Shown piece after piece: positions 1 to 48,602 of a stretch of DNA of 48,602 nucleotides. The stretch spans positions 235,910 to 284,511 of the forward strand of contig NZ_JACSPN010000003.1 of NCBI RefSeq assembly GCF_015142735.1, written 5' to 3'. Within the stretch, counting starts at the first letter, position 1; the number at the start of each line of letters is the position of its first letter. The position numbers and the translations under genes are program-made. This DNA comes from Oerskovia douganii. Its GTDB lineage: Bacteria; Actinomycetota; Actinomycetes; Actinomycetales; Cellulomonadaceae. Under the pieces are notes generated by a model. That model did no database searches. It was given only the letters and a program-made list of their open reading frames with translations, and was not told the DNA's origin.

Positions 1-64
1 CCTCCGGGTCGCGCCCGTCCCGTCCTTTCCTGACGCGCTGTCGTGCCGAGCCGCCGAGCAGGAC

Positions 65-70
65 TAGTGT
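65..70 (+). promoter_or_regulatory. -10 element of the first MFS gene (leaderless)
   Basis: TAGTGT lies exactly six bases before the ATG at 77, so transcription should begin at or next to the start codon. No Shine-Dalgarno sequence is visible and no clear -35 is seen. Bases 1-64 hold nothing else I can recognise. Confidence 0.5.
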
Positions 71-76
71 TCCGCC

Positions 77-1573
77 ATGACCCCCGCGTCCCGGGCCGGG
101 GGAGACGACGGCATCGCGGCCCTCGTCCCTGCGCCCCACGCCGTCCCCGTCCCTGTCCGACGCGCGCGCCGCAGCGCCACGGCCGCGTACGCGGCGCAGG
201 GCTTCGGCTTCGCCGTGATGCTGACCAACGTCCCCACGTACGAGCGTTACCTGGGCATCGGCCCCGACGTCATCACGCTCGTGATCCTGGGCGTCTGCGT
301 GTGCGCGGCGACCGGCAGCGCGCTGTCCGGGTGGTTCGCCGCGCGGTTCGGGTCGGCGCGCGTCGTGACGGGCGGGCTGCTCCTGGCGGCGGCGGGGATC
401 CTCGCGGTCGGTCTGAGCGCGGGGGCCGGGCTGCTCGGGGCGTTCTTCGTCGCGTTCGCGGTGTACGGGCTGGCGCTCGGGTCGGTCGACGCCTCGACGT
501 CCATGCAGGGCATCGACGTGCAGCGCGCCTACGGGCGCAGCCTCATCGCCGCGTTCTTCGCGGCCAACGCCGCGGGCGGTGTCGTCGGGTCGCTCGCGGT
601 CTCGGGGGCCGCGGCCCTGGGGCTCGCGCTGCCGGTGTCGCTCGCGCTGGTCGCGGGGGTGGTCGTGGTGGCGGTGCTCGTGCTGCGGGCGGGGCTGCTC
701 TCGCGGACCGCGGCGGTCGCGGCCGCGGGGGAGGTGGTGGGGTCGCGGAAGGGGCGCGCCCCGGCGGTGCCCGACGGCGCCGCTCCCGTCCCGGGGGCAG
801 GCGGCGGTGCCGCAGAGCGCGGGGAGGGGGAACCAGGTGCCGCCGCGAGGGGATCCGCCGCGCGGGGCGCGCGGGGTGCGACAGGCATGGTCGGCGCGGG
901 GACCGTCCTCGTGCTCGGCGCCGCGATGCTGGCCTTCCCCGTCGCGGACTCCGCGGTCTCGAGCTGGGGGGCGACGTTCCTGCAGGGCGTGCTCGGGGCG
1001 AGCGCCGTCGTCGGGCCGCTGGGGTTCGGTGCCTACCAGGCGATGCTCATCTGCTCGCGGCTCCTGGGCGACCGCGCGGTCGAGCGGTGGGGGCGCGTGC
1101 GCGTCGTGGCGTCGGGTGGTGCGGTGGGCGTGCTCGGGCTGGGGCTCGTCGCGGTCTCGCCGGTGTGGCCGCTCGCGGTGCTCGGGTTCGCAGCGACGGG
1201 TCTCGGGCTCGGGGTCGTGGCGCCCATGGCGTTCTCGGCCGCGGGGGACCGGGCCGCCGAGTCGGTCGCCGCGGTCGCGGGTGCGCGGCCCTTGGCCGGC
1301 GCGGTGACGCCGACGGCCCCGACGGCCCCGGCGGCCCCGACGGCCCCGGCGGCCCCGACGGTCGAGGAGGCGACGGACCGGGCGGTGGCCCGGCTCAACG
1401 TCTTCACGTACGTGGGCGCGGTGCTCGGCGGCGTCATGACGGGAGTCTTCGCGACGACGGACGCGCTGCGGATCGGGTTCGGGGTGCTCGCCGTGCTGGC
1501 GCTCGCGACCGTGCTCCTCGCGGGGAGGTTCCGCGAGGCCGCGCTCCCGGCCGACCCGCCGGGACGGGCGTGA
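77..1573 (+). CDS. MFS transporter, unknown substrate
   Basis: A 498-residue integral membrane protein of the major facilitator superfamily, predicted to move a small solute across the cytoplasmic membrane. After a basic, proline-rich N-terminus, about twelve hydrophobic segments run from residue 36 to the end. A long polar Gly/Ala/Arg loop around residues 205-270 matches the central cytoplasmic loop between helices 6 and 7. A second unusual loop near residues 410-430 is a Thr-Ala-Pro repeat encoded by a 9-bp tandem repeat. The ATG at 77 is chosen because a -10 hexamer sits six bases upstream. The gene stands alone ahead of exonuclease III, so context gives no substrate. Confidence 0.85.
   Translation: MTPASRAGGDDGIAALVPAPHAVPVPVRRARRSATAAYAAQGFGFAVMLTNVPTYERYLGIGPDVITLVILGVCVCAATGSALSGWFAARFGSARVVTGGLLLAAAGILAVGLSAGAGLLGAFFVAFAVYGLALGSVDASTSMQGIDVQRAYGRSLIAAFFAANAAGGVVGSLAVSGAAALGLALPVSLALVAGVVVVAVLVLRAGLLSRTAAVAAAGEVVGSRKGRAPAVPDGAAPVPGAGGGAAERGEGEPGAAARGSAARGARGATGMVGAGTVLVLGAAMLAFPVADSAVSSWGATFLQGVLGASAVVGPLGFGAYQAMLICSRLLGDRAVERWGRVRVVASGGAVGVLGLGLVAVSPVWPLAVLGFAATGLGLGVVAPMAFSAAGDRAAESVAAVAGARPLAGAVTPTAPTAPAAPTAPAAPTVEEATDRAVARLNVFTYVGAVLGGVMTGVFATTDALRIGFGVLAVLALATVLLAGRFREAALPADPPGRA
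1312..1356 (+). repeat. Five 9-bp tandem repeats inside the MFS gene
   Basis: Units of GACGGCCCC or GGCGGCCCC follow one another without gaps and encode a Thr/Ala-Ala-Pro tract in a predicted loop. Being a multiple of three, changes in copy number would keep the frame. Confidence 0.85.
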
Positions 1574-1659
1574 CCTCGACGCCACGCGCGCACCGGGTCC
1601 GCGGCGGGTCGTGACCAGCGTCTCGCCCGCCGGGCTTCGCCCGTGTGGGTGGCGTGGGG

Positions 1660-1665
1660 TTTGAT
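1660..1665 (+). promoter_or_regulatory. -10 element of exonuclease III (leaderless)
   Basis: TTTGAT ends six bases before the GTG at 1672, the same geometry as several other genes in this window. It supports 1672 rather than the upstream in-frame GTG codons at 1645 and 1654 as the start. Confidence 0.45.
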
Positions 1666-1671
1666 GTCGAG

Positions 1672-2475
1672 GTGCTCACCATCGCCAACGCCAACGTCAA
1701 CGGGATCCGCGCCGCCTACCGCCGGGGGATGGACGCCTGGGTCGCCGCGCGCACCCCGGACGTCATGCTCCTGCAGGAGGTCCGCGCTCCCGACGAGATC
1801 CTGAACGAGCTCGTCGGCGAGGACTGGCACGTCGCGCACCAGGCGTGCGACATCAAGGGCCGCGCAGGGGTCGCGGTCGCGTCGCGCCTGCCCGTGACCG
1901 CGGTGCGCATCGGGCTGGGCAAGGGCGAGCCCGAGCCCCCGGTCGACACGGGCCGGTGGGTCGAGGCCGACCTCGAGCTGGCCTCGGGCGAGAAGCTGAC
2001 GGTCGTCTCGACGTACATCCACTCCGGCACCGCTGGCACGCCCAAGATGGACGAGAAGTACGCCTACCTCGAGAAGGTCACCGAGCGGCTGCGCGAGCTG
2101 TCCGCGGCGGGCGGGCTCGCGGTCGTCGCGGGGGACCTGAACATCGCGCACAAGAACGTCGACATCAAGAACTGGAAGGGCAACCAGAAGTCCGCCGGCT
2201 TCCTCCCCGAGGAGCGCGCGTACCTCGACACCTGGTTCGACGAGCTGGGCTGGGTGGACCTCGGCCGCAAGCACGGCGGCGAGGGCCCCGGCCCGTTCAC
2301 CTGGTGGTCCTGGCGTGGTCAGGCCTTCGTCAACGACTCGGGCTGGCGCATCGACTACCAGCTCGCGACGCCCGCGCTCGCCGAGCACGCCGTCAAGGTC
2401 GAGGTCGACCGTGCCGACGACTACGAGAGCCGCTGGAGCGACCACGCCGCACTCGTCGCGACGTACGACCTCTGA
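1672..2475 (+). CDS. xth: Exodeoxyribonuclease III
   Basis: A cytoplasmic base-excision repair nuclease of the EEP superfamily: AP endonuclease, 3'-phosphodiesterase and 3'-5' exonuclease on double-stranded DNA. From the GTG at 1672 it is 267 residues, the normal length, and starts with the typical N-terminal strand (LTIANANVNGIRAA). Family motifs are present in order: LLQEV with the metal-binding Glu, YxHSG-type loop, GDLNIAH with Asp and Asn, and a C-terminal SDHAAL with the catalytic His. GTG codons at 1645 and 1654 would add nine or six residues that do not look like the family. It is monocistronic and faces the convergent MFS exporter across a shared terminator. Confidence 0.95.
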   Translation: MLTIANANVNGIRAAYRRGMDAWVAARTPDVMLLQEVRAPDEILNELVGEDWHVAHQACDIKGRAGVAVASRLPVTAVRIGLGKGEPEPPVDTGRWVEADLELASGEKLTVVSTYIHSGTAGTPKMDEKYAYLEKVTERLRELSAAGGLAVVAGDLNIAHKNVDIKNWKGNQKSAGFLPEERAYLDTWFDELGWVDLGRKHGGEGPGPFTWWSWRGQAFVNDSGWRIDYQLATPALAEHAVKVEVDRADDYESRWSDHAALVATYDL

Positions 2476-2479
2476 CGCC

Positions 2480-2521
2480 GACGCCTCGAGCGAGGGTCCG
2501 GCCGCGAACGCTCGGGGCGTC
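2480..2521. terminator. Bidirectional hairpin between exonuclease III and MFS exporter
   Basis: GACGCCTCGAGCG (2480-2492) pairs with CGCTCGGGGCGTC (2509-2521): 13 pairs including one T-G wobble, with a 16-nt loop. It fills the 51-bp gap between two convergent stop codons. There is no strong T-tract, as is usual at this GC content. Confidence 0.6.
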
Positions 2522-2526
2522 CGGGG

Positions 2527-3819
2527 TCAGTCGTGGGCGGGGACCGGGAGCTCGGTCGTGCGCGCGAGCGGCGACAGGACGACGGGCAGGGCGCCGAGCG
2601 TCATGACGACGGCCCCGACCCACAGCGCAGGGGCCGCGCCCCACACCGACCCGATCCACCCGCCGAGCAGACCGCCGATCGGGAGGGGGCCCCACACGAT
2701 GAAGCGGGCCGAGGCGTTCATGCGCCCCAGCAGCGCGGGCGGGCACAGCCGCTGACGGAAGCTCACCTGCGCGACGTTGTAGACCACGACCGCGAGGTTG
2801 AACACGAAGCCACCGACGACGAGCACGACCGGGACCACGGCGGCCGGTGCGCCGGTCACGGCCACGACGGCCGCCGCAGGCGTGATGGCGTAGGACAGCC
2901 CGGTGACCACGGCGGAGGCAGGGATGATCCGGGCGGGGCCGACCCAGCGGGACGCCCGGTCGGCCAGGACGGCGCCGAGCAGCCCGCCCGCTGCGCTCGC
3001 CGAGAGCACGACGCCGTAGGTCGAGGTCCCGACGTCGAGCGTGCGCAGCGCGAAGATCACCAGGACGGCGTTGCCGATCGCCCCGCCCAGGTTGCTGAGC
3101 GCCGTGCAGGCCAGGATCCGTCGGAGCAGCGGCTCGCTCGCGACGAACCGCAGCCCGTCGGCGATCTCGGTGCGCAGCGGACGTCGCACGGTCGGGTCGG
3201 GCAGGTCCTCGTGGTGGCCGATCCGCGAGACCGCCAGCGCGCTCGCGAGGTAGGTCCCGACGGTCGCGACCATGACGAGAGGGGCGGACAGGACGCGCAG
3301 CGCGAACCCGCCGATCGCCGGACCTGCGATCATCGCGACGGACTGGGTCGCCTGGAGCTTGGAGTTGCCCTCGACGACGTGGTCGAGCCCGACGAGGCCG
3401 GGGACGTAGCTCTGGTGCGCGACGTCGAAGAAGAGGCTGAACGCGCTGATGACCACGGCGGCACCGATGAGCAGGCCCATGCTCGCGTGGCCGGTCAGGG
3501 CGGCGAGGACGACGACCGAGAGGATCGCCGCGCGCGCCAGGTCGGCAGCGACGAGGACCCGGCGCTTGCGCAGGCGGTCGACCCACGCGCCCGCCGGCAG
3601 GCTCAGGAGCAGGAACGCCGCGGTCTCGGCGGCGTTGAGGGCGCCCATCTGCCACGCGGTCGCGTGCAGGTGGGACACGGCGAAGACGGGCAGGACGAAG
3701 CCCGTGAGCTGGGCGCCGAGCTGCCCGAGCGCGTCGCCGCCCCACAGGCGGCGGAAGTCCCGGTGGTGGACCAGGCTGCGGGGCGGCGCGGTGGCGCGTA
3801 CCGGTCCGTCGGGCGTCAT
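2527..3819 (-). CDS. MFS exporter (EntS/MFS_3 type)
   Basis: A 430-residue major facilitator with twelve predicted helices, starting MTPDGPVRATAPPRSLVHHRDFR and followed by the W-G-G-D-x-x-x-x-x-G type first helix seen in drug and siderophore exporters. Cytoplasmic membrane. The start at 3819 is preferred over an in-frame ATG at 3993, which would run across the divergent promoter and the regulator gene. A consensus -35 TTGACA lies at 3850-3855 on this strand, with a weak -10 six bases before the ATG. It is divergent from an ArsR-type regulator, and a dyad covers both promoters, so the exporter is probably controlled by that regulator. Substrate unknown. Confidence 0.85.
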   Translation of the reverse strand: MTPDGPVRATAPPRSLVHHRDFRRLWGGDALGQLGAQLTGFVLPVFAVSHLHATAWQMGALNAAETAAFLLLSLPAGAWVDRLRKRRVLVAADLARAAILSVVVLAALTGHASMGLLIGAAVVISAFSLFFDVAHQSYVPGLVGLDHVVEGNSKLQATQSVAMIAGPAIGGFALRVLSAPLVMVATVGTYLASALAVSRIGHHEDLPDPTVRRPLRTEIADGLRFVASEPLLRRILACTALSNLGGAIGNAVLVIFALRTLDVGTSTYGVVLSASAAGGLLGAVLADRASRWVGPARIIPASAVVTGLSYAITPAAAVVAVTGAPAAVVPVVLVVGGFVFNLAVVVYNVAQVSFRQRLCPPALLGRMNASARFIVWGPLPIGGLLGGWIGSVWGAAPALWVGAVVMTLGALPVVLSPLARTTELPVPAHD

Positions 3820-3825
3820 GGGGAC

Positions 3826-3855
3826 AGCGTGGTGCAAGTGATTGGGAACTGTCAA
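3826..3855 (-). promoter_or_regulatory. Promoter of the MFS exporter
   Basis: On the minus strand TTGACA (3855-3850) is followed after 18 bp by CACGCT (3831-3826), which ends six bases before the ATG at 3819. The -35 is perfect and the -10 is weak. The arrangement predicts a leaderless mRNA. Confidence 0.5.
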
Positions 3856-3857
3856 TC
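3840..3857. promoter_or_regulatory. Candidate operator between the MFS exporter and ArsR-type genes
   Basis: GATTG (3840-3844) and CAATC (3853-3857) form an inverted repeat with an 8-bp spacer. It covers the exporter -35 and lies just upstream of the regulator -10, so one bound dimer could repress both genes. Binding by the neighbouring regulator is inferred. Confidence 0.45.
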
Positions 3858-3860
3858 GGT

Positions 3861-3866
3861 TAGCCT
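3861..3866 (+). promoter_or_regulatory. -10 element of the ArsR-type regulator (leaderless)
   Basis: TAGCCT sits six bases before the ATG at 3873. No Shine-Dalgarno is present. Confidence 0.5.
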
Positions 3867-3872
3867 GGGGGC

Positions 3873-4463
3873 ATGCCCCCCTCGCGCGCAGTCCCCGACC
3901 CGTCGCCCGTGGACGCGCGACGCGGTGCGCACGCGCCGACCGCCGGCCTGCCGAGGGCGGCCGGCTCGGACGCCGAGCGGGACGCGGACGCACGCGCGCT
4001 CGCGTCGTCCCTGCGGGTGCGGATCCTGCGCATCTGCCTCGACGAGCCGCGGACCAACAAGGAGATCGCCCAGGCCCTCGGCAAGAACCCGGCGACGACG
4101 CTCCACCACGTCCGGACGCTCGTGGCCCGGGGGTTCCTCGCGGCGCAGCCCGCCCGTACGGGGGCGCGGGGCGCGCGCGAGGTGCCGTACCTCGCGACGG
4201 GCAAGTCGTGGACCGCAGACCTGGGCCCTGGCGGCCACCGGGTGCTGCTCGACGCGTTCCTCGAGGAGCTGTCCGCAGCGGACCCGGCGCGCGTCGACAT
4301 GGGTCGGCTCGGCCTGCGGCTCGACGCCGAGGGCAGGGACGAGCTCTCGCGACGACTCAACGAGGTCCTCGAGGACTTCCGGCAGCGCGAGCCCGCGGCG
4401 GACGGCGAGCCCTGGTCGGTGTTCATCGCGATCCACCACGACGCGAGCCGCGAGCCGCGCTGA
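3873..4463 (+). CDS. ArsR-family winged-helix transcriptional regulator
   Basis: A 196-residue cytoplasmic DNA-binding protein. A low-complexity N-terminus (about 40 residues) is followed by a winged helix-turn-helix at roughly residues 40-105, including RVRILRICLDEPRTNKEIA and the recognition-helix segment KNPATTLHHVRTLVARGFL, typical of ArsR/HTH_20 proteins. The C-terminal half (GKSWTADLG onwards) is alpha-helical and acidic and may bind an effector. No cysteine metal-site motif is seen in it, so it is unlikely to be a classical metal sensor. It is divergent from an MFS exporter, its probable target. A large hairpin follows its stop codon immediately. Confidence 0.82.
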   Translation: MPPSRAVPDPSPVDARRGAHAPTAGLPRAAGSDAERDADARALASSLRVRILRICLDEPRTNKEIAQALGKNPATTLHHVRTLVARGFLAAQPARTGARGAREVPYLATGKSWTADLGPGGHRVLLDAFLEELSAADPARVDMGRLGLRLDAEGRDELSRRLNEVLEDFRQREPAADGEPWSVFIAIHHDASREPR

Positions 4464-4500
4464 GCGGCCCGGCCGCCTGGCTGCCAGGCGGCCCGGCCGC
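4464..4500 (+). terminator. Strong hairpin directly after the ArsR-type gene
   Basis: Two 17-nt arms (4464-4480 and 4484-4500) pair with one C-C mismatch around a CTG loop, starting one base after the stop codon. It separates the regulator from the strongly promoted secreted-protein gene downstream. Confidence 0.65.
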
Positions 4501-4524
4501 CCGGCCGCCCGGCCGCCCGGCCGC
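4493..4524. repeat. Four tandem 8-bp repeats (CCGGCCGC)
   Basis: Four perfect head-to-tail copies at 4493-4500, 4501-4508, 4509-4516 and 4517-4524, overlapping the right arm of the terminator hairpin and followed by a degenerate CCCGCCGCCCC tail. Such a tract is prone to copy-number change. Confidence 0.85.
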
Positions 4525-4567
4525 CCCGCCGCCCCGTCAAATCTGTTGGCCGCCATAGGACTTTTGG

Positions 4568-4596
4568 TTGACAGTAGGCAAAAGCCTCCTTAGGCT
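4568..4596 (+). promoter_or_regulatory. Near-consensus sigma-70 promoter of the secreted PA14/DUF1080 gene
   Basis: TTGACA (4568-4573), a 17-bp spacer, then TAGGCT (4591-4596). The spacer holds overlapping short dyads: AGGC-AAAA-GCCT (4576-4587) and AGCCT-cctt-AGGCT (4583-4596), which could be an operator. The start of transcription near 4603 gives a leader of about 39 nt with AAGGAGG at 4625-4631. Confidence 0.8.
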
Positions 4597-4641
4597 CCGA
4601 CGTGGTCACTGCCGACCCGTCTTCAAGGAGGAAGAACACTC

Positions 4642-7600
4642 GTGCACACCTCACCGCGTCATCGAAGAGGTCTCTCAGGCCTGCTCGGAGCTTCCCTGCT
4701 CGTCCCGCTCGCCTTCGCCGGAGCGCTCCCCGCCGCACAGGCGGCCGACACCATGGAGCCCGGCGTCACGCTGCGCACCTTCCAGCTCGCTCAGGACCCG
4801 GGGTCCGTGTGCACCCTCAAGTCGGGCACCACCCCCAACGTCGACAAGCTCATGCCGACCATCGACTGGAGCACGCCCGAGCAGTTCGGTGCGTCGGACC
4901 GCTTCATCACGCACGCCCTCGCGACGCTCACGGTCCCCACCGAGGGTGAGTACACGTTCCGCGTGACGAACGACGACGGCGCGCTCGTCTACGTCGACGA
5001 CCAGCTCCTCCTCGAGAACGACGGCCCGAACGACTCGACGTCCGTCGAGGGGGCGATCACCCTCACCGCAGGAGCGCACGACCTGCGGGTCGAGTACTAC
5101 GAGGGCACGGACAAGCAGCGCCTGACGCTCGCGTGGAAGACCCCGGGGTCGTCGACGTTCGTGGTCGTCCCGACGTCGGCCCTGAGCACCGAGGCGAACG
5201 TCGTGCGCGTCACCGCGCCCGGCAACAAGTACTGCGAGGGGGCGACGGACAGCTCGGGCGACGGGCTGCGCCTCGACGCGGTCAACCCCAACTACGAGCT
5301 CGTCGACCTGCGCCCCGCGGGCTTCGAGCCCAAGGTCTCGGGCCTCGCCTTCACCCCGGACGAGAAGCTTGCCGTCGTGACCACGGGCGACGTGAGCTCC
5401 GGCGGATGGCGGCCCGACCCGACGACCGGTGAGGTGTACCTCCTCGACGGTGTGATCGACGCGACCGGACCGGAGGACGTCACCGTCACGAAGGTCGCGG
5501 ACAAGCTGCTGAACCCGATGGGCATCGAGGTCATCGAGGACTCGATCTTCGTCTCCGAGCGGTACCAGCTCACGCAGCTCACCGACCCGGACGGCGACGG
5601 CTTCTACGACACGCACACCAAGATCGCCGGGTGGCCCGACGGCGGGAACTTCCACGAGTTCGCGTTCGGCCTGATCCACGACGAGGACTACTTCTACGTC
5701 AACCTCTCCGTCGCGATCGACAACGGCGGCGCGACGACCACGCCGCAGCCCGCCGCCAACCGAGGCACGTCGATCAAGATCGACCGCGCGACGGGCGAGG
5801 TCACGTACGTCGCGGGTGGTCTGCGCACCCCGAACGGGATCGGCTTCGGCCCCGAGGGCGAGATCTTCGGGACGGACAACCAGGGCGCATGGCTGCCCGC
5901 GAACAAGCTCGTGCACATCGAGCAGGACAAGTTCTTCAACCACTTCACCACGCCGGCCGGTCCGTTCGACGCGAACCCCGTCTCCCAGCCCGCGCTGTGG
6001 CTCCCGCAGAACGAGATCGCCAACTCCCCGGGCAACCCGATCCTCGTGCAGGACGGCGAGTTCGCCGGCCAGATGCTCCTGGGCGACGTCACGTACGGCG
6101 GTCTCCAGCGTGCGTTCCTGGAGAAGGTCGACGGCGAGTTCCAGGGTGCGGTCTTCCGCCACACCGCGGGCCTCGAGGTCGGTGCGAACCGCGTCATCAC
6201 CGGCCCCGACGGTGCGCTGTACGTCGGTGGCACGGGCGAGGGCGGCAACTGGGGTGAGTCCGGCAAGCTGCGGTTCGGCCTGCAGAAGCTCACCACGGTG
6301 AACGAGGACTCGTTCGACATGGTGGAGATGCGCGTCGTCGAGGGCGGGTTCGAGATCGAGTACACCGACCCGGTGTCCGACGCCGTCGTCGCGAAGCTGG
6401 CCGACGCCTACCGCCTCACGCAGTGGCGCTACGTGCCGACCCAGCAGTACGGCGGCCCCAAGGTCGACGAGCAGCCGCTGTTCGTCACGGACGCCACCGT
6501 GTCCGAGGACCGCACCACGGTCACGCTGACGGTCGACGGGCTCAAGCCCGGTCACGTCGTGCACCTGCGTTCGCCGCGTCCGTTCGCCTCGAACGAGGGG
6601 GCCGAGCTCCTGAGCACCGAGGCCTGGTACACGCTGAACTCGCTGCCGGGCTACGTCGCCCCGGCCGAGCGTGGCTGGTACGAGGCCGAGGAAGCGCAGC
6701 CGCTCGGTGGCTCGAGCCTCGGCTCGGACCACAGCAACTACTCCGGCACGGGCTTCGCCGCCGGGATGCAGAACGTCGGCTCGGGTCGGCAGTTCTCCGT
6801 GACGGTCCCCGAGGCGGGCACCTACCCGCTCAACCTGCGCTACGCCAACGGCATCCACCCGTACACCGAGCTGCGCTCCAAGGACGTGTCGCTCTACGTG
6901 AACGGTCAGAAGGTCGGCCCGTGGACGCTGCCCACGACCGGCGACTGGAAGAAGTGGGACACGATCACCCGTGAGGTCGCCCTCGTGGCGGGCCACAACA
7001 CGGTCACCCTGAAGTACGACCAGGGCGACCAGGGCAACGTGAACCTCGACGTGCTGTCGATCGGGCAGAACCCTGACATCTGCTCCCCGGCGGACGTCGA
7101 GGACGGCTACCGCGGCATCTTCGACGGTACCCTCGCGAGCCTTGCGGACTGGAGCCTCGCCGGTGCCGGCACGTTCGGGCGTCAGGACGACTGCTCGATC
7201 CGCACCAACGGTGGCATGGGCCTGCTCTGGTACACGGCGGAGGAGCTCGAGGAGTACTCGCTCAAGCTCGACTGGAAGCTCGTCAAGGACGACAACGGCG
7301 GCGTGTTCGTCGGCTTCCCGAACCCCGGCAACGACCCTTGGGTCGCGGTCAACAAGGGGTACGAGATCCAGATCGACGCGAGCGACGCCGCTGACCGCAC
7401 GACCGGTGCGATCTACACGTTCCAGGGCGCCGACGCGGCGGCCGTGACCGCGGCCCTCAAGCCCGTCGGGCAGTGGAACGCGTACGACATCCGCGTCGAG
7501 GGGGACCGTATCCGGATCTACCTCAACGACGTGCTCGTCAACGACTTCACGAGCACCGACCCGGCTCGTGACCTGTCGAGCGGGTTCATCGGGATCCAGA

Positions 7601-7950
7601 ACCACGGCAACGGTGAGACGGTCTCCTACCGCAACATCCGCGTCAAGGACCTGGGCGCCGAGCCCGAGCCCGAGGTCGCGGTGTCCGTGACCGTCCAGGC
7701 CAAGTGCCTCGCGGGCAAGGTCTCGCTGAGCGTCCGTGCCGTCAACGACGACACGGTGCCGGTCGACGTCGTGCTCAGGACGCCGTTCGGCACGAAGACC
7801 ATGGTCGGCGTCCTGCCGGGCAAGTCCGCCCAGCAGACGTTCTCGACGCGCTCGACCTCGGTCGAGGCCGGGACAGCCACCGTGTCGGCGAGCGCCGGGG
7901 ACAGGGAGGTCGTGGTCGAGACGGCCTACGACGCGTCGAGCTGTGGCTGA
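4642..7950 (+). CDS. Secreted PA14 / beta-propeller / CBM6-like / DUF1080 protein
   Basis: A 1102-residue exported protein. The GTG at 4642 has an ideal AAGGAGG ten bases upstream and opens a Sec signal peptide, cleaved near AQA (residue 34). Seen in order: a PA14-type beta-sandwich (about 40-190); a sugar/sorbosone-dehydrogenase-like propeller (about 213-550) with repeated blocks such as LRTPNGIGFGPEGEIFGTDNQG; a beta-rich linker; a CBM6-like module (about 676-809) beginning WYEAEEA; a DUF1080 domain (about 818-1004) beginning YRGIFDGTLASLADW and ending FIGIQNHGNGETVSYRNIRVKDL; and a C-terminal Ig-like domain with two cysteines. DUF1080 is associated with hydrolysis of 3-keto-glycosides. A role in extracellular oxidative sugar breakdown is inferred. 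It is related through propeller and DUF1080 to the protein at 42697-46737. Confidence 0.85.
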   Translation: MHTSPRHRRGLSGLLGASLLVPLAFAGALPAAQAADTMEPGVTLRTFQLAQDPGSVCTLKSGTTPNVDKLMPTIDWSTPEQFGASDRFITHALATLTVPTEGEYTFRVTNDDGALVYVDDQLLLENDGPNDSTSVEGAITLTAGAHDLRVEYYEGTDKQRLTLAWKTPGSSTFVVVPTSALSTEANVVRVTAPGNKYCEGATDSSGDGLRLDAVNPNYELVDLRPAGFEPKVSGLAFTPDEKLAVVTTGDVSSGGWRPDPTTGEVYLLDGVIDATGPEDVTVTKVADKLLNPMGIEVIEDSIFVSERYQLTQLTDPDGDGFYDTHTKIAGWPDGGNFHEFAFGLIHDEDYFYVNLSVAIDNGGATTTPQPAANRGTSIKIDRATGEVTYVAGGLRTPNGIGFGPEGEIFGTDNQGAWLPANKLVHIEQDKFFNHFTTPAGPFDANPVSQPALWLPQNEIANSPGNPILVQDGEFAGQMLLGDVTYGGLQRAFLEKVDGEFQGAVFRHTAGLEVGANRVITGPDGALYVGGTGEGGNWGESGKLRFGLQKLTTVNEDSFDMVEMRVVEGGFEIEYTDPVSDAVVAKLADAYRLTQWRYVPTQQYGGPKVDEQPLFVTDATVSEDRTTVTLTVDGLKPGHVVHLRSPRPFASNEGAELLSTEAWYTLNSLPGYVAPAERGWYEAEEAQPLGGSSLGSDHSNYSGTGFAAGMQNVGSGRQFSVTVPEAGTYPLNLRYANGIHPYTELRSKDVSLYVNGQKVGPWTLPTTGDWKKWDTITREVALVAGHNTVTLKYDQGDQGNVNLDVLSIGQNPDICSPADVEDGYRGIFDGTLASLADWSLAGAGTFGRQDDCSIRTNGGMGLLWYTAEELEEYSLKLDWKLVKDDNGGVFVGFPNPGNDPWVAVNKGYEIQIDASDAADRTTGAIYTFQGADAAAVTAALKPVGQWNAYDIRVEGDRIRIYLNDVLVNDFTSTDPARDLSSGFIGIQNHGNGETVSYRNIRVKDLGAEPEPEVAVSVTVQAKCLAGKVSLSVRAVNDDTVPVDVVLRTPFGTKTMVGVLPGKSAQQTFSTRSTSVEAGTATVSASAGDREVVVETAYDASSCG

Positions 7951-7969
7951 CGCGCCCTCCCCTCGCTGA

Positions 7970-8020
7970 GTGCATGACTCGGCTGCGGCACGCACGGCGT
8001 GCCGCAGCCGTGTCGTGCAC
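7970..8020 (+). terminator. Long terminator hairpin after the PA14/DUF1080 gene
   Basis: A perfect 13-bp stem (7981-7993 with 7997-8009, ACG loop) is extended by a 9-bp outer stem (7970-7978 with 8012-8020, one wobble) across a 2x2 internal loop. It begins 20 bases after the stop codon. Confidence 0.75.
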
Positions 8021-8145
8021 CCGGGACGACGGCGGGCCGCGCAGCGCGGCCGCATCCTCGTTTGCCGCCGCAGCGCGGCGTCTGTCACCATCTGCCAGGG
8101 CATCGACGACGACGTCCTGCCGTGCCGTCGAGAGGTGGTCGAACG

Positions 8146-10311
8146 ATGCTCGCGCACCTGGGACGGGCCGTGACCCGGTACCGCGCTGCCGTCCTCGCCC
8201 TCTGGGCCGTGCTGGCGCTGCTGGGCGCTGTGATCGGCGGTGGGGTCTTCGACCGCACGACCGCGGTCGACAGCCTGCCGCCCGGCGCTCCGGCCGCGCA
8301 GGCGCAGGCGCTGCTCGACGAGCTCGACCCGCAGGGCGAGACGCTCACGGCGGTCGTCGGCGGCGTCGACTTCTTCACGCCCTCGCTCGTCGCGAGCGGG
8401 TACCGCGTCATGCAGGAGGTCCGTGAGATCCCCGGTGTCCTGGAGGTGACCGACGCGTTCACGGCGGGCGGGCTGATCTCGGACGACGGGTTCGGGTCGC
8501 TCGTGGTGGTCGAGCTCGACCACGACCTCACGGACGAGCAGGCGCTCGAGGTCGGGGACCGTGTGGTGGCGGTCCTGCAGACGCTCGACGCGCCCGAGGT
8601 CGTCGTGGGCGGGGAGCTCATGGCCGAGCGGACGTTCGCCGACATCGCGACGGCGGACGCGGTCGTGGGCGAGTCGGTCGCTCTCGTGGTGCTGTGCGTG
8701 GTCCTCGTGCTCGTGCTGGGCGGCTTGCGCGCCGGGCTGCTGCCGGTCGCCGCCGCGCTCGCGTCGATCGCGGCCTCTCTGCTGGCGCTGAGCGCGCTGG
8801 CCGGCGCGGTCCCCGTGAGCGAGTTCGCGGTCAACGTCGTGACGCTCCTGGGCCTGGGGCTGGCCGTCGACTACAGCCTCCTGGTGATCGTGCGGTTCCG
8901 GGAGGAGCGTGACCGCGCACCCGAGGCCCCGCTCGAGGAGCTGCTGGCCAGGACCGTGACGACCGCGGGCCGGGCCGTCCTCGTCTCGGGGCTCGCGGTC
9001 GCGTCGGCGCTCACGGGGCTGCTCGTCCTCGCCGACCCGCTGCTGGCGAGCATGGCCCTGGGCGGTCTGCTCGTGGTCGGGCTCACGACGCTCGCCGGGC
9101 TCACGCTCGTCCCTGCCCTGGTCGCGGTGCTGCACCGCTCGATCCCTGCGCCGCGGACCCGGACCTGGGCTCGCCGCCGGACGGGGACGGGGACCGGGCT
9201 GCTGGCGCGGTCGGCGTCGTTCGCGCAGCGTCGCCCCGTGGCCGTGACGCTCGGCTCGACGGCCGTGCTCCTGCTCCTGAGCGCTCCGCTGGCCTCGCTC
9301 GCGCTGGGGAGCTCGGACGCGCGGTCGTTGCCGCCGGGGACCCCGGAGCGGGTGGCGCAGGAGAGGATCGAGCAGGACTTCGACGTCCTGGGCGTCCAGC
9401 CGGTCACCCTCGTCCTGGGGGAGTCGGTCGAGGACCCGCAGGTCCGGTCGCTGCTCGACGCGGTCTACGCCCTGCCGGGTGTCGAGGACGTCGAGCACCT
9501 GGTGGACTTCCCGGCGGACGTGACGGTCGCCGAGGTGACGCCCGTGGGCGCGGCCGCAGGCGAGGAGGCGCAGTCCGTGGTCCGGTACGTCCGCGGCCTC
9601 GACGTGCCGTTCCCCGTGCAGGTCGCGGGGCCGGCGGCCGAGCTCGTCGACGCGACCCAGCAGTCCCGGGACCGGCTCCCGTGGGCCTTCGCCGCGGTCG
9701 TGCTGCCGGCCATGCTCCTGCTGGGCCGGCTCACGCGGTCCGTCGTGGTCCCGCTCAAGGCGCTGGTCCTGAACCTGCTCGCGCTGACGGCGTCGCTCGG
9801 GGTGCTCGTCGCGGTCTTCCAGTGGGGCTGGGGGGCGCGGCTCCTGGGCTTCGAGCCCACGGGCACGATCGACGCGACGAGTCCCGCGCTGCTGTTCGTC
9901 TTCCTGTTCGGCCTGTCGATGGACTACGAGGTGTTCCTCCTCGCGCGCATCGCGGAGGAGTGGCGTCGACGGACCGGGGACGACCGCCGCGCGAACGACC
10001 GGGCGGTCCTCGCGGGCATCGTGGCCTCGGGTCCGGTCATCACGGTCGCGGCCGTGTCGATCGGGATCGTGTTCGCGGGCTTCGCGCTGGGGGACCTCGT
10101 GGCCATGAAGGAGATCGGCGTGGGGATGGCCGTCGCGGTCCTGCTCGACGTCACGATCGTCCGCGGCCTGCTGCTCCCGGCCTCGATGTCGCTCCTGGGG
10201 CGCTGGAACTGGTGGTTCCCGGGAGGACGGAGAGGCTCGGCCCGCGGCACCGAGCCGGACGGGGCGCGCGGCGAGGAGGCCTCGCCGCGCACCCTCGTGG
10301 GCAGCGGTGCG

Positions 10312-10335
<24 letters not shown>
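8146..10335 (+). CDS. MMPL/RND-family membrane transporter
   Basis: A 729-residue polytopic protein with the two-fold MMPL architecture: one N-terminal helix, an extracytoplasmic domain, a bundle of helices, then the same again. The diagnostic helices are visible: GLGLAVDYSLLVIVRFREER in the first half and FLFGLSMDYEVFLLARIAEEW in the second, with the Asp-Tyr pair thought to take part in proton relay. MMPL proteins export lipids, siderophores or hydrophobic compounds using proton-motive force. The substrate here is unknown. The ATG at 8146 follows an AGAGGTGG ribosome-binding site; an upstream in-frame ATG at 7999 lies in the terminator. Its last 24 bases overlap the convergent galactose gene tail to tail. 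Confidence 0.88.
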
Positions 10336-12833
<2,498 letters not shown>

Positions 12834-12837
<4 letters not shown>

Positions 12838-13667
12838 CGGGAGGTACGACCGTCCTGGGTGTCGTCGGGCAGGGGGGAGTGCGTCTGGTTGGCGGGGGCG
12901 ACCACGAGGCGTTCGACGGCGTCACGCGCGGCCTCCTGGTCCTGCGCCGGGAGGGCGTCGTCGGTCACGAGGACGTCGACCTGGTCGAGCCGCGCGAAGA
13001 CGCTCAGTCCCGTGGTGTGCCACTTCGAGCGGTCGGCCAGCACGACGGTCTGCCCGGCGATCGCGACGAGCACACGGTTGGTCGCGGCCTCGTCCAGGTT
13101 GGGGGTCGTCAGCCCGGCCTCGACGCTCACGCCGTGCGCGCCCAGGAAGGTCTGGTCGACGCGCAGGCTCGCGAGCGCGGCCTCGGTCAGCGGACCGACC
13201 AGGGCGTCCGACGGCGTGCGCGAACCGCCCGTGAGGACGGTCTCGAGCCGCGGGTCGCCCGCGCGGTGCAGCGCGTCGGCGACCGGCAGGGAGTTGGTCA
13301 CGACCGTGAGGGGGCGCAGGCGCTGGTCGGCGGCGATCTCGACCGCGAGCAGGTGGGTCGTGGTTCCTGCGGAGAGCGCGATCGAGGACCCGGGGGAGAC
13401 GAGCCGCACGGCGGCGCGGGCGATCGCCCGCTTCTCGGCGAGCGCGATCGTGCTCTTCGCCTCGAACCCCGGCTCGTGCGACGTGGCCTGCGGCGAGACC
13501 GCACCACCGTGGACCTTGCGGAGCAGGCCCTGCTCGGCCAGCTCGGCGAGGTCGCGGCGGACCGTCATGTCGGACACCCCGAGGTCCTGGGTCAGGTCGG
13601 CGATCCGGACGGCGCCGTGGTCGCGGAGTCCCGCGAGGATGCGTTCGTGGCGCTGCGTGGCGAGCAT
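12834..13667 (-). CDS. DeoR/GlpR-family repressor of the galactose operon
   Basis: A 277-residue cytoplasmic regulator. The N-terminal helix-turn-helix carries the DeoR signature (RHERILAGLRDHGAV, then SDMTVRRDLAELAEQGLLRKVHGGA). The C-terminal DeoRC domain with ALSAGTTTHLLA and VVTNSLPVADALH should bind a phosphorylated sugar. The ATG at 13667 has AGGATGG just upstream; in-frame codons at 13685 and 13703 lie inside the operator. Its stop overlaps the galTK start (ATGA), so both are one transcript. Three 10-bp-spaced repeats upstream are the likely autoregulatory site, with a galactose-pathway phosphate ester as inducer (inferred). Confidence 0.9.
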
Positions 13668-13687
13668 GACGCCATCCTGACACATTC

Positions 13688-13712
13688 GAACAGAAACGAA
13701 CAATATTGAACA
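13688..13712. promoter_or_regulatory. Operator with three phased GAACA repeats
   Basis: GAACA occurs at 13688, 13698 and 13708, exactly 10 bp apart (TGTTC on the transcribed strand), so all three lie on one helix face. It is 20 bp upstream of the DeoR start. Direct-repeat operators are typical of DeoR-family proteins. Confidence 0.65.
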
Positions 13713-13742
13713 TGCGGGTGGTGGGCCGAGCGCGCCGGGAGG

Positions 13743-15041
13743 TCAGATCCCCCCGCGCAGCGCCGCGATGGGCTCGATCGCCGCGGCCTTGAGGGCGGGG
13801 TACGTCCCGGCGAGCAGCCCGATCACCCCACCGAGCAACGCCGACCCGATCGCCATCCGGATGTCGAGGATGGGCGTCCACTCCTGGACGACCGACACGA
13901 TCACCACGGTGAACACCCCGAGCGACGCACCGACCAGCCCTCCGAGCAGCCCGATCACCACGGACTCCACGACGAACTGACCGGCGATGTCCCGCTTGGT
14001 CGCGCCGAGCGCCCGGCGCAGCCCGATCTCGCCGACCCGCTCCATGACGGACAGCAGCGTGACGTTCGCGATCCCCAGGCCACCCACGAGCAGGGCGATG
14101 CCACCCAACGCCAGGAAGATGGCGTTGATGTCCGCCTGGACGTTCCTCTGGAGCGCCGACCCGTTCGCCGGCGCACTGGCCTCGAAGACGTCGGGGTCGG
14201 TGGGATCCAGGGCGACGGGCGCCTGCCGCGCGACGAGAGGGCCCGCTCCCGTCGTGATGTGGATCTGGAGCTCGTCGGGAGGGCCGAGGGCGAAGTCCTG
14301 CCGCGCGGTACCGGCCGGCAGGACCACCCCGTCGAGGAGGTCCGTGCGTCGCTTCACGTCGGCGAAGATCCCGATCACGGTGTAGGAGTCCTCACCGATG
14401 AAGATCGACGGCTGGCTGTCGACCCGGTTGACGCCGAGCCGTTCGGCGGCGCGCTCCCCGAGGAGCACGACACGGTCGGCGCGAGCGTCGTGGCCGGTGT
14501 CGAACGACCGACCCGTCACGATCCGGCCACGGACGGCCTCGAGCAGCCCGGCAGTGCCCGCGAAGACCTGAGGGCTCGACTGAGGAGCGACCGACGGGTC
14601 GTTGACGGGTACCGCGGTCACCTTGAGGTCGCCGATCCCGACGGGCGCGACGAGCCCCGCGTCGATCACGCCGTGGATCTGCGCGACGCGCTCGGCCCCG
14701 TCCCAGGGGATGGCGCCCGCAGCCCGTTCCTGCCCGCCGGAGCCTGACGTCGCCGGCTTCACGACGACCTGCGTCGCGGCCACCGCGTCGAACTGGCGGG
14801 TGATCTGGCCCGCGGCGGTCTGCGCGAGACCCACCGTGATCACGACCGACGCGATGCCGAGCACCGTGCCGAGGATCGTCAGGACCAGGCGCCCTGGCCG
14901 TGCCCCGATACCGTGGGCAGCCTCGGCGAAGAGGTCGCGCGCGCTGAAACGGTCACGTGCCCGGCCACGCAGGAGCCGCGGTCGGTCTCCTCGGTCGCGC
15001 CGCCCGCGCCACCGGTGCGCGAGGGCGCGGGTGGCCCTCAT
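13743..15041 (-). CDS. MacB/FtsX-type ABC transporter permease
   Basis: A 432-residue membrane subunit of a mechanotransmission ABC transporter. One N-terminal helix (about 50-75) is followed by a large extracytoplasmic MacB-type domain (about 80-300) and three C-terminal helices. The family block GGIALLVGGLGIANVTLLSV, followed by ERVGEIGLRRALGATKRDI, is clear. MacB-type systems do not carry substrate through the membrane; they drive an extracytoplasmic pump or release proteins and peptides. It starts by ATGA overlap with its ATPase and is the last gene of a four-gene cassette (lipoprotein, adaptor, ATPase, permease). The N-terminal 30 residues are unusually Arg-rich. Confidence 0.9.
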   Translation of the reverse strand: MRATRALAHRWRGRRDRGDRPRLLRGRARDRFSARDLFAEAAHGIGARPGRLVLTILGTVLGIASVVITVGLAQTAAGQITRQFDAVAATQVVVKPATSGSGGQERAAGAIPWDGAERVAQIHGVIDAGLVAPVGIGDLKVTAVPVNDPSVAPQSSPQVFAGTAGLLEAVRGRIVTGRSFDTGHDARADRVVLLGERAAERLGVNRVDSQPSIFIGEDSYTVIGIFADVKRRTDLLDGVVLPAGTARQDFALGPPDELQIHITTGAGPLVARQAPVALDPTDPDVFEASAPANGSALQRNVQADINAIFLALGGIALLVGGLGIANVTLLSVMERVGEIGLRRALGATKRDIAGQFVVESVVIGLLGGLVGASLGVFTVVIVSVVQEWTPILDIRMAIGSALLGGVIGLLAGTYPALKAAAIEPIAALRGGI

Positions 15042-15841
15042 CGGTCGAGCTCCGTGAGCCGGCCGTCGGTGATCCGGACCCGGCGCCGGGCGCGGGCGGA
15101 CACGGCGGGGTCGTGCGTGATGACGACGAGCGTGAGCCCGTCGGCGTGCAGCTCGTCGAACAGCTCCATGATCTCGACCGAGTTGGTCGAGTCGAGGTTT
15201 CCCGTCGGCTCGTCCGCGAGGAGCAGGTGAGGGCTGGCGACCACGGCGCGGGCGATCGCCACCCGCTGGCGCTCGCCGCCCGAGAGCGTGGTCGGGGTGA
15301 AGCCGATGCGGTGCGAGAGGTGCACGCGCTCCAGGGCAGCGCGGGCCCGCTCCTGGCGCTCGCCCCGGGGCACCCCGCTGTAGAGCGTGGCGAGCAGCAC
15401 GTTGTCCAGCACGGTGCGCTGCGGCAGCAGGTGGAACGACTGGAAGACGAACCCGATCCGCCCGCCACGCAGGGCCGAGCGCACGGACTCGGAGGCGCGG
15501 CCGGTGGGGACACCGTCCAGGAGGTAGTCGCCCGACGTGGGGCGGTCGAGCAGGCCCAGGAGGTTCAGCAGCGTCGACTTCCCGGAACCCGACGGGCCGA
15601 TCACCGACAGGTAGTCGCCCGGCTCGATCCGCAGGCTCACCGACCGCAGCGCGTCCACGACGGGCGGCCCGGGAAAGCTGCGGGTCACGTCCACGAGCTC
15701 GACGACCGCCGGGGCCGGACGTGCCGGGCCGCCCGCCGTCGCCTCGCCCGCCGGTGCACGGGAAACCGCCGTGAGCTCGTCGAGGAGATCCCCCGGACGG
15801 GCCGAGCTGTTCCGCGCAAGCCCGTCGAGCCCGCCCGTCAC
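15038..15841 (-). CDS. MacB/LolD-type ABC transporter ATPase
   Basis: A 267-residue cytoplasmic ATPase that powers the downstream permease. Walker A GPSGSGKST, Q-loop in FVFQSFHLLPQRTVLDN, signature LSGGERQRVAIARAVV, Walker B LLLADEPTGNL and H-loop ITHD are all intact. About 45 extra residues precede the ATPase fold. It overlaps the adaptor upstream by 4 nt and the permease downstream by 4 nt, so translation is probably coupled through the cassette. Confidence 0.93.
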   Translation of the reverse strand: MTGGLDGLARNSSARPGDLLDELTAVSRAPAGEATAGGPARPAPAVVELVDVTRSFPGPPVVDALRSVSLRIEPGDYLSVIGPSGSGKSTLLNLLGLLDRPTSGDYLLDGVPTGRASESVRSALRGGRIGFVFQSFHLLPQRTVLDNVLLATLYSGVPRGERQERARAALERVHLSHRIGFTPTTLSGGERQRVAIARAVVASPHLLLADEPTGNLDSTNSVEIMELFDELHADGLTLVVITHDPAVSARARRRVRITDGRLTELDR

Positions 15842-17460
15842 GTGCCGACCACCACCTTGTCGCCCGCCTCGAGCGGTTCCTCCGACGAGACGATCTCCAC
15901 GAACCCGCCGGCCGAGAGGCCTGTCTTCACCGGCACCAGATCGGTCGCACGGTCGCCGTCCGTGCCCGTCCCCGCGCCCGTGCGGAGCACCTCGACGCGC
16001 AGCTCCCCGCCGGGGCCCGCGGTGAGCGCGGCCAACGGGACCGCGAGGACCTCGCCGGAGGTCGAGCTCACGGGGATGGTGAGACGGACGTTGCTGCCCT
16101 GCAGGAGGGTGACCTGTTCCGGGGTCAGCGCGCCCGGAGCCAGGAGGACGGCGAACCGTCCGCCCTTCTCCTTGTCGGCCGACGTGTCCTCGCCGCTCCC
16201 GCCCCCGGCAGCGCGGGCCTCGACCGACGTCACGGTCGCGGTGGCCTCGGAGTCGTCCGGCAGGACGAACGTCGCCACGGCGCCGGGCGCGAGGAGCGCG
16301 GCGTCGGAGGCGCGGGCCGAGGCCTCGACCACCAGGGTGGCCCCGGACACCGTCATGACGGGGCCCTCGACGGTGCCTCCTCGTTCGACGAGCACCTCGT
16401 CGACGCGGCGGGGCAGGCTGGGGAGGAAGAGCACCTCGCCGACCGGGAGCGCGGTCAGCGCGGCGGTGCGGGCCTCGCCGAGAGCCTTCTCGGCCTCACG
16501 GAGCTGGCGCTGCGCGGCCCCGACCACGGCCTCCTCGGCCGCGGCGTCGCGAGGCTCGTCCAGTGCGGCGCGCTTGACCCGCTCGAGCCTGAGCGCATCC
16601 TCGGCCGTGGCGACGTCCCCTCCTTCGGCCCGGGCCGTCGCGAGGGTTCGCTCCGCCAGACGCACCGCGTTGTCGGCCTCGAGCTTCTCGACCTCGGTCG
16701 CACCCCCGGTCGCGGCCGAGAGCGCGGTCCGTGCCGCGTCGAGGCTCGTCTCGGCGTCCCGCACCCCCTGGGTCGCGCTCTCGATCCCGGCCCGCGCCTC
16801 GTCGTCGCTCGCCGGGGACGGGTAGCCCACGGCCGCGTACAGCCTGTCGACGGCGGTCGCGGTCGCGGCGTCGTAGACGTCGCTGTCCGCCGCCCCGGGG
16901 TTGATCCCGACGGCGACGAGCGCGGCCTTGAGCTGGAGGACGTCCGGGCCGGAGACCCCCACGCGCAGGGTGCGGTACGCCGGAAGGTCGCCGGGCAGCA
17001 CCACGACGGGGCGGCCTGTGACCTCGAGCGCGACCGCGGCCGGTCCCAGCTCGGTCCCCACCGCGGGAACCTTGCCCGTCACCACGGCCTTGCCGAGCTC
17101 GCCGGTCTCGAGCCTGACCTGGACGGCGTCGTCGTACTTGACGTCACCGCGCAGGGTCACGTCGTTCGCGATCACCCTGCTCTCGACAGGGACCGTGATG
17201 AGCCCCGCGTCCGGTGCCTTCGCGTCCGCGGCGGCCTGGGCCGGGGACACGACCAGGCGACTGACGAGGATGCCCGCCAGGAGGCTCGTGACCGCGATCG
17301 CGGCGACGAACCAGATGAGGCGGTGCCCCCGGAGGCCGGCCCCGGACGGCGACGAGGTGCCTTCGGCGGCGTCCTGCTCGCGTGCAGACGCCGGTTCGCT
17401 GACTGCGCCGGACGTCCCTCCGCTCTCCCGCGCACCGTCACGGGAACGGGCGGACCTCAC
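15838..17460 (-). CDS. Efflux adaptor (HlyD/MacA-like) with peptidoglycan-binding domain
   Basis: A 540-residue membrane-anchored extracytoplasmic protein. A GTG at 17460 overlaps the stop of the lipoprotein gene (GTGA); a longer frame to 17586 would overlap that gene by 130 bp. Seen in order: a cytoplasmic N-terminus, one helix (LIWFVAAIAVTSLLAGILVS), a barrel strand region, a PG_binding_1-like segment (GPDVLQLKAALVAVGI), a long Ala/Glu-rich coiled coil, then lipoyl/barrel strands ending EPLEAGDKVVVGT. In Gram-positive bacteria such adaptors link a MacB-type permease to the cell wall. It probably determines substrate capture with the co-encoded lipoprotein. Confidence 0.85.
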   Translation of the reverse strand: MRSARSRDGARESGGTSGAVSEPASAREQDAAEGTSSPSGAGLRGHRLIWFVAAIAVTSLLAGILVSRLVVSPAQAAADAKAPDAGLITVPVESRVIANDVTLRGDVKYDDAVQVRLETGELGKAVVTGKVPAVGTELGPAAVALEVTGRPVVVLPGDLPAYRTLRVGVSGPDVLQLKAALVAVGINPGAADSDVYDAATATAVDRLYAAVGYPSPASDDEARAGIESATQGVRDAETSLDAARTALSAATGGATEVEKLEADNAVRLAERTLATARAEGGDVATAEDALRLERVKRAALDEPRDAAAEEAVVGAAQRQLREAEKALGEARTAALTALPVGEVLFLPSLPRRVDEVLVERGGTVEGPVMTVSGATLVVEASARASDAALLAPGAVATFVLPDDSEATATVTSVEARAAGGGSGEDTSADKEKGGRFAVLLAPGALTPEQVTLLQGSNVRLTIPVSSTSGEVLAVPLAALTAGPGGELRVEVLRTGAGTGTDGDRATDLVPVKTGLSAGGFVEIVSSEEPLEAGDKVVVGT

Positions 17461-18425
17461 TGACCGATCTCCTCGGAGGCGGCGACCACGCGGTCCATCA
17501 GGTCCTTGTTCTCGGCGACGAACGTCTCCTCGAGCTCGAACTGCACGGTGGTGTAGACCTTGTCGTACTCGACCTCCTTCCGGCACTCCTGGTCGGCGAC
17601 CGCGGTGCTCTTCTCCTGTTCCGCCAGCTCGGCGACCTTCGGGTCGCCGGGGTGCACGGGGGACTCGCCTCCGTAGAGCTCGTTGGAGGCCTGCAAGAAG
17701 TACTCCGCCGGCTCGTCAGGGGTGGAGTAGTCGAAGCCCGCGTCGGCCATGCAGTCGGCCCACCTCTCCGCGACGTCGATCATGCGGGGGTCGTTCGGGA
17801 TGGCCTCGTACATGACGGTCGTGGCTTCGTTGAAGGCCGTCATCTCCTCGGTGCCCCAGATGGCCTGCTCGTCGCCGCTGACCGTGTCCTGCGCGCGTCC
17901 CCAGCAGCCCATCTCCGCGATCGGGACGTCGACGTTCGCACCGTCCTCGTCGGTCTCCCAGCTGGACGTGTCGCCCTGCAGGGCGATGTAGTACGCGGTC
18001 ATCTCGCTCTCGGACATCGCGTTCACGATCGCCTGGTTGGGGTCGACCCTCGAGTCCAGCTCCGCCTGCTCCTCGTCGGACGGCTGGGCTGTGACCGTCA
18101 TCCCGTAGCCGTTCTCGGCGGCGTCCTTCACGGGGTCGAACTCCTCCGGGTCGGGGACGATCACCTCTTGCTCGTCCGGGATGTACTCGAACCCCTCGGC
18201 GGCCATGCACTCGGCCGTGAGCTCCTCGGCCCTGCGGTTGTCCTCCTGGGTCTTCCTGATCATCTCGTCGCGGCTCAGGTCTCCCGTGAGGGACTGGTAG
18301 AACATGGTCAACGGGCTCTCCTCCTCGGGGACGGCGGCGTCCGTTCCCCCGCACGCCGTGAGGAGAAGGGTCCCGACGAGACCCAGGGTCGCGATGGCGG
18401 TCGTGCTGGTCGACGGTCGACGCAT
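17457..18425 (-). CDS. Cys-rich lipoprotein at the head of the MacB-type cassette
   Basis: A 322-residue lipoprotein of no family I can name. The ATG at 18425 with AAAGGA upstream gives a lipoprotein signal with lipobox LTAC and lipidated Cys25. The acidic mature part has two similar motifs, ECMAAEGFEYIP and DCMADAGFDYSTP, plus GCWG and QECRKE, so four further cysteines could form disulfides. CM-x-x-x-GF motifs are common in actinobacterial lipoproteins of unknown role. Its stop overlaps the adaptor start, which places it in the export cassette, perhaps as a substrate-binding or shielding component (inferred). An in-frame upstream ATG at 18566 would bury the signal peptide. Confidence 0.75.
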   Translation of the reverse strand: MRRPSTSTTAIATLGLVGTLLLTACGGTDAAVPEEESPLTMFYQSLTGDLSRDEMIRKTQEDNRRAEELTAECMAAEGFEYIPDEQEVIVPDPEEFDPVKDAAENGYGMTVTAQPSDEEQAELDSRVDPNQAIVNAMSESEMTAYYIALQGDTSSWETDEDGANVDVPIAEMGCWGRAQDTVSGDEQAIWGTEEMTAFNEATTVMYEAIPNDPRMIDVAERWADCMADAGFDYSTPDEPAEYFLQASNELYGGESPVHPGDPKVAELAEQEKSTAVADQECRKEVEYDKVYTTVQFELEETFVAENKDLMDRVVAASEEIGQ

Positions 18426-18562
18426 GGAGGTGTCCTTTGCTGGGTCGGGTCGGGCGGCGCCGACGGAGGTGTCGACGCCGAGGAGCGAGGGATCGAGAAG
18501 ACCGGTGCGGGAGGCCGCGTCGGGACCGTGGGCGCGACGGTGCGGGCGGGACGGGCCGGCCC

Positions 18563-18742
18563 TCATCGGTCGGCGTCCTCGAACCGGACGGTCAGCGCGC
18601 GGCGCCCAGGCGGAACGCCGGGGTCAGGCGGCTCCGCAGCCGGGGCGGACGTCGGCGGTGCGACGTGCCGGGCGGCGGGCCGGTCCGCTGCCCGACGTGC
18701 GACGTCGGGCGACGGGGTGCGGCGAGGTACGGGTACGTCCAT
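18563..18742 (-). pseudogene. 59-codon frame, possible relic of an ABC ATPase/permease junction
   Basis: The 428-bp gap between the two cassettes (18426-18853) holds one candidate frame, starting ATG at 18742 after AGGGGGG. It is Pro/Ala/Arg-rich and ends RFEDADR-stop in an ATGA overlap with a second frame beginning MRAGPSRPHRRAHG. The real ATPase/permease junction at 15038-15041 ends LTELDR-stop and begins MRATRALAHRWRG. A 15-bp stretch is identical at both places (15033-15047 and 18558-18572). It may be the remnant of a deleted ATPase and permease, or a small unknown gene. I see no other feature in the gap. Confidence 0.3.
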
Positions 18743-18853
18743 GCGGTGTCCCCCCTAGGACAGTTCGTCGACACTGTGGGCGAGGTGCGCTCGCCCTCGA
18801 TCGCTCCCCGCCGGGTCCTCGCGACGGTGCGGGACCCGGCAGGAAGCCTCGGT

Positions 18854-20049
18854 TCAGTAGCGGATGGCGTCGATCACCTTGACCCGGACCGCGACGAGCG
18901 CGGGGATCAGGCCGGCGAGAGCGCCGACGGCCACGGCGGCGACCATGCCGGTCACGGCCGCCGAGACCGGGAAGCCCGGTCGGTCCTGGACGGCCGGGCC
19001 CATCATGGTGTCGAGCGGGACGTTGTGGAGGATCACGATCGCGAGCGCGACCCCGACGATCCCGGCGACGACGGTGGCGACGACGCTCTCCATGAGGACC
19101 GAGAAGAAGACTCGACCCGAGGAGGCGCCGAAGCTGCGTCGGATGCCGATCTCGCGGATGCGGTAGCGCACCGTGACGAGGGCGATGTTGACGAGCCCGA
19201 GCCCGCCGAGCAGCAGGGCGATGACGCTGACCCCGAGGATGACCCACTTCGTGGCCTGGTCCATCATGCCCATCTCGGGGTTGTCCATCCGGTACACGTC
19301 CGACTGGGACCCGGGGATGGCCCCGGCGAGGTCACGGCGGATCGCCTCCGTCAGGGCGTCGGCCATGTCCGGCGGCACCCAGACCTCGAGCCGCGGGGGC
19401 CCCGTGTTCAGGAGCGACTCCGGCGTGGCCCAGCGCAGCTGCGACGAGACGAGGGTGTAGGCGCTCGGCCCCTCGTCGACCCAGGTGTTGGGGTAGGAGC
19501 CGACGATGGTCGCGAGCACCGGGTTCTCGCCACCGATCATGACGGTCGGGTGGTCCTCGATGCGTTGTCCCAGGGCGTCGAGGAACGCCTGGTTGACCAC
19601 GAGCGCGGGCGACAGGTTCCCCTCGTCGGCCTCCGTGAACCACCGGCCCCCGTCGACCACGAAACGGTGCATCGTCGCCCACTCGGCGCTGACAGCGTTG
19701 GTCTGCACCTCCATGGTCCCGCCGGGGAAGCGGATCGGCGTCTGCGCCCACATGGTCATCGAGGAGTGCTCGATCTCGTAGCGGGCCGTGATGTCCTCGT
19801 ACGCGGCGACGTACTCCTCGACGCCCGGCGCCTCCTGCCCGGTCGGGTACGCCGAGATGTCGAGCGTCGCGGGGCGGCCGCTCTGGCGCTCGCTCACCTC
19901 GGTCGACACCTGGCGCAGCATGTCACCGGCCGCGGTGATGGTCGTGATCGCGCAGACCGCCACCGCCACCCCGATCAGCGCGAGCAGGACACGCAGCTTG
20001 TGGACCCGCAGCTCGTCCCAGGCCTCGGCGAGGGCCCCGAAGAACCCGG

Positions 20050-20053
<4 letters not shown>
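18854..20053 (-). CDS. MacB/FtsX-type ABC transporter permease (second cassette)
   Basis: A 399-residue permease: N-terminal helix (VLLALIGVAVAVCAITTITAAG), extracytoplasmic domain of about 230 residues, and three C-terminal helices with the family block ALLLGGLGLVNIALVTV, then RYRIREIGIRRSFGASSGRV. It is diverged from the other permease in the window, so the two cassettes are not a recent tandem duplication. Its GTG start overlaps the ATPase stop (GTGA). Last gene of the upstream three-gene cassette. Confidence 0.9.
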
Positions 20054-20933
<880 letters not shown>

Positions 20934-20937
<4 letters not shown>

Positions 20938-21956
20938 CCGGCCGAGCCCCCGTACATCATCCCGTCGTCGACCGGGGCGACGTCCTCGCCCGGCACGAAC
21001 TCGAGGACGGTGTCGCCCACGGCGAGGCCTTCCACGATCTGCACCTGGGTGCCGTCGGTGATGCCGAGCTTCACGGCCGTCTCGACCGGTTCGCCGTCCG
21101 CACCCACGACCCAGACGTTGCCCGACTCGACCGACCCCTGGACCGCGGTGATGGGGACGAGGACCGCGTCCTCCGCGGCTCCGGCCGTGACCTCGAGCTT
21201 GGCCGCGAGCCCGGCGAAGACCGTGACGCCGGCCGGGACCGCGCACGTGATCGAGGCGGACGGTGCCGCCCCCGGGACGTCGCCCGTCGTCTCCGCGCCC
21301 TCCGCCGGGTCGGCCGCGGCGGCCGTCCCCATGCGCAGCGCCGTGCACAGGAAGGGAGCGGGCCCGCCCGTGACCGTCACGCTCGCCTCGGACGGGATGG
21401 TCAGGAGGCGGAACTGCTGCTCGGGGAGCATCGAGGCGGTGACGGACAGCGTCCCCGGGGAGACCGAGGCGAACGTGTCGCCCACGGTGACCTCCTGGTC
21501 CTTGAGCGCGGTGAACGTCGCGACCGTCCCGGCCGTCGTGGCCGTCATGGTGGACCGGGTGACCTTGGGCCGACGCTCGGTCACGGTCTCCTCGCCCGTC
21601 TCCTTGTCCGTGGTCACGAGGGGCTCCCGCGGCTCCTCGAGGACGACCTCCAGGAGCGGGGCGCCCACCGCGACCACGTCGCCGACCTTGGCGTGCACCG
21701 CGCTCACCTTGCCGGCCTGCGTGACCTTCTCCGTGCTCGCCGGGTCCGAGACGATCTGCCCCGTGAGGGACACCGTGTTGGTGATGGCGCCCGTGGCCAC
21801 CTCCACCTGCGGCAGCGAGAGGACCGCGGACGGTGTCTGGGTGTCTCCCTCCGCCTGGGGCGCTGACTTGAACGCGATCACCACGAGGGTCACGGCGATC
21901 ACCGCCCAGATCACGATGCGAAGGGCAGGAAAGATGATCCGGCGGGTGATGCCCAC
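20934..21956 (-). CDS. Efflux adaptor (HlyD/MacA-like, second cassette)
   Basis: A 340-residue membrane-anchored adaptor with an N-terminal helix (ALRIVIWAVIAVTLVVIAF), barrel and lipoyl-like halves (GKVSAVHAKVGDVVAVGAPLLEV and TAGTVATFTALKDQEVTVGD), and a C-terminal barrel (VLVPITAVQGSVESGNVWVV). Unlike the adaptor at 15838-17460 it has no long coiled coil or peptidoglycan-binding segment. The GTG at 21956 has GGAG seven bases upstream. First gene of the three-gene cassette and probably the promoter-proximal gene of the whole 7-gene minus-strand block. Confidence 0.87.
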
Positions 21957-22016
21957 GGCAGGTCTCCAGGTGAATCCGATGAGCGGGAAGGCTCAAGGTC
22001 TTGGCAAGCTCTGGGA

Positions 22017-22022
22017 AGCCTA
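22017..22022 (-). promoter_or_regulatory. Candidate -10 of the MacB-type gene block
   Basis: TAGGCT on the minus strand, the same hexamer as the -10 at 4591, would start transcription about 54 nt before the GTG at 21956. No good -35 is seen at 17 bp. The rest of the 279-bp gap (21957-22235) holds the mrp terminator and nothing else recognised. Confidence 0.35.
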
Positions 22023-22176
22023 GGAGGGCGGCGATGCCCGCGTATCCACCTCAAGGAGGAGATGTCTGCGCAGAAGATCACGATCGGGTAGAGGTCCGGT
22101 CCGTGACGTGGTGTGGTGCCCCCCTGGACGACCATCGTTGGTCTCGCTCCTGACGAGCGGTGAGGGCACAGTACAC

Positions 22177-22196
22177 CCTGGACTTCCGTCCAGGGA
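22177..22196 (-). terminator. Terminator hairpin of mrp
   Basis: CCCTGGAC and GTCCAGGG form a perfect 8-bp stem with a 4-nt loop, 40 bases past the mrp stop. No T-tract. Confidence 0.55.
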
Positions 22197-22235
22197 GCGA
22201 CGTCTCCGTATCGGCGTCCGGAGCGACGCAGCGGG

Positions 22236-23441
22236 TCAGACGGGGGAGAGCCCCAGCCGTCGTCCGGCGAGCCCGCGGCTGCGGGTGGCGAGCCGCCTGG
22301 CGACGTCCCGCAGGGCGAGCGCGGCAGGCGAGTCCGGGTCGGACAACGTGACGGGAGTGCCGGCGTCGCCGGCCTCGCGCAGCGACACGTCGAGCGGGAC
22401 CTGGCCGAGCAGCTCGACGGGTCCGCCGGTCGCGGCCGTCAGGTTCTCCGCGACGCGCGCGCCGCCCCCGGCGCCGAACAGCTCGAGCCGGGAGCCGTCC
22501 GGTTGCTCCAGCCAGGACATGTTCTCGACGACGCCGACGACGCCCTGCTGGGTCTGCGTCGCGATCGACCCGGCCCGCTCCGCGACCTCGGCGGCCGCGA
22601 CCTGGGGGGTCGTGACGACGAGGATCTCGCTCGTCGGCAGGAGCTGTGCGACCGAGATCGCGATGTCGCCCGTGCCGGGCGGCAGGTCGAGCAGGAGGAC
22701 GTCGAGGTCGCCCCAGTAGACGTCGGCGAGGAACTGCTGGAGCGCCCGGTGGAGCATGGGGCCACGCCAGATCACGGGCTGGCCCTGGGGCACGAACATC
22801 CCGATCGAGACGACCTTGACGCCGTGCGCGACGGGCGGCAGGAGCATGTTGTCGACCCGCGTGGGCTGACGGTCCACGCCGAGCATGCGCGGGATCGAGA
22901 ACCCGTAGATGTCCGCGTCGACCACGCCGACGGAGAGTCCGTCCGCCGCGAGGGCCACCGCGAGGTTCGCGGTCACCGAGGACTTGCCGACACCGCCCTT
23001 GCCCGAGGCGATCGCGTACACCTTGGTCAGCGAGTCGGGCTTGGCGAAGGGGATCTCGGGCTCGCCCACGCCCCCGCGCAGCATGGTGCGCAGCTCGGTG
23101 CGCTGCTCGGCGCTCATGACGCCCAGGTCCACGCTGACCTCGCCGACGCCCGGCACGGTCCGCGCGGCGGCCGTGACGTCCTTGACGAGCGTCGACTTCA
23201 TGGGGCAGCCCGCGACCGTCAGGTCGATCCCGACGACGACGCGCGCGCCCTCCGTGCCCGTCGCCCCTTCCGCGCCCGCTGACCCGTCGGCTGCGGACGA
23301 GCCGAGGGTCACGTCGACCGACCGGACCATGCCGAGCTCGGTCACGGGACGCCGGATCTCCGGGTCCATGACCTGGGTCAGGGCCTTCCGGACGAGGTCC
23401 TCGAGAACGTCGGTCGTGGGTGTTGCGGAGCCGCCAGCCAT
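22236..23441 (-). CDS. mrp: Mrp/NBP35-family ATPase
   Basis: A 401-residue cytoplasmic P-loop ATPase. An N-terminal MIP18/DUF59-type domain (about 1-115) with the lone Cys in AGCPMKST precedes a deviant Walker A GKGGVGKSS, the switch LLDLPPGTGD, and FGAGGGARVAE. Mrp proteins act as iron-sulfur carriers, usually through a CPxC pair after ENMS. Here the segment reads ENMSWLEQPDGSRLELFG and the whole protein has only one cysteine. Either the cluster is held differently or the protein has another role. The ATG at 23441 has TAGGAT six bases upstream. It sits after DUF1003 and the MgtE-like gene, a common actinobacterial order. Confidence 0.9.
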   Translation of the reverse strand: MAGGSATPTTDVLEDLVRKALTQVMDPEIRRPVTELGMVRSVDVTLGSSAADGSAGAEGATGTEGARVVVGIDLTVAGCPMKSTLVKDVTAAARTVPGVGEVSVDLGVMSAEQRTELRTMLRGGVGEPEIPFAKPDSLTKVYAIASGKGGVGKSSVTANLAVALAADGLSVGVVDADIYGFSIPRMLGVDRQPTRVDNMLLPPVAHGVKVVSIGMFVPQGQPVIWRGPMLHRALQQFLADVYWGDLDVLLLDLPPGTGDIAISVAQLLPTSEILVVTTPQVAAAEVAERAGSIATQTQQGVVGVVENMSWLEQPDGSRLELFGAGGGARVAENLTAATGGPVELLGQVPLDVSLREAGDAGTPVTLSDPDSPAALALRDVARRLATRSRGLAGRRLGLSPV

Positions 23442-23447
23442 GGCTCC

Positions 23448-23453
23448 ATCCTA
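23448..23453 (-). promoter_or_regulatory. -10 element of mrp (leaderless), overlapping the DUF1003 stop codon
   Basis: TAGGAT on the minus strand ends six bases before the mrp ATG. Its first three bases are the TAG stop of the DUF1003 gene. The intervening GGAGCC could also act as a weak ribosome-binding site on read-through mRNA. Confidence 0.5.
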
Positions 23454-24143
23454 AGCGGGCCCCCGCGTCCGGTCGGCCGCGTCGGTGGAGGGGTCCGGCG
23501 AGGTCTCGGGCCCGCGACGGGGGCCCGTCGTGCGCCGTCCGTCACGGTTCGAGCCGCGCCCGTCGCGCCCCGACGACGTGCGGGACGACGGCTCGTGCCC
23601 GTCGCGCCCCGTCGATGCGCCGTCGGCCGACGAGCGGCCCGTCCCGGCTCCCTCCGCCGCGCGCTCGGTCTCCTTCTCGTCGAGCTCCTCGAGCAGGTTG
23701 CGCATCTCCGAGCGCACGAAGTCACGGGTCGCGACCTCGCTGAGCGCGATGCGCAGTGCTGCCATCTCGCGCGCGAGGTACTCGGTGTCGGCCAGGTTCC
23801 GCTCGGCGCGCTGACGGTCCTGCTCGGCGCTCACACGGTCCCGGTCGGTCTGGCGGTTCTGCGCGAGCAGGATGAGCGGGGCCGAGTAGGAGGCCTGGAG
23901 CGAGAGCATCAGGGTCAGGGCGGTGAAGCCCAGCGCCGCCGAGTCGAAGCGCAGCGACTCGGGGCCCCACGTGTTGAACCCGAGCCAGGCGAGGCAGAAG
24001 ACGGTCATGTACAGCAGGAAGCGAGGCGTCCCCATGAAGCGGGCGATGCCCTCGGAGATCTTGCCGAACGCGTCCTGCTCGACCCGCATCCGGGGGAGCA
24101 GGGACCGGCGGGCGGCCTTGGGGGTGTCGAGACGCTCAGCCAC
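23451..24143 (-). CDS. DUF1003 membrane protein
   Basis: A 230-residue protein with the DUF1003 core: residues about 25-100 hold two hydrophobic helices (FLLYMTVFCLAWLGFNTW and LGFTALTLMLSLQASYSAPLI) followed by the family's polar signature LAQNRQTDRDRVSAEQD. An amphipathic region (about 105-150) and a disordered Arg/Gly/Ser-rich tail of about 80 residues follow. Function is unknown; the family is usually encoded beside MgtE/CBS proteins, as here. The GTG at 24143 overlaps the upstream gene by 8 bp and has GAGGAGG upstream. Confidence 0.88.
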   Translation of the reverse strand: MAERLDTPKAARRSLLPRMRVEQDAFGKISEGIARFMGTPRFLLYMTVFCLAWLGFNTWGPESLRFDSAALGFTALTLMLSLQASYSAPLILLAQNRQTDRDRVSAEQDRQRAERNLADTEYLAREMAALRIALSEVATRDFVRSEMRNLLEELDEKETERAAEGAGTGRSSADGASTGRDGHEPSSRTSSGRDGRGSNRDGRRTTGPRRGPETSPDPSTDAADRTRGPA

Positions 24144-25458
24144 GGCGACCTCCTCGGCGGACCGGGAAGGCCGAGGACGCGGGGGTCTGGGTCCCGAGGC
24201 TCGTCTCGTCGGAGTCGTCGTCGGTCTCGCGCCAGTCGTCCGGGAGCATGTGGTCGAGGACGTCGTCGACGCTGATGGCGCCGAGCAGGCGCTTCTCGTC
24301 GTCGAGCACGGGCAGCGCCAGCAGGTCGTACGCGGCGAGCAGGCGCGTCACGCGTCCGAGCGGGGCGTCGGGACGGACCCACTCGATGTCCGAGTCGAGC
24401 ACCGACCCGACCGACACGTGCGGTGGCTCGCGCAGCAGCTTCTGGAAGTGCACGACGCCGAGGAACCGCCCCGTGGGCGTCTCGAGGGGCGGGCGCACGA
24501 CGAACACGATCGCGGCGAGCGCGGGCGGCAGGTCCTGACGCCGGATCTGGGCGAGGGCCGTGGCGATCGTGGTCTCGGGGCTGAGGACGACGGGCTCGGT
24601 CGTCATGAGCCCGCCCGCGGTGTTCTCGTCGTAGGCGAGCAGCCGTCGCACGTCGCGCGCCTCCTCGGGCTCCATGAGCTCGAGGAGCTCGGCCGCCTGC
24701 TCCTGGGGGAGCTCGTGCAGGAGGTCGGCCGCGTCGTCGGGCTGCATGGCCTCGAGGACGTCGGCCGCGCGGTCGGTGTCGAGCCCGGAGAGGATCGCGA
24801 CCTGGTCGTCCTCGGGGAGCTCTTCGAGGACGTCGGCGAGACGTTCGTTGTCGAGGGCCGTGGCGACCTCGAGGCGGCGCGTGTCGCCCAGGTCGTGCAG
24901 GACGTCGGCGAGGTCGGCGGGCTTGAGGTCGTCGTACGCGGCGAGCAGCCGAGCGGCGCCCTGGGTCTCGGGGGTCCCCGCGAGGCCCGTGACCGCGCTG
25001 ATCTCGACGACGAACGCGTCACCGCGGCGGCGGATGCCCAGTGCGCCCGGGGTCGTCTGCCGCCGCACGAAGAGCTGGTTGACGAGCCAGTCGCCCGTGC
25101 GCTGCTTCTCGATCGACAGGTCCTCGACGGTCGCCGACCCGGAGCCGTCGACGAACTGCACCGTCCGGTCGAGCAGCTCGCTCACGGCGAGGGTCTCCAT
25201 GGCGCGCTGCTCGAAGCGCCGCATGTTGACGAGCCCGGTGCTGATGACCTGCCCGGCGTCGATGCTCGTGACACGGGTCAGGGGGAGGAAGACGCGCCGG
25301 CGGCCGGGGACCTCGACGACGAGGCCGACGGCGCGGGGCGCTCCTTTGGGGCGAAGGAGGACGACGACGTCGCGCACCCGTCCGACCTGGTCGCCGAGAG
25401 GATCGAACACCGCGATCCCGGCCAGACGCGCGACGAAGACGCGGGTAGTTGCACTCAC
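24136..25458 (-). CDS. PRC-barrel / MgtE_N / CBS-domain protein without channel
   Basis: A 440-residue soluble protein. Residues about 1-115 look like PRC-barrel material (VFDPLGDQVGRVRDVVVLLR). Residues about 165-290 are the MgtE N-domain superhelix (DLADVLHDLGD, LADVLEELPEDDQ, AADVLEAMQPDDAADLLHELP) and about 295-420 hold two CBS motifs. The five-helix Mg2+ channel of true MgtE is missing, and the protein ends soon after the second CBS. It is therefore a magnesium-sensor-like regulator or a partner of another membrane protein, perhaps DUF1003. The GTG start has TAGTCT six bases upstream and no ribosome-binding site. Confidence 0.87.
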   Translation of the reverse strand: MSATTRVFVARLAGIAVFDPLGDQVGRVRDVVVLLRPKGAPRAVGLVVEVPGRRRVFLPLTRVTSIDAGQVISTGLVNMRRFEQRAMETLAVSELLDRTVQFVDGSGSATVEDLSIEKQRTGDWLVNQLFVRRQTTPGALGIRRRGDAFVVEISAVTGLAGTPETQGAARLLAAYDDLKPADLADVLHDLGDTRRLEVATALDNERLADVLEELPEDDQVAILSGLDTDRAADVLEAMQPDDAADLLHELPQEQAAELLELMEPEEARDVRRLLAYDENTAGGLMTTEPVVLSPETTIATALAQIRRQDLPPALAAIVFVVRPPLETPTGRFLGVVHFQKLLREPPHVSVGSVLDSDIEWVRPDAPLGRVTRLLAAYDLLALPVLDDEKRLLGAISVDDVLDHMLPDDWRETDDDSDETSLGTQTPASSAFPVRRGGRRG

Positions 25459-25464
25459 GTCGCA

Positions 25465-25470
25465 AGACTA
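25465..25470 (-). promoter_or_regulatory. -10 element of the PRC/MgtE_N/CBS gene (leaderless)
   Basis: TAGTCT on the minus strand ends six bases before the GTG at 25458. Confidence 0.5.
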
Positions 25471-25671
25471 CGCACCGCGCGGTGGGGTGGCTCCCCGACG
25501 GGCCGCGCGAGGCGGGTGCGGTCGGGTGCGTCGCTCGCACGACGGGCGCCGTCGTGCGAGGCCGCGCGGACCGTGGCCAAGTCGTGACCTTGTTTCTGGG
25601 AGGAACCACTGGACTAGACGAGTCGGACCTGCTTGTATGTGGAGCCAATGGGGCGCAATCAATCAAGATCA

Positions 25672-25686
25672 GTCATCATCGATGAC
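25672..25686. promoter_or_regulatory. Perfect palindrome upstream of the amino-sugar operon
   Basis: GTCATC-ATC-GATGAC is preceded by clustered ATCA repeats (25657-25671). The 319-bp divergent gap 25459-25777 is the only AT-richer stretch before the operon and must hold its promoter. A weak TTGTTT (25590-25595) and TAGACG (25615-25620) are the best -35/-10 I see, with a poor 19-bp spacing. Binding by the operon's DeoR protein is inferred. Confidence 0.4.
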
Positions 25687-25777
25687 GGAATATGGCGGAG
25701 CCCTCATCGCCGGCGGAGCACCCTGCGGCGACACAGCTCGAGCAACACCTCAAAGCAATGAAGCGGAGGAAGTACTC

Positions 25778-27019
25778 ATGAAGAACCCGATCCGGCTCGT
25801 CAGCATGACGATCGTCACGGGCCTCGCCCTCTCGGCGTGCGGCTTCGGCGGCGACAGCGGCAGCGGCAGCACGGGGGCCGACGGCGCCACGACCCTGAAC
25901 CTCCTGGTCCCCACCTACTCCGACCAGACGAAGTCGCTCTGGGAGGACGTGATCAAGGGCTTCGAGGCCGAGAACACGGACATCGACGTCAAGCTCGAGG
26001 TCCAGTCCTGGGACAACATCAACGACGTGGTCCGCACCAAGGTCCAGTCGAACCAGGCCCCCGACATCCTCAACATCGACGCCTTCGCAGGGTTCGTCGA
26101 GGACGACCTGCTCTACTCGGCCGACGAGGTCCTCTCGCCCGAGACCATCGCGGACTTCCAGGAGTCGTTCGTCGAGAACGCCTCGATCGACGGCACGCAG
26201 TACGGCCTGCCGCTCATCGCCTCGGCCCGCACCATGTTCTACAACAAGGACATCTTCGAGCGGGCAGGCGTCACGGCGCCCCCCACCACGTGGGACGAGC
26301 TCGCGGCAGCGGCGACCAAGATCTCGGCGCTGGGCGACGTGTACGGCTACGGCCTGCCGCTGGGCTCGGAGGAGGCCCAGGCCGAGGCCGGCCTCTGGTT
26401 CTTCGGCGGCGGTGGCGGCTACGGCGACGCGTCGGAGATCACGGTCGAGACCCCGGAGAACCTCGAGGCGACCCAGTTCTTCCAGAAGCTCGCCACGAGC
26501 GGCCTCACGCAGCCCGACGCAGGTGCGTCCGACCGCACGCCCCTCATCGACACGTTCATCCAGGGCAAGATCGGCATGATCGTGGGCCTGCCGCCCACGA
26601 TCGGTCAGATCGCCGAGAAGAACCCCGACCTGAGCTACGGCACGGCGCCGATCGCGACCAAGGACGGATCGCCCGTGACGCTGGGCGTCGCCGACCACCT
26701 GATGGCCTTCAAGAACGACGGCAAGAAGCAGGACGCGATCACGAAGTTCCTCGACTACTACTACACGCCCGACGTGTACGTGCCGTGGGTCGACGCCGAG
26801 GGCTTCATCCCCGTGACGAAGTCCGGCTCGGAGGAGCTCGCGACCAAGGAGTCGATCGCGCCCTTCCTCGCGCTCCTGCCCGACGCGCAGTTCTACCCGT
26901 CGACGAACCCCCAGTGGTCGGCCACCCAGGGGGCGATGCAGTCGCTCATCGGACAGGTCGCGCAGGGCAAGGACGCGGCAGCGGTCCTCCAGGAGATCCA
27001 GGCCAAGGCCGACTCCTGA
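25778..27019 (+). CDS. Sugar ABC transporter substrate-binding lipoprotein
   Basis: A 413-residue family 1 extracellular solute-binding protein. The ATG at 25778 follows GGAGGA by 8 bases and opens a lipoprotein signal with lipobox LSAC, Cys21. The mature protein shows the usual blocks (KSLWEDVIKGFEAENTDIDVK, NQAPDILNIDAF, YGLPLIASARTMFYNKDIFERAGV with PPTTWDEL). It captures a sugar outside the membrane and delivers it to the two permeases downstream. No ATPase is encoded in the operon, so a shared MsiK-type ATPase elsewhere is likely. The following enzymes suggest an amino-sugar ligand. A stable hairpin after the stop may raise its level above the permeases. Confidence 0.93.
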   Translation: MKNPIRLVSMTIVTGLALSACGFGGDSGSGSTGADGATTLNLLVPTYSDQTKSLWEDVIKGFEAENTDIDVKLEVQSWDNINDVVRTKVQSNQAPDILNIDAFAGFVEDDLLYSADEVLSPETIADFQESFVENASIDGTQYGLPLIASARTMFYNKDIFERAGVTAPPTTWDELAAAATKISALGDVYGYGLPLGSEEAQAEAGLWFFGGGGGYGDASEITVETPENLEATQFFQKLATSGLTQPDAGASDRTPLIDTFIQGKIGMIVGLPPTIGQIAEKNPDLSYGTAPIATKDGSPVTLGVADHLMAFKNDGKKQDAITKFLDYYYTPDVYVPWVDAEGFIPVTKSGSEELATKESIAPFLALLPDAQFYPSTNPQWSATQGAMQSLIGQVAQGKDAAAVLQEIQAKADS

Positions 27020-27052
27020 CCCCGGACCGGTAACTGCCCGTCCAGCAGTCCT

Positions 27053-27098
27053 GTCCCCCGCGGTGCGCGGCCGGCTCGCCCGGCCGCCCCGCGGGGAC
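27053..27098 (+). other. Intercistronic hairpin between binding protein and permease
   Basis: Outer arms 27053-27063 and 27089-27098 (one bulged C) and inner arms CGGCCGG/CCGGCCG (27068-27074, 27080-27086) form a strong stem in the 104-bp gap. Such hairpins after binding-protein genes often protect the upstream mRNA or cause partial termination. Confidence 0.6.
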
Positions 27099-27123
27099 CA
27101 GGACCCGGCACCGAAGGACCTCG

Positions 27124-28068
27124 ATGAGCTCGACCACCACCACCGCCCCGGCGCCAGCCGCCGGTTCACCCGAGCGGCCACGCCGCTCGTTCCGGGACCT
27201 GCTCACAGCGCTTCCCTGGATCGGTCCCAGCCTCGCGCTGATCACCCTGATCGTCCTGTTCCCTGCGGGGTACATGGTCTTCAGCTCGACCCGTGACATC
27301 TCGCAGTCGGGCGTCGACCGGGGGAGCGCCGGGTTCCAGAACTACCTGGACGTCTTCGCCATCCCCGCGCTGCCCCGCGTGCTCGCGAACACCGCGGTGT
27401 GGGTCGTCGCGGTCGTCGCCCTCACGGTCGTCCTGTCGCTCGCGCTGTCGAACTTCCTCGACAAGCAGTTCCCGGGCCGGCAGATCGTGCGCCTCGCGGT
27501 CATCGTCCCGTGGGCCGCGAGCGTCGTGATGACCACGACCGTCGTCTACTACGGGCTCCAGCCCAACTACGGCATCATCAACCAGCTCCTGGCGGACGTC
27601 GGGATCCTCGACAGCCCGGACTTCGGCTTCACCAAGAACGCCACGTCGGCGTTCGTCGTCGCGATCGTCGTGGCGGTGTTCGTCTCGCTGCCGTTCACGA
27701 CGTACACGCTCCTCGCCGGGCTCCAGTCGATCCCGGGCGACGTGGTCGAGGCGGCACGCCTGGACGGCGCCTCGCACCGGCAGGTCTATTTCGCGATCAT
27801 CCTGCCGCAGCTCAAGCCTGCACTCGCCGTCGCCGCGATCATCAACATCATCAACGTCTTCAACTCGCTGCCGATCCTGCGACTCATGACGGGCTCGATC
27901 CCGGGGTACGACGCGGACACGACGACCACGCTCATCTTCAAGCTCATCCAGTCCGACCGTGCGGTCGACCAGGCGAGCGCCCTGTCGGTCGTGAACTTCG
28001 TGATCGTGATCGCGGTCATCGCGCTCTACATGCGCATCGTCAAGCCGATGAAGGGAGTGGACGAGTGA
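27124..28068 (+). CDS. Sugar ABC transporter permease (MalF-like)
   Basis: A 314-residue inner-membrane subunit with six predicted helices. The ATPase-docking EAA loop reads EAARLDGASHRQVYFAIILPQLKP at about residues 207-230. First of two permeases that form the heterodimeric channel for the binding protein upstream. The ATG at 27124 follows GAAGGACCTCG. The stop overlaps the next GTG by 4 nt. Confidence 0.93.
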   Translation: MSSTTTTAPAPAAGSPERPRRSFRDLLTALPWIGPSLALITLIVLFPAGYMVFSSTRDISQSGVDRGSAGFQNYLDVFAIPALPRVLANTAVWVVAVVALTVVLSLALSNFLDKQFPGRQIVRLAVIVPWAASVVMTTTVVYYGLQPNYGIINQLLADVGILDSPDFGFTKNATSAFVVAIVVAVFVSLPFTTYTLLAGLQSIPGDVVEAARLDGASHRQVYFAIILPQLKPALAVAAIINIINVFNSLPILRLMTGSIPGYDADTTTTLIFKLIQSDRAVDQASALSVVNFVIVIAVIALYMRIVKPMKGVDE

Positions 28069-28979
28069 GCAACGCAGTCCTGACGCGCAAGCCCGACGCC
28101 CGCCCCGCCCAGCCCCTCAAGAAGGCCTCGAGGTACGCGACCGGCGGACCCGGCTCGGGCGGGTCGATCCCGGGGCGGGTCGTCGCGGGCATCCTCGTGG
28201 CGCTGCTCTTCCTGGCGCCCTACGGCATCATGCTGTTCGGCTCGCTCAAGAGCCGTGCCGAGATCCTGCGGATCCCGCCGACGTACTTCCCGGAGCAGTG
28301 GCACCTCGACAACTACGTCACCATGTGGTCGACGCCCGAGACGCCGCTCCCGCAGAACCTCGTCTCCACGATCGTCATCTCGGTCGCGGCGACGGTCCTC
28401 GTCCTGATCGTGGCCCTGCCGGCCGCGTACTTCACGGCCCGCTTCCGGTTCCCGGGCCGCATGGCCTTCCTGTTCCTCGTGCTGGTCACGCAGATGCTCC
28501 AGCCGGCCGTGCTCGTGGCGGGCCTGTTCCGACAGTTCCTCGCGTTCGGGATCGTCGACACCTGGCTCGCCATGATCCTGGTCAACGCAGCCTTCAACCT
28601 GGCGTTCGCGGTGTGGATCATGCACAGCTTCTTCGCGAGCGTCCCGAAGGAGATCGACGAGGCCGCGCAGATCGACGGCGCGGGGCGCTGGGCGACGCTG
28701 TTCCGCATCAACCTGCCGTTGGTCTGGCCCGGTATCGTGACGGCGATCATCTTCACCTTCGTCGCTGCGTGGAACGAGTTTGCCGCCAGCCTCGTCATTC
28801 TCTCGACAGCAGGCAACCAGCCGCTGTCCGTGGCGCTGACGAAGTTCGTGGGTCAGTACGACTCGGCGTGGCAGTACGTGTTCGGCGTCTCGATCGTCGC
28901 CATCGTGCCTGTCATCGTCCTCTTCGCGATCATCGAGAAGCGTCTCGTCGGAGGTCTGACCGCAGGGAGCATCAAGTGA
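28065..28979 (+). CDS. Sugar ABC transporter permease (MalG-like)
   Basis: A 304-residue second permease with six helices and the EAA loop DEAAQIDGAGRWATLFRINL, then PLVWPG. The GTG at 28065 overlaps the previous stop (GTGA) and has GGGAG upstream. Its own stop overlaps the DeoR gene by 4 nt, so transporter and regulator are translationally linked. Confidence 0.93.
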   Translation: MSNAVLTRKPDARPAQPLKKASRYATGGPGSGGSIPGRVVAGILVALLFLAPYGIMLFGSLKSRAEILRIPPTYFPEQWHLDNYVTMWSTPETPLPQNLVSTIVISVAATVLVLIVALPAAYFTARFRFPGRMAFLFLVLVTQMLQPAVLVAGLFRQFLAFGIVDTWLAMILVNAAFNLAFAVWIMHSFFASVPKEIDEAAQIDGAGRWATLFRINLPLVWPGIVTAIIFTFVAAWNEFAASLVILSTAGNQPLSVALTKFVGQYDSAWQYVFGVSIVAIVPVIVLFAIIEKRLVGGLTAGSIK

Positions 28980-29842
28980 CACGCATCGAGGACGCGACCG
29001 ACGAGCCCGGCGGCGCTGCTGCCGAGCCGTCGGGTGGACTCAGCAAGTCGGTCCGCTGGGAGCGCATGCTCGCGCTCCTGGCGGACCGCCGCCGGCTCTC
29101 CGTCACCGAGGTGGCGGAGCTGTTCGGCACCTCCGAGTCGACCGTGCGCCGGGACTTCGACCAGATGGCCGACCGCCAGCTCGCGCACCGCACCCACGGG
29201 GGGATCGTCGCGGCCTCGGTCGCGTACGGCCTGCCCGGCCGGTACGGCAAGCAGCTCGACGACCGTCAGCGTCTCGCGGAGGCGGCGGCCCACCTGGTCA
29301 CGCAGCGCCACGCGGACCAGGCCGTCATCGGGTTCAACGGCGGGCGCACCACGACCCTGGTCGCCAAGGCGCTCGGCGAGCTCTCGGACCAGAGGTCCGA
29401 GCACGCGGCTCGCACCGGCGAGCACGTCTACACGATCGTGACGAGCGCGCTCAACATCGCCGCCGAGCTGGTCCTGCGCCCGCAGCTGCGCACGGTGTGC
29501 CTGGGCGGCACGGCGCGCGCCCAGTCCTACGAGCTCACGGGCCCCATGGCCGTGAGCATGGCCCGCACCTTGTGGCTCGACGTGCTCGTGCTCGGCATGG
29601 TCGGCATCGACGCCCAGGCAGGGCTCACGTGCGGCGACCCCGACGAGGCCGGGGTCACGTCCGCGCTCGTCGAGCACTCGCGCCACGTGATCGCCGTCGG
29701 GACCTCCGACAAGGTCGGCGAGCGCTCGTTCGCGCAGATCTGCGACATCTCCCGCATCACCACGCTCGTCACCGACTCGGGCGCGACCGAGGAACAGCTC
29801 GCGCCCCTGCGGGAAGCAGGCGTCGAGGTCATCGTCGTCTAG
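28976..29842 (+). CDS. DeoR-family regulator within the amino-sugar operon
   Basis: A 288-residue cytoplasmic regulator. After a 25-residue polar lead, the helix-turn-helix (RWERMLALLADRRRLSVTEV, then TSESTVRRDFDQMADRQLAHRTHGG) is followed by a DeoRC effector domain with GFNGGRTTTLVAKAL and TSALNIAAEL. It resembles AgaR-type proteins, which sense phosphorylated amino sugars. The GTG at 28976 overlaps the permease stop. Being inside the operon it is probably autoregulated; the palindrome near 25679 is a candidate site (inferred). Confidence 0.88.
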   Translation: MTRIEDATDEPGGAAAEPSGGLSKSVRWERMLALLADRRRLSVTEVAELFGTSESTVRRDFDQMADRQLAHRTHGGIVAASVAYGLPGRYGKQLDDRQRLAEAAAHLVTQRHADQAVIGFNGGRTTTLVAKALGELSDQRSEHAARTGEHVYTIVTSALNIAAELVLRPQLRTVCLGGTARAQSYELTGPMAVSMARTLWLDVLVLGMVGIDAQAGLTCGDPDEAGVTSALVEHSRHVIAVGTSDKVGERSFAQICDISRITTLVTDSGATEEQLAPLREAGVEVIVV

Positions 29843-29947
29843 GACGAGACCGCGCCGCTCCCGCCCCACACGTCCGCACCACGACGGACGCCGGACCGCG
29901 CCGACCGCGCAGCCCCGGTGGCCACACCAGAAGGGTTTGACATCACC

Positions 29948-30844
29948 ATGAGCACCTCCCACGTCAGCGCCGAGATCGCGAGCCAGCCCCAGGTCTGGCG
30001 CGAGGCGGCCCGCCTCGCCGCCGAGAGCGCGGCGGTCCTCCCGCAGCCGGGCGAGCGCGTCGCGATCGTCGGTTGCGGAACGTCCTGGTTCATCGCCCAG
30101 GCCTACGCGGCCCGCCGCGAGGAGCTGGGCCAGGGGGTCACGGACGCGTTCGCGGGCAGCGAGTACCCGGTGGGCCGTGAGTACGACCGTGTCGTGGCGA
30201 TCACCCGTTCCGGGACGACCACCGAGATCCTGCACCTCCTCGAGGTGCTCGACGGCAGGCAGCGGACCCTGGCGATCGTCGGCGACCCGACCTCGCCCGG
30301 CGCGAGCGCGGCGGACGACGCGGTCGTGATGCCCTTCGCCGACGAGCAGTCCGTGGTCCAGACCCGGTTCGCGACGGCCGCGCTGACGCTCCTGCGCGCA
30401 GGCCTGGGCGACGACATCGAGTCTCTCGCGACCGCGGCGGAAGAGGTCGTGGGCTGGGAGGTCCCCGAGGCCGTGCTGGCCCGCACCCAGTTCACGTTCC
30501 TCGGTCGCGGCATGGCCGTAGGGCTCGCGAACGAGGCCGGGCTCAAGATGCGCGAGGCGTCTCTCGCGTGGGCGGAGTCGTACCCGGCCATGGACTACCG
30601 TCACGGGCCCATCAGCATCTCCGACGAGACCAGCGCCGTCCTCCTGCTCGGTGCCGAGGTCCCGGGGCTCGTCGAGGACATCGAGCGCACGGGGGCCCTC
30701 GTGGTCCGCTTCGACGAGGACGCACAGCTCACGCTCGTGCGCTGCCAGCTCCTGTCGGTCGCGAACGCCGAGCGCAAGGGCCTGGACCCCGACGCCCCGC
30801 GCCACCTGACGCGCTCGATCATCCTGGAGGACTCGGCATCATGA
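29948..30844 (+). CDS. SIS-domain sugar-phosphate isomerase/deaminase (AgaS-like)
   Basis: A 298-residue cytoplasmic protein with two SIS folds. Visible motifs are VGCGTSWFIAQA (phosphate-binding loop), TRSGTTTEILHLLE, and LGRGMAVGLANEAGLKMREAS with AMDYRHGP, as in the isomerase half of GlmS and in AgaS. The expected reaction is deamination and isomerisation of galactosamine-6-phosphate to tagatose-6-phosphate, given the kinase and aldolase downstream. Glucosamine-6-phosphate or a fructosamine phosphate are alternatives. The ATG at 29948 is preferred over an upstream GTG at 29918, with AGAAGGG eleven bases before. Stop overlaps the ROK gene (ATGA). Confidence 0.82.
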   Translation: MSTSHVSAEIASQPQVWREAARLAAESAAVLPQPGERVAIVGCGTSWFIAQAYAARREELGQGVTDAFAGSEYPVGREYDRVVAITRSGTTTEILHLLEVLDGRQRTLAIVGDPTSPGASAADDAVVMPFADEQSVVQTRFATAALTLLRAGLGDDIESLATAAEEVVGWEVPEAVLARTQFTFLGRGMAVGLANEAGLKMREASLAWAESYPAMDYRHGPISISDETSAVLLLGAEVPGLVEDIERTGALVVRFDEDAQLTLVRCQLLSVANAERKGLDPDAPRHLTRSIILEDSAS

Positions 30845-31890
30845 TGGTCGGGGAGGGGCAGCTCGCCGTGCCCGCCGTCCCGGGGCTCGGGCCGCCGTCC
30901 CACGCAGGGACGGCGACCGGGGCCCCGGGGGCGGGCCTGCGTCGGGCGGTGATCGCGCTCGACGTCGGCGGGACCGACATCAAGTCCGCGATCGTCACGC
31001 GTGGCAGCGACCCGGACGCGCTCGACGAGATCCTCGTCGAACGGGTCACGTCGACCCGCGCGGCCGACGGTCCCGGGGCCTCGGTCGCCGCGGTCCTGGC
31101 GGCGGTGGAGACGCTTCGCGCCGAGGTGCCCGCGGGCTACCAGGTCCTGGGTGTGGGCCTCGCGGTGCCGGGCACGGTCGACGAGTCGGCAGGCCTCGTG
31201 GTGAGCGCCGAGAACCTCGACTGGGTCGACCTGCCGCTGCGGAAGGTCGTCGCGGACGCGACGGGCCTGCCCGTGGGGTTCGGCCACGACGTGCGCGCAG
31301 GGGGCCTCGCCGAGGCCCGCCTGGGCGCGGGCCGTGGTGCGCCCGACCACGCCTACGTGTCGATCGGCACGGGCATCGCCGCGGCGGTCGTGCTCCACGG
31401 CCAGGTCTACGTGGGCGGTGGGTACGCAGGTGAGATCGGTCATGGCGGCACGCACGGCGGGGCGCCGTGCGCCTGCGGTGGCACAGGTTGCGCGGAGACG
31501 TTCGCGTCGGCCGCGGGCATCGCGCGCAGCTACCGGGAGCTCACGGGCGCGACGGCCGACGAGGTCCCCGGCTCGGCCGAGGTCCTGGCACGTGCCCACG
31601 CGGGCGACACCGTGGCTCGCCAGGTCTGGGACCGGGCGATCGACCGGCTCGGCGAGCTCGTCGCCGACATGGTCCGCCTCCTCGCACTGCCGGTCGTCGT
31701 GATCGGCGGCGGTCTGGTGCGAGCGGGCGAGGACCTCATGGTCCCGCTCGACGCCGCGGTGCGCTCCTACCTCACGATCCATCCCGCGCCCCGGCTCGTC
31801 CCGGCCACGCTCGGTTCGGCGGCCGGCACGTACGGGGCCTCGGTCCTCGCGTGGGACGCCGTGACCGCTGCTGCGCTGGAGGCGCTGTGA
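30841..31890 (+). CDS. ROK-family sugar kinase
   Basis: A 349-residue ROK protein without a DNA-binding domain, so a kinase rather than a repressor. It has the ATP motif LDVGGTDIKSAIV, a catalytic Asp in FGHDVRAGGLAEARLG, the EIGH motif (YAGEIGHGG), and the complete zinc motif CACGGTGCAE. It probably phosphorylates the imported sugar, for example galactosamine or N-acetylgalactosamine, at O6, since the transporter is ABC-type and does not phosphorylate. About 35 residues precede the kinase fold. Starts by ATGA overlap with the SIS gene and ends by GTGA overlap with the PfkB gene. Confidence 0.87.
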   Translation: MMVGEGQLAVPAVPGLGPPSHAGTATGAPGAGLRRAVIALDVGGTDIKSAIVTRGSDPDALDEILVERVTSTRAADGPGASVAAVLAAVETLRAEVPAGYQVLGVGLAVPGTVDESAGLVVSAENLDWVDLPLRKVVADATGLPVGFGHDVRAGGLAEARLGAGRGAPDHAYVSIGTGIAAAVVLHGQVYVGGGYAGEIGHGGTHGGAPCACGGTGCAETFASAAGIARSYRELTGATADEVPGSAEVLARAHAGDTVARQVWDRAIDRLGELVADMVRLLALPVVVIGGGLVRAGEDLMVPLDAAVRSYLTIHPAPRLVPATLGSAAGTYGASVLAWDAVTAAALEAL

Positions 31891-32867
31891 CGGCCGGCCG
31901 GCAGGTCCGGGTCCTGTGCCTCACGCCCAACCCCGCGTGGGACGTGACCTACGGTGTCGACCGTCTGGACCCGGGCGAGGCCCTGCGGGTCCGGTCCGTC
32001 ACGGCCCGTGCCGGCGGCAAGGGCGTCAACGTCGCGCGCGTCGTGCGCGCGCTGGGTGGCGGCTCGGTCGCGGTCGCCCCGGTGGGCGGCATCCTCGCAC
32101 CGGCCTTCGCGGCCGACCTCGAGGCCGCAGGCCAGCCCGCGACGCTCGTCCCGGTGACGGGTGCGCTGCGGCAGGCGGTCGCGGTCGTCCCGGAGCACCC
32201 CGGGCCCGACGACGGAGGTCACCCCACGGTCCTCAACGAACCGGGGGCCGTGCTCACCGAGGAGGAGTGGGGGGTGCTCGTCCGCACCGCGGTCGGCCTC
32301 GCGGCGGACCGCCCGGTCGTGACGATCTCCGGCTCGCTGCCTCCCGGTACGACGCAGGACCGGTTCACCAGTCTGGTGCGCGCGCTGCGCGAGGCCGGCT
32401 GCCCGGTCCACGTCGACGCGTCGGGCCCCGGGCTGCTCTGGGCTGCCCAGGCGGGCGCGGACCTCATCAAGCCCAACCGCGCCGAGCTCGCCGAGGCGAC
32501 CGGGACGGACGACCTGGCCCAGGGCGTGGCGGTGCTGCAGCGCCTGGGTGCGCACGACGTCGTCGTGACCGACGGCGAGAAGGGGCTCGCGGCGTTCGAG
32601 CCCGGGTCCACGGCGCCCGTGGCGCGGGCCCGGCTCGACGCCCCCGTGCACGGCAACCCGACGGGTGCCGGTGACGCGGCCATGGCGGCGCTCGCGGTGA
32701 GCGTCGGCAGGCCCTGGGCCGAGCGCCTGGCGCTGACCGTCGCCACGTCGGCCGCAGCGGTGCTGCAGCCCGTCGCGGGCCAGGTCGACCCCGAGGACGT
32801 GCGGAGGCTCGCCGACCGCGTCCTGACCGAGACCGTGAACGACATCCCGAGAACCACGGAGGACTGA
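31887..32867 (+). CDS. PfkB-family sugar-phosphate kinase (tagatose-6-P / fructose-1-P kinase type)
   Basis: A 326-residue ribokinase-fold enzyme. The N-terminus LTPNPAWDVTYGVD with ARAGGKGVNVARV is typical of the 1-phosphofructokinase/LacC branch; IKPNRAELAEATG and the catalytic GNPTGAGDA (anion hole and base) are intact. In this operon the likely reaction is tagatose-6-phosphate to tagatose-1,6-bisphosphate. Fructose-1-phosphate kinase activity cannot be excluded. GTG start overlaps the ROK stop; the next ATG abuts its stop codon. Confidence 0.87.
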   Translation: MTAGRQVRVLCLTPNPAWDVTYGVDRLDPGEALRVRSVTARAGGKGVNVARVVRALGGGSVAVAPVGGILAPAFAADLEAAGQPATLVPVTGALRQAVAVVPEHPGPDDGGHPTVLNEPGAVLTEEEWGVLVRTAVGLAADRPVVTISGSLPPGTTQDRFTSLVRALREAGCPVHVDASGPGLLWAAQAGADLIKPNRAELAEATGTDDLAQGVAVLQRLGAHDVVVTDGEKGLAAFEPGSTAPVARARLDAPVHGNPTGAGDAAMAALAVSVGRPWAERLALTVATSAAAVLQPVAGQVDPEDVRRLADRVLTETVNDIPRTTED

Positions 32868-33704
32868 ATGCCGCTCGTCACCGCCAGCCAGCTGATCGAC
32901 GGAGCCCGCGCCGGGCGCCGGGGGGTCGGCGCGTTCAACGTGATCCAGGTCGAGCACGCCGAGGCCTTCGTAGCCGCGGCCGCACGCGCCGGCACGGGCG
33001 TCGTCCTGCAGATCAGCCAGAACGCCGCGAAGTACCACGGCGGGCTCGAGCCGATCGCCCTCGCGACGCTCGCGATCGCCCGTGCGTCGAGCGCACCCGT
33101 CGTGGTCCACCTGGACCACGCCGAGGACCGCGCCCTCGTGAGCGAGGCCGTCGAGCTGGGCATGAGCTCGGTCATGTACGACGGGTCCGCGCTCGACTAC
33201 GAGGCCAACGTCGAGGCGACAGCCGACGTGGTGCGCGAGGCCCATGCCCGGGGGGTCTTCGTCGAGGCCGAGCTCGGCAAGGTCGGCGGCAAGGACGGCG
33301 TGCACGCCCCGGGAGTGCGCACCGACCCGGCCGAGGCCGTGGCGTTCGTCGCGGCGACCGGCGTGGACGCGCTCGCGGTCGCGGTCGGCTCGTCGCACGC
33401 CATGACCGACCGCACGGCCTCTCTCGACTTCGAGCGGATCGCCGAGCTGCGGGCGCTCGTGCCCGTGCCGCTCGTGCTGCACGGGTCCTCCGGCGTCGCC
33501 GACGCCGACCTCACGCGGGCCGTCGAGGAGGGGATGACCAAGATCAACATCTCGACCCACCTCAACAACACCCTGACGCGGGCGCTGCGCTCCTACCTGG
33601 ACCAGAACCCGGCCGTCGTCGACCCGCGCAAGTACCTCGGTGCGGGCCGTGATGCGATGCGCGACGAGGTCGTGCGCCTGCTGGGTGTGCTGAACGCGGC
33701 CTGA
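32868..33704 (+). CDS. Class II ketose-bisphosphate aldolase (GatY/KbaY-like)
   Basis: A 278-residue zinc aldolase, close to the usual 284 of tagatose-bisphosphate aldolases. Metal and catalytic residues are seen in VVHLDHAED (Asp and His), VEAELGKVGG (Glu), VGSSHAM (His) and VLHGSSGV (His), with KINISTHL for phosphate binding. Predicted reaction: tagatose-1,6-bisphosphate to dihydroxyacetone phosphate and glyceraldehyde-3-phosphate. Fructose-bisphosphate is the alternative substrate. GGAGG in the end of the previous gene serves as ribosome-binding site. Last gene of the operon, followed by a strong terminator. Confidence 0.9.
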   Translation: MPLVTASQLIDGARAGRRGVGAFNVIQVEHAEAFVAAAARAGTGVVLQISQNAAKYHGGLEPIALATLAIARASSAPVVVHLDHAEDRALVSEAVELGMSSVMYDGSALDYEANVEATADVVREAHARGVFVEAELGKVGGKDGVHAPGVRTDPAEAVAFVAATGVDALAVAVGSSHAMTDRTASLDFERIAELRALVPVPLVLHGSSGVADADLTRAVEEGMTKINISTHLNNTLTRALRSYLDQNPAVVDPRKYLGAGRDAMRDEVVRLLGVLNAA

Positions 33705-33732
33705 CGGGTCCTCCCGGGAGGCCGAGGAGCGT

Positions 33733-33768
33733 CGTCGGGGGAGAGGGTGCCGGCTCTCTCCCCCGACG
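33733..33768 (+). terminator. Terminator of the amino-sugar operon
   Basis: A perfect 13-bp stem (33733-33745 with 33756-33768) and a 10-nt loop, 28 bases after the aldolase stop. Confidence 0.8.
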
Positions 33769-33839
33769 CGGTCCCTCGCGGCGATACCCCCTGAGTGAAC
33801 GCCCTCGCCTCATGCCGACTTGTACGGGAGACTGGGCAG

Positions 33840-34676
33840 ATGAGCATGACTCGTCCCAATTCCGCGCCCAAGGTCCCGACGCCGCCGAGCGGGGAGCAGG
33901 TCGCGTCCTACGCGACCTACCTCGAGGCGCAGAAGGCCGTCGACTACCTCTCCGACAACAAGTTCCCCGTCGAGTTCGTGACCATCGTCGGCACCGACCT
34001 GCGCATGGTCGAGCGCGTCATGGGCCGTCTCACGTACGGCCGGGTGGCGCTCGCGGGCCTGGCGTCCGGGGCGTGGTTCGGCCTGTTCGTGGGTCTGCTG
34101 CTGTACATGTTCGACGGCAGCGGCGGCCTGATGGTCGCCGCGATCGGCCTGGGCGCGGGCTTCGGCCTGCTGTTCTCGGTCCTGTCGTACTCGCTCACGG
34201 GGGGCAAGCGCGACTTCACGTCGTCGAGCCAGATCGTCGCGTCGTCGTACTCGATCCTGTGCCACCCGGAGCAGGCGGGCGACGCTCGCCGCCTGCTGTC
34301 CCAGATGCCCGACGGCGCCGCCGCCCTCGCCCGCCAGGTCCCGCCGGTCGCGGGGCAGGGCGGGCAGTCCGCCCAGCCCGGTCAGTGGGCTCAGCCCGGC
34401 CAGTCGTGGGGGGCCCCGCCCCAGGCGCCCGCAGCTCCCGCGCCGCAGCCGCCCACCGACGCACCGGTCCGGCCCGCCCCTCCGGCCCGGACGCCCGACC
34501 CGCGCTGGACCACCCCGTCGGGTCAGCCGCGCTACGGCGCGATGCGCAGCGACGTGACGCCTCCGGCGCAGCCGCCCGCCGACGCAGCTCCGGCCGACGG
34601 GCAGACCGCCCCGACGACCGACACCCCGGGTGCGGCCGACGGCGCGACGGACGAGACGTCGTCGGGCACGCGCTAG
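33840..34676 (+). CDS. General-stress-protein-17M-like membrane protein
   Basis: A 278-residue protein. Residues about 15-60 match the small general-stress domain (VASYATYLEAQKAVDYLSDNKFPVEFVTIVGTDLRMVERV). Two helices follow (VALAGLASGAWFGLFVGLLLYMF and LMVAAIGLGAGFGLLFSVLSY), then a second short soluble segment and a disordered Pro/Ala/Gln-rich tail of about 110 residues. Function is unknown; homologues are common in actinobacteria and stress-linked in Bacillus. The ATG at 33840 has GGGAG nine bases upstream; an in-frame ATG at 33846 is possible. Confidence 0.82.
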   Translation: MSMTRPNSAPKVPTPPSGEQVASYATYLEAQKAVDYLSDNKFPVEFVTIVGTDLRMVERVMGRLTYGRVALAGLASGAWFGLFVGLLLYMFDGSGGLMVAAIGLGAGFGLLFSVLSYSLTGGKRDFTSSSQIVASSYSILCHPEQAGDARRLLSQMPDGAAALARQVPPVAGQGGQSAQPGQWAQPGQSWGAPPQAPAAPAPQPPTDAPVRPAPPARTPDPRWTTPSGQPRYGAMRSDVTPPAQPPADAAPADGQTAPTTDTPGAADGATDETSSGTR

Positions 34677-34735
34677 GTCCTTGCCGCCCGCCGTGCGGGC
34701 GCGGTCAGGAGGTGGTCGGGACGGATCCCGGCCAT

Positions 34736-34767
34736 CTTCCGCGCGTTGGGCGGGCGCGCCGCGGAAG
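34736..34767. terminator. Possible bidirectional hairpin between convergent genes
   Basis: CTTCCGCG and CGCGGAAG form an 8-bp stem with a 16-nt loop in the 111-bp gap between the stress-type gene and the TetR gene. Confidence 0.4.
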
Positions 34768-34787
34768 GTCGCGTCCGGCCCGACGCC

Positions 34788-35783
34788 TCACTGCCGCGCG
34801 GCCCGCTCCGCGGCGGCCTTGGCCGCCTCCCGCTCGCGCTTGCGCGCCTCCTTGAGGCGCTTCTCGGCCTCGCGCACGGCCTTCTCGGCCTCGCGGCGGG
34901 CCCTGGACGCCTCCTTGACCTTGGCGTCGCGCGCGTAGAGCTCGGCGGCCTCGCGCTCCTCGTGCGGGGGGAGCGGCGACTCGGCGCGCTCGGCGGGCGA
35001 GCGCTCGACGTACACCCCGATCCCGTCGAGGACCCGTTCGAGGCCGAACACGACGTCGTCCACGCCGTCGTCGTCGCTCAGGTACGCGCCCGAGGCGACC
35101 ACGGGGTGCAGGTACGGGAACCGTTCGGGTGTCACGAGCTCGGAGAAGACCTCGGCGTACGCTGCCCCGCTCACGTCGCGTCCGCCGGGGTCCTGCCGGG
35201 CTCCGCGCAGCTCGCGCTGGATCCGGGCGGCACTCTGCGCGTAGCTCGTGACGAGCATGATCATCGCGAGCTTGTCGGCGTCGGACAGCGAGGTGTCGTG
35301 CAGCGCGCGCAGGCCCAGGTCGACGAAGCGCAGGTTGTTGGGCGTGAGCGGGACGCCCTGGACCGCGACGTCGAGGAACCACGGGTGTGCCTCGTAGACC
35401 GCGAGGGACGCGAGCGCGAACTCGCGCAGGCCGCGCCGCCACGTAGGCCCGTCGCCCGCGGGGATCCGCCCCTCCATGACCGCGGTGAGCTCGGGGTGCG
35501 CCCCTGAGGGAAGGTCGACGTCCATCGCCTGCTCCTGCATGAGGAGGAGGAGGTCGTCCTTGCTCGTGACGTAGCGGTACAGCGACATGGTCGTGTACCC
35601 CAGCGCTGCCGCGAGCTTGCTCATCGACAGCGCGCCGAGCCCCTCGGCGTCGGCGATCTCGATGGCCTGCTCGACGATCCGCTCGATGCTCAGCTCGCGG
35701 CGCGGGCCGCGCTGCGGGTTCTCGGCCACGCCCCACGCCAGGGCGATGGCGTGGGGCAGGCCGGGATCGGTGGTGTCCGTCAT
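34788..35783 (-). CDS. TetR-family regulator with C-terminal charged coiled coil
   Basis: A 331-residue regulator. The DNA-binding domain spans about residues 33-80 (IVEQAIEIADAEGLGALSMSKLAAALGYTTMSLYRYVTSKDDLLLLM), followed by a TetR_C-type ligand domain to about residue 250. The last 70 residues are almost pure Lys/Arg/Glu/Ala (EREAAELYARDAKVKEASRA and onward), an unusual predicted coiled coil that makes the protein about 100 residues longer than typical. The ATG at 35783 has GATGAT six bases upstream and no ribosome-binding site. It lies 75 bp past the ABC-2 exporter genes, whose promoter has repeated palindromic sites, so it probably controls them. Confidence 0.87.
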   Translation of the reverse strand: MTDTTDPGLPHAIALAWGVAENPQRGPRRELSIERIVEQAIEIADAEGLGALSMSKLAAALGYTTMSLYRYVTSKDDLLLLMQEQAMDVDLPSGAHPELTAVMEGRIPAGDGPTWRRGLREFALASLAVYEAHPWFLDVAVQGVPLTPNNLRFVDLGLRALHDTSLSDADKLAMIMLVTSYAQSAARIQRELRGARQDPGGRDVSGAAYAEVFSELVTPERFPYLHPVVASGAYLSDDDGVDDVVFGLERVLDGIGVYVERSPAERAESPLPPHEEREAAELYARDAKVKEASRARREAEKAVREAEKRLKEARKREREAAKAAAERAARQ

Positions 35784-35789
35784 GGGTAC

Positions 35790-35795
35790 ATCATC
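35790..35795 (-). promoter_or_regulatory. -10 element of the TetR gene (leaderless)
   Basis: GATGAT on the minus strand ends six bases before the ATG at 35783; GTACCC lies between. Confidence 0.4.
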
Positions 35796-35858
35796 GCTGG
35801 TCCGGTCGGGACCGCCTGTCCGGCGCGGGAACGGCGCGGGCGGCACGGGGCGATCACC

Positions 35859-36695
35859 TCAGTGCGCCGTCCGACGTCGGTAGAGGATCGACGCCGCGAC
35901 GCACGAGGCCACGAACATGCCGACGAGCCACGCGAGCGCCGGCACGAGCTGTCCCGCGGTCGACGTCCCCGAGAGCAGCGCACGCAACGTCTCGATGACG
36001 GGCGTGAACGGCTGGTGCGTCGCGAAGCCGAGAAGCCAAGTCGGCATGGTCTCGACCGGCACGAACCCGCTCGACAGGTAGGGCACGAACAGGAAGAACA
36101 TGTTGAAGCTCGCCGCGGCGTCGACGCTCAGGACCAGGCCCGCGAGGCAGCTCAGCCACGTGAACGCGAGGACCATGAGGGCGAGGTAGCCCGCGACGCC
36201 CACCCACCCGCCGAGGTCGGCCCCCGGGCTGAAGCCGAGCGCGACGGCCACGAGCAGGACGAGAGCGGCCGAGACGAGGTTGCGGACCGTGCTGGCCAGG
36301 ACGTGGGCCCACAGGACCGACGGTCCGAAGATGGGCAGGGTCTTGAAGCGGTTGATCGTGCCGCTCGTCATGTCCTGGGCCACCGAGAGCGCCGCGGTCG
36401 CCGACCCGAACCCCAGGCACAGGACCAGGATCCCGGGCACGACGTAGTCGACGTAGCTCCCGTCGTCCTCGATCGCGCCACCGAACACGATGACGAACAC
36501 GAGCATGATGAGGACGGGCAGCATGAGGGCCGTGACGAGACCGTCGACGCTGCGCAGCGTGCGACGCAGCTCGCGGCCCGTCATGGCCGAGACGTCGCGC
36601 AGCGCGGTCGCGGGGGACCGGCGGACGCGCGCCGGGGTCGTGCGCGAGGCGCGGCTCGGTGCGGGGCGCCGCGTGGTCGGTGCTGTGGCGCTCAT
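35859..36695 (-). CDS. ABC-2 type transporter permease (DrrB-like)
   Basis: A 278-residue membrane subunit with a basic N-terminus and six predicted helices (LVTALMLPVLIMLVFVIVFGG first). The blocks DGSYVDYVVPGILVL, AQDMTSGTINRFKTLPI and FVPYLSSGFVPVETMPTWL followed by HQPFTPVIETLRALL are characteristic of daunorubicin-type exporters. Starts by 4-nt overlap with the ATPase gene. Drug or lipid export is likely; substrate unknown. Confidence 0.92.
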   Translation of the reverse strand: MSATAPTTRRPAPSRASRTTPARVRRSPATALRDVSAMTGRELRRTLRSVDGLVTALMLPVLIMLVFVIVFGGAIEDDGSYVDYVVPGILVLCLGFGSATAALSVAQDMTSGTINRFKTLPIFGPSVLWAHVLASTVRNLVSAALVLLVAVALGFSPGADLGGWVGVAGYLALMVLAFTWLSCLAGLVLSVDAAASFNMFFLFVPYLSSGFVPVETMPTWLLGFATHQPFTPVIETLRALLSGTSTAGQLVPALAWLVGMFVASCVAASILYRRRTAH

Positions 36696-37717
36696 CGCAG
36701 GCCTGCCTTCGTCGTCGCGGGGGAGGCCGCGGGCTGGGTGGGGGCGGACGGGGTGGTCGGGGTGCTCCGGCGCGGCCCGGCGGTTCGCGCGGTGCGCGAT
36801 CCCGTGAGGGCGAGGAAGACGTCGTCGAGCGAGGGCTTGACCACGGACACGCCCGTGACGGGGATGCCCTGCTCGTCCGCACGTGCCAGGACGTCCCGGA
36901 CCGTGCGGAGCGGCTCCGTCGTCGGGATCGTCGCCGCGAGGTCCTTCTCGTCGATCCCGGAGATCTCCAGCCCGATCTTCTGGACGGACGCGAGCGCGTG
37001 GGAGTCCTCGACGTCGACCCGCACGTGCTGGCCGGGGACGAGGGCCTTGAGCTCGCTCGCGGTCCCGCGCGCGACGACGCGTCCGCCGTCGAGCACCGCG
37101 ATGGTGTCGGCGAGCCGGTCCGCCTCCTCGAGGTACTGCGTCGTGAGCAGGACCGTGATGCCGTCGGCCGCGAGCTCGCGGACCACGTCCCAGAGCTCGG
37201 AGCGCGACTGCGGGTCGAGGCCCGTGGTCGGCTCGTCGAGGATGAGGACCTGCGGGTTCGCGACCAGGCTGATCGCGAGGTCGACGCGGCGTCGCATGCC
37301 GCCCGAGTAGGTCTCGACGCGTCGCCGGGCGGCGTCGGTCAGGTCGAAGCGGTCGAGGAGCGCGGCCGTGCGGGCCTTGACGGTCGAGCGGGGCAGGTGC
37401 GCGAGCGTGGCCATCATCGCGAGGTTCTCCTCGCCCGTCTGGAACTCGTCGACCGAGGCGTACTGACCCGTGAGCGCGATGACCTCGCGGACCCGGGCGG
37501 CCTGGCGGACGACGTCGTGCCCCGCGATGGTCACGGTCCCGGCGTCGGGCCGGACGAGGGTCGTGAGGACGTTGACGGCGGTCGTCTTGCCCGCGCCGTT
37601 GGGTCCGAGGAGCGCGAAGATCTCGCCTCGTCGGACGGACAGGTCCACGCCCCGCAGGACGGCGTGGTCTCCGTAGGACCTGGTGAGCCCCCGGACGTCG
37701 ATCATCGGGTCGGACAT
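36692..37717 (-). CDS. ABC transporter ATPase (DrrA-like)
   Basis: A 341-residue ATPase with Walker A GPNGAGKTT, signature YSGGMRRRVDLAISLV, Walker B VLILDEPTTGLD and H-loop residue region LLTTQYLEEADRL. The C-terminal DrrA-type extension (about 225-310) is present and ends with KPSLDDVFLALTG, followed by a Pro/Thr-rich tail. Start at 37717 with GGAGG six bases upstream; the longer frame to 37816 would translate the operator. Forms an exporter with the ABC-2 permease and is probably repressed by the TetR protein. Confidence 0.93.
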   Translation of the reverse strand: MSDPMIDVRGLTRSYGDHAVLRGVDLSVRRGEIFALLGPNGAGKTTAVNVLTTLVRPDAGTVTIAGHDVVRQAARVREVIALTGQYASVDEFQTGEENLAMMATLAHLPRSTVKARTAALLDRFDLTDAARRRVETYSGGMRRRVDLAISLVANPQVLILDEPTTGLDPQSRSELWDVVRELAADGITVLLTTQYLEEADRLADTIAVLDGGRVVARGTASELKALVPGQHVRVDVEDSHALASVQKIGLEISGIDEKDLAATIPTTEPLRTVRDVLARADEQGIPVTGVSVVKPSLDDVFLALTGSRTARTAGPRRSTPTTPSAPTQPAASPATTKAGLR

Positions 37718-37740
37718 CGCTACCTCCGTGTGCGTCGCAG

Positions 37741-37783
37741 ACTGTGTGTATCTCCTACACTGTGTAGACCATACGCACTGTGT
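37741..37783. repeat. Three 18-bp-spaced ACTGTGT direct repeats
   Basis: ACTGTGT begins at 37741, 37759 and 37777, exactly 18 bp apart, through the promoter and leader of the drrAB-like pair. The middle copy is part of a 13-bp palindrome. Confidence 0.75.
37755..37767. promoter_or_regulatory. Palindromic TetR-type operator
   Basis: CTACAC-T-GTGTAG is a perfect 13-bp palindrome placed directly downstream of the -10, at the start of transcription, where a bound repressor would block RNA polymerase. Confidence 0.65.
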
Positions 37784-37796
37784 GTGACGTACACAA
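37768..37796 (-). promoter_or_regulatory. Promoter of the DrrAB-like exporter
   Basis: On the minus strand TTGTGT (37796-37791), a 17-bp spacer, then TATGGT (37773-37768). The leader is about 45 nt. Confidence 0.6.
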
Positions 37797-37832
37797 GAGG
37801 GAAATCCCGTGACCACGGCCGCAGCCGCTGGC

Positions 37833-37838
37833 TAGCGT
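37833..37838 (+). promoter_or_regulatory. -10 element of the methyltransferase gene (leaderless)
   Basis: TAGCGT ends six bases before the ATG at 37845. GTGACC 18 bp upstream is a fair -35. Confidence 0.5.
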
Positions 37839-37844
37839 GACCAC

Positions 37845-38594
37845 ATGCACACCGCCACGCACCAGGCCGAGTTCCGTGACGCCCGCCTCGTCGAGGTCTA
37901 CGACGCCCAGAACGCGTGGGGTCGGGACGACGACTACTTCCTCGCCCGCGCCGCCGAGGGCCCGGGCGGGCGTGTGCTCGACCTCGGGTGCGGCACGGGT
38001 CGGCTGACCGTGGCGCTCGCGGCCGCGGGGTACGCGGTGACCGGCGTCGACCCCGCGGGGGCGTCGCTCGACGCGGCCCGGCCTCGGCCCGGCGCCCAGA
38101 CCGTGACCTGGGTCCACGGGACTTCCGCCGACGCGCCCGCGGGTGCGTTCGACGTCGCCCTCATGACGAGTCACGTGGCCCAGTTCTTCGTCGCCGACGA
38201 CGAGTGGGCGGGCGTCCTCGCCGACCTCCGGCGGGCCCTGGTGCCCGGCGGCGTCCTCGTCTTCGACACCCGCGACCCCCGTGACCGCGCATGGGAGTCG
38301 TGGCACGCGCCCGACGACCGCGACCCGGTCGACCTGGGCGACGGGCGCGTGGTGCTGACCTGGAGCGAGGTCACCGGCGAGCGTGACGGCGTCGTCGACT
38401 TCACGCTCGGCTACGCGATGCCGGAGGGGGACGAGCTGAGGAGCACCGCGACGCTCCGGTTCCGCACCGAGGACGCGCTGCGCCGGAGCGTCGAGGCGGC
38501 CGGGTTCGTCGTCGAGCAGGTCGACGGCGGGTGGGGGAGGGAGGCCGTCGGGCAGGGCGACGGCGAGCTGCTCGTGGTCGCTCGCGCGGTCTGA
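37845..38594 (+). CDS. Class I SAM-dependent methyltransferase
   Basis: A 249-residue cytoplasmic protein with the Rossmann-type methyltransferase fold. Motif I VLDLGCGTGRLTVAL (about residues 45-60) binds S-adenosylmethionine; an acidic end of strand 2 (VTGVDPAG) and strand 4 (FDVALMTSHVAQFF) follow, then VLADLRRALVPGGVLVFDTRD. The family is Methyltransf_25/11 and the substrate cannot be told from sequence. Divergent from the exporter pair and terminated by a strong shared hairpin. Confidence 0.88.
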   Translation: MHTATHQAEFRDARLVEVYDAQNAWGRDDDYFLARAAEGPGGRVLDLGCGTGRLTVALAAAGYAVTGVDPAGASLDAARPRPGAQTVTWVHGTSADAPAGAFDVALMTSHVAQFFVADDEWAGVLADLRRALVPGGVLVFDTRDPRDRAWESWHAPDDRDPVDLGDGRVVLTWSEVTGERDGVVDFTLGYAMPEGDELRSTATLRFRTEDALRRSVEAAGFVVEQVDGGWGREAVGQGDGELLVVARAV

Positions 38595-38647
38595 GCCGCC
38601 GGACGTCCGGACGGCGCGCTCGCGTGGGCCGACCACAGGGCACGACG

Positions 38648-38687
38648 AAGGCGGGGGCCCCGAGGAGCTCCTCGGGGCCGCCGCCTT
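38648..38687. terminator. Strong bidirectional terminator
   Basis: Two 20-nt arms (38648-38667 and 38668-38687) pair at 19 positions and contain a perfect 24-bp palindrome. It lies between the convergent methyltransferase and aminopeptidase genes, with A- and T-containing flanks (AAGG/CCTT). Confidence 0.8.
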
Positions 38688-38729
38688 GGTGCGCCGGTGG
38701 TGCGGCGCAGCGCCGCCGCGACGCGTGCG

Positions 38730-40268
38730 TCAGTCGCGCAGCGACGCCATCCACGCCTCGATGTCCTCGGGGCGACGCGGGAGCGCCGCCGAGAGGTTCT
38801 CGTTGCCGTCCTGCGTGATCAGGACGTCGTCCTCGATGCGGATGCCGATCCCGCGGTACTCCTCGGGGACCGTGAGGTCGTCGCTCTTGAAGTACAGGCC
38901 GGGCTCGATCGTGAAGACCATGCCCGGCTCCAGGACGCCGTCGACGTACAGGTCGCGACGCGCCTGCGCGCAGTCGTGCACGTCGAGGCCCAGGTGGTGG
39001 CTCGTGCCGTGCACCATCCAGCGGCGGTGGAACTGGCCCTCGGGGGCGAGGGACTCCTCGGCCGTCGCGGGCAGCAGACCCCACTCGGCGAGGCGCTCCG
39101 CGATGACCTTCATCGCGGCCGCGTGGATGTCGCGGAAGCGGGCCCCCGGGACGGCGACCGCGAAGGCCGCGTCGGCGGCGTCGAGCACGGCCTGGTAGAT
39201 GCGGCGCTGGACGTCGGTGTAGGTGCCGTCGACGGGCAGGGTGCGCGTGACGTCGGCCGTGTAGAGCGAGTCGACCTCGACGCCCGCGTCGAGCAGGACG
39301 AGCTCGCCCGGGCGGACCTTGCCGTCGTTGCGGATCCAGTGCAGCGTCGTGGCGTGCTCGCCCGCGGCGGCGATGGTCTCGTAGCCGACCGTGTTGCCCT
39401 CGAGGCGCGCGTGCGCGTCGAACGTCGTCTCGATGACGCGCTCGCCCCGGCGGTGCTCGGTCGCGCGGGGCAGGGTCCGCACGACCTCGGCGAAGCCCGC
39501 GATCGTCGCGTCGACGGCCTCGCGCATGTGCTCGATCTCGAGCGCGTCCTTGACCAGGCGGAGCTCCGAGGTGGCCTCGACGAGCGCGGCGTCGGCGACG
39601 TCGTCGCCCTGGCCGTTCTCGAGGCGGATGGCCTCGACCAGGGCCTCGATGTTCTCGTCGGCACCCGTGACGACGAGCAGGGAGACGTGCTCGCCGACGT
39701 CCTTGGCGAGCGCGTCGCGCAGCTCGTCGATGTGCGCGGCCTCGATGCCCGTCACGGTGGTGACGTCGTCGAGGCTCGGGCGGGCGCCGACCCAGAACTC
39801 GCCGTAGCGCGAGTCCGCGTAGAACTCCTCGGTGTCGCGCGCCGCGAGGGGGCGCACGTAGAGGACCGAGTGGTGGTTCGAGCCGTCGTCACCCGTGCCG
39901 GGCTCGACCGGGTGCAGGACCAGGACCGCGTCCGGCTCCTGGTCCGTGCCGAAGCCCGTGAGGTGCGCGAACGCCGAGTGCGGGCGGAACCGGTAGTCGG
40001 TGTCGTTCGAGCGGACCTTGAGCGGTCCGGCGGGGACCACGAGGCGCGCGCCGGGGAAGCCGGCGGACAGCTCGGCGCGGCGGGCAGCCGTGTACGGAGC
40101 GGCGACGCCGGCCTCGACGTCGTGGCTCGCACGGGGGGCCCAGCCGCTCGTGATGAACGCCTTGAAGGCCTCGGAGTCGGGGCGGTGCGACCGGTTGTCG
40201 TTCCGGGCGGCGATCTCCTGCTCGGACTCCGTGACCGGGGCGCTGACGGGGGTGGTGTCGTTGCTCAT
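38730..40268 (-). CDS. pepP: Xaa-Pro aminopeptidase (M24B)
   Basis: A 512-residue cytoplasmic metallopeptidase that releases N-terminal residues preceding proline. The N-terminal domain (about 40-235, with YRFRPHSAFAHLTGF) is typical of aminopeptidase P. The pita-bread catalytic domain carries the five metal ligands: two Asp in LLDAGVEVDSLYTADVTRT (about 320-340), His in HGTSHHLGLDVHD (about 420), Glu in FTIEPGLYF (about 450) and Glu in GIRIEDD (about 475). Two manganese ions are expected. The ATG at 40268 lies after GGTACCC, with GACACT seven bases upstream, so it too may be leaderless. Confidence 0.95.
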   Translation of the reverse strand: MSNDTTPVSAPVTESEQEIAARNDNRSHRPDSEAFKAFITSGWAPRASHDVEAGVAAPYTAARRAELSAGFPGARLVVPAGPLKVRSNDTDYRFRPHSAFAHLTGFGTDQEPDAVLVLHPVEPGTGDDGSNHHSVLYVRPLAARDTEEFYADSRYGEFWVGARPSLDDVTTVTGIEAAHIDELRDALAKDVGEHVSLLVVTGADENIEALVEAIRLENGQGDDVADAALVEATSELRLVKDALEIEHMREAVDATIAGFAEVVRTLPRATEHRRGERVIETTFDAHARLEGNTVGYETIAAAGEHATTLHWIRNDGKVRPGELVLLDAGVEVDSLYTADVTRTLPVDGTYTDVQRRIYQAVLDAADAAFAVAVPGARFRDIHAAAMKVIAERLAEWGLLPATAEESLAPEGQFHRRWMVHGTSHHLGLDVHDCAQARRDLYVDGVLEPGMVFTIEPGLYFKSDDLTVPEEYRGIGIRIEDDVLITQDGNENLSAALPRRPEDIEAWMASLRD

Positions 40269-40368
40269 GGGTACCAGTGTCCCATCGGTCGCTGGGAGGG
40301 AGCGTGCGGCCCGACGGCGCCGCTCGCCCTCCGGCCGTCAGGTCGCCCTCGCAGGGGCGGGGAGCGGC

Positions 40369-40403
40369 GACAGGTGGTCCCGAGCTGCTCGGGACCACCT
40401 GTC
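40369..40403 (-). terminator. Terminator of the copper/ThuA gene set
   Basis: A perfect 16-bp stem (40369-40384 with 40388-40403) and a CTG loop, 25 bases past the stop of the cupredoxin gene. Confidence 0.8.
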
Positions 40404-40428
40404 GTCCACCCTGCGGGCGTGGACGTCG

Positions 40429-42594
40429 TCAGCGGCCGACGTCCGACAGCTCGGCCGCGGTGATGATCCGTCGACGTTCGACCGGCCGGATCACGCCGTC
40501 GTCGACGAGGTCGCGCGTGACCTGCTTGACGTGCTGCAGGAAGGCCCGGTGGTTGGGGTAGTCGTCGTCCTCCGCGACGAGATCGTTGATGGTGCAGCCG
40601 TTGCCCGTGTCCACGTTCGTCACGGTGCTGTCGTTGCCGTCGATGACGACCGTCGGTCGGACGTCGGAGCCGGGGCACCGGTCCAGCCCCTGCACGACGA
40701 CCGTGAAGATGACCGACCGGGCCTTCGACACGTTCCCCGCGGCGTCGGTCGCGCGGTAGGTCACGGTGTGGTTGCCGTCCGTGGCGACGACCACCGGCGC
40801 CGCATAGCGCTGCCACGCGCCGCCGTCGACCTGGAGCTCGGTCCGGTCGACCCCCGAGCCCGCGTCGGTCGCGACCAGGGTGATCGTGACCTTCCCGAGG
40901 AACGCCCCGCGCAGGTCCCGGCTCCCGCTGAGGGTCGCCGTCACCTCGGGCGCGACGGTGTCGGCAGGCACGGTCGACTCCACCACGAACGAGACGGTAC
41001 CCGGCGCCGACACGTTGCCCGCTCGGTCCGTCGCGCGGAACGCGACCGTGTGCGAGCCCGGCGTCGCGACCACCACCTGGGTCGCGTAGCGGTACCACGT
41101 ACCGCCGTCGACCTGGGACTCGATCGTCGCGACGCCGGAGTCGTCGTCGGTCGCGGTCAACCGGACCTGTGCGCTGCCCACGTACTCGCCCGCGCTGTTC
41201 CTGGCGCCGTAGACCCCGGCGGTCACCACGGGAGCGACGGTGTCGCCCGGGTCGGCCGGAACGACCGTCAGGGTCACGGAGGCGACCTCGGAGACGTTCC
41301 CGGCCTCGTCCGTCGCACGGTAGGCGAGCGAGCGGTCACCCGGCTCGTCCAGCACGACCGCCGTGGTGTAGCCGGTCCACGCCCCGCCGTCGACCGCGTA
41401 CTCGATCGAGGCGACACCGGACCCCTCGTCGGTCGCCGTGAGCGTGACGGTCGCCGACCCGACGTACGCACCCACGCCGTCCTGGTCGCCGCTGACCGTG
41501 GCGGCCACGACCGGTGCCGTCGTGTCCTCCTCGCCGTCACCCGCGACGACGACGAACGTCGACGCACCGACCTCGGAGACGTTGCCCGCGACGTCGGTCG
41601 CGCGGTAGGAGACGGTGTGCTCGCCCGGCTCGGTGATGGTGACCGGTGCGGTGTACGGCATCCAGTGCCCGCCGTGCACGTCGACCTCGATCGAGGCGAC
41701 ACCCGACCCGTCGTCCTGGGCCGCGACGGTCACGGTCGCGGAGTCGACGTACGCACCGTCGTCGTCCTGGTGGCCCGCGACCTCGGCGGTCACGGTCGGG
41801 GCGACCGTGTCCTCCTCACCGCCCCCCTCGACGACCGTGAACGTCGCCGTCTGCGGGGCCGAGGTGTTGCCCGCCTCGTCCGTGGCGCGGAACCCGAGGG
41901 AGTGCTCGCCGACGGTCTCGACGACGAACGGTGCGTCGTACACCCGCCAGCCGGCACCGTCCAGGTCGTACTCCACGCCCGCGACTCCCGACCCGTCGTC
42001 GGTCGCGGCGAGCGTGACCGTGGCGCCGCCGACGTACGCACCGGCGCCGTCCCGCTCGCCCGTCACCTCGGCGCTGACCGCCGGTGCCGTCGTGTCGTCG
42101 CCGCCCCCGCCGTCCTCGGTCACGACGAGCTCGCCCCACATCTCGCCGTGGCCGGGGATCGCGCAGAAGTAGCGGTACGTGCCCGGAGTCAGCACGACCT
42201 CGGCCACGTGCTTGCCGCCGTTCGTGTCGAACGGGCTCGCCAGGATGTCGAGCGTGACGTCGTGGTTGTAGCCGGGGGTCGACGTGTCGAAGGTCAGTGT
42301 GTGGCTCATGCCGAACGTGCTGCCGGTCGCGACGCTGTTCTCGAACACGATCGTCGCCTTCCCGGCGGTGGCCGTCGCCGGGAACGTCTTGTAGTCGGTG
42401 ACGCTGTTGTCACCGGTCCAGGTCAGCACCTGCTCGGCCGCGACGGTCGTCGCGGTCGTCGTGGACGACTGGTTCGCACCGGGTGGGGCGGCCGTCGCCG
42501 GGGCGACGGAGACGACCGTGGCGGCGGTGAGGCCGGCGACCAGGGCGGCCACGAGCCGTCGTGCGCCGCGAGCTCTCGAGCTTCTTCGTTCCAT
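40429..42594 (-). CDS. Secreted cupredoxin fused to five Ig-like (OmpL47-type) repeats
   Basis: A 721-residue exported protein. The ATG at 42594 has GAGGAG nine bases upstream and opens a Sec signal (basic start, hydrophobic core, cleavage near ATA-APP, residue 36). Residues about 55-160 are a plastocyanin/azurin-like domain with a full type 1 copper site: His98 (GMSHTLTF), Cys144, His149 and Met152 (FCAIPGHGEMWG). Five repeats of about 94 residues follow, each starting D-T-x-A-P and containing DxGSGV and FRATDxAGN motifs, as in OmpL47-type domains. The last ~80 residues form a module shared with the ThuA protein. A periplasm-like or wall-associated electron carrier held on a stalk is inferred. 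Third gene after the copper oxidase and ThuA genes. Confidence 0.88.
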   Translation of the reverse strand: MERRSSRARGARRLVAALVAGLTAATVVSVAPATAAPPGANQSSTTTATTVAAEQVLTWTGDNSVTDYKTFPATATAGKATIVFENSVATGSTFGMSHTLTFDTSTPGYNHDVTLDILASPFDTNGGKHVAEVVLTPGTYRYFCAIPGHGEMWGELVVTEDGGGGDDTTAPAVSAEVTGERDGAGAYVGGATVTLAATDDGSGVAGVEYDLDGAGWRVYDAPFVVETVGEHSLGFRATDEAGNTSAPQTATFTVVEGGGEEDTVAPTVTAEVAGHQDDDGAYVDSATVTVAAQDDGSGVASIEVDVHGGHWMPYTAPVTITEPGEHTVSYRATDVAGNVSEVGASTFVVVAGDGEEDTTAPVVAATVSGDQDGVGAYVGSATVTLTATDEGSGVASIEYAVDGGAWTGYTTAVVLDEPGDRSLAYRATDEAGNVSEVASVTLTVVPADPGDTVAPVVTAGVYGARNSAGEYVGSAQVRLTATDDDSGVATIESQVDGGTWYRYATQVVVATPGSHTVAFRATDRAGNVSAPGTVSFVVESTVPADTVAPEVTATLSGSRDLRGAFLGKVTITLVATDAGSGVDRTELQVDGGAWQRYAAPVVVATDGNHTVTYRATDAAGNVSKARSVIFTVVVQGLDRCPGSDVRPTVVIDGNDSTVTNVDTGNGCTINDLVAEDDDYPNHRAFLQHVKQVTRDLVDDGVIRPVERRRIITAAELSDVGR

Positions 42595-42622
42595 GGGTGT
42601 GCACTCCTCGTCGATGTGCAAT

Positions 42623-42648
42623 GGGTCGGGGTCGGGGTCGGGGTCGGG
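42623..42648 (+). repeat. G-quadruplex-capable hexamer repeat
   Basis: Five runs of 3-4 G separated by TC (GGGTCG units) lie in the 102-bp gap between the ThuA and cupredoxin genes, on the strand that is template for these genes. It satisfies the four-run, short-loop rule for G-quadruplexes. Confidence 0.7.
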
Positions 42649-42652
42649 TGCC

Positions 42653-42687
42653 GGTCGGCGAGGGCGGCGTGGCCGCCCCCGCCGACC
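42653..42687 (-). terminator. Intercistronic terminator/attenuator hairpin after the ThuA gene
   Basis: Two 16-nt arms (42653-42668 and 42672-42687) pair with one A-C mismatch around a GTG loop, 9 bases after the stop. It may reduce read-through into the cupredoxin gene. Confidence 0.65.
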
Positions 42688-42696
42688 AGGTGGGTG

Positions 42697-45600
42697 CTAC
42701 AGGTCTGCCACCCGGATGTCGCGGAACTCGATGAGGTCCGCGTTCCCGTGGTTCTGCAGCCCGATGAACCCGCGGTCGAACTGGCGCAGGTCCGTCGGCG
42801 GGTCGCCCGCACGCGAGGACTGCTGGCCCGGCGTGTTCTCGAACTCGTTGATGACGACGCCGTTGCGGATGATCGTGTACTTCTGTCCGACCACCCGGAT
42901 CTCGTACTCGTTCCACTCGCCCTTGGGGGTGACCCCAGCCCCGCCACGAGCGACGGGGTCGAAGTTGTAGACCGAGCCCGTCTTCTGCGGCTCACCCGTC
43001 GGGCCGTCGTAGATCTGGATCTCGTGACCGCACGAGATCGCGACCCACGCCGGGGACTGCCCCTGCGCGCACTCGGCGTCGCCGGGTGCCGTCGGGTCGG
43101 GGAACCGGGTGAAGACGCCGCTGTTCGCGTACGCGGTTCCCTGGGAGACGTCGCGGAAGAGCAGCTTGACCGAGAAGTCGCCGAGGTCCTGCGCCTGGTA
43201 CCAGAGCATCCCCAGCCCCCCGGACGACCGGAGCGACCCGTCGTCTCGGAGCTCGAACTTCCCACCGGGCAGCTGGACCCAGTCGAACAGCGACTCCTGG
43301 GTGCCGTCGAAGATCGTGCGGTACCCGCCGGGCTCCACGCCGATCTGCGATCGCGCGGCGGCGTTGACGAGCGCCTGACGCTCCTTGCCCGTGACGCGGC
43401 TGTCGTCGACCAGGCCCTTCGCCACGGCCTTGACGTGCCGCAGGAACTGGTTGTGGTTCTTCCACTCCTTCTCGTCCTGGAACAGGTCGTTGATCGTGCA
43501 CCCGCCCAGGTCGTCGTTGGTCACGCCCGAGTCGGTCCCGCCGAACCACACGGTGCTCCGGGTGTCCGGCAGGGTGCACGTCGTGGCCGCGGCGGTCCCG
43601 GCCGTGGCCGTGCTGCCGTCGGCATACGTCACGGTGAGCGTCGCGTCGTACGACCCGACGCGCGCGTACGTGTGTCGCGGGTTCGCCTCACGTGACGTCT
43701 GGCCGTCGCCGAAGTCCCAGTGGTAGGCGACGCCACCGGAACGCTCACCGGAGAAGGCGACCGTGAGCGGGTCCCCCTGGACGCTCGTCCCCGATGCGGC
43801 CACGGCCGGGGTGGGAGCCCCTCCCTGGTAGGTGACGCGGACCAGCTTCTGGTTCGGGTCGAGGCTGAAGAAGCCCCCCGCGTAGTCGAGCAGGTAGAGC
43901 GCGCCGTCGGCGCCGAACGACGCGTCCATCCAGCTCTGCACCAGGCCGTCGCCGCGACCGCCGGGGACGATGCGGCGCAGGTCCTCCATGAACGCGGGGG
44001 CGCCCTGCTCGCTCACGGTCTGCGGGTCGACGGTCACGGCCACGCGGTTGTTCGAGTTCGACTGGTCCCCGAGCAGCCACTTGCCCTCCCAGTACGAGGG
44101 CCACGCGACGTCGCTCTTCGGGTCGACCTGCGAGGTCCGGTAGGTCGGTCCCGACATGACGGCCTGTCCACCTCCCCGCAGCCACGGGATCGTGTACGTC
44201 GCCTCGTCGTCGACGTAGGTCGGGACGCCGCCCTCGCCCTCCGGGAAGACCGGTCCGCCGCCGCTGGGCGAGTACCAGATCATGTTGTCGCGTGCCGGGG
44301 GGATGTCCACGAGGCCGGTGTTGCGGGGCGACGTGTTCTTGAGGTCGTCACAGTCGTACCACCCGGCGAGGACGCTCGCGTCCTCGTTGCTCCGGTCGCG
44401 GTACGGCTGGCCGTTCCCCATGCAGTAGGGCCAGCCCTGGTTGCCGGCGGACGTGATGATCGTCGCCGTCTCGTACTTCGCGGGGCCCAGCTCCGGGTCG
44501 GGCAGGGTCGCGTCGGGCCCCACCCAGGCGGCCGTCAGCCAGTCGGTGTCGGGGTCGATCTGCAGACGCGAGATGTTCCGCACGCCCATCACGTAGATCT
44601 CCGGCCTGGTCTTGTCGGCCGTGTGCTCGCCCACGGGGAACAGGTTGCCCTCCGGGATCGTGTACGTGCCGTCGTCCTCGGGGTGGATCCGCAGGATCTT
44701 GCCGTTGAGGTCGTTGGTGCTGCCCGACGTGCGCCGCGCGTCCTGGAAGCTGATGCCCGCGTACTCCTGGGTCCAGTTGTTCCCGGAGTAGCCGCCCGAG
44801 CCGCCCGACGAGTTGCTGTCGCCCGAGCCGACGTAGAGGTTGCCCGCGTCGTCGAACGCCATGCCGCCGCCCGCGTGGCAGCAGCTGTGGATCTGCGTCT
44901 CCCACTCGAGCAGGTCGACACGCGTGTTCTGGTCGATGCGCGGGCCCTTCGGGTCGTACGTGAAGCGGGACACCGTGCGCTGACCGACCCGGCGCTCGCG
45001 GTCGATCGACTCGTGCGGCATCCAGTAGACGTAGATCCACCTGTTCGTGGCGAAGTCCGGGTCGGGGACGATCCCGAGCAGGCCTTCCTCGTTCTTGACC
45101 AGCTCGCTGCCGCTGCCACGGTTGCCCATGACGTCGAGCGTCCCCAGGAGGCTGACCGCTCCCGTGGCCGGGTCCCACTCGTGGATCGTGCCGCAACCGA
45201 GGCCGACGTCGGGGTTCTCCCACGAGACGATCGGACCCGTCGGGCACGCGCCGCGCCCGACGTAGAAGACCTTCCCGTCCGGGGCGACCGTCAGGCCGTG
45301 CGGCTCGCCGATCTGGTCGAGCTCCCCGGCGCTGTTCGGAGCGGTGATGCGTTCGACGGTGTAGTTCGACGCGATCGTCGCCTGGCAGTCGCCGCGCACG
45401 ACGCCGGTCGTCCACTGCAGCGCGCCGAGCAGGTGCTGGCGGAACGTCGCGTCGGCCCAGCCGCCCGCCGTGCCGCCCATGCCGGTGAAGAACGAGCGTC
45501 CGCCGTCGTAGTCACGGCACCAGGACACGGGCTCGAACGGTGACGTCGTCGGCCCCGCGCCGGTTCCCGGCTCGAGCTGTGCGACGGTGTGCACCTCGCC

Positions 45601-46737
45601 GGCCGGGCTGTCGGACCAGCCCAGCCACCTGTCCTCGCGGTCCCAGGTGAGGGGGAGCGACGCGGTGGCCGGGTGCTGGCGGTCGATCAGGTCGACCGTG
45701 CGCGCCTCGACCGGGAGCTCGGGGTCGGGCTGCTCGATCGCGTCCGGACCGTACAGCGAGATCTCGGCGAGCTGGGTCGAGCTCTCGCCGCGGTTCTGCG
45801 TGATCGAGAGCCGGTACCAGCCGTACGCGGTGGGGCTCGCGACGTCGAAGTCCCGACGCTGGAAGCGTTGCGGGAAGTCCTCGTCGCTCCGGGTGTCGAC
45901 GTCGACCCAGGTCGAGCCGTCGGTCGAGCCCTGGAGCGTCCACGACCGCGGGTCACGACCGTCGAAGTCGTTGGCCGACGTCAGCGAGTAGCGCGCGAGC
46001 GCGACCGGCTCCTCGAGCCGCAGGGTGATGGTCGCCGTCGTCCTGAACGCGAGCCACTTGGTGCCAGGGTCGCCGTCGACCAGGTTCTTGGCCCCCTCGT
46101 TCGGGGCGTTCTCGGCGCTCGCGGTGACCTCTGCGACGTCCTCGGCGTCCGGCTGGGCACCGGCGATCCGAGCACCCAGCAGACCCGTGAACCACTGGGA
46201 GGAGTCCTGGGCGCGCGCCGCGTCGCGCACGCCCAGGAAGCCGCCGCCCGCGTTGACGAAGCTCTTGAGGTCCGCCTCCTGCGCGGCGCTGAGCTCGACT
46301 CCCTCGGCGGACAGGAAGACGACGCCGCGGTACTCGCCCAGCACCGACCGGCTGAACACGCCAGGGTCGGAGGAGACGTCCACGGAGAACCCGTGCTCCG
46401 CTCCGAGCTCGGTGAACGCCTGCGTCGCCTCGACGACCGGATCGTCCTGGGCGTCAGGGGCTCCGTGGAACACGAGGACACGCACGGGAGCAGCAGCAGC
46501 CGCCGCTGCGGCAGCGCGCGCCGCGTCGGGTGCCGTGCTGGTCGTGGTGGTCGTGGTGGTCGCTGTCGCCGTCGTCGGCGGGGCCGCTGCGACGGAGCGC
46601 TCGACCTGACCGACCGCGGGGGTCACGGTCGCGACGGCGACGAGCGCGAGGCTCGTCAGGCCGACCGCCATGGTTCGCCAGGCTCCTGGTCGGGAACGGC
46701 CTCTCGTGGTGGGGGGAACAGCTCGTCTGGATGGCAC
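42697..46737 (-). CDS. Secreted ThuA / F5-8C / sugar-dehydrogenase propeller / PKD / DUF1080 protein
   Basis: A 1346-residue exported protein, starting GTG at 46737 with AAGGAG seven bases upstream and a signal peptide (to about residue 43). The ThuA amidotransferase-like fold is split: residues 84-198 and 333-450 (HPATASLPLTW onward) flank an inserted F5/8-type C (galactose-binding) domain, 199-330. A sorbosone/glucose-dehydrogenase propeller spans about 460-970 (EEGLLGIVPDPDF; HSCCHAGGGMAFDDAGNLYVG with vicinal Cys619-Cys620), then PKD (975-1050), an unnamed module (1053-1133) and DUF1080 (1138-1346). ThuA and DUF1080 are linked to 3-keto-glycosides, and the propeller to PQQ sugar oxidation. 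There is no CxxCH haem site. Oxidative extracellular sugar cleavage with copper partners is inferred. Confidence 0.88.
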   Translation of the reverse strand: MPSRRAVPPTTRGRSRPGAWRTMAVGLTSLALVAVATVTPAVGQVERSVAAAPPTTATATTTTTTTSTAPDAARAAAAAAAAAPVRVLVFHGAPDAQDDPVVEATQAFTELGAEHGFSVDVSSDPGVFSRSVLGEYRGVVFLSAEGVELSAAQEADLKSFVNAGGGFLGVRDAARAQDSSQWFTGLLGARIAGAQPDAEDVAEVTASAENAPNEGAKNLVDGDPGTKWLAFRTTATITLRLEEPVALARYSLTSANDFDGRDPRSWTLQGSTDGSTWVDVDTRSDEDFPQRFQRRDFDVASPTAYGWYRLSITQNRGESSTQLAEISLYGPDAIEQPDPELPVEARTVDLIDRQHPATASLPLTWDREDRWLGWSDSPAGEVHTVAQLEPGTGAGPTTSPFEPVSWCRDYDGGRSFFTGMGGTAGGWADATFRQHLLGALQWTTGVVRGDCQATIASNYTVERITAPNSAGELDQIGEPHGLTVAPDGKVFYVGRGACPTGPIVSWENPDVGLGCGTIHEWDPATGAVSLLGTLDVMGNRGSGSELVKNEEGLLGIVPDPDFATNRWIYVYWMPHESIDRERRVGQRTVSRFTYDPKGPRIDQNTRVDLLEWETQIHSCCHAGGGMAFDDAGNLYVGSGDSNSSGGSGGYSGNNWTQEYAGISFQDARRTSGSTNDLNGKILRIHPEDDGTYTIPEGNLFPVGEHTADKTRPEIYVMGVRNISRLQIDPDTDWLTAAWVGPDATLPDPELGPAKYETATIITSAGNQGWPYCMGNGQPYRDRSNEDASVLAGWYDCDDLKNTSPRNTGLVDIPPARDNMIWYSPSGGGPVFPEGEGGVPTYVDDEATYTIPWLRGGGQAVMSGPTYRTSQVDPKSDVAWPSYWEGKWLLGDQSNSNNRVAVTVDPQTVSEQGAPAFMEDLRRIVPGGRGDGLVQSWMDASFGADGALYLLDYAGGFFSLDPNQKLVRVTYQGGAPTPAVAASGTSVQGDPLTVAFSGERSGGVAYHWDFGDGQTSREANPRHTYARVGSYDATLTVTYADGSTATAGTAAATTCTLPDTRSTVWFGGTDSGVTNDDLGGCTINDLFQDEKEWKNHNQFLRHVKAVAKGLVDDSRVTGKERQALVNAAARSQIGVEPGGYRTIFDGTQESLFDWVQLPGGKFELRDDGSLRSSGGLGMLWYQAQDLGDFSVKLLFRDVSQGTAYANSGVFTRFPDPTAPGDAECAQGQSPAWVAISCGHEIQIYDGPTGEPQKTGSVYNFDPVARGGAGVTPKGEWNEYEIRVVGQKYTIIRNGVVINEFENTPGQQSSRAGDPPTDLRQFDRGFIGLQNHGNADLIEFRDIRVADL

Positions 46738-46847
46738 TCTCCAACTCCTTCGTCATCAGTGCGGTGCGCTCCGGGGGGACCCGGACGCCGGACAGGTGGT
46801 GCGAGGTGGAAGGTCGTGGTGCACGGTGCAGGGGACACGCGGGGACG

Positions 46848-47924
46848 TCAGTGCCCCGGGTGTCCCGCCTGCCCGCTCTCGTCGGGAAGGGGCGGCGCGA
46901 CGGGGTCGACGGCTGCGCCCGCATGCCCGCCGTGGCCTCGGAATCGGTCGATGGACTCCTGCGCGCCGGGGGGCATGCTGCCGTCGGCGTTGCGGACGAG
47001 GAAGATCCCGGCCATCCCGCCGTCGGCGTGGAACTGCACGTGGCAGTGGTACATCCAGGCGCCCGGCCCGACGCCCAGCCCGGCGACGACCTGGAACCCG
47101 AACGAGTCGCCGGGGTTGAGGTCGCGGTTGTCGACGACCTGGCTCGGGTCGTCCCTGCCTTGGAGCAGACCGGTGCGGCTGTTGGCCCAACGGTGCGCGT
47201 GGAGGTGGAACGTGTGGAACGTGTTGCCGTGGCCGATGCAGATGAACTCGACGCGCTCGCCGAGCTTCGCCTCGAACATCGGGGTGTCCGGTGCGGCCTT
47301 GTTGTTCACGAGCATGTCGTTGAAGACCACCGTGAACTGCTTCTGGGGGAGGACGTCGCCCACCCTGCGCACGACGAGGGCTCCGTAGAGCCCGGCCGCG
47401 ACACCGGGAGTGCCGTGCTCGCCCCACGCGTGGTCGTGATAGTGCCAGTAGCCCGCGCTCCCTGGCATCCAGATGCCGCGGTCGCGGGCCATGGGGACGG
47501 TCGACCAGACGTAGACGCGCGTCTCCCCGGGCTCGTTGAACGAGTCGTTGAACGGGCTGCCGTCGCTGTCCACGTCGTAGTTGACGCCGTGCGGGTGGAT
47601 GGACAGGCGCTGATCGGTCGTGTTGACGAGGGTGATCTCGAGGGTCTCGCCCTCCCACATCTCGAGCACCGGTCCGGGGACCGTCGCCGTCCCCGCGGCG
47701 AGCCCGTAACCGACCATGCCGCCCGGGAGCCGTTCGGCGTACATCGTGATGCGCCGGACGGTGGCGCTCGGCGCGGGCGCCGCGGCGGCGGCCGGTGCGA
47801 CGGCTCCGCCGGGCCCGAGCACGTAGGCGGCGACCGGAGCCGCTGCGAGGACGCCCGCTCCGAGGAGCAGGGAACGTCTGGAGAGCGGGTTCGCGGGCTG
47901 GAGCTCTGACGTCGGGTCGCTCAT
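46848..47924 (-). CDS. Tat-exported two-domain multicopper oxidase
   Basis: A 358-residue exported copper enzyme. The ATG at 47924 has GGAAGGA six bases upstream and gives a twin-arginine signal (SRRSLLLGAG, Arg16-Arg17), meaning export after folding with copper. Copper ligands are complete: His110/His112 (HPHG), His161/His163 (HYHDH), His237/His240/His242 (HTFHLH), His293-Cys294-His295, His299 and Met304 (HCHVQFHADGGM). The size fits two-domain laccases or small oxidases that work as trimers, reducing oxygen at a trinuclear site while oxidising an organic or protein donor. The His-rich C-terminus may hold extra copper. First gene of the set; the ThuA gene follows after 110 bp. The cupredoxin protein is a plausible electron donor. 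Confidence 0.92.
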   Translation of the reverse strand: MSDPTSELQPANPLSRRSLLLGAGVLAAAPVAAYVLGPGGAVAPAAAAAPAPSATVRRITMYAERLPGGMVGYGLAAGTATVPGPVLEMWEGETLEITLVNTTDQRLSIHPHGVNYDVDSDGSPFNDSFNEPGETRVYVWSTVPMARDRGIWMPGSAGYWHYHDHAWGEHGTPGVAAGLYGALVVRRVGDVLPQKQFTVVFNDMLVNNKAAPDTPMFEAKLGERVEFICIGHGNTFHTFHLHAHRWANSRTGLLQGRDDPSQVVDNRDLNPGDSFGFQVVAGLGVGPGAWMYHCHVQFHADGGMAGIFLVRNADGSMPPGAQESIDRFRGHGGHAGAAVDPVAPPLPDESGQAGHPGH

Positions 47925-47966
47925 GGATGTCCTTCCGGACGCGGACGGCGAGTCCCCACGGCGCGA

Positions 47967-47986
47967 CGGTGCGCCGCGGCGCACCG
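47967..47986. repeat. 20-bp perfect palindrome in the oxidase leader
   Basis: CGGTGCGCCGCGGCGCACCG lies 43 bp upstream of the oxidase start, within its predicted long leader. It could form a hairpin in the RNA or bind a dimeric protein. Confidence 0.6.
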
Positions 47987-48007
47987 CGCCACGCCTCTCG
48001 GTCGACG

Positions 48008-48034
48008 GACCCCGGGGCAGCGACCCCGGGGCAG
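48008..48034. repeat. 13-bp tandem direct repeat
   Basis: GACCCCGGGGCAG occurs twice, separated by one base. Each unit contains CCCCGGGG, itself palindromic. No function recognised. Confidence 0.7.
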
Positions 48035-48257
48035 GAAGTCGGTCCCGCGTGCGTGACAGGCCTCGCTCGCCGGACGTCAGCGACGGGGGCCACCGATGAC
48101 CGGTGGGGACCCGCGTCGCGGGGCGAGGTAGGCGGCCACGGGTGGCCGAGCCGGTGCACGCGACGATGCGTGCGAGCCGACCGTCGGTCCGGACGTCCGG
48201 CGTGCCCCGAGCCGGAGATCCAGGACTCCCGGTGGTTTCCAGGAGCAACTGTCAATC

Positions 48258-48286
48258 ATCAGAACGCACGTCTGGGGCTATGTCAA
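48258..48286 (-). promoter_or_regulatory. Promoter of the copper oxidase/ThuA/cupredoxin set
   Basis: On the minus strand TTGACA (48286-48281), a 17-bp spacer, then TCTGAT (48263-48258). Transcription from about 48251 gives a leader of about 325 nt before the oxidase ATG. The 624-bp stretch 47925-48548 holds this leader, the promoter, upstream dyads and a terminator; no gene is seen in it. Confidence 0.6.
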
Positions 48287-48309
48287 CAGATAGGCGAAAG
48301 TTCTGCTGT

Positions 48310-48328
48310 GAACACGCAAAAGGTGTTC
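48310..48328. promoter_or_regulatory. Inverted repeat upstream of the copper-set promoter
   Basis: GAACAC and GTGTTC flank a 7-bp AT-rich centre, about 24 bp upstream of the -35, a position suited to an activator. A second dyad, ACGACCC (48364-48370) with GGGTCGT (48379-48385), lies further upstream. Confidence 0.45.
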
Positions 48329-48436
48329 TTTAGGTGGCAAACTTCGAATTGTGGGGCGACAATACGACCCTGTTCTTCGGGTCGTCATCAAGGAATGCCC
48401 TGTGCCAGGGAGCGCGACGACGTGACACCCGACGGT

Positions 48437-48476
48437 GCCGCCCGCCCGGTCGTCCGGGCTCCTGGGCGGGTGCGGC
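48437..48476 (-). terminator. Terminator-like hairpin of the gene entering from the right edge
   Basis: GCCGC plus CCGCCC (48437-48447) pairs with GGGCGG plus GCGGC (48464-48476), with a 2-nt bulge. It lies about 70 bases past the stop at 48549. Confidence 0.5.
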
Positions 48477-48548
48477 CGCCGGGACGACGAGCGCGGCACG
48501 AGGCCGCGCCCAGGTGCCGACTAGGTGTACCCGGCCAGGAGGTTGGTG

Positions 48549-48602
48549 TCAGTTCCGGTTGTTGAAGGGAGGACCTCCGGGCTTAGTGGAGATGTCGAAG
48601 TC
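48549..48602 (-). CDS. 3' end of a gene running off the window (possible)
   Basis: The minus strand from the window edge reads DFDISTKPGGPPFNNRN followed by TGA, with AAC, ACT and AAG codons and a terminator-like hairpin downstream. Only 17 residues are visible. The Gly-Pro and Asn-rich end is not one I can assign. It could be a chance frame. Confidence 0.35.
   Translation of the reverse strand, partial: DFDISTKPGGPPFNNRN

Follow-up and report, generated by a model that had tools for sequence, protein, structure and literature searches.

A conserved three-gene cluster of Oerskovia douganii suggests a secreted sugar-oxidation chain ending in a small laccase

Few bacterial copper enzymes have been studied as well as the two-domain small laccases, represented by SLAC of S. 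coelicolor (3cg8) and an Amycolatopsis enzyme (3t9w), although, to our knowledge, it is not settled what donates electrons to them in nature. The reports cited here describe them as stand-alone phenol oxidases: SLAC oxidized 12 of 23 tested phenolic substrates (PMC3918160), and an S. ipomoeae strain with a mutated laccase set free less lignin from straw, a result that was read as a lignin phenotype (PMC5675413). The oxidase described here belongs to the same family, but is accompanied by a cupredoxin and a dehydrogenase-like protein. The latter contains a six-bladed propeller of the family of A. calcoaceticus GdhB, E. coli YliI and fungal AA12, with which its His, Arg-Asn and calcium Gly-Pro positions were aligned. 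Unlike in those enzymes, the propeller is fused to ThuA and often to DUF1080, carries an invariant Cys-Cys pair immediately ahead of the catalytic His, and appears to have a cupredoxin plus laccase as its electron partner. In fungal AA12-AA8 pyranose dehydrogenase the carrier is a cytochrome b domain instead of a cupredoxin, and we know of no dedicated laccase or DUF1080 there. This PQQ-dependent system is likewise reported as a secreted sugar-oxidizing propeller with a one-electron carrier, whose hosts depend on a cofactor of prokaryotic origin (PMC6881810, PMC6881789). The DUF1080 and ThuA families are shared with the 3-keto-glycoside pathway (Caulobacter LacABC with DUF1080, rhizobial ThuAB, Bacteroides BT2157). 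In pathways of the LacABC/ThuAB type, the dehydrogenase has another fold and electrons are not known to be sent to copper proteins. For Caulobacter LacABC, oxidation is reported to precede cleavage, outside the cytoplasm (PMC9007349). The best Foldseek match of our cupredoxin was a chain of the Hyphomicrobium three-domain copper nitrite reductase (2dv6), in which the domains are fused in one chain and nitrite is reduced, whereas separate proteins and oxygen are proposed here. In 2dv6, too, a cupredoxin acts together with an enzyme that has two domains and resembles copper oxidases. By title, no description of the present three-gene cluster was found among the matches listed from the open-licence literature.

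The window, i.e., the whole stretch of DNA analyzed, covers 48,602 nt of Oerskovia douganii (GCF_015142735.1, contig NZ_JACSPN010000003.1, positions 235,910–284,511, forward strand). As an earlier note on this DNA had described, three genes lie adjacent on one strand at 40429–47924, separated by intergenic gaps of 110 and 102 bases. The window end is also the contig end, which cuts off the neighborhood upstream of the laccase gene. The features are as follows.

46848..47924, minus strand: small laccase gene, SLAC type, two-domain, Tat-like signal, 358 aa (Cu-oxidase_2/3, PDB matches, four copper motifs)
42697..46737, minus strand: ThuA / F5-8 / propeller / PKD / shared module / DUF1080 protein, 1346 aa (Pfam)
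46111..46482, minus strand: ThuA, first half, residues 86–209 (PF06283, E 3.9e-45, best of two stretches)
45787..46128, minus strand: F5/8 type C domain, an insertion within ThuA, residues 204–317 (PF00754, E 2.3e-10)
45358..45717, minus strand: ThuA, second half, about residues 341–460 (limits set by us; adjoins the first half in relatives)
43813..45306, minus strand: six-bladed quinoprotein-type propeller, residues 478–975 (GSDH PF07995, E 1.9e-20)
44863..44889, minus strand: HSCCHAGGG motif, H617–G625 (alignment places H621 at the catalytic His, His144, of soluble glucose dehydrogenase)
43594..43812, minus strand: PKD domain, residues 976–1048 (PF18911, E 2.4e-14)
43333..43578, minus strand: unnamed module of ~82 residues, first copy, in the middle protein (alignment of two copies)
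42709..43326, minus strand: DUF1080 / 3-keto-disaccharide hydrolase domain, residues 1138–1343 (PF06439, E 1.6e-30)
40429..42594, minus strand: cupredoxin – five OmpL47 repeats – unnamed module protein, 721 aa (ligands, profile matches)
42100..42450, minus strand: cupredoxin domain, type 1 site H98/C144/H149/M152 (ligands, AlphaFold model, Foldseek)
40687..42096, minus strand: five OmpL47-type repeats (NF047446, E 1.4e-122, 5 stretches)
40432..40683, minus strand: unnamed module of ~82 residues, second copy, C-terminal in the cupredoxin protein (46% identical to the first)

The laccase (residue 1 encoded by the ATG at 47924) carries HPHG at 110, HYHDH at 161, HTFHLHAH at 237 and HCHVQFHADGGM at 293, which are all four copper motifs reported for small laccases (HxHG, HxH, HxxHxH and HCHxxxHxxxxM; PMC7036934). 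Two marks of the SLAC class were found: these motifs, and a two-domain length of 358 aa together with similarity over almost the whole protein to small laccases of known structure, which were its best PDB matches (3t9w, E 3.7e-124, residues 45–324 of the 359-letter query). A multicopper oxidase with all copper ligands, as claimed earlier, was hence confirmed, while the accompanying claim of Tat export stands as a Tat-type N-terminus (SRRSLLLG) whose Pfam TAT_signal score of 16.7 bits lies below the 22.7 cut-off. This protein is proposed as the terminal oxidase of the chain.

The middle protein proved to be the combination of ThuA, quinoprotein-type propeller and DUF1080 that had been read from the translation, each far above its Pfam cut-off: ThuA with 155.1 bits, split in two stretches (cut-off 33.4), the propeller with 73.8 (25) and DUF1080 with 107 (26.8). 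The current Pfam name of the last family, PF06439, is "3-keto-disaccharide hydrolase". The sugar-binding F5/8 domain inside ThuA, the PKD domain, the five OmpL47-type repeats and the ~82-residue module are additional to the domains described earlier. The F5/8 region (residues 199–340) matched a GH92 mannosidase (7nsn); five short forms of the middle protein from Streptomyces-like loci lacked a match to it, and in one of them ThuA is continuous by Pfam. For the propeller, the profile match to glucose dehydrogenase 1c9u had an E value of 9.1e-7, and the score of 31.8 bits against NCBIfam TIGR03606 was far below the 434.55 cut-off. Its predicted model (pTM 0.82) matched HHIP best in Foldseek, together with 7cdy and AA12; the low pLDDT of 70.1 counts against the reading preferred below. 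We propose the middle protein as a putative extracellular glycoside dehydrogenase and processing enzyme.

PQQ and calcium sites, on which the earlier reading had been made to depend, were sought in 81 aligned sequences with A. calcoaceticus glucose dehydrogenase as the reference. H617–H621 (HSCCH), containing the putative His144 equivalent H621, and R720-N721, aligned with the Arg228-Asn229 pair that contacts the PQQ ketones, were invariant in 81/81. G751-P752, equated by alignment with Gly247-Pro248 of the PQQ calcium carbonyls, was equally invariant; the Gly-Pro at 740-741, unchanged throughout as well, is another candidate for this calcium site. As far as can be judged from sequence, the propeller does not lack PQQ and calcium sites, the condition that would have refuted the earlier reading. 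The C-terminal blades align too poorly to place the region of Lys377, Arg406 and Arg408, which contact the PQQ carboxylates; R898 is Arg in 79 of the 81. PqqE was above its profile cut-off in 0 of 17 genomes, in a search that had no positive control; this result counts against the preferred reading. PQQ is probably the cofactor of the propeller, and would be taken up from outside.

In the third protein, numbered from the ATG at 42594 as residue 1, the full type 1 site claimed earlier (H98, C144, H149 and M152) is present and invariant in 32/32 aligned sequences. Its AlphaFold model, with a mean pLDDT of 92.9, has a fold that matches cupredoxins (Foldseek top 2dv6 and 1qhq). The assignment rests on the ligands and the predicted fold, because the score against Pfam Copper-bind (15.5 bits) lies below the 21.2 cut-off and the protein is not a member of that family. 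It is the candidate electron carrier. The module of ~82 residues shared with the middle protein had no Pfam family above cut-off and no clear PDB relative (best E 0.031). We had considered it as a private docking tag of these two proteins, which was rejected as exclusive: the 8 other proteins with this module that were scanned from two Jiangella-like genomes comprise 1 M14 carboxypeptidase, 2 S15 peptidases and 5 propeller proteins, and it is therefore a more general module of secreted enzymes.

The conserved neighborhood, named earlier as the check to make, was evident in the 80 best-matching related loci: 76 contained all three genes together within about 10 kb, in five arrangements (58, 10, 6, 1 and 1 loci) throughout which linkage held. 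Exceptions were L079, with neither partner within 11 kb, and L065, without the cupredoxin. No fourth gene family was present in more than 24 of the 80 loci upon stricter clustering of 1136 predicted genes, and one scanned member of the commonest (24/80) had no Pfam match. The laccase was detected in 42 of 296 class genomes and the cupredoxin in 40, all among those 42; the propeller, in a search covering 50 of the 296, was found in 41/42 laccase-positive and 0/8 laccase-negative genomes. Among 81 family genomes, the middle protein and cupredoxin occurred in the same 14, all with the laccase. Fisher p-values for laccase-cupredoxin co-occurrence were 1.6e-47 at the genome level and 1.5e-11 at the genus level, which serve only as a guide since the genomes are related. 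Linkage, co-occurrence in the 296 genomes and these p-values reject chance neighbors. A laccase-cupredoxin pair lacking the propeller in Streptomyces was also rejected, as a short ThuA-propeller protein occurs in 18/18 laccase-bearing Streptomyces genomes. Laccases without partner genes were found in two genomes (G001 and G003) and in Streptomyces sp. NBC_00316, so that stand-alone laccases exist. These, the two exceptional loci and the ThuA-propeller paralogues lacking laccase or cupredoxin in the genome stretches read all count against the preferred reading. A xylose-isomerase-like TIM-barrel gene, of a type known from keto-sugar pathways, adjoins the cluster in 11 of the 80 loci and in Haladaptatus. 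LacI or ROK sugar-type regulator genes lie beside several Streptomyces clusters, where 2 of 6 scanned neighbor genes were not sugar regulators (DUF4291, FAD oxidoreductase).

Domains are also traded among these genes. A cupredoxin-repeats-module-DUF1080 fusion was present in 5/5 Streptomyces-like loci read (Pfam was run on one), S. fungicidicus likewise has DUF1080 on its cupredoxin protein, and 6 of the 80 loci carry it on both the middle and cupredoxin proteins. Two Haladaptatus proteins fuse a plastocyanin-type cupredoxin with type 1 ligands to the propeller, with a multicopper oxidase gene ~3.4 kb away, and the same fusion, type 1 ligands included, occurs in Halocatena. Cytochrome c fusion in other phyla, mentioned in the earlier note, was seen in the single Bacteroidota example opened (Runella), and the absence of CxxCH claimed for the present locus agrees with a motif scan that found none in the three translations. 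The three-gene neighborhood is kept across many soil actinobacteria. What was observed directly is that the three proteins are present with their ligand sets intact, that their genes stay linked and are distributed together, and that domains are swapped among them. The fusions are the weightiest evidence for a chain: the electron route proposed here is supported both by the proteins of two haloarchaea that join cupredoxin to propeller and by the Streptomyces proteins that join DUF1080 to cupredoxin.

The three proteins probably constitute a secreted, O2-dependent chain for sugar or glycoside oxidation. A glycoside would be oxidized by the propeller of the middle protein, electrons would pass singly to the blue copper protein and from it to the laccase at its type 1 copper, and the laccase would reduce O2 to water. 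The oxidized, probably keto-, glycoside would then be acted on and cleaved by ThuA and DUF1080, while the F5/8 and PKD domains, the Ig-like repeats and the shared module may anchor parts on carbohydrate or the cell surface. The route from propeller to cupredoxin, laccase and oxygen is well supported by genomics, through conserved linkage, co-distribution and fusions. The oxidative glycan system of the earlier note hence holds in part: linkage, invariant sites and fusions favor its electron route, while the substrate, the PQQ cofactor, the 3-keto product and each electron-transfer step are what we infer.

Compatible with the same electron route is a variant, possible though rather unlikely, in which free sugar ends are oxidized at C1 to lactones and ThuA/DUF1080 act on a separate substrate, unoxidized or otherwise oxidized. 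The known enzymes of this propeller fold are reported to oxidize sugar C1, as in soluble glucose dehydrogenases, and not C3 (PMC6881810), and one protein with DUF1080, THTE_1561, has been cited as an endo-xanthanase/lichenase (PMC9007349; see also PMC5673643); both points count against the 3-keto chain. Swapping of DUF1080 between propeller and cupredoxin proteins argues against such separation, as do two other DUF1080 proteins linked to 3-keto-trehalose (characterized) and 3'-keto-lactose (proposed) (PMC9007349).

Quinone cycling, in which the laccase turns lignin-derived phenols into radicals and quinones, the propeller is a sugar-driven quinone reductase and the cupredoxin is a side carrier, is compatible with the same gene linkage and with the phenol oxidation and straw phenotype cited above. 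Quinone recycling of this kind has been proposed for fungal cellobiose dehydrogenase. We consider it improbable here, since it accounts neither for a cupredoxin conserved as consistently as the propeller nor for the fusions of that cupredoxin, with DUF1080 in Streptomyces and with the propeller in haloarchaea.

Still less credit is given to two further readings. The best Foldseek match and the PqqE result would suit a non-redox binding scaffold like human HHIP, with ThuA and DUF1080 doing all the chemistry and the laccase and cupredoxin, kept in linkage for some other reason, handling copper or cross-linking surface material, but HSCCH, Arg-Asn and Gly-Pro are invariant in 81/81, and in other phyla propellers of this family carry fused electron-transfer domains of cytochrome c or plastocyanin type. 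Equally doubtful is a propeller without PQQ, in which a protein-bound Cys-Cys-His redox center feeds single electrons to the cupredoxin, within an extracellular chain of sugar oxidation that has small laccases as its dedicated terminal oxidases. It would fit the lack of PqqE above cut-off, and the center may consist of a vicinal disulfide with redox activity, a copper site or a cofactor derived from the protein itself. Cys-Cys as an exclusive mark of the laccase-linked clade was rejected, as Cys-Cys-His also occurs in a paralogue (L117); it was further found in relatives from Haladaptatus, Halocatena, Natronococcus and Paenibacillus, and several paralogues lack it.

The conserved neighborhood and the trading of domains suggest that small laccases can form the oxygen-using end of secreted sugar-oxidation chains. 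One Streptomyces-like cluster laccase is 93% identical to SLAC (3cg8) over 303 residues, and the cluster therefore proposes a role in nature for small laccases that can be put to the test. Should the chain be correct, small laccases would have a blue copper protein as their partner, and their job would be to make O2 the final acceptor for a secreted sugar dehydrogenase. Such a self-contained extracellular glycan oxidation system would need no membrane, cytochrome or NAD, and would offer partner pairs for bioelectrodes and glycoside oxidation. The lignin phenotypes of laccase mutants would also be seen in a new light, and the three genes make the chain directly testable in Streptomyces.

The window forms the terminal part of contig C33 of the 4.25-Mb genome. 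Three neighbouring same-strand genes, a laccase, a ThuA/propeller protein (the middle protein), and a cupredoxin protein, had been described there by an earlier note, and their presence and position were confirmed together with their domains and copper motifs. A motif check found CxxCH absent from all three proteins. The genes are separated by gaps of 110 and 102 bases, and the top named matches of the middle protein in a contig scan lay in Cellulosimicrobium, Oerskovia, and Isoptericola. The features concerned are as follows:

46848-47924, minus strand, small laccase of the two-domain type, carrying all four copper motifs
42697-46737, minus strand, middle protein: ThuA, F5/8 inserted in ThuA, glucose/sorbosone dehydrogenase (GSDH)-type propeller, PKD, unnamed module, DUF1080
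45787-46128, minus strand, F5/8 domain within ThuA, resembling a GH92 alpha-mannosidase domain (PDB 7nsn)
40429-42594, minus strand, cupredoxin protein: cupredoxin domain followed by five OmpL47-type repeats and another copy of the unnamed module
43333-43578 and 40432-40683, minus strand, the two copies of the unnamed module (~82 residues), with no Pfam family over the cut-off
4642-7950, plus strand, second DUF1080 protein of 1102 residues: PA14, DUF7133, CBM35/CBM6, DUF1080
10312-12837, minus strand, galactose-1-phosphate uridylyltransferase and galactokinase in one 841-residue protein, by domain matches

The F5/8 domain is strikingly similar to that of the GH92 enzyme 7nsn (E = 1.5e-62, a value for the whole sequence), a likeness that hints at mannose-containing substrates. 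The unnamed module was carried by 50 of 296 class genomes. Some Jiangella-like genomes have at least 18 copies (up to 18 candidates scored per genome), some of them at the C-terminus of peptidases; it may be a surface-attachment module.

Conserved co-occurrence of the three genes, a check set beforehand, was observed by scanning genome contigs with the middle protein. The best 80 of 226 relatives were retained, so that the sample, spanning approximately 25 genera, is biased to close relatives. All three genes fell inside about 10 kb in 76 of these 80 loci. At 58 loci they share a strand, in the order laccase, middle protein, cupredoxin, and other orders or strands were found at 10, 6, 1, and 1. 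Outside the 76, two loci (L078 and L096) are interrupted by contig ends, L065 has the laccase without the cupredoxin, and L079 has neither inside 11 kb. Stricter clustering of 1136 predicted genes placed the middle family at 80 loci, the laccase at 62, and the cupredoxin at 70 plus 4, while the commonest further family reached 24 loci only. A xylose-isomerase-like TIM-barrel family was detected beside the cluster in 11 of the 80 loci (L046, L081, L082, L093, L096, L105, L107, L110, L111, L113, and L114), no more than about 2 kb from the middle gene, and PF01261 was matched in all four members scanned; this protein is possibly an extra enzyme acting on the keto-sugar. Sugar-type regulators adjoin several Streptomyces clusters, namely LacI in locus L170 and S. 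fungicidicus and ROK in L106, L107, L110, and L171; at L169 and L172, the neighbours scanned belong to other protein types. At seven Micromonospora loci (L082, L093, L096, L100, L103, L105, and L109), the laccase is only 40–44% identical to that of the window, so another laccase type may occupy that place; the cupredoxin lies upstream in six of them, and the remaining one ends at a contig end.

The three genes also travel together across genomes. Among 81 family genomes, the laccase was found in 16, the cupredoxin in 14, and the middle protein, counted by its C-terminal part (E ≤ 1e-50), in 14; the latter two occupy the identical 14 genomes, every one with the laccase. In the class sample of 296 genomes (laccase E ≤ 1e-60, up to 6 candidates scored per genome; cupredoxin E ≤ 1e-15), 42 carried the laccase, and the cupredoxin was detected in 40 of these versus none of the 254 others. 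The propeller profile, run on 50 genomes (the 42 and 8 laccase-free ones having the unnamed module), matched 41 of 42 versus 0 of 8. According to the listed coordinates, 38 of the 42 have the three genes together on a single contig, inside roughly 8 kb. Diverged cupredoxins were located inside the cluster in genomes G146 and G161 (39% and 38% identity), the cupredoxin of G246 is on a different contig, and in G098 the laccase and cupredoxin stand at a contig end with the propeller unmatched.

Domain exchange between the partners was observed in one genus, called Streptomyces-like because the laccase of one of its genomes, G215, shares 93% identity with the S. coelicolor enzyme. Its propeller protein is short (open frames of 826–904 aa) in 18 of 18 laccase-bearing genomes. 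At the five loci read (L169–L172 and L175), this protein matches just ThuA and the propeller, and DUF1080 and the unnamed module come after the cupredoxin, in frame. Pfam assigned ThuA and GSDH to the first protein of L170, and Ig-like repeats and DUF1080 to the second. Likewise, Streptomyces fungicidicus (NZ_CP023408) encodes a 730-residue protein in which Ig-like repeats and DUF1080 are joined to a cupredoxin that has the type 1 ligands; the protein is annotated as “family 16 glycoside hydrolase” and neighboured by a “ThuA domain-containing protein” and a “multicopper oxidase”. Loci of named Streptomyces in the 80-locus sample, such as L073 and L106, instead keep DUF1080 on a long middle protein, and their cupredoxin gene is placed divergently. 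DUF1080 is present on both proteins in 6 of the 80 loci.

Fusions were furthermore found in plasmid records, of which 17 matched the propeller and 7 were examined at the match (Haladaptatus, Halocatena, Natronococcus, Runella, Gemmatirosa, Paenibacillus, and S. fungicidicus). Two propeller proteins of Haladaptatus pallidirubidus bear a cupredoxin, one with the architecture ThuA-propeller-malectin-cupredoxin and the other with the cupredoxin at its C-terminus; a multicopper oxidase gene lies about 3.4 kb from the nearer fusion, with a TIM-barrel sugar isomerase-type gene in between. These genes are consecutive on the plasmid (L185:3421-15325), a row that is possibly an archaeal counterpart of the cluster. 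The cupredoxin is joined N-terminally to the propeller in Halocatena salina, the propeller is fused with DUF1080 in Natronococcus, and one Runella protein combines propeller, PKD, cytochrome c, and CBM6. Three haloarchaeal cupredoxins retain Cys-x2-His-x3-Met and the upstream His. CxxCH was absent from the frames checked in Gemmatirosa and Paenibacillus.

A profile of 31 propellers matched the soluble glucose dehydrogenase of A. calcoaceticus (E = 9.1e-7) and also aligned to E. coli YliI. Several residues of the PQQ and calcium sites implied by the quinoprotein assignment could be aligned: H621, R720-N721, and G751-P752, aligned with the catalytic His144, Arg228-Asn229, and the calcium ligands Gly247-Pro248, are invariant in 81 of 81 sequences. 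The catalytic and ligand roles of these residues are described in PMC6881810 and PMC6881789. No equivalent position was placed for Lys377, Arg406, and Arg408. The AlphaFold model was moderate (pLDDT 70.1, pTM 0.82), and Foldseek matched it to HHIP, bacterial glucose dehydrogenase 7cdy, and fungal AA12. Two Cys immediately N-terminal to the catalytic His are invariant in the cluster propellers; this pair is common to some paralogues and other-phylum relatives and missing in others. PqqE exceeded the cut-off in 0 of 17 genomes (best 67 versus 381 bits), in a search without a positive control, since 14 control genomes likewise gave none. Fungi use PQQ, a cofactor of prokaryotic origin, as stated in PMC6881810, which offers a precedent by analogy for a cofactor that may be supplied from outside.

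All 32 cupredoxins aligned have the same type 1 ligands. The cupredoxin model (pLDDT 92.9) was nearest to the three-domain copper nitrite reductase chain 2dv6 and auracyanin, followed by many small laccases in the Foldseek list. The G215 laccase and S. coelicolor SLAC (3cg8) share 93.4% identity over 303 residues, and the L106 laccase is nearest to 9ix9/8aip; judged by such matches, the cluster laccases are near relatives of solved small laccases.

Members of these families also occur apart. ThuA-propeller paralogues with neither laccase nor cupredoxin in the stretches read were found, and each of two Jiangella-like genomes has several of them. On contigs C25 and C26 of the same Oerskovia genome, three propeller paralogues (L116, L117, and L118; open frames of 2072, 1865, and 1155 aa) had neither partner matched in the stretches read, and L117 retains the Cys-Cys-His motif. 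Such paralogues indicate that the propeller does not always depend on laccase and cupredoxin. Family laccases were found alone in G001, G003, and Streptomyces sp. NBC_00316. The first two are the laccase-only family genomes, with partners absent from the 17 kb read; the NBC_00316 plasmid record has neither propeller nor cupredoxin inside 9 kb. Laccases without partners nearby (L164 of G001, L165 of G003, and L178) are 52–64% identical to the window laccase by tblastn, with 66–67% for G001/G003. A laccase mutant of S. ipomoeae was read as defective in lignin degradation (PMC5675413); growth and respiration on straw were lower too, and the extract was richer in carbohydrate (same paper), which fits the lignin view and a sugar-chain view alike.

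The central idea of the earlier note, that sugar oxidation feeds a copper-protein chain, has strong genomic support. Most likely, the chain runs from propeller to cupredoxin to laccase, with ThuA and DUF1080 processing the product; the order of electron steps is the one suggested by the fusions and co-distribution. The secreted dehydrogenase-like propeller would oxidise a glycoside bound by F5/8 and related domains. From the propeller, electrons would pass singly to the cupredoxin and then the laccase, which would reduce O2, and the oxidised glycoside would be processed by ThuA and DUF1080. In the literature on these families, DUF1080 members are tied to 3-keto-trehalose (BT2157) and, as proposed from mutant fitness, 3'-keto-lactose, and one member is cited as an endo-xanthanase/lichenase (PMC9007349); xanthan backbone cutting is proposed for DUF1080 proteins (PMC5673643); and 3-keto derivatives of trehalose and maltitol are described as products of ThuA and ThuB (PMC6515357). 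No description of a copper-protein route to O2 for such pathways was found in the open-licence literature searched. We rate the cluster as a probable variant of the known pathways that oxidise a glycoside and then cleave it, one in which copper proteins would provide the route to O2.
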